Shown here: positions 1 through 37,047 of the stretch, in pieces | Position numbering within the stretch: the first letter of the stretch is position 1 | Layout: each line of letters begins with the position of its first letter | From: Alistipes sp. | Lineage (GTDB): Bacteria; Bacteroidota; Bacteroidia; Bacteroidales; Rikenellaceae | Direction: 5' to 3' | NCBI GenBank assembly: GCA_017631255.1 | Contig: JAGBTP010000062.1 | Span: 1-37,047 of the forward strand | Length of the DNA stretch: 37,047 nt | Program-made: the position numbers and the translations under genes | The notes under the pieces: model-generated | Told to the model about the DNA's origin: nothing | The model's database searches: none | The model's input: only the letters and a program-made list of their open reading frames with translations

Positions 1-1249
1 AGCCGAGCTTCTCCTCGACGTTCTGCTCCTTGGCCTTCACTGCTGCGCGGTAGCGAGGCTCGGGGAATACGATAGGCTCTACGGCCACGGGAGCTGCGGG
101 CGCTGCGAGGGTGTCGTTGGTACGGGTACCCTTAAGCTTAACGGTGCAACCGATGTCACCAGCCGAAAGCTCAGCAACCTTAACACGGTTCTTACCAGCA
201 ACGGCGAAGAGCTGCGAGAGCTTCTCCTTGTTGCCTGTACGAGAGTTCACAAGCTCCATACCCTCGGTCACCTTACCACGAACAACACGGAAGTAGGTGA
301 TCTCGCCGATATGCTGCTCGATCTGGCTCTTGAATACGAATACTACTGTTGGCTCCTCCTCGTTAGCGATGAGCTCCTCGCCCTCGGTAGAGAGGAATGC
401 AGGTGCCTTCAATGGACCTGGAGCAACATTGATGATAAACTCCATAAGACGCTTAGTACCGATATCACGCTTACCCGATGCGCAGAAGATAGGCATCACA
501 TCACGCTTCGATACGCCGAGCTTCAAACCTGCACGAATATCGTCCTGAGTGAGCGAACCCTTCTCGAAGTAGAGCTCCATAAGGGCGTCATCGTAAACTG
601 CAGCAGCCTCAGCGAGCTCCTGGTTGAGAGCGTTAGCGCGCTCAAGCTCTGCCTCTGGGATTGGGTGCTCCTCACGAGTACCGTTCTCGTCAACGAAGGT
701 GTACATCTTCATCATAAGCACATCGATGAACGAGTTGAAGCCAGCGCCCTGGTTCACTGGGTACTGAACGATAACAGGCTTAACCGATGAGTTGGCACGA
801 ATACCCTCAACCGTAGCCTCGAAGTTAGCCTTATCGCCGTCGAGCTGGTTAACAAGACCGATGAGTGGCTTGTTAAGGATGCGAGCGTAGCGCGACTGAA
901 GCTCAGAGCCTACCTCCCAGCCGTTCTGTGCGTTGAGCACCATAACGCCGACATCACCCACCTTGAATGCAGAGAAGAGCGAACCACAGAAGTCGTCCGA
1001 ACCTGGGCAGTCAATGATGTTGAGCTTGCGGCCCATAAACTCTGTAAAGAGGGTTGTTGAGTAGATCGAGCGCTTGTACTCGTGCTCGATATCAGTATTA
1101 TCCGAGATTGTGTTGCAATTCTCTACGCTACCCCTGCGATCAATAACCTTACCCTCGAAAGCCATTGCTTCAGCAAGGGTAGTTTTTCCAGTGCCAGGCG
1201 CACCAATGAGAACGATGTTCTTAATCTCTTTTGCCAAATAGTTTTTCAT
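1..1249 (-). CDS. fusA2: Elongation factor G paralog (EF-G2 type), 3' part cut by window edge
   Basis: Translation-factor GTPase family, 416 codons visible, C-terminal part outside the window. Domain order seen: G domain from residue 1, then the start of domain II (VVFVFKSQIEQHIGEITYFRVVRGKV, partial, around residue 300-325). The P-loop is GAPGTGKT (residues 16-23). G3 is DCPG (80-83) and G4 is NQLD (134-137), where ordinary EF-G has DTPG and NKMD. The residue after DCPG, which is the catalytic His in EF-G, is Ser84. The RGIT switch-I motif is replaced by KRSIY (59-63). Bacteroides encodes such a paralog, EF-G2, reported to support translation without GTP hydrolysis under carbon starvation; the lost His fits that role. 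This is a paralog and not the housekeeping fusA of the str operon, because its neighbours are unrelated. The start at 1249 gives the expected short N terminus. Confidence is high for family and good for the EF-G2 subtype. Confidence 0.88.
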   Translation of the reverse strand, partial: MKNYLAKEIKNIVLIGAPGTGKTTLAEAMAFEGKVIDRRGSVENCNTISDNTDIEHEYKRSIYSTTLFTEFMGRKLNIIDCPGSDDFCGSLFSAFKVGDVGVMVLNAQNGWEVGSELQSRYARILNKPLIGLVNQLDGDKANFEATVEGIRANSSVKPVIVQYPVNQGAGFNSFIDVLMMKMYTFVDENGTREEHPIPEAELERANALNQELAEAAAVYDDALMELYFEKGSLTQDDIRAGLKLGVSKRDVMPIFCASGKRDIGTKRLMEFIINVAPGPLKAPAFLSTEGEELIANEEEPTVVFVFKSQIEQHIGEITYFRVVRGKVTEGMELVNSRTGNKEKLSQLFAVAGKNRVKVAELSAGDIGCTVKLKGTRTNDTLAAPAAPVAVEPIVFPEPRYRAAVKAKEQNVEEKLG

Positions 1250-1600
1250 AGTATATTAGTTTTTAGGTTTTTTCTTGCTACGCTTGACTCGCCTCTCCGT
1301 GGGCCGAAACCGCACCTTGGAGTCTTAAGTCCCTTTGCGGAACATAAAATTAAAGACTTTTTTTCAAACTACAAAATAAATAATCAATATTTTTTAGAAA
1401 TTAGTCACTTTCTTCATATTTATGCAACCATCGGCATATCTATCTATATTATATAAGGTATAGCCACTTTTTACCTCGGGGCGTCGGAGCGAGCAAATTG
1501 GGCAGCTTTGGGTGCAAGACTGCGATATTAGGAATATGGTCAAATTTAGCAAGGGCGGACGGGATATTATGCCGCTCGTAGGCCAAAATCTTTGACCGAG
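1250..1600. other. Long intergenic region between fusA2-like gene and outer-membrane barrel gene
   Basis: About 350 bp without a convincing gene. It lies upstream of both divergent genes. On the minus strand a sequence matching TAnnTTTG reads at 1541-1548 (CAAATTTA on the plus strand), almost 300 nt from the EF-G2 start. If used, the EF-G2 mRNA would have a long leader. A closer but imperfect match lies near 1366-1373. A short palindromic segment around 1316-1334 (GGAGTCTTAAGTCCC) would fall in that leader. No ORF here has coding character. Confidence 0.35.
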
Positions 1601-1635
1601 GATTGGACTTTTAACAATATATTTTCTTATCTTTG
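1601..1635 (+). promoter_or_regulatory. Bacteroidetes-type promoter of the barrel gene
   Basis: TATCTTTG at 1628-1635 matches the TAnnTTTG -7 consensus. A TTG at 1603-1605 sits 22 nt upstream as a possible -33 element. Transcription would begin near 1642, leaving a very short leader before the ATG at 1653. Confidence 0.6.
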
Positions 1636-1652
1636 TATAGCACTAACACCCA

Positions 1653-4142
1653 ATGCCGATGATTCTGAGCCGAGTCATAAAGATAGTCTTCGCAGTTGCC
1701 ACAGCGCTATGCAGCATTATGGCCGCCGCTGCGCAGGATTACGACTACGACTACCGCCTCTACAAATACTACGACGAGGAGGAGAGTCTACCACTACCCG
1801 CCGACTCCATATTCACCGCATCGCACAGCTACAACCTACTAACACTCAAGGCATATAACGCCAACTACGCCCTTTCAAACTACGGTTTCAGGCCTCGAGG
1901 CAGAGAGCAAGACGAGGAGGTACACTTAGTGGGTGGCATCGTACTCGACCGCTACTCCGCCACAAACCTTATGACACTCGGCATAAGGCAAGATAGATAC
2001 ACGGGCATAGGCCACACAAGCAGCGATGCACCGAGCACAAATCTTGCCATATCGGGAGCCACCATCGCCACCTATGATTTCCGCCTCGGCCTTGAGCGCG
2101 ACAAAACCTACGAGCGGCAGATGGTGCGAGGCGAGTTTTCGGGTCGCGGTTATACTGCTGGCATCAGCCACCGTGCCACTTGGAAGCCCGCACGCAACGG
2201 CATACGCCTCGACGACGACTGGAGCATCACCCACTACGCCCGCCTGCGTACGGGTCGAGACCTCCACATCGACGCCCTCCACACCAACAGCCTCAACCTT
2301 GCCGCCGAGCTCTCGCGCACCACACGCCGCAGCGGCATAAGCATCATTGCGATGCTACCCTACTCCGAGCGCGCCGAAAGACAGTACTCCTATGCCGAGG
2401 CCTTCGCCCTTACGGGCAACAATCTCTACAATCCATCGTGGGGTTTCCAGAACGGTAAAATGCGTAACTCACGCGTATTCAGATACCTATCGCCCGAGGT
2501 CATAGCCCTCTGGGACTATCGCCTCAGCGCCGCCACCACGCTCCGCCTCGCCGCCGACATAGGCATCAAAATGCGCTCCACCTCGGCACTCGCCTGGTAC
2601 GACGCCCCTACGCCTATGCCCGACAACTACCACTACCTACCCTCATACGCAAACGACGCCAGCCGCCCCGAGGTGACCTCGGCGTGGACGACGAACAACA
2701 CCGCCTACACGCAGATTAATTGGGACGACCTCTACCACACCAACGCCCTGCAAAGCGATGGCCACGCGCGCTATGCCGTCGACCTGAGACGCGAGAATAT
2801 CACACATACCGCCGCGTCGGCCCAGCTCGAGAGTCGCATCGGCGCAATCCTCCTCAGCGGCAGCATCATACTCGACTACACCACCACGCGCCACTTCAAG
2901 GTTATGGAGGACCTCCTCGGTGCCGACCACATCATAGACCTCGACTATTACAATAACGATGACAACACCTATAACTCCCACAGGCAGAACGATCTACGCC
3001 ACCCCGATAGAGTTGTCCACGAGGGCGACCGCTACGCCTATGACTATCGCTTGAGCACCCTACGCGCATCGCTCCACGCCAGCCTCCTCTGGCATTACGA
3101 TGCAGGCTCGCTAAGTGCCGCCGCAGCCATCGCCACCGAAAGCATCGAGCGTCGTGGTTACTTCGAGAAGGAGCTCTTCCCTGGCAGCGGCTCCTACGGC
3201 AGGTCGGGCAGCAAGATTCTGAGCCCCTACCGCCTCGCTCTCGCTTGGCGCCACAACATCGACATCCACACCTTCGGCCTCAGCGCAATACTTAGCGGCG
3301 AGAGCCCCGATGCGAAAGACATCTTCCTACAACCCGAATACAACAATCGCAAAATCAGCGATATAGACCTACGCACCACCCTTGCATTTGAGGCCACATA
3401 TAACCTAAGCCTCGGCGACAGACTGCGCCTCGAGAGCTCGCTCTTTGCCTTCTCGACCTTCAACGGCAGCCGCACCACGCGCCACTACGACAACCTCGCC
3501 CGCACCTATGTCAACTGCTCCGTTCGGGGCATCGACTACACCAACACAGGCCTCGAGCTTAGCGCCAGCATCGCGTGGACGCAGCGCCTCCACTCCACTA
3601 TCACCGCCACAGCTATGGCCTGCCGCTACACCGACGACGCCAGCGTAGCGCTATACTCCGATGCCGACAACACCCTCCTTTCGCTCTCACGCGCCACAAT
3701 GCGGGGCCACAACATCGGCACACCCGAGGTGGCCATCTATGGTGATGTGGAGTACTCGCGCGCGGGGTGGCAGCTACGCGCTGCGGTGACATATTGTGGC
3801 CTGAGGTATGTAACACCCTCGTTTGTGCGTCGCAGCGAGCGCGTGTTAAACATAGCCTCATCGGACGAACACCGCACGATGCTTACCGCGCAGCAGCGCC
3901 TCAGCGATGTGGCCACCATAGACCTCTACATCCGCAAGATATTCCACCTCAAGAGGGTGAACATCAACATCGACTTTTCGGTGCGCAACCTATTGGGCAG
4001 CAGCGCTGTACAGCGTGGCTACGAGCAGGATAGGATCGTCGTCGTCACCCAGCAACATAGGCAACATATCGAGCCTCTTGCCGACCGTCTACTATACAGC
4101 TATCCCCGCACCTACTACCTCAGCGCCACCATCTGGTTTTAG
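1653..4142 (+). CDS. Large outer-membrane beta-barrel protein, TonB-receptor-like barrel without recognisable plug
   Basis: 829 residues. The N terminus is a signal peptide (basic start, hydrophobic stretch VIKIVFAVATALCSIMAAAAQ, cleavage near residue 27). The mature protein is rich in alternating aromatic/polar strands and Tyr/Asp/Asn loops, and ends in YYLSATIWF. A terminal aromatic residue on a final strand is typical of outer-membrane barrels and of TonB-dependent receptors in this phylum. I see no carboxypeptidase-like N-terminal domain and no plug motif; the start goes nearly straight into barrel-like sequence. No SusD-like partner is adjacent, so a classical polysaccharide-utilisation pair is not supported. 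The substrate is unknown. A second ATG at 1659 is equally compatible with the signal peptide. The barrel assignment is confident; transport function is inference. Confidence 0.75.
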   Translation: MPMILSRVIKIVFAVATALCSIMAAAAQDYDYDYRLYKYYDEEESLPLPADSIFTASHSYNLLTLKAYNANYALSNYGFRPRGREQDEEVHLVGGIVLDRYSATNLMTLGIRQDRYTGIGHTSSDAPSTNLAISGATIATYDFRLGLERDKTYERQMVRGEFSGRGYTAGISHRATWKPARNGIRLDDDWSITHYARLRTGRDLHIDALHTNSLNLAAELSRTTRRSGISIIAMLPYSERAERQYSYAEAFALTGNNLYNPSWGFQNGKMRNSRVFRYLSPEVIALWDYRLSAATTLRLAADIGIKMRSTSALAWYDAPTPMPDNYHYLPSYANDASRPEVTSAWTTNNTAYTQINWDDLYHTNALQSDGHARYAVDLRRENITHTAASAQLESRIGAILLSGSIILDYTTTRHFKVMEDLLGADHIIDLDYYNNDDNTYNSHRQNDLRHPDRVVHEGDRYAYDYRLSTLRASLHASLLWHYDAGSLSAAAAIATESIERRGYFEKELFPGSGSYGRSGSKILSPYRLALAWRHNIDIHTFGLSAILSGESPDAKDIFLQPEYNNRKISDIDLRTTLAFEATYNLSLGDRLRLESSLFAFSTFNGSRTTRHYDNLARTYVNCSVRGIDYTNTGLELSASIAWTQRLHSTITATAMACRYTDDASVALYSDADNTLLSLSRATMRGHNIGTPEVAIYGDVEYSRAGWQLRAAVTYCGLRYVTPSFVRRSERVLNIASSDEHRTMLTAQQRLSDVATIDLYIRKIFHLKRVNINIDFSVRNLLGSSAVQRGYEQDRIVVVTQQHRQHIEPLADRLLYSYPRTYYLSATIWF

Positions 4143-4275
4143 GCGCTGCATAGCGAAAAAAGAGTGATTTGCAGCCAAACGCACTATTCTTGCTATTCGA
4201 ACTTTTAGATTCCACAATTTTTTGTTATCTTTACCCCGATTTGTATATGTATATTGATAACCGAATTATACGATA

Positions 4276-6198
4276 ATGAGTTGCTATAAAAAACATATGC
4301 CCGAAATTGGGCGAGGATGCTGCTTCTGCGACTGTGGCGACGAGATGGATGCCATAGCTGTGGAGGATTGCTACAAGCTCCACGAAACCAACTGGCTCGA
4401 GGAGTATCCCGACAACATACCTACCGATATATTCGAGGTGCGATTCAAGAATACGCGTCGCTCCTACTACCAGAATATCAACAACCTCGACCTCAAACGA
4501 GGCGACATCGTAGCCGTAGAGGCACAGCCGGGTCACGACATCGGCATCATCTCGCTTACGGGCGATATGGTGGCTAAGCAGATGCGTCGCGTGGGCTTCA
4601 ACCCCCACAATGGCGAGTTTAAGAAGATTTACCGCAAGGCCCGCCCCTACGACATCGAGCGCTGGCAGGAGGCCATAGCCCTCGAGCACGAGACGATGAT
4701 CGCATCGCGACAGATTGCCGCCGATATGGGTCTGAATATGAAGATTGGCGATGTGGAGTATCAGGGCGATAAGCTCAAGGCTATCTTCTACTACATTGCC
4801 GACGAGCGTGTCGACTTCCGTGAGCTTATCAAGGTCTTTGCTGAGAGGTTCCATATCCGCATCGAGATGAAGCAGATTGGTGCGCGTCAGGAGGCGGGAC
4901 GCATCGGTGGCATCGGTGCCTGCGGCAGGGAGCTGTGCTGCTCATCGTGGATGTCGAGCTTCTCGAGCGTCACGACCAATGCAGCGCGTATGCAGGAGAT
5001 ATCGCTCAACCCACAGAAACTTGCAGGCCAGTGCTCGAAGTTGAAGTGCTGCCTTATGTACGAGTACGATGTATATGCCGACGCACGCCGGGCACTACCA
5101 CGCCTGCGTGAACCATTGCAGGCACTCGATGGCGAGTACTACCTCATCAAGATTGACCCACTGGCGGGTACAATGTCGTTCTCGACAAGCAAGAATACCA
5201 TCGTCAACCTCACCACACTACCTATCAGCCGTGTGAAGGAGATTATCGCCCTCAACCGTGCGGGCGAGAAGGTCGAGTCGCTACTCGGCAGTGCTGGCGA
5301 GGAGCGCGTCGAGGAGCCTACATACCGCAGCGAGGAGGATAGCATCACCCGCTTCGACAATAAGCGCAAGCGCAACAAGCGTAACAAGCGCAAGGGCGAC
5401 AAGGCTTCTAAGGGTGAGGCGAGAGCCAACGACAACGAGAGAGGCGACGAGCAGGGCGCAGCAGAGCCTAAGGCACACAATGGCGACGAGGCTAAGGAGC
5501 AGCGTGAGGGTCGTGAGAATCGTGAAGGTCGTGAACCAAGAGAGCAGCGCGAGGGTCGTGAAGGTCGTGAACCACGCGAGGGTCGTGAAGGTCGTGAGAA
5601 ACGAGATAATCGTGAGCCACGCGAAAACAGAGAACCACGCGAGGGTCGTGAGGGTCGTGAGGGCAGACAGCGCGATAAGCGTCAGCGTCCACCACGCAAT
5701 GAGCAGGCTAAGGGCGAGACCGCACCAGCTACTACTGAGGCTACTACCGAGAACTCTACACATCAGGCCGAGGCACGCACCGAGCGCGTAGAGCGTAATA
5801 GCGACCGCAACGAGAGAGGCGAGCGCACTGAGCGCAACGGTGAGCGTGGTGACCGCAATGAGAGAGGCGAGCGCAATGAGCGCAATGAGAGAGGCGACCG
5901 TCGCAACAATCGTCGCAACAATCGTCGTGGTGGCAAACCTGATGGTGAGCATCGTGAGGGTCAGGAGAATAGAGAGCCTCGCGAAAACCGTGAGCCACGA
6001 GAGAAGCGCGAGCCAAGGGAGGGTCGTGAGAATCGTGAGCCCAGGGAGCAGCGAGAGCCTCGTGAACCACGCGAGAATCGTGAGCCCAGGGAGCAGCGAG
6101 AGCCTCGTGAACCACGCGAGAATCGTGAGCCCAGGGAGCAGCGAGAGCCTCGTGAGCCACGCGAGAATCATGAGCCAAAGGAGCCACGACAGGAGTAG
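4276..6198 (+). CDS. ricT: RicT-like PSP1-domain protein with a long Arg/Glu repeat tail
   Basis: 640 residues. Residues about 50-330 are the PSP1/RicT core (RGDIVAVEAQPGHDIGII at 75-92). The conserved cysteine region includes C216, C221, C222, C253, C258 and C259 in GACGRELCCSSW and GQCSKLKCC. In Bacillus, RicT (YaaT) works with RicA and RicF as an Fe-S complex that affects RNA processing; no RicA or RicF gene is in this window. From about residue 345 to 640 the protein is low complexity: a Lys/Arg patch, then Arg-Glu-Pro/Gly/Asn repeats, probably disordered and able to bind RNA or acidic partners (inference). The tail is encoded partly by 45-bp tandem repeats. A near-match promoter, TATCTTTA, lies at 4226-4233. 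It heads a tight operon with gldH, trmB and rlmD. Confidence 0.88.
   Translation: MSCYKKHMPEIGRGCCFCDCGDEMDAIAVEDCYKLHETNWLEEYPDNIPTDIFEVRFKNTRRSYYQNINNLDLKRGDIVAVEAQPGHDIGIISLTGDMVAKQMRRVGFNPHNGEFKKIYRKARPYDIERWQEAIALEHETMIASRQIAADMGLNMKIGDVEYQGDKLKAIFYYIADERVDFRELIKVFAERFHIRIEMKQIGARQEAGRIGGIGACGRELCCSSWMSSFSSVTTNAARMQEISLNPQKLAGQCSKLKCCLMYEYDVYADARRALPRLREPLQALDGEYYLIKIDPLAGTMSFSTSKNTIVNLTTLPISRVKEIIALNRAGEKVESLLGSAGEERVEEPTYRSEEDSITRFDNKRKRNKRNKRKGDKASKGEARANDNERGDEQGAAEPKAHNGDEAKEQREGRENREGREPREQREGREGREPREGREGREKRDNREPRENREPREGREGREGRQRDKRQRPPRNEQAKGETAPATTEATTENSTHQAEARTERVERNSDRNERGERTERNGERGDRNERGERNERNERGDRRNNRRNNRRGGKPDGEHREGQENREPRENREPREKREPREGRENREPREQREPREPRENREPREQREPREPRENREPREQREPREPRENHEPKEPRQE
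6028..6162 (+). repeat. 45-bp tandem repeat, three copies, inside the ricT tail
   Basis: Three head-to-tail units at 6028-6072, 6073-6117 and 6118-6162, each encoding 15 residues of the type ENREPREQREPREPR. They are almost identical; the third has a G for A change near its end. A degenerate fourth unit follows. Looser Arg-Glu-Gly repeats lie at about 5500-5670. Such in-frame repeats can gain or lose units by slippage and change tail length. Confidence 0.9.
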
Positions 6199-6232
6199 TT
6201 AGCCAAGCAAAATAGAGTATAGAGCAAGAGTT

Positions 6233-6673
6233 ATGAGAGGTATAATATTCACAGCCATAGCGCTTTGCGCAGTCGTCGCAGCGGCCTGCACACAGCAGGG
6301 GCGCAGTGTCGAGATGCGCGATACGGAGCGTGAAGTGTGGAGCACGGTCGAGGAGTTCTACTACGACAATGTCGACACGCTCAGCCGTCGTGACATATCT
6401 ATCGTAGTGCGCTACGGGAGTGGCTATGTGGCCGACTCGGTAGCGATGAGCATCCTCAGTGTGTCGCCCGACTCGCTGGTACTCGAGGAGCCCTTCACGC
6501 TGCGCATACCTCGCCTCGGAGATATGCGCCCTGCGGAGCACACCTTCCTCTATCGCCGCAATGTGCTCCTTGCACGCGAGGGTCGCTACCTCTTCCGCCT
6601 CAAACCCGAGGCTACGACCGAGGGCATAAGCTCGATAGGCCTGCTAATCACAAGCAGCGAGACAGAACGATAG
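6233..6673 (+). CDS. gldH: GldH-like lipoprotein
   Basis: 146 residues with a lipoprotein signal; the lipid-acceptor Cys is residue 19 (VVAAAC). The body has the short beta-rich pattern of the gliding lipoprotein GldH: a Trp near the mature N terminus, a central IVVRYGSGYVADSV segment where GldH has a VR..Y motif, and a G-R-Y-L-F-R-L segment followed by a final GLLI strand. GldH is widespread in Bacteroidetes, including non-gliding gut species, where its role is not known. It lies 34 nt after ricT and 31 nt before trmB on the same strand; ricT-gldH adjacency is a known arrangement in Bacteroidales and supports the call. Sequence similarity alone is weak because the family is divergent. Confidence 0.7.
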   Translation: MRGIIFTAIALCAVVAAACTQQGRSVEMRDTEREVWSTVEEFYYDNVDTLSRRDISIVVRYGSGYVADSVAMSILSVSPDSLVLEEPFTLRIPRLGDMRPAEHTFLYRRNVLLAREGRYLFRLKPEATTEGISSIGLLITSSETER

Positions 6674-6704
6674 CATAACCAAGGAAACGATAATACCCAC
6701 CACT

Positions 6705-7457
6705 ATGGGAAAGGATAAACTTAAGAAATTCGCTGAAAACCTAACATTTAGCTGCATGGTGCAGCCCGAGTTCGAGGATATATTCCACAAGGACCATCCG
6801 CTCAAGGGACGCTGGCACAAGGAGTTCTTCCACAACGACAACCCAATCATCCTGGAGCTGGGCTGCGGTCGTGGTGAGTACACCATAGCCCTCGCTGAGC
6901 GCAACCCCGACAAGAACTACATCGGCATCGACATCAAGGGTGCGCGTATGTGGCGTGGTGCTAAGACCGCCACCGAGCGTGGTATGTCGAATGTGGGCTT
7001 CGTGCGCACACGCATCGAGTTCATACGCTCGTTCTTCGCTCAGGGCGAGATTGCCGAAATATGGATCACCTTCCCCGACCCACAGCTCAAGAGCCGTCGT
7101 GCCAAGAAGCGCCTCACATCGCCGCTGTTCCTTGCCGACTACAAACAGATGCTCGCCGACGACGGCATCATCAACCTCAAGACCGACTCGAAGCACCTCT
7201 ACAACTATACTGCTGCCGTTATAGAGCGCCTTGGACTCAAGGTCGAGGTGCAGAACGACGACATCTACGGCTCGGGATATGCCGACGAGGTGCTATCGGT
7301 AAAGACCGCCTACGAGACTAAGTTCGTGGCGATGGGTCTGCCTATCACCTACACGCGCTTCAGCCTCGAGGGTTGCGACTCGTTCGAGTTCTTCGAGTGG
7401 GAGGGCGACGACATATTGGAGAAGGATGCTGAGAGCAATAGAACTAAAGCGTTTTAA
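6705..7457 (+). CDS. trmB: tRNA (guanine-N7-)-methyltransferase TrmB
   Basis: 250 residues, normal length for the family. The enzyme makes m7G at tRNA position 46 from S-adenosylmethionine in the cytosol. The SAM-binding glycine motif is ELGCGRGEYT near residue 50, followed by the acidic IGIDIKG. The diagnostic WITFPDPQ motif, which holds the catalytic Asp, lies near residue 120, with the basic KKRLT downstream. TDSKHLYNY corresponds to the family's substrate-binding loop. It is third in the ricT operon, 11 nt before rlmD. Confidence 0.95.
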   Translation: MGKDKLKKFAENLTFSCMVQPEFEDIFHKDHPLKGRWHKEFFHNDNPIILELGCGRGEYTIALAERNPDKNYIGIDIKGARMWRGAKTATERGMSNVGFVRTRIEFIRSFFAQGEIAEIWITFPDPQLKSRRAKKRLTSPLFLADYKQMLADDGIINLKTDSKHLYNYTAAVIERLGLKVEVQNDDIYGSGYADEVLSVKTAYETKFVAMGLPITYTRFSLEGCDSFEFFEWEGDDILEKDAESNRTKAF

Positions 7458-7468
7458 TTTTTTCGGAC

Positions 7469-8878
7469 ATGGGAAAGAGAAGAAAGGACTATCCCCTTAT
7501 CGAGGGGTTGCAGATAACCACCCTCGCAGCCGAGGGTAAGGCTATGGGTAAGCACGAGAATCAGGTTGTCTTTGTGCCTATGACCCTGCCAGGCGATGTT
7601 GTCGATGTGCAGATTCGCAAGCACCACCGCCGCTATATGGAGGGTACCGTGGTGCGCTTTGTCGAGAAGTCACCACTGAGGGTTGAGCCCTTCTGCCAGC
7701 ACTTTGGCACCTGTGGCGGCTGCAAGTGGCAGAACCTGCCATACGAGGAGCAGCTCAAGCAGAAGCGTCAGCAGGTCGAGGATCAGCTCGTGCGTATCGG
7801 CCACCTCGACATACCAGAGGTTATGCCCTGCCTCGGCTCGGAGCGCACACGCGAGTACCGCAATAAGCTCGAGTTCACCTTCGCCGACAAGCGCTGGCTC
7901 ACATACGAGGAGGTGGCTTCGGGTGCCGACATTGCGGCGGAGCCTGCCGTGGGCTTCCACATCCCTGGCTGCTTCGACAAGGTGCTCGACATCGAGAAGT
8001 GTCACTTGCAGGTCGACCTCTCGAATAAGATACGCCTTGCGGCTAAGCACTTCTGCATCGAGAATGGCTACTCGTTCCACAACGCACGCGCACACGAGGG
8101 CCTGATGCGTACTATGGTGGTGCGCACCGCCTCGACGGGTGAGGTTATGGTCATCGTGGTGTTCAACGAGAACGACACTGAGCGCATCAACGCCTTGATG
8201 TCGCACCTCCAGAGCTCGTTCCCAGAGATTACCTCGCTCATCTATATGATTAACGAGAAGTGGAACGACTCGCTGGGTGACCGTGAACCTATATGCTTTG
8301 CAGGCAAGGACCACATCATCGAGGAGATGGAGGGCTTGAAGTTCAAGGTGGGTCCTAAGTCCTTCTACCAGACCAACTCGGAGCAGGCATACGAGCTATA
8401 TAAGGTTACGCGCGAGTTCGCCGACCTCAAGGAGGGTGACATCCTTTACGACCTCTACACCGGTACGGGTACCATCGCCAACTTCTGCGCTCGCAGGGCT
8501 AAGAAGGTTGTGGGCGTGGAGTATGTGCCTGAGGCTATCGAGGATGCGAAGATTAACTCAGCGATTAACAACATCGACAATACCACCTTCTACGCTGGCG
8601 ATATGAAGGATGTGCTTAGCGACAGCTTCGTGGCACGCAACGGCCAGCCCGATGTCATCATCCTCGACCCACCACGCGCAGGTGTCGATGAGAAGGTACT
8701 CGAGGTTATCAAGCGTGCAGCGCCAGAGCGTATGGTATATGTGAGCTGCAACCCATCGACTCAGGCACGCGACCTGGCTATCCTGAGCGATATGTATGAG
8801 ATTCTTGCTGTGCAGCCCGTCGATATGTTCCCCCACACACACCACGTGGAGAATGTCGTTAAGCTACGCAAGCGCTAA
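7469..8878 (+). CDS. rlmD: 23S rRNA (uracil-5-)-methyltransferase, RlmD/RumA family
   Basis: 469 residues. Residues 1-70 form a TRAM-like RNA-binding domain. The Fe-S cluster cysteines are C76, C82, C85 and C178 (CQHFGTCGGC spacing CX5CX2C). The SAM site is DLYTGTGTIANF. DPPRAGVDEKV and SCNPSTQARDL carry the catalytic Asp region and the nucleophilic Cys. The family makes m5U in 23S rRNA (positions 1939 or 747 in E. coli numbering) or in tRNA. Bacteroidetes homologs are usually annotated RlmD, but the precise site cannot be read from sequence. It is the last gene of the ricT-gldH-trmB-rlmD operon, so two RNA methylases are expressed together. Confidence 0.92.
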   Translation: MGKRRKDYPLIEGLQITTLAAEGKAMGKHENQVVFVPMTLPGDVVDVQIRKHHRRYMEGTVVRFVEKSPLRVEPFCQHFGTCGGCKWQNLPYEEQLKQKRQQVEDQLVRIGHLDIPEVMPCLGSERTREYRNKLEFTFADKRWLTYEEVASGADIAAEPAVGFHIPGCFDKVLDIEKCHLQVDLSNKIRLAAKHFCIENGYSFHNARAHEGLMRTMVVRTASTGEVMVIVVFNENDTERINALMSHLQSSFPEITSLIYMINEKWNDSLGDREPICFAGKDHIIEEMEGLKFKVGPKSFYQTNSEQAYELYKVTREFADLKEGDILYDLYTGTGTIANFCARRAKKVVGVEYVPEAIEDAKINSAINNIDNTTFYAGDMKDVLSDSFVARNGQPDVIILDPPRAGVDEKVLEVIKRAAPERMVYVSCNPSTQARDLAILSDMYEILAVQPVDMFPHTHHVENVVKLRKR

Positions 8879-8921
8879 GCGATACCTATATATATAATAG
8901 GTTAGGCATATATAATAGATT

Positions 8922-8951
8922 AGGGCTGCCCCGAGGGACAGCCTTAATTTT
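8922..8951 (+). terminator. Intrinsic terminator after rlmD
   Basis: GGCTG at 8924-8928 pairs with CAGCC at 8939-8943, with further C/G pairing inside, followed by TTAATTTTT. It sits 44 nt after the rlmD stop. Confidence 0.7.
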
Positions 8952-8963
8952 TGCCCCAACCTT

Positions 8964-9082
8964 CCCCACTTCCCAATCCAAGCCCCACTTCCCAATCCAA
9001 GTCCCCCTTCTCAAAGGGGGATTTAGAGGGATTGTAAATATCGCATCCCTCGGAGAGGGATTTAGGGGGATTGTGAATATGC
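8964..9082. repeat. Composite intergenic repeat: 19-bp tandem pair plus two hairpin units
   Basis: CCCCACTTCCCAATCCAAG occurs twice head to tail (8964-8982, 8983-9001). Two related units follow. Each is a GC-rich hairpin (CCCCCTT/GGGGG at 9003-9020; ATCCCTC/GAGGGAT at 9045-9061) followed by a direct repeat of the form TTTAGnGGGATTGTnAATAT. It resembles a REP-like dispersed element and no protein is encoded. Confidence 0.7.
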
Positions 9083-9099
9083 TTCGTTGTCAGAAAGAG

Positions 9100-9146
9100 A
9101 AAGAGCGGATGGACTGTACTAAAGTGTACTGCCCATTCGCTCTTTT
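9100..9146 (-). terminator. Terminator hairpin of the lysS-tpiA unit
   Basis: AAAGAGCGGATGG (9100-9112) pairs imperfectly with the segment 9131-9145 (CCCATTCGCTCTTT). It lies 47 nt past the tpiA stop on the minus strand. It could also stop transcripts arriving from the left. Confidence 0.55.
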
Positions 9147-9192
9147 GATTGAGAGGTCGCAGATGACCCCTTATCACAACAAAGTACTCTTG

Positions 9193-9945
9193 TTAGAACG
9201 CTTTACCAATACCGATAAAGTCCTCGGCCTTCAAAGCCGCACCACCAATAAGACCACCATCTACATTCTCCTTAGAGAAGATCTCGCCAGCGTTTGATGG
9301 CTTACAAGAGCCACCGTAGAGGATAGCGCACTCCTCGGCTGCTGCACCGAACTTAGAGCGCAACACCTCGCGGATGTAGGCGTGAATCTCCTCTGCCTGC
9401 TCAGCAGTAGCGGTCTTGCCTGTGCCGATGGCCCATACAGGCTCGTAGGCGATAACAAGGTCAGCGAACTGCTCCTCAGTGAGGTTGAACACAACCTCCT
9501 CGAGCTGCTGCTTGCACACCTCGAAGTGACGACCTGCCTCACGCTCCTCGAGGTTCTCACCTACGCAGTAGATAGGCTTGAGGTTGTTGGCATAGGCCTG
9601 CGCCATCTTCTTGTTGAGAGTCTCCGAGGTCTCGCCATAGTACTGGCGGCGCTCAGAGTGGCCCAAGATAACATACTCGCAACCGAGGGCTGCAATCATA
9701 GCTGCCGACACCTCACCGGTGTAAGCACCCTTAGCCTCGGTAGCGCAATCCTGTGCACCTACGGCGATGTTCGAGCCCTTGAGGGTCTCGATAACGCTGT
9801 GGAGGTGTGTGAATGGAGGACATACGATGAAGTTCACGCAGTCGCAAACCTCTGCCTTGCCAGCAGCAACACCCTTAGCAAGCTCGACACCCTCAGCTGG
9901 GAGGGTATTCATCTTCCAGTTACCTGCTACAATCTTCTTTCTCAT
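9193..9945 (-). CDS. tpiA: Triosephosphate isomerase
   Basis: 250 residues, standard length. It interconverts dihydroxyacetone phosphate and glyceraldehyde 3-phosphate in glycolysis. Active-site residues are visible: N9 and K11 in GNWKMN, the His of ILGHSERRQ, and the Glu of [14 protein letters not shown] followed by the phosphate-gripping loop 6. GGSCKPSNA and GLIGGAAL complete the phosphate site. It lies 27 nt downstream of lysS on the same strand and is probably co-transcribed with it. Confidence 0.97.
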
Positions 9946-9972
9946 ACTCTTATAACGATATTTCTTGTTTAA

Positions 9973-11703
9973 TTACTCCTTATTAGCCTCGATCCACGCC
10001 TTAATCTCGGCAGTAGCAAGGCCCAACTTATTCTTCTTATTGAAACCGCAGAGGTCGTTAAATAGCTTCATACCACCCGTAGCAGCGGTATTCTTAAACG
10101 CCTCGAGGGTGATGTAGCCCATCTTCTGAACAACAGCCACCCACTCCTGTGGAATGCCTGCCTCGGTATATACCTCCTCGGCGTCAGCCACAACCTTCTT
10201 CTCGGGACGCATCGTAGGGAAGAAGAGAACATCCTGAATTGATGTCTCGCCCGTCATAAACATTGTGAGGCGGTCGATGCCGATACCCATACCTGAACAC
10301 GATGGCATACCATACTCCAAGGCTCGCACGAAGTCCATATCGATGGTCATAGCCTCGTCGTCACCCTTCTCCGATAGGCGCATCTGCTCCTGGAAGCGCT
10401 CAAGCTGGTCGATAGGGTCGTTGAGCTCGGAGTAGGCGTTACACAACTCCTTACCATTTACGAAGAGCTCGAAACGCTCGGTAAGCTCCTCATTATCGCG
10501 ATGACGCTTGCACAGTGGCGACATCTCGATTGGATAGTCCGTCACGAATGTAGGCTGCACAAGGTGCTCCTCGCAGTATTGGCCGAAGATGGCGTCGATG
10601 AGCTTACCCTTACCCATAGTCTCGTCGATCTCGACATTGAGTCGCTGGCACGCCTCACGAAGCTGCTCCTCGCTCTGGCCTGTGATGTCGTAGCCAGTCT
10701 TCTCCTTGATAGCGTCGGTCATAGTCACACGGCGGAAAGGAGCCTTGAACGAGATAGTCTTGCCGTCGAGGACAACATCCGTAGTGCCGTTAACAGCCAT
10801 AGCCACACGCTCGAGCATCTGCTCGGTGAACTCCTGCATCCAGATGTAGTCCTTGTACGCAACATATATCTCCATACAAGTGAACTCTGGGTTGTGCGTT
10901 CTATCCATACCCTCGTTGCGGAAGTTCTTACCGAACTCGTAAACGCCGTCGAAGCCACCTACGATGAGGCGCTTGAGGTAGAGCTCAGTAGCAATACGCA
11001 TATAGAAGTCGATGTCGAGGGCATTGTGGTGCGTGATGAATGGACGCGCCGCAGCACCACCAGGGATTGGCTGGAGGATTGGGGTCTCCACCTCGAGGTA
11101 ACCACGCTCGTTGAAGAAGTCGCGCATAGTCTGCATAATCTTAGCGCGCTTAACGAATGTATCCTTAACCTGTGGGTTAACCACGAGGTCGAGGTAGCGC
11201 TGACGATAGCGAACCTCTGGGTCAGTGAGGGCGTCGAACACCTGACCATCCTTCTGCTTTACAACAGGCAATGGACGCACCGACTTAGAGAGTACGGTAA
11301 ACTTCTGGCAGTGTACCGATAGCTCGCCGGTGTTGGTATGGAACGCGAAACCCTCAACGCCGATAAAGTCGCCGATGTCGAGGAGCTTCTTGAATACGGT
11401 GTTGTAGAGAGTGGTGTCACCCTCAGGGCAGATGTCGTCACGACGGATGTAGACCTGAATACGGCCCGTAGCATCCTGAAGCTCGAAGAACGACGCCGAG
11501 CCCATAATACGACGGCTCATAATACGGCCGGCGATAGATACCTGCTGGTAGTTACCCTTCTCTGGGTCGAACTTTTCGGCAATCTCACGCGCTGAGGCGT
11601 TCACCTCGTAGCGAGCCGCTGGGTAGGGGTTGATGCCGAGGTCGCGCAACGCCTTGAGTGATTGGCGGCGCAACTGTTCCTGTTCGCTGAGTTCGATGGT
11701 CAT
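9973..11703 (-). CDS. lysS: Lysyl-tRNA synthetase, class II
   Basis: 576 residues. It charges tRNA-Lys with lysine using ATP. The N-terminal OB-fold anticodon domain covers about residues 55-160 (ISIAGRIMSRRIMGSASFFELQDATGRIQ, partial). The class II catalytic core follows: motif 2 is FRNEGMDRTHNPEFTCME and motif 3 is GMGIGIDRLTMFMT. It is longer than the roughly 500-residue E. coli enzyme by a C-terminal extension of about 70 residues after motif 3. That extension carries a helix-hairpin-like sequence and a Lys-rich FNKKNKLG segment; such tails are common in Bacteroidetes LysS. First gene of the lysS-tpiA unit, divergent from nhaD. Confidence 0.97.
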   Translation of the reverse strand: MTIELSEQEQLRRQSLKALRDLGINPYPAARYEVNASAREIAEKFDPEKGNYQQVSIAGRIMSRRIMGSASFFELQDATGRIQVYIRRDDICPEGDTTLYNTVFKKLLDIGDFIGVEGFAFHTNTGELSVHCQKFTVLSKSVRPLPVVKQKDGQVFDALTDPEVRYRQRYLDLVVNPQVKDTFVKRAKIMQTMRDFFNERGYLEVETPILQPIPGGAAARPFITHHNALDIDFYMRIATELYLKRLIVGGFDGVYEFGKNFRNEGMDRTHNPEFTCMEIYVAYKDYIWMQEFTEQMLERVAMAVNGTTDVVLDGKTISFKAPFRRVTMTDAIKEKTGYDITGQSEEQLREACQRLNVEIDETMGKGKLIDAIFGQYCEEHLVQPTFVTDYPIEMSPLCKRHRDNEELTERFELFVNGKELCNAYSELNDPIDQLERFQEQMRLSEKGDDEAMTIDMDFVRALEYGMPSCSGMGIGIDRLTMFMTGETSIQDVLFFPTMRPEKKVVADAEEVYTEAGIPQEWVAVVQKMGYITLEAFKNTAATGGMKLFNDLCGFNKKNKLGLATAEIKAWIEANKE

Positions 11704-11749
11704 AATATCTGGTAATTTTAATATATATTTATATTTATTTCGAGTGCGA

Positions 11750-11757
11750 CAAAGTTA
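11750..11757 (-). promoter_or_regulatory. -7 element of the lysS promoter
   Basis: The minus strand reads TAACTTTG, an exact TAnnTTTG match, 46 nt upstream of the lysS start. I see no clear -33 element. Confidence 0.5.
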
Positions 11758-11821
11758 CACAAAAATGTTGAATGTCGCGCCTCTTTTTTCGACGAGGAGA
11801 GTATTTTTCAGAAAAAAATTA

Positions 11822-11829
11822 TATATTTG
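11822..11829 (+). promoter_or_regulatory. -7 element of the nhaD promoter
   Basis: TATATTTG matches TAnnTTTG and lies 39 nt before the nhaD ATG. The -33 region is T-rich (around 11800) without a perfect TTTG. Confidence 0.55.
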
Positions 11830-11868
11830 CGCAAGAATTAACTATTTTTAACCATAAAACCAACCAAT

Positions 11869-13239
11869 ATGTTATCTTACTATCTGATGCCCGTTATCTT
11901 CATCCTCGGAATCCTGGCTATCGCCTTCGAGGATGTCATCAAGGTTAACAAGGCAGCAACGGCCGTAGGTATGGCTATTCTGCTCTGGGCGATGTTCATC
12001 ATCAACGCCGACCAATATCTACTAATCAACCCTCCTGCGCATGTCAAGGAGGTACTCTCAATCTTCCCCGAATTGCAGAGTATGTCGAAGCACGAGCTTG
12101 CATTTGCATTTGTCGAGCGTAAGCTCATCCTCGGCCTAGGCGATGTTGCCACCACGCTCTTCTTCGTGCTTGGCTCGATGGCCATCATCGACATCATCGA
12201 CAGCCACGGTGGCTTTGGCGTCATCTCGCAGTCGATCACCACAAATCGCCAGCGTAAGCTGCTCTGGATCTTGTGCTTCACCACCTTCTTTATGTCTATC
12301 CTCTTGGGCAACCTTGCCACCGTCATCGTGCTTATCGCCATTGCGCGCAAGCTCATCCCTGAGCGCAATATGCGTCTGCTCTTCAGCGGTATGATTATCG
12401 TTGCGGCAAATGCTGGTGGCTCGTGCTCGCCTATTGGCGATGTCACCACGCTGCTTCTCTGGACAGGTGGCAATGTGTCGGCCGTACACCAGTTTACCTC
12501 ACTTATCGTACCATCCCTCGTGATGCTCCTTGTACCACTCACAATCGCCACATTTATGCTGCCTAAGGAGGGCACGGTAGAGCCACTTGCAGCAAGCGGC
12601 GACGATAGTAAGATTAGCCCTAAGATGCGCAAGGCGGTGCTCTATATCGGTCTTGGCTCGTTGGCATTAGTGCCTATCCTCCAGACACTTATCGAGCTAC
12701 CTCCGTTTATGGGCGTGCTTATCGGCCTTGTGGTGCTCTGGGCCATCACCGACCGCAGATATGCCGACTCGGAGGAGGATGAGCTTCAGAACTTGCGCGT
12801 GCATCGCACCCTTGCTCGTGTCGACATCAGCACCGTATTCTTCTTCCTCGGCATCTTGATGTCGGTGCAGGCGCTCATCGTTACAGGTCAGCTCACCATC
12901 CTCGCTAACTACCTCAACGAGACCTTCGGCAACGCCAATATCATCGCTATTGTACTTGGCGTTATGTCGTCGTTCCTCGATAATGTGGCCCTTGTGTCGG
13001 CAACGATGGGTATGTTCCCAATCGCTGAGGTTGGCACCTATGCCGCAGATAGCTCATTTTGGACGCTGCTGGCCTACTGCGCCGTTACGGGTGGTAGCAT
13101 CCTGATTATCGGTTCGGCAGCAGGCGTTACGGTTATGGGTATGGAGAAGATATCGTTTGGTTACTACCTCAAGCGCCTGACGCCTATCGTCCTCCTCGGC
13201 TACCTTGCTGGCGCTCTGGTCTACTTTGTGATTATGTAG
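11869..13239 (+). CDS. nhaD: NhaD-family Na+/H+ antiporter
   Basis: 456 residues, an inner-membrane protein with about a dozen hydrophobic segments. Family features are clear: FVLGSMAIIDIIDSHGGF near residue 100, the SILLGNLATVIVLIAI helix, and the conserved AANAGGSCSPIGDVTT motif near residue 185. A second inverted half contains SSFLDNVALVSATMGMF, and GGSILIIGSAAGV lies near the C terminus. NhaD exports Na+ (or Li+) in exchange for protons and is common in halotolerant and gut Bacteroidetes. It is a single-gene unit with its own promoter and terminator, divergent from lysS. Ion selectivity is assigned by family only. Confidence 0.92.
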   Translation: MLSYYLMPVIFILGILAIAFEDVIKVNKAATAVGMAILLWAMFIINADQYLLINPPAHVKEVLSIFPELQSMSKHELAFAFVERKLILGLGDVATTLFFVLGSMAIIDIIDSHGGFGVISQSITTNRQRKLLWILCFTTFFMSILLGNLATVIVLIAIARKLIPERNMRLLFSGMIIVAANAGGSCSPIGDVTTLLLWTGGNVSAVHQFTSLIVPSLVMLLVPLTIATFMLPKEGTVEPLAASGDDSKISPKMRKAVLYIGLGSLALVPILQTLIELPPFMGVLIGLVVLWAITDRRYADSEEDELQNLRVHRTLARVDISTVFFFLGILMSVQALIVTGQLTILANYLNETFGNANIIAIVLGVMSSFLDNVALVSATMGMFPIAEVGTYAADSSFWTLLAYCAVTGGSILIIGSAAGVTVMGMEKISFGYYLKRLTPIVLLGYLAGALVYFVIM

Positions 13240-13262
13240 CACCAAGCCTCCACGCTAACAAC

Positions 13263-13293
13263 AAGCACCCACTTCGCTGGGTGCTTTTCTTTT
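13263..13293 (+). terminator. Intrinsic terminator after nhaD
   Basis: AAGCACCCA (13263-13271) pairs perfectly with TGGGTGCTT (13278-13286) around a CTTCGC loop, followed by TTCTTTTT. Confidence 0.88.
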
Positions 13294-13314
13294 TCACCTT
13301 CCTACCACTCAAGG

Positions 13315-13438
13315 AAAAAATTGTATAGCAAGAGCTAATTTTAGGCGCACGACATTTTAACAACCGCAGCATACTGAAGCGTATGTGAGGATTGGTAAAA
13401 TGAGTGCAACGAGAAAGGAGCCTTGCTATACATTTTTT
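13315..13438. repeat. Large imperfect palindrome, about 120 bp (MITE-like or structured RNA)
   Basis: Outer arms TGTATAGCAAG (13322-13332) and CTTGCTATACA (13422-13432) are exact inverted repeats, extended by A-tracts and T-tracts on the outside. Inside, CATTTTAACAA faces TTGGTAAAATG, and CATAC-TGAAGC-GTATG forms the central hairpin. The whole element can fold into one long stem. It encodes no protein. It lies between the nhaD terminator and the promoter of the next gene. Confidence 0.75.
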
Positions 13439-13515
13439 ATAAGTATTTTTACCTATTTTTATTTGGTATATAGTTCTTTTTGATTGTAAGATGGAGGCTG
13501 GAATAAAAATTATAC

Positions 13516-13523
13516 TACCTTTG
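13516..13523 (+). promoter_or_regulatory. -7 element of the alpha-oxoamine synthase promoter
   Basis: TACCTTTG matches TAnnTTTG. Transcription would begin near 13530, leaving a leader of about 85 nt before the ATG at 13614. Confidence 0.55.
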
Positions 13524-13613
13524 CGCAGCTACTTAGGTGAGCCTCGGAAGAGATAGATGTGGAGGCGAGCCAAGAGTGATGGAGGAGAATTTATTAACTC
13601 AATATTTGCAATA

Positions 13614-14882
13614 ATGGTAGATATTTTCGATCGTTTATCAAAGAATGCCGGTGGCCCTATTGGTCAGTATATGTCGGCAGTACACGGCTATTTCGCATTC
13701 CCTAAGTTGGAGGGCGAGTTGGGCCCTCATATGATGTTCCGTGGTAAGCCTGTGCTTAACTGGAGCTTGAACAACTACCTCGGATTGGCCAACCACCCAG
13801 AGGTGCGAGAGGCTGATGCTCAGGGAGGTAAGGAGTACGGTATGGCATACCCTATGGGTGCGCGTATGATGTCGGGACAGACCAAGTACCACGAGCAGCT
13901 CGAGAGGGAGCTCGCTGAGTTCGTGGGCAAGGAGGACGCCTTCCTGCTCAACTTCGGCTACCAGGGTATGATCTCGATTATCGACTGCTTACTCTCGCCA
14001 CGCGATGTGGTGGTCTACGACAAGGAGTGTCACGCCTGCATCATCGATGGTCTTCGTATGCACCCAGGTAAGCGTTTCGTATATGCCCACAACGACGAGG
14101 CGTCGCTCCGCCTACAACTCAAGCACGCTACGGAGCTGGCTGAGCAGCAGAATGGCGGTGTGCTCGTCATCACCGAGGGTGTCTTCGGTATGAAGGGCGA
14201 CCTCGGCTTCCTCGATGTTATTGTTAAGTGCAAGAAGGACTTTAGCTTCCGTCTCCTTGTCGACGATGCCCACGGCTTTGGTACTATGGGTACACACGGA
14301 AAGGGTACGGGTGACCACTTCGGCGTTCAGGACGAGATTGATGTGCTGTTCAACACCTTCGCTAAGTCGATGGCGGGCATCGGTGCCTTCGTGGCAGGTC
14401 CTCGCTGGCTCATCAACCTCTTCCGTTACAATATGCGCTCGCAGCTCTATGCCAAGTCGCTGCCTATGCCTATGGTTATCGGAGCACTCAAGCGCCTCGA
14501 CCTCATCCGTAAGCACCCTGAGTATCAGGAGAAACTCTGGGAGATTACACGCGCATTGCAGAAGGGCCTTACCGAAAACGGCTTCGAAATTGGCGTTACA
14601 CAGTCGCCCGTAACACCTATCTATATGAAGGGTGGCGAGGCAGAGGGCACCAACCTCATCGTCGACCTGCGTGAGAACTACGGCCTCTTCTGCTCGATTG
14701 TCATCTACCCTGTGATTCCCAAGGGCGAGATTATCCTTCGCGTCATCCCTACCGCAGCTCATACGATGGAGGATGTGGAGTACACCATCAACACCTTCAA
14801 GGCCGTACGCGCTAAGTTCGAGGCTGGCGAGTACATCAAGCCTATCCCACAGATGGCCGACCCCGACTTCAAGGTCCGTTAA
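13614..14882 (+). CDS. Alpha-oxoamine synthase: serine palmitoyltransferase or cysteate acyltransferase (sphingolipid/sulfonolipid first step)
   Basis: 422 residues from the ATG at 13614. That start matches the N terminus of flavobacterial homologs; an in-frame ATG at 13557 would add 19 unlikely residues. It is a PLP-dependent fold-type I enzyme. The PLP lysine is K251 in FNTFAKSMAG, and LVDDAHGFG holds the cofactor Asp and His. YPMGARMMSGQTKYHEQLE and FGYQGMISIID are family motifs. Enzymes of this group condense an acyl donor with an amino acid. In Bacteroidetes the candidates are serine (3-ketosphinganine, sphingolipids) and cysteate (sulfonolipids, made by Alistipes and flavobacteria). I cannot tell these apart by eye, and 2-amino-3-ketobutyrate ligase remains a weaker option. 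It stands alone between its own promoter and terminator. Confidence 0.8.
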   Translation: MVDIFDRLSKNAGGPIGQYMSAVHGYFAFPKLEGELGPHMMFRGKPVLNWSLNNYLGLANHPEVREADAQGGKEYGMAYPMGARMMSGQTKYHEQLERELAEFVGKEDAFLLNFGYQGMISIIDCLLSPRDVVVYDKECHACIIDGLRMHPGKRFVYAHNDEASLRLQLKHATELAEQQNGGVLVITEGVFGMKGDLGFLDVIVKCKKDFSFRLLVDDAHGFGTMGTHGKGTGDHFGVQDEIDVLFNTFAKSMAGIGAFVAGPRWLINLFRYNMRSQLYAKSLPMPMVIGALKRLDLIRKHPEYQEKLWEITRALQKGLTENGFEIGVTQSPVTPIYMKGGEAEGTNLIVDLRENYGLFCSIVIYPVIPKGEIILRVIPTAAHTMEDVEYTINTFKAVRAKFEAGEYIKPIPQMADPDFKVR

Positions 14883-14911
14883 TTCGACCATAGAAGATAT
14901 ATTGTTTGTTC

Positions 14912-14945
14912 ACCCTGAGTGCTTCGGTGCTCAGGGTTTTTGTTT
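14912..14945 (+). terminator. Intrinsic terminator after the alpha-oxoamine synthase gene
   Basis: ACCCTGAG (14912-14919) pairs with CTCAGGGT (14930-14937), and a T-rich run follows to 14945. Confidence 0.88.
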
Positions 14946-15042
14946 TGGGGTAGGGTGTGTGGAGGGCATATTTTTATTGTGAGGTGGCGCGATATTTGTT
15001 TTGCATACATCACGCTGTGGGGGTAGGTCGGGCGGTGAGCGC

Positions 15043-15095
15043 ACCGAGGCAGCAGCCACCGAGCCAATGCCGAGGTGCAGTACCGAGGCAGCAGC
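15043..15095. repeat. Two 14-bp direct repeats upstream of the OmpA-family gene
   Basis: ACCGAGGCAGCAGC at 15043-15056 and 15082-15095, with related CCGAG-containing words between and after them. The stretch 14946-15141 shows no exact -7 element and no convincing gene; the repeats may be sequence decay or operator-like. Confidence 0.45.
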
Positions 15096-15141
15096 ATAGC
15101 GCATCACCGAGGCTCGACGACCCCCAAACGCAGAACAATTA

Positions 15142-16341
15142 ATGTTTAGGATTATGAGAAAACTTCTACTTTGCCTGCTAATGGTTGCCACAACAACCTT
15201 AGCCACAGCACAACGCGACGAGAGGCCTATGCGCTGGCAAGGCTTCGAGACCAATCGCTTCTGGGATAATTGGGAGGTATCGGTGGGCGGCGGCAACTCC
15301 CTACTCCTCGTATCGTCAAAGCTAAACCGTGAACCTGGTAAGTTCCTCGACCGCAACGGCTGGAATGCCAACATAGGCGCCACCAAGTGGTTTACGCCGA
15401 TAATCGGTATGCGCCTCAAGGTTGATGCGGGTCAGTTCCGCAACTTCTCCTTCGACAGCGCACGCTACGGCAATGGTGCCTTCAAGACGCCATACATCTA
15501 TGCTCACGGCGACATCCTCATCAATATGTCGAACTGGATAGGTGGCTACAACCCCGACCGCTTCTATTCGGCCATAACATATATGGGCTTCGGCTACACC
15601 GCAATGTCGTGGACTAGCGCCTCGGCAGGGTCCTACAATGGCGAGTTCGCATTCGCATCGGGCTGGCTCAGTAAGTTCCGCGTGGCACCGCAGTGGGACA
15701 TAGAGCTCGACCTGCGCTCGTGGCTCTTCTCTGAGAAGTCACTCCCCGAGGAGATACAGAGCGGTGGCCGCTACGCCTTTGCCACCTCCGTATCGGTTGG
15801 CGTGGCATACCGCTTCAAGCAGCGCAGCTGGGAGGTGGCATACCCCGAAGTGGAGGTCGACGGCTACATCGCTGCCATCGCAGCACTTGAGGAGCGCATC
15901 ATACTACGCGACAGCCAGCTTGGCACTATGAATCAGCAGGTTGCAGCGCTCCAGAGCAAGAATCAGAGCCTCGAGGCCGACATCGCAACTATGCAGCGTG
16001 CCGAGGTGGCGCATGAGCTCGTAGCACCCGAATGTGTAGCCTTCTTCACCATCGGCGAGGCCACCATCACCGACTATGCAAGGGCGACGCTCGAGAACTA
16101 TGTCGAGCAGATTGACAACTGCGACTACCCCATCACCGTCGTGGGCTATGCCGACAAGGAGACGGGCAGCACACAGCGCAACGAGCAGCTATCCAAGGAG
16201 CGTGCCGAGTGCGTAGCACAGTGGCTCATCGCAAACGGCATAGCCGCAGAGCGCATCACAACGAAATGGGTAGGCGGCAGCGAGGCGGCCTTCGCCAAGC
16301 CAAGCACCCCAACTGTCAACCGCTGCGTCATCATCAAGTAG
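15142..16341 (+). CDS. OmpA-family outer-membrane protein
   Basis: 399 residues. A signal peptide is followed by TAQ/RDE cleavage near residue 23; an alternative start at 15154 (MRKLL...) gives an equally good signal. Residues about 45-235 are an eight-stranded-type beta-barrel with aromatic strand ends (SVGVAYRFKQR closes it). A short heptad-like helix (about 245-285, AALEERIILRDSQLGTMNQQ onward) links to a C-terminal OmpA domain. That domain has the expected FTIGEATITDYARATLENY start and VVGYADKETGSTQRNEQLSKERAECV, with the Asp/Arg region that binds peptidoglycan diaminopimelate. It anchors the outer membrane to the cell wall. It is convergent with the radical SAM gene. Confidence 0.9.
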   Translation: MFRIMRKLLLCLLMVATTTLATAQRDERPMRWQGFETNRFWDNWEVSVGGGNSLLLVSSKLNREPGKFLDRNGWNANIGATKWFTPIIGMRLKVDAGQFRNFSFDSARYGNGAFKTPYIYAHGDILINMSNWIGGYNPDRFYSAITYMGFGYTAMSWTSASAGSYNGEFAFASGWLSKFRVAPQWDIELDLRSWLFSEKSLPEEIQSGGRYAFATSVSVGVAYRFKQRSWEVAYPEVEVDGYIAAIAALEERIILRDSQLGTMNQQVAALQSKNQSLEADIATMQRAEVAHELVAPECVAFFTIGEATITDYARATLENYVEQIDNCDYPITVVGYADKETGSTQRNEQLSKERAECVAQWLIANGIAAERITTKWVGGSEAAFAKPSTPTVNRCVIIK

Positions 16342-16366
16342 CACAACCTTTACTCTTCATACAACA

Positions 16367-16399
16367 AGGGCTGCCGAAACATCTCCGTTCGACAGCCCT
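16367..16399. terminator. Bidirectional terminator hairpin between convergent genes
   Basis: AGGGCTGCCGAA (16367-16378) pairs with TTCGACAGCCCT (16388-16399) with one mismatch. It lies 25 nt after the OmpA stop and 28 nt after the radical SAM stop. T-runs are weak on both sides. Confidence 0.65.
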
Positions 16400-16427
16400 A
16401 ACTCATTATTTTCGTACCTATATCGTA

Positions 16428-17504
16428 CTATTTCAACATCTTATAGTGGCAGTACATCAGTCGCCCCTCGTCGTCCCTAAGGTGCATACCGCCGCCACGG
16501 CAGAACTCCCACACCTTGCAGTCGGCACACTCGTCGGTGCGGGTCCACTCTCTGTTACGGAACTTATCGAAGCGGTTTTGCCACACATCCCAGAAGCTAT
16601 CGCGATATATGTTACCCTGCGCATAGTTACCACGCACGCTGGTGCAGCCTGAAATGTCGCCATTGACGCGTATCGAGGCCACCGTAACACCCGCATTGCA
16701 CATATAGAAGTGGTCACGCACCTCGGTCTCGTAGCCACCCAAGAAGCCCTCGCAGGCGTAGTTGAGCTCGATGCGACCCTCGCTGCGTGTCTGGCGTATG
16801 AACTCCATCAGCGCACGGAAATTTTCGGCATCGAGGTGCAGCGACTCATCGCGCTTAGCCCTGCCCGCAGGAAATACCGAGAAGATACGCCAATGGGCAA
16901 TGCCCTCACTAATGAGAAACTCCTTCCACTCCCTAAGGCGTGGCATAAGGGCGGGCGTGACACAGGTGATAACATCGTATGCAAGGCCCTCGACCTCACG
17001 AATATAGCTGATAGCCTTGCGTGCGCGCTCGAAGCTCTCGCCGCTCTGGCGGATGTGGTTGTGTATATCCTCGAAGCCATCGAAGCTCACCGACACGCTC
17101 CTAAGTCCCGCATCAAGGAGTGCGTGCAGCCTCTCACGCGTGAGGCTCATACCGTTGGTCACCATACCCCACTTATAGCCTCGTCGCATAACCTCACGCC
17201 CCGCCTCCTCGAGGTCACGACGCACCAGCACCTCGCCACCCGAAAAGATGAGCAGCACATCCGCTGGGTTGACATTGGGCGTAACCTCCTTGTCGAGCAC
17301 GGCAAGGAAGTCTTCGAGGGGCATATCGCCCTCCGAGGCGTCCATACGGCAGTCGCTGCCGCAGTGCCTACACCTCAGATTACAACGAAGCGTACACTCC
17401 CAAAAGAGTGTACGCAACCTATGACGCTCGACCACGCCATCGTAGATGCCCTTAAAGAGCTTCAGGCCGATGTACTTACGCAGTCCTAATCGTTTACCCT
17501 TCAC
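16428..17504 (-). CDS. Radical SAM/SPASM enzyme of the rSAM/lipoprotein system
   Basis: 358 residues. The radical SAM cluster motif is C41-NLR-C45-RH-C48, inside the Cys-rich segment WECTLRCNLRCRHCGSDC. The SAM-binding FSGGEV follows near residue 90. The C-terminal third is a SPASM-type region with many cysteines (MCNAG, SGCTS, DECADCKVWEFC, MYCHY) that would bind auxiliary Fe-S clusters. SPASM enzymes related to PqqE and AnSME usually modify peptides or proteins. From memory, NCBI/TIGRFAM describes a Bacteroidetes family of this type paired with a small lipoprotein. Here the gene starts 12 nt after the stop of exactly such a lipoprotein on the same strand, so it probably acts on it (inference). 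The chemistry is not known. Confidence 0.85.
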   Translation of the reverse strand: MKGKRLGLRKYIGLKLFKGIYDGVVERHRLRTLFWECTLRCNLRCRHCGSDCRMDASEGDMPLEDFLAVLDKEVTPNVNPADVLLIFSGGEVLVRRDLEEAGREVMRRGYKWGMVTNGMSLTRERLHALLDAGLRSVSVSFDGFEDIHNHIRQSGESFERARKAISYIREVEGLAYDVITCVTPALMPRLREWKEFLISEGIAHWRIFSVFPAGRAKRDESLHLDAENFRALMEFIRQTRSEGRIELNYACEGFLGGYETEVRDHFYMCNAGVTVASIRVNGDISGCTSVRGNYAQGNIYRDSFWDVWQNRFDKFRNREWTRTDECADCKVWEFCRGGGMHLRDDEGRLMYCHYKMLK

Positions 17505-17516
17505 CGCTGTGAATGT

Positions 17517-17870
17517 TTACTCCTCGGTAGCGGCACTCTCCTTCGCCGCCTCCTTCGCTGCCTCCTCAGCCTTAATCTCCTCGACGATTGCCATAGCCTC
17601 CTCGTTCGACAGAGGCTTCACGAGACTACCGTCAGGGAAGCGCACAGCCTCCGCATCAGCCGACTGAGTAGCTCCCTCCTCAACAGGACGCACAACCTGA
17701 CCATCAGGGAATGGCACGCCGTACATAAGCATCACGCGTGGATCCTCCTCCTCGGATACTATATCCTGACCCTTCTTATCCTCGCTCTTGGTCACCTTCT
17801 TAGTGCCGCAGCAGGCCGTAGCCGAAAAGCCCAGGAGAGCCAAGAGTGCTATTTTCCACTTAGTATTCAT
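17517..17870 (-). CDS. Small lipoprotein with two FPDG repeats, putative substrate of the adjacent radical SAM enzyme
   Basis: 117 residues from ATG 17870. Longer upstream starts would place the signal peptide inside the protein and lie beyond the promoter. The lipobox is SATAC, with acceptor C20 followed directly by C21 (ACCGTKK). After a charged linker come two related motifs of the form FPDGxxVxP: residues 54-62 (FPDGQVVRP, preceded by MYGVP) and 78-86 (FPDGSLVKP). The C terminus is an acidic Ala/Glu/Lys helix. It is the first gene of the unit, 12 nt upstream of the radical SAM gene, and has its own promoter. The repeated FPDG motifs are the obvious candidate modification sites, but this is inference. 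Function unknown. Confidence 0.85.
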   Translation of the reverse strand: MNTKWKIALLALLGFSATACCGTKKVTKSEDKKGQDIVSEEEDPRVMLMYGVPFPDGQVVRPVEEGATQSADAEAVRFPDGSLVKPLSNEEAMAIVEEIKAEEAAKEAAKESAATEE

Positions 17871-17909
17871 AGTTGGTAAGTTTATCTTGTGTGAAACAAA
17901 TACTCCGTA

Positions 17910-17941
17910 CAAATATATGCGTTTTTCCTCGATTTTACAAA
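17910..17941 (-). promoter_or_regulatory. Promoter of the lipoprotein/rSAM unit
   Basis: On the minus strand a -7 TATATTTG (17910-17917 on plus as CAAATATA) lies 20 nt from a TTTG -33 (17938-17941). A second overlapping TATATTTG at 17938-17945 could be an alternative -7. The leader is about 33 nt. Confidence 0.7.
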
Positions 17942-17968
17942 TATAACGCATTTTTTAGGCGTATAGTG

Positions 17969-17998
17969 TTGCTGCGAAGAATAAAATTTGTAACTTTG
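17969..17998 (+). promoter_or_regulatory. Promoter of the cold-shock gene
   Basis: TAACTTTG at 17991-17998 is an exact -7 match, with TTG at 17969-17971 placed 19 nt upstream as -33. It is back to back with the lipoprotein promoter. Confidence 0.65.
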
Positions 17999-18022
17999 AA
18001 CAACCAAATTTATCACTACACG

Positions 18023-18244
18023 ATGAAAGGGCGCGTTAAATGGTTCGACGATAAGCGTGGTTACGGCTTCATAACCACCGAGGAGGGAGAGGATATATAT
18101 GTTCACTTCACCGCCATTGTGAGCGATGGTTACCGCACACTCAAGCACAACTGGTGCGTAGAGTTCGAGGTGACAACCGCCGAGGACGGACGCATCGAGG
18201 CGCGCAGCGTCGTAGCCCTAAGGCAGAGGTACGGCAACAAATAG
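18023..18244 (+). CDS. Cold-shock domain protein (CspA family)
   Basis: 73 residues. The RNP1 motif KRGYGFI and the RNP2-like DIYVHFTAI are present, with KGRVKWFDD at the start, giving the single-stranded nucleic acid-binding five-strand barrel. Residues after 60 (RYGNK) are an ordinary short tail. The start at 18023 gives the standard N terminus; longer in-frame starts upstream overlap the promoter. It likely acts as an RNA chaperone. Whether it is cold-induced cannot be told from sequence. Confidence 0.93.
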   Translation: MKGRVKWFDDKRGYGFITTEEGEDIYVHFTAIVSDGYRTLKHNWCVEFEVTTAEDGRIEARSVVALRQRYGNK

Positions 18245-18398
18245 GACCCGCATACGCAGGAGGGCAGCCATAGGCACCCTACGACGGCGTGAAGGAGAGG
18301 CGTGAACCCATACGATGAAATTATGGGCAATAATGAGAGACTGTGACTTGTCGAAGGGCAGACAATAGACACCCCGACGCACAGGCGGGCGGAAATGA
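18245..18398. other. Intergenic stretch without a recognised feature
   Basis: About 150 bp between the cold-shock gene and the metY promoter. A weak GC hairpin (AGGGCAGCC...GGCACCCT, about 18264-18283) may help terminate the csp transcript, but no T-run follows. Confidence 0.3.
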
Positions 18399-18430
18399 TT
18401 TGCGTAGTTGATAAATATTTTATATATTTG
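18399..18430 (+). promoter_or_regulatory. Promoter of the metY-metX-hom operon
   Basis: TATATTTG at 18423-18430 is an exact -7 match, and TTTG at 18399-18402 lies 20 nt upstream as -33. Transcription would start near 18437, giving a leader of about 230 nt before metY. Confidence 0.75.
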
Positions 18431-18449
18431 CACTACCTACTAATTACGA

Positions 18450-18548
18450 ATGACCTACAAAGCGACATATAGAGTATCTAATCAGCACGCTACGGCTATC
18501 GTCCTCGGCGGAGCAGTCATCTCTATGTCTATGCGAATGTGCCGTTAG
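18450..18548 (+). CDS. Candidate Met-rich leader peptide of the methionine operon
   Basis: 32-codon ORF beginning 13 nt after the predicted transcription start. It ends in ISMSMRMCR: Met codons at 18525, 18531 and 18537, then Cys, Arg and a TAG stop. Three Met codons and one Cys codon cluster in the last seven sense codons, just before a hairpin whose 5' arm overlaps them. This is the layout of an amino-acid-sensing leader peptide, here for methionine (and perhaps cysteine), upstream of a methionine biosynthesis operon. No such leader is known to me by name for this operon. The ORF is seen directly; the regulatory role is inference. Confidence 0.55.
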   Translation: MTYKATYRVSNQHATAIVLGGAVISMSMRMCR

Positions 18549-18631
18549 GCACACTACTTCACCATTGTGGCTACGCGCCACACATCCAACCCTATGCAAA
18601 GATTTTGTATGAGCCATCCGTCGATGGTTTG
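18538..18631 (+). promoter_or_regulatory. Hairpin series in the metY leader RNA
   Basis: Four stems follow the leader ORF. P1 is TGTGCC-GTTA-GGCACA (18538-18553), with the ORF stop spanning the loop and stem. P2 is TGTGGC-TACGC-GCCACA (18566-18582). P3 is ATGCAAA-GAT-TTTGTAT (about 18593-18609, one G-U). P4 is GAGCCATC-CGTC-GATGGTTT (about 18611-18630). No strong U-run follows any of them, so the mechanism could be translational or Rho-dependent instead of simple intrinsic termination. Confidence 0.5.
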
Positions 18632-18668
18632 TACCACTATTTACGATACTATAAAACATAAGATAACT

Positions 18669-19952
18669 ATGTCCGACAATAAACTACGCTTCGAGACCCG
18701 CCAGATACACGGCGGCTACCACATAGACCAGAGCAATGCCCGCGGCATCGCCATTCACCCTACGGCAGCATACCACTTCCCTTCGTGCGACTATGCCGCC
18801 AACCTCTTCACCCTCAGCGAGCCAGGCTACATCTACACACGCCTCCATAACCCCACCACGGCGGCATACGAGGAGCGCATCGCAGCCCTCTACAATGGCG
18901 TGGGTGCGCTGGCAACAGCATCGGGAATGTCGGCCATACTGCTCACCGTAACGGCACTTGCCAAGGCGGGTGAGAACATCGTGGCATCGCCATACCTATA
19001 CGGTGGCACGCACAACCAATTCGTTGTCTCGCTGCGCAATGTCGGCATCGAGTGTCGCCTTGCGAAGAGCGACAGCGCCGAAGATATGGCGGCCCTCGTG
19101 GACGAGAACACACGCGCACTCTTTGCCGAGTCGATGGGTAACCCGACTTGTCGCGTGGTAGATATTGAGGCTCTTGCCGAGGTGGCACACTCGAACAACA
19201 TACCCCTCATCATCGACAACACCTTCGGTGCTGGCGGCTACCTCTGCAACCCATTTGAGTGGGGCGCCGACATCATCACCGACTCGGCTACGAAGTGGAT
19301 CAACGGCCACGGTACGGCTATGGGTGGCGTGATTGTCGACGGCGGTAAGTTCGACTGGCGAGCCTCGGGTAAGTTCCCACAAATCGACGGTCCTTCGGAG
19401 GGTTACCACGGCCTCAACCTTTATGACGCCTTTGGTGCGCAGGCCTTCATTGTCAAGTGTCGTGTCGACGGTATGCGCGACTTCGGCTGCTGCCCCTCGC
19501 CATTCGACGCCTACTTGATGTTGCTCGGTCTGGAGACCCTCTCACTGCGCGTTAAGCACGAGGTGGAGTCGACATATAGGCTTGCTGAGTTCTGCCGCAA
19601 TCACCCTAAGGTTGAGCGTGTTAGCTTCATCGGCTTCGACACCCATCCGACATATCACCTTGCGCAAAAGTACTTCCGCTTTGGTGCCTCGCCGGTACTC
19701 ACCATCGAACTTAAGGGCGACCTCGACTCGACGGTCAAGTTTGTCGAGGGCCTCAAACTATCGGGCAATATGACTATGATTGGCGACTCGATAAGCGTCG
19801 TCACACACCCTGCCTCTACCACCCACAAGCAGCTTTCGGACGAGGCTAAGCGCGCTGCGGGCATCACGCCTACGCTACTGCGCATATCGCTCGGACTGGA
19901 GAATGTGGAGGATATAATCGCCGACTACGAGCAGGCACTATCGCAGATATAG
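18669..19952 (+). CDS. metY: O-acetylhomoserine sulfhydrylase (aminocarboxypropyltransferase)
   Basis: 427 residues from ATG 18669. The A-rich segment just upstream and the usual MetY N terminus (KLRFETRQIHGG) support this start over in-frame ATGs at 18567-18627 that lie in the structured leader. It is a PLP enzyme of the Cys/Met metabolism family. The cofactor Lys is in TDSATKWINGHG, the PLP-Asp is in IIDNTFGAGGY, and YTRLHNPTTAAYEERIA is the family's substrate-site motif. It joins O-acetylhomoserine with sulfide to make homocysteine. First gene of the operon, 1 nt from metX. Confidence 0.95.
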   Translation: MSDNKLRFETRQIHGGYHIDQSNARGIAIHPTAAYHFPSCDYAANLFTLSEPGYIYTRLHNPTTAAYEERIAALYNGVGALATASGMSAILLTVTALAKAGENIVASPYLYGGTHNQFVVSLRNVGIECRLAKSDSAEDMAALVDENTRALFAESMGNPTCRVVDIEALAEVAHSNNIPLIIDNTFGAGGYLCNPFEWGADIITDSATKWINGHGTAMGGVIVDGGKFDWRASGKFPQIDGPSEGYHGLNLYDAFGAQAFIVKCRVDGMRDFGCCPSPFDAYLMLLGLETLSLRVKHEVESTYRLAEFCRNHPKVERVSFIGFDTHPTYHLAQKYFRFGASPVLTIELKGDLDSTVKFVEGLKLSGNMTMIGDSISVVTHPASTTHKQLSDEAKRAAGITPTLLRISLGLENVEDIIADYEQALSQI

Positions 19953-19953
19953 T

Positions 19954-20976
19954 ATGAGCTACATCTATCACCATCCTCACCCCGTAACCTTGGAGTCGGG
20001 CGCCGTACTCCCCGAGGTGGATATCGTCTACGACACCTTCGGAGAGATGAACGCTGCGCGTGACAACATCATCTGGGTGTGTCACGCCCTGACGGCTAAC
20101 TCCGATGTTGCCGACTGGTGGCCTCACACCGTGGAGGAGGGTCGCTTCCTCGACCCCACGCGCTACTTCATCATCTGCGCCAACTTCCTCGGCTCGCACT
20201 ACGGCACCACCTCGCCACTATCGGTAAACCCCGCTACGGGCGAGAAGTATTACTACGACTTTCCTCGCATCACGGTACGCGATATGGTTGCGTGCCACCA
20301 GCTCTTGGCCTCGCATCTCGGTATCGAGCGCGTTAAGATGCTCATTGGCAGCTCCATCGGTGGCTTTCAGGCTATGGAGTGGGCCATCACCGAGCCTAAG
20401 TTTATGGAGTGCCTGACGCTCATCGCCACCACCACCTGCTCCGAGCCCTGGGCCGCAGCCTTCAACGAGTCGCAGCGTATGGCCATACGCCTCGATAAGA
20501 GCTGGGGCGAGAGGCGTGACGATGCGGGCATCGACGGTATGGCCGTGGCACGCTCCATAGCCCTCATCAGCTATCGTGGCGGTGCGGCATACAACGCTAC
20601 GCAGCAGGAGCTGTCGGGCAAGGAAGATGTCTCGTTTGATAGGCGAGCACACACATATCAGCAGTATCAAGGCGAGAAGCTACGCCGTAGGTTCAACGCC
20701 CTCTCCTACTACCGTCTTTCGGAGGCCGTCGACTCGCACAACATCGCGCGTGGCAGAGGCTCCATCGCCGAGGCACTGCGCCGCATCGAGGCACGCACCT
20801 TGGTTGTGGCCATCACCTCCGACATACTCTTCCCGCCCGAGGCACACACACCCCTCAGGGAGCACATCGCCAGGGCAGAGTACCACCTCATCGAGTCGGA
20901 GTTCGGTCACGACGGCTTCCTCGTTGAGCACGAGAAACTTAACACCATTATCACGACATTTATTAACAGAGAATAG
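19954..20976 (+). CDS. metX: Homoserine O-acetyltransferase
   Basis: 340 residues, alpha/beta-hydrolase fold. The nucleophile elbow is IGSSIGGFQAMEW (usual form GGSMGGMQ). The catalytic Asp is in AITSDILFPPE and the His in FGHDGFLVEHEK. Family markers include NFLGSHYGTTSPLSVNP (partial) and FPRITVRDMV. It transfers acetyl from acetyl-CoA to homoserine, supplying the MetY substrate. A succinyl-specific variant cannot be excluded by eye, but pairing with MetY favours acetyl. It begins 1 nt after the metY stop and ends 3 nt before hom, so the genes are likely translationally coupled. Confidence 0.94.
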   Translation: MSYIYHHPHPVTLESGAVLPEVDIVYDTFGEMNAARDNIIWVCHALTANSDVADWWPHTVEEGRFLDPTRYFIICANFLGSHYGTTSPLSVNPATGEKYYYDFPRITVRDMVACHQLLASHLGIERVKMLIGSSIGGFQAMEWAITEPKFMECLTLIATTTCSEPWAAAFNESQRMAIRLDKSWGERRDDAGIDGMAVARSIALISYRGGAAYNATQQELSGKEDVSFDRRAHTYQQYQGEKLRRRFNALSYYRLSEAVDSHNIARGRGSIAEALRRIEARTLVVAITSDILFPPEAHTPLREHIARAEYHLIESEFGHDGFLVEHEKLNTIITTFINRE

Positions 20977-20979
20977 CAT

Positions 20980-22161
20980 ATGAAGACTTTGAATATAGGA
21001 CTCTTTGGTTTCGGCAATGTGGGCCGTGGCCTCTACGATGTGCTCCAGCGCATCAACTCACAGAGCGTCAGCATACGCCGCATCTGCGTGCGCGACCTAA
21101 ATAAGGAGCGTGGCGTCGAGGCAGTATTTACCAACAACCCCGACGACATCTTCAACGACAAGGATATCAACCTCATCGTCGAGGTTATCGACGACGCCGA
21201 GGCGGCATACGACATCGTTAAGCGCGCGCTCAAGAGCCGCATCCCTGTGGTGTCGGGTAATAAGAAGATGCTCGGTCACCACATCCTCGAGCTTATGGAT
21301 ATGCAGGAGCACTACAACACACCCCTGCTCTACGACGCCTCGGCGTGCGGCTCTATCCCCGTCATCCGCAACCTCGAGGAGTACTACGACAACGACCTCC
21401 TCTGCTCGGTTAAGGGTATTCTCAACGGCTCGTCGAACTTCATCCTGTCAAAGATCTTCAACGAGAATATGTCGTATGGCGACGCTCTGCGCCTGGCTCA
21501 GGAGCTGGGCTTTGCCGAGAGAAACCCTACGCTCGACATCGACGGCTGGGACTCGCTCTACAAGCTCATCATCATCACCGTCCACGCCTTTGGCCTCTAT
21601 GTGGCTCCTGAGGAGATCCTCACCTACGGCATCTCGACGATGAACGACTCGGATATCCGCTTTGCGCGCGAGAAGGACCGCCGCATCAAGCTCGTAGCAC
21701 ATAGCGAGAAGGTCGATGATAAGCTCATTATGTGCGTGCTGCCACAGCTTATCTCGCGCAATAAGTATATATATAGCGTTGAGGATGAGTTCAATGGCGT
21801 AGTCATCAAGGGTCTCTTCTACGACAAGCAGTTTATGTTCGGCCGAGGCGCCGGTGGCCACCCTACGGGCTCTGCTGTGCTCAGCGACATCACCGCCTGC
21901 GCCTATAACTACCGCTACGAGTATAAGAAGCGTAACGACTCGGTTCTGCCCCACTACACCACCGACCACAGCTTCCGCATCTACTTCCGCTACAAGACCG
22001 ACGAGCAGCGCAGCCTGCTAACTTTTAGCAAGATACGCGAGCAGTACTCGTCGGAGGAGTATAGCTACATCATCGGCGATGTCTCTATTGCCGACCTCAA
22101 GGCCCACCAGGAGGAGCTACGCGTTGCCGACTGCTTCGTCGCCGCCTACCCCCTCGACTAA
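20980..22161 (+). CDS. hom: Homoserine dehydrogenase, monofunctional
   Basis: 393 residues. The NAD(P)-binding motif is GLFGFGNVGRG at the N terminus. The catalytic Lys lies in VSGNKKML, and GILNGSSNFILSKI and the GFAERNPTLDIDGWDSLYKL segment (partial) are family signatures. It reduces aspartate semialdehyde to homoserine. The C-terminal 90 residues (RIYFRYKTDEQRSLLTFSKI region) look like a divergent ACT-type regulatory domain. Third gene of the metY-metX-hom operon, so homoserine production and its conversion to homocysteine share one regulation. Aspartate kinase is encoded separately at 35.8 kb. Confidence 0.95.
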   Translation: MKTLNIGLFGFGNVGRGLYDVLQRINSQSVSIRRICVRDLNKERGVEAVFTNNPDDIFNDKDINLIVEVIDDAEAAYDIVKRALKSRIPVVSGNKKMLGHHILELMDMQEHYNTPLLYDASACGSIPVIRNLEEYYDNDLLCSVKGILNGSSNFILSKIFNENMSYGDALRLAQELGFAERNPTLDIDGWDSLYKLIIITVHAFGLYVAPEEILTYGISTMNDSDIRFAREKDRRIKLVAHSEKVDDKLIMCVLPQLISRNKYIYSVEDEFNGVVIKGLFYDKQFMFGRGAGGHPTGSAVLSDITACAYNYRYEYKKRNDSVLPHYTTDHSFRIYFRYKTDEQRSLLTFSKIREQYSSEEYSYIIGDVSIADLKAHQEELRVADCFVAAYPLD

Positions 22162-22201
22162 CAGCCCTCGAGATAGATATAGCATAGTTATCTAAACACA
22201 A

Positions 22202-22239
22202 AGAGACTATACGGTTCACGCCATATAGTCTCTTTTTTT
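22202..22239 (+). terminator. Intrinsic terminator of the met operon
   Basis: AGAGACTATA (22202-22211) pairs perfectly with TATAGTCTCT (22224-22233), followed by an uninterrupted T-run to 22239. Confidence 0.95.
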
Positions 22240-22278
22240 GCATCTATCAAACGGGATATTGGCTTGCTACAATCAATT

Positions 22279-22294
22279 TATTTTTGTACATTTG
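22279..22294 (+). promoter_or_regulatory. Tandem -7-like elements upstream of the unknown lipoprotein gene
   Basis: TATTTTTG (22279-22286) and TACATTTG (22287-22294) both fit TAnnTTTG. The gene begins 171 nt further on, so the leader would be long. The stretch 22295-22465 shows no gene and contains a C-run at 22343-22349. Confidence 0.45.
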
Positions 22295-22465
22295 TACTAA
22301 TATTGACCCAATCGTCATCGAACAACCACACTACTTATAATCCCCCCCTCCATAAGTGAGGCATACAATAGCATACGCCCACTTACAGAATGGTATAGAG
22401 TGTAGTCCATAGATGACAATCAAGGAAAATGTACGAATTTTTTATTTTACCTTAATAACATTTTT

Positions 22466-23194
22466 ATGAGAAAATTTTATCTAATGCTTATGCTCATAGG
22501 TTGCCTATTTGCATCGTGTGTTGGCACGCAAACAAACGAAGAAATTATCAGCAAAGAGTTCAAAAAGTATGTGCAACTAAAGTTTGATAATCCAGATGAC
22601 TTTAAGGAGATTGTAGAGATCCTACCACACGATACTCTATCATATGGTTCAGTTCGTGAAATAACATCTAAAGCTATCGAGTTGTCCGACCTTGTTAGGG
22701 AGGGATATGATCTAAATGGGGATGCTTGGGGTAACTTTATGAACGAGCTCGGAAAGAAATTGGAGCGATATGGCACTGATGGAATGACGGAATACAATCG
22801 AGACAAAATGTATAACTTGCTTTTGGCACGCGAGAATCAGATTATCACAAGCCTATCTCAGTTAATCGATATGGAAAATCACAAAACCATTATACAGAAG
22901 AGATTAGATTCGTTGACATACCACCCAGCCATCTATGTTTATAAGATCAATTATAGAATACGCACAAATGACAGCGCGATGTTAAAATCTCATTATTCAT
23001 ATATTGATTCCCTTGATGGTTTTATCAGCATAACACCAGAGTATAACAAAAAGGAAGTGGTATGCGATGAGTATAATAGTATGTACAATGATGTCAATAA
23101 ATTTATTGAAATAACACAAAAATTAGGCGACGAGGTAAATGCATCTATGGAGAATCTTAAAGAAGCAAGGCACATCTTCAGCATTGAATTCTAA
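22466..23194 (+). CDS. Unknown lipoprotein of the AT-rich island
   Basis: 242 residues. The signal ends in LFASC with acceptor Cys18. The mature part is mainly helical and charged, with a central YGTDGMTEYNRDKMYNLLL segment and paired Tyr/Asn-rich helices; I see no known enzymatic motif. A lipoprotein facing the periplasm or outer surface is likely. Base composition is clearly more AT-rich than the flanking met operon, and codon use differs, which suggests acquired DNA. It has its own terminator. Function not recognised. Confidence 0.8.
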   Translation: MRKFYLMLMLIGCLFASCVGTQTNEEIISKEFKKYVQLKFDNPDDFKEIVEILPHDTLSYGSVREITSKAIELSDLVREGYDLNGDAWGNFMNELGKKLERYGTDGMTEYNRDKMYNLLLARENQIITSLSQLIDMENHKTIIQKRLDSLTYHPAIYVYKINYRIRTNDSAMLKSHYSYIDSLDGFISITPEYNKKEVVCDEYNSMYNDVNKFIEITQKLGDEVNASMENLKEARHIFSIEF

Positions 23195-23246
23195 CAAGCC
23201 CAAGTTTATAATTTTACGCATCACTTGATGCAATTCTTGTAATTTC

Positions 23247-23294
23247 TAAGGGACTCTAACATCCTCTAAAAAGGGGTATTCGAGTCCCTTTATT
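23247..23294 (+). terminator. Intrinsic terminator after the unknown lipoprotein gene
   Basis: AAGGGACTC (23248-23256) pairs with GAGTCCCTT (23282-23290) around a long loop, followed by TATT. Confidence 0.7.
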
Positions 23295-23354
23295 CGTGCA
23301 ATAGCAATAAGTAATAGGGAGTAAAAAGGCTATTACTAACGATTGACGATATAG

Positions 23355-23446
23355 GCCTCGCAATAGCACTTCCCGAACAGCACATTGCCGAGGCGCCACA
23401 GCGATTGCGAGAGGCTTTACCCGCGCAAGGCAAAAGTCTTGACTTT
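23355..23446. repeat. Decayed third copy of the island repeat
   Basis: The plus strand reads CCGAGGCGCCACAGCGATTG, GCGAGAGGCTTTACCCGCGC and CAAGGCAAAAG in the same order as the right end of the 249-bp repeats (CCGAGCCGCCACAGTCAGTG, CGAGCCCCTTTGTCCGCAC, AAAAAAAG). Identity is partial, so this is an old copy. No gene is seen in 23295-23500. Confidence 0.5.
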
Positions 23447-23500
23447 GTGAGCTTATCTGTTTATTCTATGGACGAATATTAACCATAGTAATATCGCTTG

Positions 23501-23749
23501 GGACTCGAACTGCGTTCAGCAGTGCGAGAGCAGACCAAGGTGAATTGATTGAGCGAAATACCGTAGGTGTAGAATATGGGGTGAGTGTTAGTGGCAAGCC
23601 TGCTTGAGCGACTGACACTCGCCCTATATTCGTAGTTGCATCGCAACTCGCACAATCAATCACCGCCGACAAGTCTGCCGAGCCGCCACAGTCAGTGCGA
23701 GCCCCTTTGTCCGCACAAAAAAAGACGAACAACTTTCGTTGCTCGTCTT
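23501..23749. repeat. 249-bp direct repeat, copy A
   Basis: It matches 25174-25422 with only about four substitutions (near 23515, 23523, 23572 and 23664). Same orientation, same length. It begins with GGACTCGAAC, a T-arm-like word, and ends with a terminator-type hairpin (AAGACGAACAA...TTGCTCGTCTT). On the minus strand it is rich in internal inverted repeats. Short ORFs across it are most likely not translated. Confidence 0.92.
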
Positions 23750-23843
23750 AAAAACCTTGTGCGTATATCTGCTGAACTATCGAATGGTATGACTGAACTT
23801 TAAATAGTTTGGCAACATAATCTCAACTAACCGGCTGAATTAA

Positions 23844-24701
23844 TTAGTCGTTAAAGTCGTAGCCAACGATATCCCAATAATAGTACCTCCAACACTTTAC
23901 CTGGCAATATGTAAATTCCGAAGCTTTAGGTACATAAATCTTGCGACCAGAAGCATTGATTTCGAACATAGTATTTACGCCTGTTGGTGGTGTTGTTGGT
24001 TTACAATATACGCTCGAAAGACTCTTACAAAGACAGAATGCTGAATCTCCAATCGAAGTAACACTGTCGGGAATAGTGATGCTCGTAAGACTCGAACAAC
24101 CCCAAAATGCATACTCTCCAATTATTGTTACACAATCGCCAATAGTTACGCTATCAAGGCTCGAACAGCCTGCGAAGGCAGATTCTCCAATCTCAGTAAC
24201 GCTATCGGGGATGGTTACGCTCGTTAGTCTCTTACAATCTTTAAATGCACACTTTCCAATCGATGTAACACTATTGGGAGTGGTTACGCTCGCACGAGCC
24301 GAGCAATCTTTGAGTGTGTCTGCTTCAATCTCAGTAATGCTATCGGGAATGGTTACTCTCACAAGGCTAGAGCATCCATAGAATGCATAAGTTCCAATCG
24401 AAGTAACGCTATCGGGAATTGTTATGCTCTCAAGGTGATTACAATCCTCGAATGCAAAATCTCCAATAGAGGTGACGGTGTCATCAAAAGTCAGCACTCC
24501 GTGTCCGTCCTTATAAGTGTTTGAAATGAGGTCTGCCCCAAAGTGTTCGGACTTAATGTTGCTGGAAGATAGTCTTATACCATTGGTGGTGGTGTAGTAT
24601 ATTTTATTGTTCTTGCCCATGGTTTTGCTATCAATTGGAGCGTCTATACACCCCGAAAGCATTATAAATGCTACTAGGCAGATAAAGTAGAGTTTTTTCA
24701 T
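23844..24701 (-). CDS. BspA-like leucine-rich repeat lipoprotein
   Basis: 285 residues. The lipoprotein signal ends in MLSGC with acceptor Cys18. Residues about 76-237 are seven 23-residue LRR_5/BspA repeats of the form VTSIGxxAFxxCxxLxxITIPDS. The third is degenerate (ITEIEADTLKDC). The C-terminal region (KIYVPKASEFTYCQVKCW...DIVGYDF) matches the closing module of BspA-type surface proteins, with two extra Cys. Such proteins are surface-exposed and often bind host or bacterial partners. The 69-bp DNA repeats allow length variation. It lies between the two 249-bp repeats in AT-rich DNA, so it looks like a cassette gene. Ligand unknown. Confidence 0.92.
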   Translation of the reverse strand: MKKLYFICLVAFIMLSGCIDAPIDSKTMGKNNKIYYTTTNGIRLSSSNIKSEHFGADLISNTYKDGHGVLTFDDTVTSIGDFAFEDCNHLESITIPDSVTSIGTYAFYGCSSLVRVTIPDSITEIEADTLKDCSARASVTTPNSVTSIGKCAFKDCKRLTSVTIPDSVTEIGESAFAGCSSLDSVTIGDCVTIIGEYAFWGCSSLTSITIPDSVTSIGDSAFCLCKSLSSVYCKPTTPPTGVNTMFEINASGRKIYVPKASEFTYCQVKCWRYYYWDIVGYDFND

Positions 24702-25173
24702 TGTTTGATAGTCATTTAGTTAATAAATTATTACTCTAAATAGTTGCCATACAAATCATATATGGTGGTGTGATATAAAAAAGAAAGTGTGTAGATGTTT
24801 CCCGTTTACTATATAGAGGCTATGATAAAATATTCCATCAACAGACAAGACCGTGCACCATATTTGAATAGTATATGATAAATACATCAATAATAGGTGT
24901 ATAGCCACATCGCCATAAAAATGAGTGCAGTTCAGTTATCATTTAGCTATTATAAAACTATCATATTCTTTATGTAGGACTGCGAAAACACTTTCTAAAT
25001 ATGTATGCTATCACTGATAGCATTGCAAATTTAAGAAAAATTTTCTTTCCGACCAACACTCTTCTGGGGTATCGTATGGTAAAAAATATAATTTAAAGAG
25101 TACAAATAACTTTGCGTTAAACGCAAATGACCGCAATAGATTGGCGGAAAACTTTAAGGGGATGTACAGCGAT
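24702..25173. other. AT-rich intergenic stretch
   Basis: About 470 bp upstream of the BspA-like gene. I see no gene and no exact -7 match for it; the nearest candidate on the minus strand is TATGATTTG near 24760, one base too long between TA and TTTG. Confidence 0.4.
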
Positions 25174-25422
25174 GGACTCGAACTGCGGTCAGCAGAGCGA
25201 GAGCAGACCAAGGTGAATTGATTGAGCGAAATACCGTAGGTATAGAATATGGGGTGAGTGTTAGTGGCAAGCCTGCTTGAGCGACTGACACTCGCCCTAT
25301 ATTCGTAGTTGCATCGCAACTCGCACAATCAATCACCGCAGACAAGTCTGCCGAGCCGCCACAGTCAGTGCGAGCCCCTTTGTCCGCACAAAAAAAGACG
25401 AACAACTTTCGTTGCTCGTCTT
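25174..25422. repeat. 249-bp direct repeat, copy B, adjoining tRNA-Leu
   Basis: About 98% identical to copy A. The segment 25368-25389 (GTGCGAGCCCCTTTGTCCGC then AC) is an inverted near-copy (20 of 22) of the tRNA-Leu 3' end at 25424-25445. Between the two arms lies the terminator hairpin. Minus-strand inverted repeats include GCAGAC-TT-GTCTGC, GTTGC-GAT-GCAAC and a long GGGCGAGTGT/ACACTCACCC stem. Confidence 0.92.
25390..25422 (-). terminator. Terminator of tRNA-Leu
   Basis: On the minus strand, 4 nt past the tRNA, AAGACGAGCAA pairs with TTGTTCGTCTT around CGAAAG and is followed by seven T. The same hairpin occurs in repeat copy A without a tRNA. Confidence 0.85.
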
Positions 25423-25425
25423 CGT

Positions 25426-25506
25426 GCGGACAAAGGGACTCGAACCCCCACGCCTCTCGGCATCAGATCCTAAGTCTGACGTGGCTACCAATTACACCAT
25501 GTCCGC
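25426..25506 (-). tRNA. tRNA-Leu (anticodon TAG)
   Basis: 81-nt class II tRNA. Acceptor GCGGACA pairs with TGTCCGC. The anticodon stem TCAGA/TCTGA encloses loop CTTAGGA with anticodon TAG (reads CUA). A long variable arm (TGCCGAGAGGCG) marks a leucine tRNA. T-arm GGGGG-TTCGAGT-CCCTT. CCA is not encoded (A then CGA follows). Confidence 0.95.
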
Positions 25507-25551
25507 AGGATCGTGCTAATCGTGGGTAACCCACCCACGGCGTTAGCGGTG

Positions 25552-25582
25552 CAAAGGTAAAAACTTTTTGTAATATACACAA
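25552..25582 (-). promoter_or_regulatory. Promoter of tRNA-Leu
   Basis: The minus strand reads TACCTTTG (plus 25552-25559), with TTG (plus 25580-25582) 20 nt upstream. A leader hairpin, CGTGGGT/ACCCACG, lies between promoter and tRNA (about 25521-25539). Confidence 0.75.
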
Positions 25583-25612
25583 CATTATTTGCAATTTTAT
25601 TATATTTTTTCT

Positions 25613-25620
25613 TACTTTTG
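25613..25620 (+). promoter_or_regulatory. -7 element upstream of the flavoprotein gene
   Basis: TACTTTTG matches TAnnTTTG and lies 74 nt before the ATG at 25695; T-rich sequence precedes it. Confidence 0.55.
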
Positions 25621-25694
25621 TAACTTGAACGCTGTGTGATCCGCTCCAAGTGCAGTGCGTGACGCAGCGTTATATCGCAATAAATGAGAGAGAT

Positions 25695-27260
25695 ATGCCA
25701 AAGACCATAACACTTCAACTATCGCCTAAGCAGGCCGCCGACGAGAAATTCTACTTAGCCCGTGCCGCCGAAAGGCTCGGCATCAAGCAGAGCGACATCG
25801 CCCTTGCAAGGGTGGTGAAGCGCTCGATAGATGCGCGTCAGCGTATGGCCAAGGTAAACCTCTCTCTCGAGATATACATCGACCAGGAGCCGCAGCCAGC
25901 ACCGCTGCACTTCGACTATCCGAATGTCGACAACGGCACCGAGGTTATCGTCGTGGGCTCAGGTCCTGCGGGTCTCTTCACCTCGCTGCGCCTCATCGAG
26001 CTCGGCTACAAGCCTATACTCCTCGAGCGCGGTAAGTCGGTGCTATCGCGCAAGCACGACATTGCGCAAATAAACCGTGGTGGTGAGATTAACCCCGACT
26101 CGAATTACGCCTTTGGTGAGGGTGGTGCGGGTACATTCTCTGACGGTAAGCTCTTCACACGCAGCAAGAAACGAGGCGACTACAACAAGGCCTTGCAGAC
26201 GCTCGTGTGGCACGGCGCCAACCCCACGATTCTCTACGAGGCACACCCGCATATCGGTACCGACAAGCTGCCACGCATCATATCGAACATATGCCGCACA
26301 ATCACCGAGAGTGGCGGTAAGGTCATCTTTGACAGCCGTGTTACGGGCTTCGTGATCAAGGAGAACCGCATCAAGGGTGTCAAGGTTGGCGATACAACCA
26401 TCGAGGCTGCTGCCGTGGTGCTTGCTACGGGACACTCGGCACGCGACATTTACGAGTTGCTGCACGAGATGAACATCGCCATCGAGGCCAAGCCCTTCGC
26501 TATGGGTGTGCGCATCGAGCACCCACAGAGGCTCATCGACAGCATACAGTACCATCGTGAGGAGCGTGGCGAGTGGCTGCCAGCAGCGAGCTATTCGCTT
26601 GTAAGTCAGGAGGCTGGTCGTGGCGTCTACTCCTTCTGTATGTGCCCTGGAGGCTTCATCGTGCCTGCTATGACCAACACCTCGCAGGCGGTGGTCAACG
26701 GTATGTCGCCCAGCGGTCGTAACTCGGCATTTGCCAATTCGGGCCTCGTGACGGAGGTGCGCCTCGAGGACTTTGCCCACCTGAGGGCGCAGTATGGCGA
26801 GCTGGCGGGCTTACGCTATCAGCAGCTCTTCGAGGAGCTGGCACGCGAGCATAGCGGCGACAGGCAGGTGGCACCAGCGCAGCGCGTGTCGGACTTCGTG
26901 GCGGGACGAGCATCGCACAGCCTACCTCGCACATCATACATCCCGGGCCTCACCGCCTCGCGTCTCGACCTCTGGATGCCCGAAAACATCGGAGCACGCC
27001 TGCGTAGCGGCATCGCCACCTTTGGCAAGAAGCTCAAGGGCTTCGTGTCGGACGAGGCTATCGTCGTAGGCGTGGAGTCACGCACCTCGACACCTGTGCG
27101 CATACCTCGTGATCCTGAGTCACTTATGCACCCACAAATCGAGGGTTTGTTCCCTGCGGGCGAGGGTGCGGGATATGCCGGTGGTATCGTATCGGCAGCA
27201 TTGGACGGCGAGCGCATCGCCGACGCTGTGGCACGCTACTGCAAGGTATTTAATTATTAG
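25695..27260 (+). CDS. FAD-dependent oxidoreductase of the COG2509 type
   Basis: 521 residues from ATG 25695; an upstream in-frame start at 25650 adds 15 residues without family support. A small N-terminal domain (residues 1-75) precedes the Rossmann FAD motif VVGSGPAGLFTS (87-98) and the FAD-ribose Glu in LLERGKSV. NYAFGEGGAGTFSDGKL is a conserved motif of this family. The second FAD-binding signature LFPAGEGAGYAGGIVSAALDG (partial) closes the protein. Homologs are annotated uncharacterised FAD-dependent dehydrogenase; the substrate is not known. No partner gene is coupled, and the next gene is 86 nt downstream. Confidence 0.88.
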   Translation: MPKTITLQLSPKQAADEKFYLARAAERLGIKQSDIALARVVKRSIDARQRMAKVNLSLEIYIDQEPQPAPLHFDYPNVDNGTEVIVVGSGPAGLFTSLRLIELGYKPILLERGKSVLSRKHDIAQINRGGEINPDSNYAFGEGGAGTFSDGKLFTRSKKRGDYNKALQTLVWHGANPTILYEAHPHIGTDKLPRIISNICRTITESGGKVIFDSRVTGFVIKENRIKGVKVGDTTIEAAAVVLATGHSARDIYELLHEMNIAIEAKPFAMGVRIEHPQRLIDSIQYHREERGEWLPAASYSLVSQEAGRGVYSFCMCPGGFIVPAMTNTSQAVVNGMSPSGRNSAFANSGLVTEVRLEDFAHLRAQYGELAGLRYQQLFEELAREHSGDRQVAPAQRVSDFVAGRASHSLPRTSYIPGLTASRLDLWMPENIGARLRSGIATFGKKLKGFVSDEAIVVGVESRTSTPVRIPRDPESLMHPQIEGLFPAGEGAGYAGGIVSAALDGERIADAVARYCKVFNY

Positions 27261-27279
27261 GGCGCATACTTAAGCAGAT

Positions 27280-27310
27280 ACTTTTACTGACGCGCACTTT
27301 TACTGACGCG
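27280..27310. repeat. Two tandem 16-bp repeats before the symporter gene
   Basis: ACTTTTACTGACGCG occurs at 27280-27294 and 27296-27310 (16-bp period). It lies 36 nt upstream of the GTG start; a repeated operator is possible but unproven. Confidence 0.6.
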
Positions 27311-27346
27311 TATAATATTATGTTATGCGCATAACACTCTCTGACC

Positions 27347-28813
27347 GTGTCGCCATTAGCTATAATTCTCACCCTCGGCACATACATCGCCCTGCTCTTC
27401 GTTGTGGCGTGGCTCGCTGCGCGCAACACCAGCGGTGCCGCCTTCTTTACGGGTGGCCGCACGACGCATCGCCTTGTGGCGGCGGTGGCAATGGTGGGTG
27501 CTGCGATGTCGGGAGTGACATTTATCTCAGTGCCAGGTAGCGTGGCGGCAGATGGATTCTCCTATCTGCAAACCACATTCGGCTTCGTTGTGGGCTACAT
27601 CGTCATCGCCTACCTCCTCATACCGCTATACTATCGTCTGGGCGTAGTGTCGCTATACGAATACCTCGACCAGCGCTTCAATATCGTTGCGCACCGTACG
27701 GGTGCGTGGATGTTCTTCATCTCGAAGATACTGTCGGCCTCGCTGCGTGCCTATGTCATCTGCGTGGTGTTGCAGGGACTCCTTTACGACCACTACCATA
27801 TACCCTTTGCGCTCAATGCCACCCTTATGATGACCCTCGTATGGCTCTACACGCGTCGTGGTGGCGTGAGGTCGGTGGTCTGGGTCGAGACGCTCAAGAC
27901 GACACTTATGGTGGCGAGCGTAGCGCTATGTATCGTATTTGTTATCAACGCATTGAACTTCAATATCGGCGAGGCACTATCGGCCATCACAGCGAGCGAC
28001 TACTCGACCATACTCTTCGTGGACGATCCACTCGATAGGCGCTACTTCTGGAAGCAGTTTATTGCGGGCATATTCCTTGTTGTGGCGATGACGGGACTCG
28101 ACCAGGATATGATGCAGACCATACTCTCGTGCCGCAACAAGCGCGATGCGCAGCGTGGTATGATGCAGTCGATAGCCATTCAGGTCGTGGTCATCACTAT
28201 GTTCCTATGCCTCGGCGCGCTGCTATACCTCTTCGTCGACCAGCAGGGCCTCAGCATCGAGCGCAGCGACGACCTCTTCGGCTTCGTGGCTACGCAGTGC
28301 GGCCTGCCCCTCGCTGTGGGCGTGCTCTTTGTACTTGGACTCGTGGCATCGACATACTCGTCGGCAGGCTCGGCACTTACAGCCCTCACCACCGCCCTCA
28401 CACTCGACATCTGCGACGGACGCAAGCGCTACGACACCGCTACGGAGGCGGGTGCACAGGGTATGGAGCGACTGCGTAAGCGTAACCACACGCTCGTAGC
28501 CATCGTTATCACGCTCATCATCATCGCCTTCAACCGCTGGAGCTCGGCAGGCGCCATCACCTTGATATTCACTATGGCGAGCTACACCTATGGCCCGCTG
28601 CTGGGACTCTTCGCCTTTGGTCTCTTTACCAAGCGCAGCGTCGCACCGCACGCCATACCGTTAATCGCCATCGCAGCACCGACCTTGAGCTATATCATCG
28701 CGCGCAATAGTGTGGCGTGGTTTGGCGGCTATGTCTTTAGCTACGAGGTACTTATCCTCAACGCCACCATCACCCTCTTCGGCCTCTTCCTCGCCTCAAG
28801 GCGCGTGAGGTAG
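27347..28813 (+). CDS. Sodium:solute symporter family protein
   Basis: 488 residues with about 13 membrane segments, inner membrane. The start is GTG (27347); ATGs just upstream are out of frame or hit stops. Family features: FFTGGRTTHRLVAAVAMVGAAMSGVTFISVPG (partial) matches the SSF TM1 Na+-site region, and LGLVASTYSSAGSALTALTTALTLDI (partial) is the conserved TM8 segment with the Na+-coordinating Ser/Thr. TGLDQDMMQ is a second SSF motif. The family couples Na+ entry to uptake of sugars, amino acids, sialic acid or other solutes; the substrate cannot be read here. Confidence 0.9.
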   Translation: MSPLAIILTLGTYIALLFVVAWLAARNTSGAAFFTGGRTTHRLVAAVAMVGAAMSGVTFISVPGSVAADGFSYLQTTFGFVVGYIVIAYLLIPLYYRLGVVSLYEYLDQRFNIVAHRTGAWMFFISKILSASLRAYVICVVLQGLLYDHYHIPFALNATLMMTLVWLYTRRGGVRSVVWVETLKTTLMVASVALCIVFVINALNFNIGEALSAITASDYSTILFVDDPLDRRYFWKQFIAGIFLVVAMTGLDQDMMQTILSCRNKRDAQRGMMQSIAIQVVVITMFLCLGALLYLFVDQQGLSIERSDDLFGFVATQCGLPLAVGVLFVLGLVASTYSSAGSALTALTTALTLDICDGRKRYDTATEAGAQGMERLRKRNHTLVAIVITLIIIAFNRWSSAGAITLIFTMASYTYGPLLGLFAFGLFTKRSVAPHAIPLIAIAAPTLSYIIARNSVAWFGGYVFSYEVLILNATITLFGLFLASRRVR

Positions 28814-28839
28814 CGGCACGGAGCGCCTTCTAATATCAG

Positions 28840-28874
28840 AGATAGGTCACCCTCACAAAGATAGGTCACCCTCA
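28840..28874. repeat. Two 16-bp direct repeats after the symporter gene
   Basis: AGATAGGTCACCCTCA at 28840-28855 and 28859-28874 (19-bp period). The stretch 28814-29034 otherwise shows no gene and no clear terminator. Confidence 0.6.
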
Positions 28875-29034
28875 TCGACACGGGTAGGCGCAGTTCGTAG
28901 CACCGAGAAAGCCCCAAAAATAACAAGCACCCACACCACACCATACACAAAAACAGCGACGCCGAGACACTTCTGCCTCGACGCCGCCCACTACTTACTA
29001 CTAACTAAAACCTATATTGTATTTTCTTTCTGCC

Positions 29035-29469
29035 CTATGCCTCGACCTCCTTATAATCGATGCCGAACCACTCGTTGAGCGTATCCTCCACGCGCGCCTC
29101 AATCTGGGGTGTCATTCGGCTCTTGATACGCTTATAGACAAAGGCTACAGCCACGCCGTCGTCGAGGATGCCCAGAAGGCTATACACCGCACGAGGTAGG
29201 AGGTCAATGGGCGAGATGACATATAGTATCGCCGCATAGATCAGCACCTTATCAAGCAGTGGCGTTCCCTCGTCCGACAACACATAGTAGAACGCGACGA
29301 GTGGCCTTGCCGCCGTACGACCAATCTTCAACGCCCAGGGGCGCAGCTTGTCGAGCAACTTAGCAATATTGGCGCGCAGCTCGCTCTCCTTGATGCGGCG
29401 CACGAGTGCCGATGTGTCCTTGCCCTTAATCATATAGACGAGCACTATAATCGATAAAATCAGTAACAT
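29035..29469 (-). CDS. DUF1232 (YkvA-like) membrane protein
   Basis: 144 residues from ATG 29469, which is preceded by a good Shine-Dalgarno AAGGAG, unusual for this genome; the longer start at 29517 would bury it. Residues 1-13 form an N-terminal hydrophobic segment. Residues about 65-115 are the DUF1232 core: PLLDKVLIYAAILYVISPIDLLPR (partial), with the typical SPIDLLP motif, then LGILDDGVAVAFVYKRIK. Function of the family is unknown. It has its own promoter at 29515-29522 and no coupled neighbour. Confidence 0.85.
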   Translation of the reverse strand: MLLILSIIVLVYMIKGKDTSALVRRIKESELRANIAKLLDKLRPWALKIGRTAARPLVAFYYVLSDEGTPLLDKVLIYAAILYVISPIDLLPRAVYSLLGILDDGVAVAFVYKRIKSRMTPQIEARVEDTLNEWFGIDYKEVEA

Positions 29470-29514
29470 ATCTCCTTCGTTGTGTTGTTTACTATATAGA
29501 GCGCACCCAAGCCA

Positions 29515-29522
29515 CAAATCTA
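29515..29522 (-). promoter_or_regulatory. -7 element of the DUF1232 gene
   Basis: The minus strand reads TAGATTTG, matching TAnnTTTG, 45 nt upstream of the ATG. No clear -33 is seen. Confidence 0.5.
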
Positions 29523-29572
29523 ACAGCGGTGTGATTTTTTTTCATATCGCGTGGGCGGGGTAGGCGCAAACA

Positions 29573-29730
29573 AGGGGGGGGGCGTGCAGAGAGTGGCGTG
29601 CGAGGAAGCCGCCCACAATGCACGGGGTGGTGTAGGCGTGCAGAGAGTGGCGTGCGAAGAAGTACGCACCCCAATGCACGGGGTGGTGCTGCTACGCAAG
29701 GCGTGGACACGCTCTCCAATGCACGGGTCG
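29573..29730. repeat. GC-rich intergenic tandem repeat, period about 54 bp
   Basis: Two units, 29581-29633 and 29635-29688, share GGCGTGCAGAGAGTGGCGTG and AATGCACGGGGTGGTG. A partial third (29700-29727) keeps CCAATGCACGGG. A run of G precedes it (29574-29582). It encodes no credible protein; short ORFs across it are compositional. Confidence 0.75.
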
Positions 29731-29749
29731 GGCAGGTATCGAACCACAA

Positions 29750-29943
29750 AAAAAAGGATTGGGCTGCCTAACTTGGTTAAGCAGCCCTCTCACGGACACA
29801 AACAATTATTAACTTTTTACACTACTAAATTTTTATGCTTACATCTTACACCTTGTTTTTTGCAATTATCATTAACCTTTAACCTATATTACTTGGCCTT
29901 TACGGCTCTTTTATTTTCTTTTATTAGCTGTTTTTCTTTATTT
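29750..29943 (-). ncRNA. Candidate small RNA with own promoter and terminator
   Basis: Transcript of about 190 nt predicted on the minus strand. It starts near 29943 below a near-ideal promoter and ends in a strong terminator: GGGCTGC (minus) pairs with GCAGCCC (plus 29764-29790 span), then AATCC and eight T at 29757-29750. The 5' half is purine-rich and unstructured except for GCC-GTAAA-GGC. A tiny ORF (MIIAKNKV) is present. No protein gene lies in this interval. It could be a regulatory RNA or a short leader-peptide transcript. I cannot assign a named family; Bacteroidales-1 and 6S should be tested. Confidence 0.55.
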
Positions 29944-29949
29944 CTGGTG

Positions 29950-29981
29950 CAAATATATAGCAACAAAATTAATTATCCAAA
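29950..29981 (-). promoter_or_regulatory. Promoter of the candidate small RNA
   Basis: The minus strand has TATATTTG (plus 29950-29957) and TTTG (plus 29978-29981) spaced 20 nt, a full Bacteroidetes -33/-7 pair. No gene start lies within 450 nt downstream. Confidence 0.75.
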
Positions 29982-30114
29982 CAAAAAATACTTATAGCAC
30001 CATAAGCAAAACCTATCATTTGAATAATTTATGCATCAGCAAAAGTTATAGATTTAGGTCAAAAGCCGTAAGCAGTGTGAAATCAATAACACTACAATGG
30101 TCGTTTTCAGCAAC

Positions 30115-30155
30115 ATAACAAAACAATGGCGTCATAGCCATAGCTACAACGCCAC
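30115..30155 (-). terminator. Terminator after rmuC
   Basis: TGGCGT (30127-30132) pairs with ACGCCA (30149-30154), with an inner TAGC/GCTA stem. On the minus strand TTGTTTTGTT follows. It is 28 nt past the rmuC stop. Confidence 0.6.
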
Positions 30156-30182
30156 TGCTGGCATATAAAAATTTCGTCAAAA

Positions 30183-31754
30183 TTATTTTTGATATTTTTT
30201 TTCTAAAGCTTCATCTCCAGACTCAGGAATGGTGTTAATCTGCTCGAATGAGGTACTTTCGGCATCGAGCTCGCCCACCACAACGCTCTCATCGTCATCG
30301 ACAAACATCTCCGATATCGAGCCTCGTTTCTTGCCACTTTTCGACTCCTTTATGCCAAACGAGATGATGTTCCTCGCCGAGGTGATGATACTCTGACCCT
30401 TGTCCGACACCACGATTTTGAGCTTGTCAAAGGCATCGAGCGTCTCAGCAAACCTATCCTCGACGGCCTTGAATCGCTCGGCAAAGCGCTGCACACGCTC
30501 AATCATCTTGTGCGCCTCGGCCACAATATCCTTCTGGTATTGCAGCTGACGGCTCTGCGTCCACATAAGCTCGAGCACACGCAGGTTCATATACATTGTC
30601 TGCGGGCCCATAATCAGCACACCCTGATTGTAGGCATCGCGCCACAACGACGAGTCGTTGAGCAGCGCCAGGTTGAGCGCGCCCTCGTGGAACATATACA
30701 TAATCACGAAGTTGAGCTTCGTGTACTTGGCATCGAGGTAACGGCTATAATCCTTCGCAGCAAGGCCCTTGAAGTGCTCACGCACGCTCCTTATATGGGC
30801 CATCAGGTGCTCCGTGCGCTCCATCTCGTCCTCGGCATTTATATAGCGCTCGTACTCCACGAGACTCACCTTCGAGTCGACGATGATGTCACGATTGTTG
30901 GGGAAGTGGAGGATGAAGTCGGGCACCATACGCCTATCCTCGTCGCTGCGCAGGCTCTTGCCGTAGCGCGTCACGAGAGTCTGCTGCGTGCTGTACTGCT
31001 CGCCCTCCCTAAGTCCGAGGTCCTCGAGCAGCTGGCGGAGCTTGAGCTCACCGAAGTTACCCTGCACCTTGACCTTACCGAGCAACGCGCGTGTGAGCCT
31101 ATCTGCCGTATCGCCAAGCTCGGCACTGCGGCGCATATTGGCATCAATGGTGGCGTCGAGGCGCGTCATAGCATCGTGGTGCTCACGCTTTGAGGCCTCC
31201 AATGCCTCGCGCATACTCCTAAGGCTCTGATTTATAGGGTCAACAATCTTCGACATCTGCTCTGCATTATGCTCACCAAGCTCCATCTGTCGGGCCTTGA
31301 GCACTCGCTCCGAGGTTGCCTGCAACTGCTCGCGTAGCAGCGACATCTGGTTCTCGCTCTGGCGCTGCGTCATCTCACGAAGCTGGGCGATAAGCTGCTC
31401 GGAGCTGGCCTTAATCTGCTGATGTTCGCGCTCGTACGACGCCTTAATCTCAGCCACCTGCTCGCTAAAGAGGCGCTGCATCTCCTCCTTCGATGCGGCA
31501 AGGCGCGCCGCAAGCTCCTCGGCACGCGCACGCTCCACATCCCTCGCAGCGGTGAGGCTACGCAACTCCTCCTGAAGCCCCTCAACACGCGCCTCACGAG
31601 TCCGAAGTTGCACCCCAAGGTCACTATTTGCCCTTTCGAGCGCCGCCACCTCACGACGGCGGCGACCACTTACCGAGGCGATTATGGTTATAGACAACGC
31701 CACTGCGAGCAGCACTATGCCACCCGCAATGGTGATAATGGTAGATGTGTACAT
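30183..31754 (-). CDS. rmuC: DNA recombination protein RmuC
   Basis: 523 residues. An N-terminal membrane segment (TIITIAGGIVLLAVALSITI, residues about 5-27) is followed by a long Arg/Glu coiled coil (about 35-210). The RmuC nuclease-like domain follows: KVQGNFGELKLRQLLEDLGL, then VPDFILHFPNNRDIIVDSKVSLVEYERY (partial), which carries the PD-(D/E)xK-like Asp and Lys, and NFVIMYMFHEGAL. RmuC limits inversions and rearrangements at inverted repeats in E. coli. The C terminus is acidic and variable. It lies 20 nt downstream of the mscS-type gene and is probably co-transcribed with it. Confidence 0.95.
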   Translation of the reverse strand: MYTSTIITIAGGIVLLAVALSITIIASVSGRRRREVAALERANSDLGVQLRTREARVEGLQEELRSLTAARDVERARAEELAARLAASKEEMQRLFSEQVAEIKASYEREHQQIKASSEQLIAQLREMTQRQSENQMSLLREQLQATSERVLKARQMELGEHNAEQMSKIVDPINQSLRSMREALEASKREHHDAMTRLDATIDANMRRSAELGDTADRLTRALLGKVKVQGNFGELKLRQLLEDLGLREGEQYSTQQTLVTRYGKSLRSDEDRRMVPDFILHFPNNRDIIVDSKVSLVEYERYINAEDEMERTEHLMAHIRSVREHFKGLAAKDYSRYLDAKYTKLNFVIMYMFHEGALNLALLNDSSLWRDAYNQGVLIMGPQTMYMNLRVLELMWTQSRQLQYQKDIVAEAHKMIERVQRFAERFKAVEDRFAETLDAFDKLKIVVSDKGQSIITSARNIISFGIKESKSGKKRGSISEMFVDDDESVVVGELDAESTSFEQINTIPESGDEALEKKYQK

Positions 31755-31774
31755 TTATATATAGGTATGCTTTG

Positions 31775-33004
31775 CTATACGCGCTTAAAGTCGGCACTCG
31801 ATGGCGCCTGATAGAGGCGGAGGTCGAAGTATGGCGCAAGGGCAATCACATAGGAGATAATCTCGGTTTGCAGATTCTCGTGTGGCACCCAGTCGACCGC
31901 AGCGGTGAAGAGGTACAGCTCCACGGGCAGACCCCACTCCGTAGGTTGCAGCTGTCGCACCATAGATATCATCTTGTGGTTAACGCGAGGATGCTCGTCG
32001 ATATAGCGCTTGATAGCGCGCATATATAACTCGAGGTTCGTAATCCTACCGCCCTCGGGTAGCGTCGTATCGAGACCCTCAACCAGCTCCTTCGTAACGC
32101 TATTCTCTGACAGCTTTCCCAGCAGCTCGTCGCTGAGGAAGTCGAGGCTCGTCATATCGATATTCAACGAGCGCTTGATTCGTCGACCACCCGCATCACG
32201 CATAGCCTGCCAATTATCAAACGGCTCGCTGACAAGCAGATATGGGGGTATTGTTTGCAGCGTATTGTTCCAGCCACGAATCTTAATAGTCGTAAGCGTC
32301 ACATCCACAACCATACCGTCGATACCACGGCTTGGCATCTCGATCCAGTCGCCCTCCTTGAGCATATTGTTGAGCGAGAGCTGCACGCCAGCGATAAGGC
32401 CCATAAGGCTATCCTTGAAGATGAACGATATCACCGCCGCCGAGGCACCAAGACCCGTAAGCAGACCCACTGGCGACTTATCTACGAGTATTGCGACGAT
32501 GAGGATTATGCCCACCAGCGCAATGAGCACCTGACCCGTCTCGAGGAGACCCTTAATCGGCTTACCGTGCCACGAGGGGCGCGAGACAAGCAGGTAGTAG
32601 CTCGTCTTAAGCAGGCGGTTGACAAACCTCAAGCAAGCAAGTACGATAAGTATGTCGACACCCTTATAAAGTACCGCCAGCATCCACGGCTGCGTAATCT
32701 CCATACCCGCCTCGACCAACGGCAGCATCAGCTTTACAACCACGGGCGTGGCGATGCCCGCAAGGCGCTGCATAACCTTCTCGTCGAAGAATACATCGTC
32801 CCAAGAGGCGTGTGTGCGTTGCACCACCCAGTGTAGGCCCCGCATAACCACCCAGCGCAGCAGGATGTTGATAGCAAAGATGAGCAGGAAGAGGTAGAGC
32901 AGGATGATGATGCCGTCAACAGCCTCGGCCATCGGCTCGCTCATACCCCACTCAACAAGTTGCTCGTATATCTTTACCTTGATGCTATTGTCAAAAATCT
33001 TCAT
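31775..33004 (-). CDS. MscS-family mechanosensitive channel (YbdG-like)
   Basis: 409 residues, inner membrane. Several N-terminal hydrophobic segments (IIILLYLFLLIFAINILL; GLLETGQVLIALVGIILIVAIL in part) lead to the pore helix GLLTGLGASAAVISFIFKDSLMGLIAG (partial), rich in Gly/Ala as in MscS TM3. The beta domain follows with MLKEGDWIEM and GWNNTLQTIPPYLLVSEPFDNW (partial). The latter, with a long insert after RRIKRSLNIDM, resembles the YbdG/MscM subfamily more than MscS itself. It releases osmolytes on hypo-osmotic shock. Position: 27 nt after the preceding barrel gene, 20 nt before rmuC. Confidence 0.9.
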   Translation of the reverse strand: MKIFDNSIKVKIYEQLVEWGMSEPMAEAVDGIIILLYLFLLIFAINILLRWVVMRGLHWVVQRTHASWDDVFFDEKVMQRLAGIATPVVVKLMLPLVEAGMEITQPWMLAVLYKGVDILIVLACLRFVNRLLKTSYYLLVSRPSWHGKPIKGLLETGQVLIALVGIILIVAILVDKSPVGLLTGLGASAAVISFIFKDSLMGLIAGVQLSLNNMLKEGDWIEMPSRGIDGMVVDVTLTTIKIRGWNNTLQTIPPYLLVSEPFDNWQAMRDAGGRRIKRSLNIDMTSLDFLSDELLGKLSENSVTKELVEGLDTTLPEGGRITNLELYMRAIKRYIDEHPRVNHKMISMVRQLQPTEWGLPVELYLFTAAVDWVPHENLQTEIISYVIALAPYFDLRLYQAPSSADFKRV

Positions 33005-33031
33005 AACTCCCTAAGTTTAGGTCGTCGGCAC

Positions 33032-33664
33032 CTAAAACGAGATGCCGATGCCGATGAATACCGACTGGTTGAACGCCGCACGCCTTACATCCTTTGGCTT
33101 ATAGCCGAATGGCTCCTTAATTACGGGGCGTGGTGAGAACATAATAGCCTGATAGCCAAGCATTATATCAAACTTATAGGGACTATCTGGCTTCTGCAAG
33201 CGGTAGCCTACACCTCCCGCCGCCGTAGCACCGAAGCGCAGACCCTTGTCGAAGAGGATATTCGTGCCGGCGTTGACGAAGTTGAAGAGGCAGTTCTTGC
33301 GCTCACCGTAGAAGTAGTGCGCCGTAAGGTAGAGGGGCACCACCGTATAGTTATACTGAATCTGAGCACCCACCTCGGCACCGAGTCTCCAATGGTTGTC
33401 GAAGAAGTAGCCACCCGTGGCCATCACACTACCACCCAGGCGCGCCTGACTCTTGTACGAGCGCACGACGGGCTCACCCTTGATTTGCATATGGTTGAGT
33501 TCGTAGAAGAAGAGGTTGAAGCGGCCCGCAGCACCCCACTCCCAACCAGAGTAGTGGCGCGTCTTACGCTCAATCTCCTCAGGCGTCTCACGACGCTTGG
33601 CCTCAGCCATAGGTATTGAGACGAGGGCTAAAAGTAGTATGAGGATAAATCTCTTCATTGCCAT
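33032..33664 (-). CDS. Outer-membrane beta-barrel protein of unknown function
   Basis: 210 residues. The signal peptide MKRFILILLLALVSIPMAEA (start 33658) or with two extra residues (33664) is cleaved near residue 22. The mature part has amphipathic strands (GGSVMATGGYFFDNHWRLGAEV, partial; LYLTAHYFYGER; GATAAGGVGYRL) and ends in FIGIGISF with a C-terminal Phe, as in small outer-membrane barrels. No enzymatic motif is seen. It is upstream of mscS on the same strand, 27 nt apart. Confidence 0.78.
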   Translation of the reverse strand: MAMKRFILILLLALVSIPMAEAKRRETPEEIERKTRHYSGWEWGAAGRFNLFFYELNHMQIKGEPVVRSYKSQARLGGSVMATGGYFFDNHWRLGAEVGAQIQYNYTVVPLYLTAHYFYGERKNCLFNFVNAGTNILFDKGLRFGATAAGGVGYRLQKPDSPYKFDIMLGYQAIMFSPRPVIKEPFGYKPKDVRRAAFNQSVFIGIGISF

Positions 33665-33719
33665 AATATTATTCGTTTATGCGTTATGCTATTAGTTTCC
33701 AATTAGTTGTACCGCCTTG

Positions 33720-34745
33720 TTATATCTTGCGCACATTGCGCTCCCAGGCCCAGGCAGCCTTTAGCGTATCGCTGAGCTCCCTCTCAGCACGCCAGAGCAG
33801 CACCTCGTTGGCACGCGAGGTATCGGCCCACACCGCCGTAACATCACCCGCACGACGGGGCGCCACGCGATAGTTGAGTTTCAGGCTATTAGCCTCCTCG
33901 AAGCCCTTGACGAGCTCGAATACCGACACGGGGCGACCTGTGCCGATGTTGAATACCTCGTATCGCTCCTCCGACCTCTTAGCCACCATACGGCCTATCG
34001 CTGCGGTGTGTGCGCGCGCCAGGTCTACGATGTCGATATAGTCTCTCAGGCACGAGCCGTCGGGCGTTGGGTAGTCGTCGCCAAAGATGCTCAGGCACTC
34101 CCTCACCCCCGCTGCCGTCTGCGTGATATAGGGCACGAGGTTATTGGGCACGCCACGAGGCAACTCGCCAATGAGCGCCGATGGGTGGGCGCCGATGGGG
34201 TTAAAGTACCTGAGTGCTATGCCCCTAAGTGCACTATTAGCCGCCACATTATCTCGAAGAATATCCTCCGACATCTGCTTAGTATTGCCATATGGCGAGG
34301 TTGCGCTCTTGCGCGGCGTGAGCTCCGTAACGGGCAGCACATCGGCATCGCCATAGACCGTAGCCGACGACGAGAACACGATGTTCTCCCTGCCGTACTC
34401 GACCATAAGCTCCACGAGGTTAAGCAACGACAGGAGGTTATTGCGATAGTACTTTGCCGGCTTGTCGACCGACTCGCCCACGGCCTTAAATGCCGCAAAG
34501 TGGATAGCCGAGTTGAAGTCGTACTTGCGGAATACCGCCTCGAGGGCCTCCCTATCGCAGCAGTCCACCTGCTCAAAGGCGGGGCGCACACCCGTAATAC
34601 GCTCGATACCATCGAGCGACGAGGGGTCGCTATTGGAGAAGTTATCGACGATGACAACCTCATAACCTGCATTTATCAGCTCGACCACCGTGTGCGAGCC
34701 GATGTAGCCAGCACCGCCAGCCACAAGTACACTCCTATTGTTCAT
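33720..34745 (-). CDS. galE: UDP-glucose 4-epimerase
   Basis: 341 residues, extended short-chain dehydrogenase. NAD is bound by VAGGAGYIGSH at the N terminus. The catalytic pair is the Ser/Thr of FSSSATVYG and the YGNTK tyrosine/lysine. It interconverts UDP-glucose and UDP-galactose, feeding galactose use and surface polysaccharide synthesis. Length matches the family. First gene of a minus-strand series with the barrel, mscS and rmuC; the 55-nt gap to the barrel gene makes co-transcription plausible but not certain. Confidence 0.96.
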   Translation of the reverse strand: MNNRSVLVAGGAGYIGSHTVVELINAGYEVVIVDNFSNSDPSSLDGIERITGVRPAFEQVDCCDREALEAVFRKYDFNSAIHFAAFKAVGESVDKPAKYYRNNLLSLLNLVELMVEYGRENIVFSSSATVYGDADVLPVTELTPRKSATSPYGNTKQMSEDILRDNVAANSALRGIALRYFNPIGAHPSALIGELPRGVPNNLVPYITQTAAGVRECLSIFGDDYPTPDGSCLRDYIDIVDLARAHTAAIGRMVAKRSEERYEVFNIGTGRPVSVFELVKGFEEANSLKLNYRVAPRRAGDVTAVWADTSRANEVLLWRAERELSDTLKAAWAWERNVRKI

Positions 34746-34769
34746 ACGGCAAAAAGTTTTTTCAACCTA

Positions 34770-34777
34770 CAAAGATA
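34770..34777 (-). promoter_or_regulatory. -7 element of the galE promoter
   Basis: The minus strand reads TATCTTTG, 25 nt upstream of the galE start. Confidence 0.6.
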
Positions 34778-34871
34778 AAATTTTTATTTGCAATAACCAC
34801 CGCTTTTCCGTTTTTATCGCACATAAATAAAATATTATGGTCGTAGTGTGCAAAAAAATTGCTAAAATGTG

Positions 34872-34900
34872 CGATAGTTCTATCGAATTTTATACCTTTG
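34872..34900 (+). promoter_or_regulatory. Promoter of the Sel1 gene with a palindrome
   Basis: TACCTTTG at 34893-34900 is an exact -7 match. CGATAG-TT-CTATCG (34872-34885) is a perfect 14-bp inverted repeat over the -33 region and could be an operator. Confidence 0.6.
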
Positions 34901-34980
34901 TACTGTTTTCAACGAACCAGTGAGCGGGAATAGTGTGACCGAAGTTCGTTTTATTAGTGTAACTAAACATTGGAATTACA

Positions 34981-35667
34981 GTGAAAGAGATCTACGAGCA
35001 GAGTCTTTGCCAGCTCGAGAGCGGCAACTTTGCAGAGGGTATAAAGCTATTGCAGGAGGCTGCCGACGCAGGCTGGGCCGATGCACAGTATAAATTGGCG
35101 ATGTGCTACCTCGAGGGTCAGGGCGTGGAGTGCGACGAGGCTAAGGCAGCACTGCTACTCTTCGACGCCGGCGTGCAGGGTCACGCCGCCGCACAGCGCG
35201 AAATGGGCCGATGCTATGCCGAAGGCAGGGGCATCGAGCAGAGCGATGTCGAGTCGTTCAAGTGGTACCGTGCTGCGGCGCGTGGCGGTAATGTCGAGGC
35301 ACAGTACGAGCTTGGCAACTGCTACCACAATGGCGTAGGCGTGGAGGTAAATATCGACCTTGCAGCCAAGTACTACGGCGCTGCGGCAGAGGGTGGCTAC
35401 GACCTTGCACAGATAGCCTATGGCCACTGCTATGCGCTGGGCGAGGGTGTTGTTGCCGACCCAAAGATGGCATTTAGATGGTACCTCGACGCCGCACACC
35501 AGTGGAAGAGCGACTACGCGATGTTCATCGTGGGCAGCTGCTACGAGCAGGGCAAGGGCGTGGAGCGCGATGTGGAGCGAGCACGCAAGTGGTACAGCCG
35601 TGCCGCTACGGATGGCTACGAGGATGCCATCCACGCACTGCACGACTTGGAGGGTATGTTGGTGTAA
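34981..35667 (+). CDS. Sel1-like repeat protein
   Basis: 228 residues starting at GTG; an in-frame stop seven codons upstream and no nearby ATG fix this start. Five to six Sel1 (TPR-like) repeats of about 36 residues run the whole length, e.g. AQYKLAMCYLEGQGVECDEAKA (partial), AQYELGNCYHNGVGV and GSCYEQGKGVERDVERA. There is no signal peptide or membrane segment, so it is probably a cytosolic adaptor for protein-protein contacts. Partner unknown. It is a single-gene unit with its own promoter and a terminator 46 nt after the stop. Confidence 0.9.
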   Translation: MKEIYEQSLCQLESGNFAEGIKLLQEAADAGWADAQYKLAMCYLEGQGVECDEAKAALLLFDAGVQGHAAAQREMGRCYAEGRGIEQSDVESFKWYRAAARGGNVEAQYELGNCYHNGVGVEVNIDLAAKYYGAAAEGGYDLAQIAYGHCYALGEGVVADPKMAFRWYLDAAHQWKSDYAMFIVGSCYEQGKGVERDVERARKWYSRAATDGYEDAIHALHDLEGMLV

Positions 35668-35712
35668 ATCACCACTATAACCCACACATACACAGAGCAC
35701 TAACAACAAACT

Positions 35713-35748
35713 AAGTGGCGCGAATGGGATATGTCGTGCCACTTTAAT
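35713..35748 (+). terminator. Terminator after the Sel1 gene
   Basis: AAGTGGCGCGA (35713-35723) pairs with TCGTGCCACTT (35734-35744) over 11 bp with one G-T, followed by TAAT; the T-run is short. Confidence 0.7.
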
Positions 35749-35770
35749 AGGTTAATACAGAATTAAAGGT

Positions 35771-37021
35771 ATGAAGGTATATAAATTCGGCGGCGCCTCG
35801 GTTAAGGATGCGGCAGGCGTGAGAAACCTACGCGATATTGTCCTTGGCGAGAGCGACCTCTTCATCATCGTTTCGGCGATGGGTAAGACCACCAACGCCC
35901 TCGAGGGCGTATTCCAGGCTATGCAGCAGGGCGACGAGAGCCTCGCCTTGGAGCGCATCGACGCCAGCTACGCCTACCACCGCACCATTATCGACGACCT
36001 TATGGGTGCCGACATCACCATCGAGCAGGTCGACAAGCTCTTCGAGCAGCTACGCAACACCGTGCGCAACACCATCTACCGTAGCTCCGATGCCGAGTTG
36101 TGGTACGACACCATCGTCGCCTTTGGCGAGCTTGTATCTACAACCATCATCTCGAACTACCTCAACGGCCACGGCGTGAGCAACCATTGGGTCGATATGC
36201 GTCGTGCCTTCATCACTGAGCAGCGACATAAGGATGCCAATGTCAACCTCGAGGCCACTGCCGTGCGCCTCAAGCGCGAGATTGAGGGCAGCAACGCCAC
36301 GGTATTCGTGGGTCAGGGCTTCATCGGCGGCGCCCCCGACGGTACCACCACCACGCTCGGTCGTGAGGGCTCGGACTACTCGGCTGCCATCGTGGCAAAT
36401 GTTCTCGATGCCGAGTCGATGAGTGTATGGAAGGATGTCGACGGCATCCTCAACGCCGACCCAAAGATCTTCCCCGATGCGCGCAAGATTGAGCGCCTGA
36501 GCTATACCGACACCATCGAGATGGCGTATAGCGGTGCACAGATCATCCACCCTAAGACTATTAAGCCCCTGGAGGCCAAGCGCATACCGCTCTATGTTCG
36601 CCCCTTTGGCAACAAGCACGCCTCTGGCTCAGCGATTACGGGCGATGTGGAGCGTGCCTACGAGCCTATAATGATTCAGAAGAGTCAGGTGCTCCTCAAC
36701 CTCCACTCGCGAGACCTCTCGTTCGTGCTCGAGGAGAAGTTCGCAAAGGTCTTCACCACGCTCGATAGCCACCGCATACGCATCAACCTGGTGCACAACT
36801 CGGCGGTTAACCTCTACATCGCTGTCGACGCCTCGTGGCATATCGACGATGCCGTCTCGGAGCTTGCCGCCGAGGGCTTCGATGTTGAGAAGATTGAGGA
36901 TGTGGAGATGGTCACCATCCGCTACTACACCGACGAGCTCTACCACCGCTATGCCTTCGACGAGCGCATCATCATCAAGCAGACAACCCCCCACTCTCTC
37001 CGCTTTGTCAGGACGAAGTAA
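35771..37021 (+). CDS. lysC: Aspartate kinase, monofunctional
   Basis: 416 residues. The N-terminal KFGGASV (usual KFGGTSV) binds ATP/aspartate, FIIVSAMGKTTNAL follows, and TLGREGSDYSAA is the family substrate motif (usual TLGRGGSD). The C-terminal 130 residues (from about VLLNLHSRDLSFV) form two ACT-type regulatory domains. It phosphorylates aspartate, the first step towards lysine, threonine and methionine. No homoserine dehydrogenase domain is fused, which fits a separate hom gene in this window. No exact -7 match is seen between the preceding terminator and the ATG. The sequence ends 26 nt after its stop. Confidence 0.96.
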   Translation: MKVYKFGGASVKDAAGVRNLRDIVLGESDLFIIVSAMGKTTNALEGVFQAMQQGDESLALERIDASYAYHRTIIDDLMGADITIEQVDKLFEQLRNTVRNTIYRSSDAELWYDTIVAFGELVSTTIISNYLNGHGVSNHWVDMRRAFITEQRHKDANVNLEATAVRLKREIEGSNATVFVGQGFIGGAPDGTTTTLGREGSDYSAAIVANVLDAESMSVWKDVDGILNADPKIFPDARKIERLSYTDTIEMAYSGAQIIHPKTIKPLEAKRIPLYVRPFGNKHASGSAITGDVERAYEPIMIQKSQVLLNLHSRDLSFVLEEKFAKVFTTLDSHRIRINLVHNSAVNLYIAVDASWHIDDAVSELAAEGFDVEKIEDVEMVTIRYYTDELYHRYAFDERIIIKQTTPHSLRFVRTK

Positions 37022-37047
37022 TACAACAAGCAGGAGCGGCGCACCCA

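Follow-up and report, generated by a model that had tools for sequence, protein, structure and literature searches.

What does a radical SAM enzyme do with the small lipoprotein whose gene lies directly upstream of its own? The question is raised by a gene pair on the minus strand of the window (the whole stretch of 37,047 nucleotides of Alistipes sp. DNA that was analysed), for which the original prediction had proposed a substrate and its modifier, made together. The pair was found as placed: coordinates and Pfam bear out a 117-residue lipoprotein encoded 12 nt upstream of a radical SAM enzyme with cysteines C41, C45 and C48 and a SPASM tail (Table 1). Because the neighbour past the enzyme gene, a member of the OmpA family ending at 16341, is convergent, the operon consists of two genes. 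Joint production of a probable substrate and its modifier is thereby supported. The closest named loci to the pair are from Alistipes and Rikenellaceae assemblies, mostly of ruminant gut.

Table 1. Features of the lipoprotein–enzyme pair, with positions in the window.
Feature	Position	Strand	Remarks
Lipoprotein gene	17517-17870	-	117 aa, lipobox Cys at residue 20; predicted substrate
Radical SAM/SPASM enzyme gene	16428-17504	-	358 aa, GTG start; predicted splicease-like modifier
Putative Bacteroides-type promoter	17910-17941	-	TTTG-N20-TATATTTG, upstream of lipoprotein gene
Signal peptide, conserved LG(F/L)S and lipobox Cys20	17811-17870	-	
Predicted splice site M49-Y50-G51-V52-P53 (XYGxP)	17712-17726	-	
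First FPDG motif, FPDGQVVRP	17685-17711	-	directly after YGVP
Second FPDG motif, FPDGSLVKP	17613-17639	-	without YG; not conserved
CxxxCxxC iron-sulfur motif, C41/C45/C48	17361-17384	-	followed by Gly-Ser, common to TIGR04103/TIGR03913 relatives
SPASM domain	16515-16700	-	residues 269-330 by Pfam

A strong promoter had been claimed ahead of the lipoprotein gene. A generic sigma-70 scan of this region returned a 9/12 site at best, but the region does contain a TTTG-N20 element with the downstream box given in Table 1, which we take to be a Bacteroides-type promoter; four such sites occur in the whole window, against 0.18 expected in shuffles.

The family databases, as anticipated, know pairs of this kind (TIGR04133 and TIGR04134), and the enzyme is readily placed: against NCBIfam model TIGR04133 (rSAM_w_lipo) it scores 558.9 bits over residues 8-357 (cut-off 425) and is thus a member. 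NCBIfam grades this model as a hypothetical equivalog and its name carries no chemistry. Pfam recognizes Radical_SAM (66.5 bits) and SPASM (38.0 bits); the conserved SPASM cysteines are residues 269, 287, 326 and 329, with C335 just past the domain. The window enzyme therefore combines the radical SAM CxxxCxxC motif with SPASM, as do enzymes of the PlpX type. On TIGR04103, the family that we take to be IPR026482, it scores 112 bits, no better than on heme-pathway enzymes and short of the cut-off of 725; for this reason we do not file it as a PlpX, but say that it would work like one. A PDB sequence search with the enzyme, less its first residue, returned generic radical SAM relatives alone (best 45.5 bits). 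As read from its sequence, the enzyme carries no evident signal peptide, and modification would thus be cytoplasmic, before export. A full-text literature search found no paper naming TIGR04133 or TIGR04134, nor any with the phrase ‘radical SAM-associated putative lipoprotein’, the NCBIfam title of TIGR04134 (lipo_with_rSAM), in which no chemistry is named either. Within the enzyme gene, at 17390-17415 of the window, there is also an inverted repeat of 11 pairs, its tail terminator-like; it covers the codons leading into CxxxCxxC.

The lipoprotein is less easily assigned. It does not match TIGR04134 at E up to 1 (cut-off 39.8 bits), and its own genome contains no match to that model; TIGR04134 was accordingly dropped as the family of the window lipoprotein. 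Nor does it match anything else in NCBIfam (E up to 1) or in Pfam (E up to 0.1), and in these same searches no Nif11 or NHLP leader was recognisable: the signal peptide occupies the leader's place. What it has in common with TIGR04134 proteins is limited to an LGF-type signal element, the lipid cysteine and a YGxP motif.

The original prediction had taken the FPDG repeat as the target. Both copies are present in the window lipoprotein, but among 33 Alistipes-type partners two copies occur in just 17, while MYGVP occurs in all 33. An alignment of 18 selected Alistipes-type sequences divides the two copies further: P55 and G57 of the first are invariant (18/18), whereas the second is absent from two sequences and altered in others. 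The first FPDG is the tail of the real motif, YGxP, and the second is not conserved. With two copies in only about half of the close relatives and the second lost from some, FPDG was abandoned as the core.

The question then becomes how general YGxP is among enzyme partners. We gathered 147 loci, 141 with an enzyme match, giving 138 distinct enzymes, and picked the partner upstream of each enzyme regardless of motif. Three of the 138 distinct loci were omitted for having under 200 nt upstream; a partner was obtained at 113 of the remaining 135 and not at the other 22. In this motif-blind count YG.P was the top three-residue pattern: of 77 non-redundant upstream partners 62 have it, the runner-up reached 30, and across 60 residue shuffles no pattern exceeded 13. 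By enzyme score, YG.P was present in 89/99 partners at 280 bits or more, 8/10 between 200 and 280 bits, and 1/4 below 200 (L147, a TIGR04133 fragment).

A second tally compared the two strands at the 123 distinct loci with enzymes of at least 200 bits and at least 400 nt upstream. A signal-bearing ORF with YG.P lies near the enzyme on the same strand at 113 of these; on the opposite strand YG.P occurs in 9 of 1110 signal-bearing ORFs, and so at no more than 9 of the 123 loci. Among the ten misses, three do carry a CYGxP ORF (L116, L130 and L086, the last being the same place as L122), three retain YG with altered spacing of the proline (L103, L104 and L127), and one, L072, has its LYGCP in a protein that lacks a signal. 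At the last three (L030, L090 and L110), all TIGR04133 loci, no YG partner was found. The L072 protein (Bacillota, ∼3581-3940), encoded upstream of a TIGR04133-like enzyme, has its LYGCP towards the C-terminus and shows weak, sub-cut-off similarity to ubiquitin (E 0.024).

When 66 diverse partners were aligned, the cysteine was invariant and, besides it, Y, G and P alone reached 90% or more. These 66 come from 74 listed: L001, L049, L117 and L031 were omitted for long N-terminal extensions of the mechanical ORF (L031 has CLYGPM in place of YGxP), and L078, L086, L116 and L130 because the wrong ORF had been chosen. The bodies of the partners differ: TIGR04134 matches 43 of the 66 and CarboxypepD_reg 20, some are of ∼50 aa (51 aa in L102), and the window type represents a further form. 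Common to them are the LGF-type signal-peptide element, the lipid cysteine and Tyr-Gly-x-Pro. Since TIGR04134 matches just 43 of the 66, the motif outlives the scaffold.

Within the motif some positions are free. YGxP often stands right after the lipid cysteine (CYGTP, as in L108), but the distance between cysteine and tyrosine varies from 1 to 85, and a fixed crosslink to the lipid cysteine was dropped on this ground. The residue before the tyrosine (n = 141) is M in 53 cases, E in 25, C in 25, K in 16, V in 10, A in 6, L in 4, and S and N in one each; position +2 accepts at least twelve residues, glycine among them. As these sites had been selected by YG.P, the distance and residue counts are circular, and the frequency of the motif rests on the motif-blind and two-strand tallies. 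Two or three YGxP lipoproteins are found together at 15 of 110 loci. Four further proteins of 237-280 aa (L088:3175-3954, L095:4286-5059, L104 and L165:2529-3371) begin with a signal-like stretch, lack a lipobox, and show AQYG (AQYGAP in L088 and L095) where the signal should end; in L088 and L095 (enzyme on the plus strand), and likewise in L104, they are encoded downstream of the enzyme, while the genome of L165 gave no strong enzyme match.

Partner and enzyme also travel together. Among 295 sampled genomes of the order, 61 pass the TIGR04133 cut-off and 39 that of TIGR04134; 37 of the 39 pass both (Fisher p = 2e-28); the exceptions are G227 and G288, the latter with a 355-bit enzyme. The window type was sought in 61 genomes of the genus with a profile of 18 window-type lipoproteins. 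Matches occurred in 36 (weakest E 2.4e-4), and in all 36 a TIGR04133 match lies 34-370 nt from the end of the best one; none of the 14 genus genomes without an over-cut-off enzyme has a window-type match. Some weak matches to the profile are other lipoproteins, for example in G309, where the match overlaps one to TIGR04134. Two genus assemblies, G303 and G306 (estimated 82% and 85% complete), have a TIGR04134 lipoprotein in which YGxP is kept, and no enzyme was found in either. The expectation that partners always accompany the enzyme thus holds in the main: a partner without an enzyme is uncommon (2 of the 39 TIGR04134 genomes in the order, 2 of 14 among relatives), but at 6 of 15 loci retrieved through TIGR04134 the stretch contains no enzyme, which means that some partners are encoded away from it. 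The pairing of lipoprotein and enzyme is not chance. A plasmid record of Parabacteroides distasonis, L152, likewise carries the pair.

A constant Tyr-Gly recalls the PlpXY splicease. One report gives XYG as the PlpXY site, with MYG and LYG as natural sites and no need for the RiPP leader; of 16 FtsZ tags, built on PIRPxYGLPI and AVAAGYGVVFP, PlpXY accepted two, both GYGLPI in longer context, and did not accept the other 14 at the places tried, among them other GYGLPI forms, two LYGLPI and two GYGVVFP (PMC10533398). The two tag designs appear to derive from PlpA2 and PlpA3. PlpX belongs to IPR026482 and works together with the RRE protein PlpY (PMC11002830). The window site, LMYGVPFPDG, resembles the PlpXY cores and carries their XYG as MYG; the lipoprotein is the predicted substrate. 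The two systems are thus alike in having a radical SAM/SPASM enzyme and an XYG site, in the YGxP of the accepted tags and of a Nostoc precursor, and in the sister-group position and shared residues of the enzymes described below. They differ in that the window substrate would be an exported lipoprotein lacking a Nif11/NHLP leader, and in the TIGR04103 score, which is far below cut-off.

Kinship of the enzymes was addressed with a tree of 60 SPASM rows. The 43 rows on the TIGR04133 side, which take in a Treponema member and L072, group with eight TIGR04103/TIGR03913 relatives, and a split of 99/96 parts these 51 rows from nine others (MftC, PqqE, NirJ, TIGR04053, TIGR04347, two Paenibacillus enzymes and two distant rows of the order). 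MftC and PqqE, SPASM enzymes that act on peptide tyrosine, were sampled once each and fall outside the group on long branches. Both groups share G49-S50 (after the third cysteine), T180, W205 and E259, which are rare in those outgroups. The tree is limited: outgroups are few, branches are long, and two of the long-branch joins are suspect. Within it, TIGR04133 is the sister group of TIGR04103 and not a member of it.

Partners in the sister group are instructive. A plasmid-record search with the window enzyme, less its first residue, led to an enzyme of Nostoc that scores 853 bits on TIGR04103 and adjoins a Nif11 precursor ending ALYGLPPELF; YG is missing from two more precursors further along that record, one of the Nif11 and one of the NHLP type. 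A 71-aa gene stands in PlpY's place and is PlpY-like by position alone. Used as a tblastn query (71 residues, E up to 1, an insensitive search), this Nostoc protein matched itself alone, so that no PlpY-like RRE gene was found in the collected loci; the window operon has no third gene. YG partners were identified for five of the eight sister-group rows (Nostoc, Agathobacter, L142 and two DUF1843 rows), that of Agathobacter, with MYGTG, being an unannotated ORF; for L143, L144 and L159 none was convincing. The TIGR03913/DUF1843 ‘GDL motif’ systems are close kin of TIGR04103, and the DUF1843 peptides encoded next to TIGR03913-type enzymes (L151, L153) have an xY[G/A/M] motif close to the N-terminus, as YG in three of six and YA or YM in the other three. 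Unlike the window lipoprotein they are small peptides, with no lipobox and no constant YGxP. L142 encodes, at 4503-5147, a 214-aa protein with six terminal KYGYP repeats 14-15 residues apart, which looks like a multi-site substrate; it lies downstream of a radical SAM gene (3013-4053) that is TIGR03913/TIGR04103-like.

From these comparisons we infer a reaction, an order of events and a role. Reaction at Tyr-Gly is the more likely because Y, G and P are constant and FPDG only partly so, and splicing fits because the residue before the tyrosine varies while the glycine does not. Probably, then, a splicease-like enzyme excises part of Tyr50 from the backbone of the lipoprotein made with it; the crosslink or epimerisation at Asp-Gly or Val-x-Pro of the original prediction gives way to this. 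The cytoplasmic enzyme would meet the unfolded pre-lipoprotein and recognize the signal-peptide region together with YGxP, with Pro53 helping recognition. It would act at Xaa-Tyr-Gly, here Met49-Tyr50-Gly51, and cut tyramine out at Tyr50: the outcome for PlpX-type spliceases is loss of C8H9NO and a ketoamide product. The spliced protein would then be exported, lipidated and anchored, presenting its ketoamide near the membrane; in CYGxP forms Xaa would be the lipid-bearing cysteine itself. From ketoamide chemistry one may guess at a membrane-anchored inhibitor of proteases, or a covalent trap for them. Counting against a splicease are the failure of the search to find a PlpY-like helper nearby, the low TIGR04103 score, and the relatives without a YG partner.

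SPASM enzymes frequently form crosslinks, and the tyrosine might instead be joined within the YGxP turn to, say, the proline or the preceding residue, as a cyclophane, ether or thioether. Conservation of the proline at +3, at 90% or more, means that it could be the crosslink partner, and in L142 five of the six KYGYP repeats have a cysteine directly after them. Yet most crosslinks are disfavoured by the varying Cys-Tyr distance and by the want of any constant second side chain but proline, with position +2 open even to glycine; moreover, sister-group partners keep YG without the proline (MYGTG in L150, PYGVAI in L153), and the nearest supported kin include a splicease family. We consider a crosslink unlikely. 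Somewhat less probable again is another change at the tyrosine or glycine, be it alpha-carbon chemistry, epimerisation, oxidation or cleavage at Tyr-Gly, with XYG recognized but not spliced: a conserved motif does not fix the outcome, and TIGR04133 stands beside TIGR04103, not within it, but the +1 glycine is kept, just as in the splicease XYG site, and we found no positive sign of another outcome.

The lipoprotein could, finally, be a helper or regulator of an enzyme whose true target lies elsewhere. Adjacency fits this equally, as do the folded bodies of many partners, such as the CarboxypepD_reg-like ones. However, YGxP lipoproteins are multiplied at some loci, some proteins repeat the motif, and YGxP is nearly the sole constant part, on which grounds the lipoprotein looks like a substrate and a helper role appears very improbable.

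If splicing at Tyr-Gly is correct, a known but rare protein splicing extends to lipoproteins of gut bacteria, and backbone splicing becomes a maturation step for membrane proteins, beyond natural products. For the TIGR04133 clade as a whole, widespread in the order and present in a spirochaete, we see the case as evenly poised: its members may splice lipoproteins before export, endowing the envelope with lipid-anchored, electrophilic ketoamide proteins, with the cysteine of CYGxP turned into a beta-amino acid and many such residues in the six-repeat relative. Several splicings are possible in one precursor, and the beta-residues of spliceotides are said to confer protease inhibition (PMC10373908, PMC11117315); a reactive ketoamide of this sort would then sit on the cell envelope. 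A survey by Scott et al. 2022 is said to have found splicing broadly across bacteria (PMC10373908), and may already include TIGR04133. Because one dipeptide is constant in a changing partner and a splicease family is among the nearest kin, a family over cut-off in about a fifth of the sampled genomes of the order gains a concrete prediction that mass spectrometry can test. Tags for spliceases that dispense with a helper protein might follow.

Some TIGR04133/TIGR04134 clusters contain more than one enzyme: in two congeneric genomes a second, different radical SAM gene lies inside the cluster (L161:3517-4551 and L162:1810-2850), its best NCBIfam match being TIGR04303, with scores of 97 and 105 bits against a cut-off of 400.
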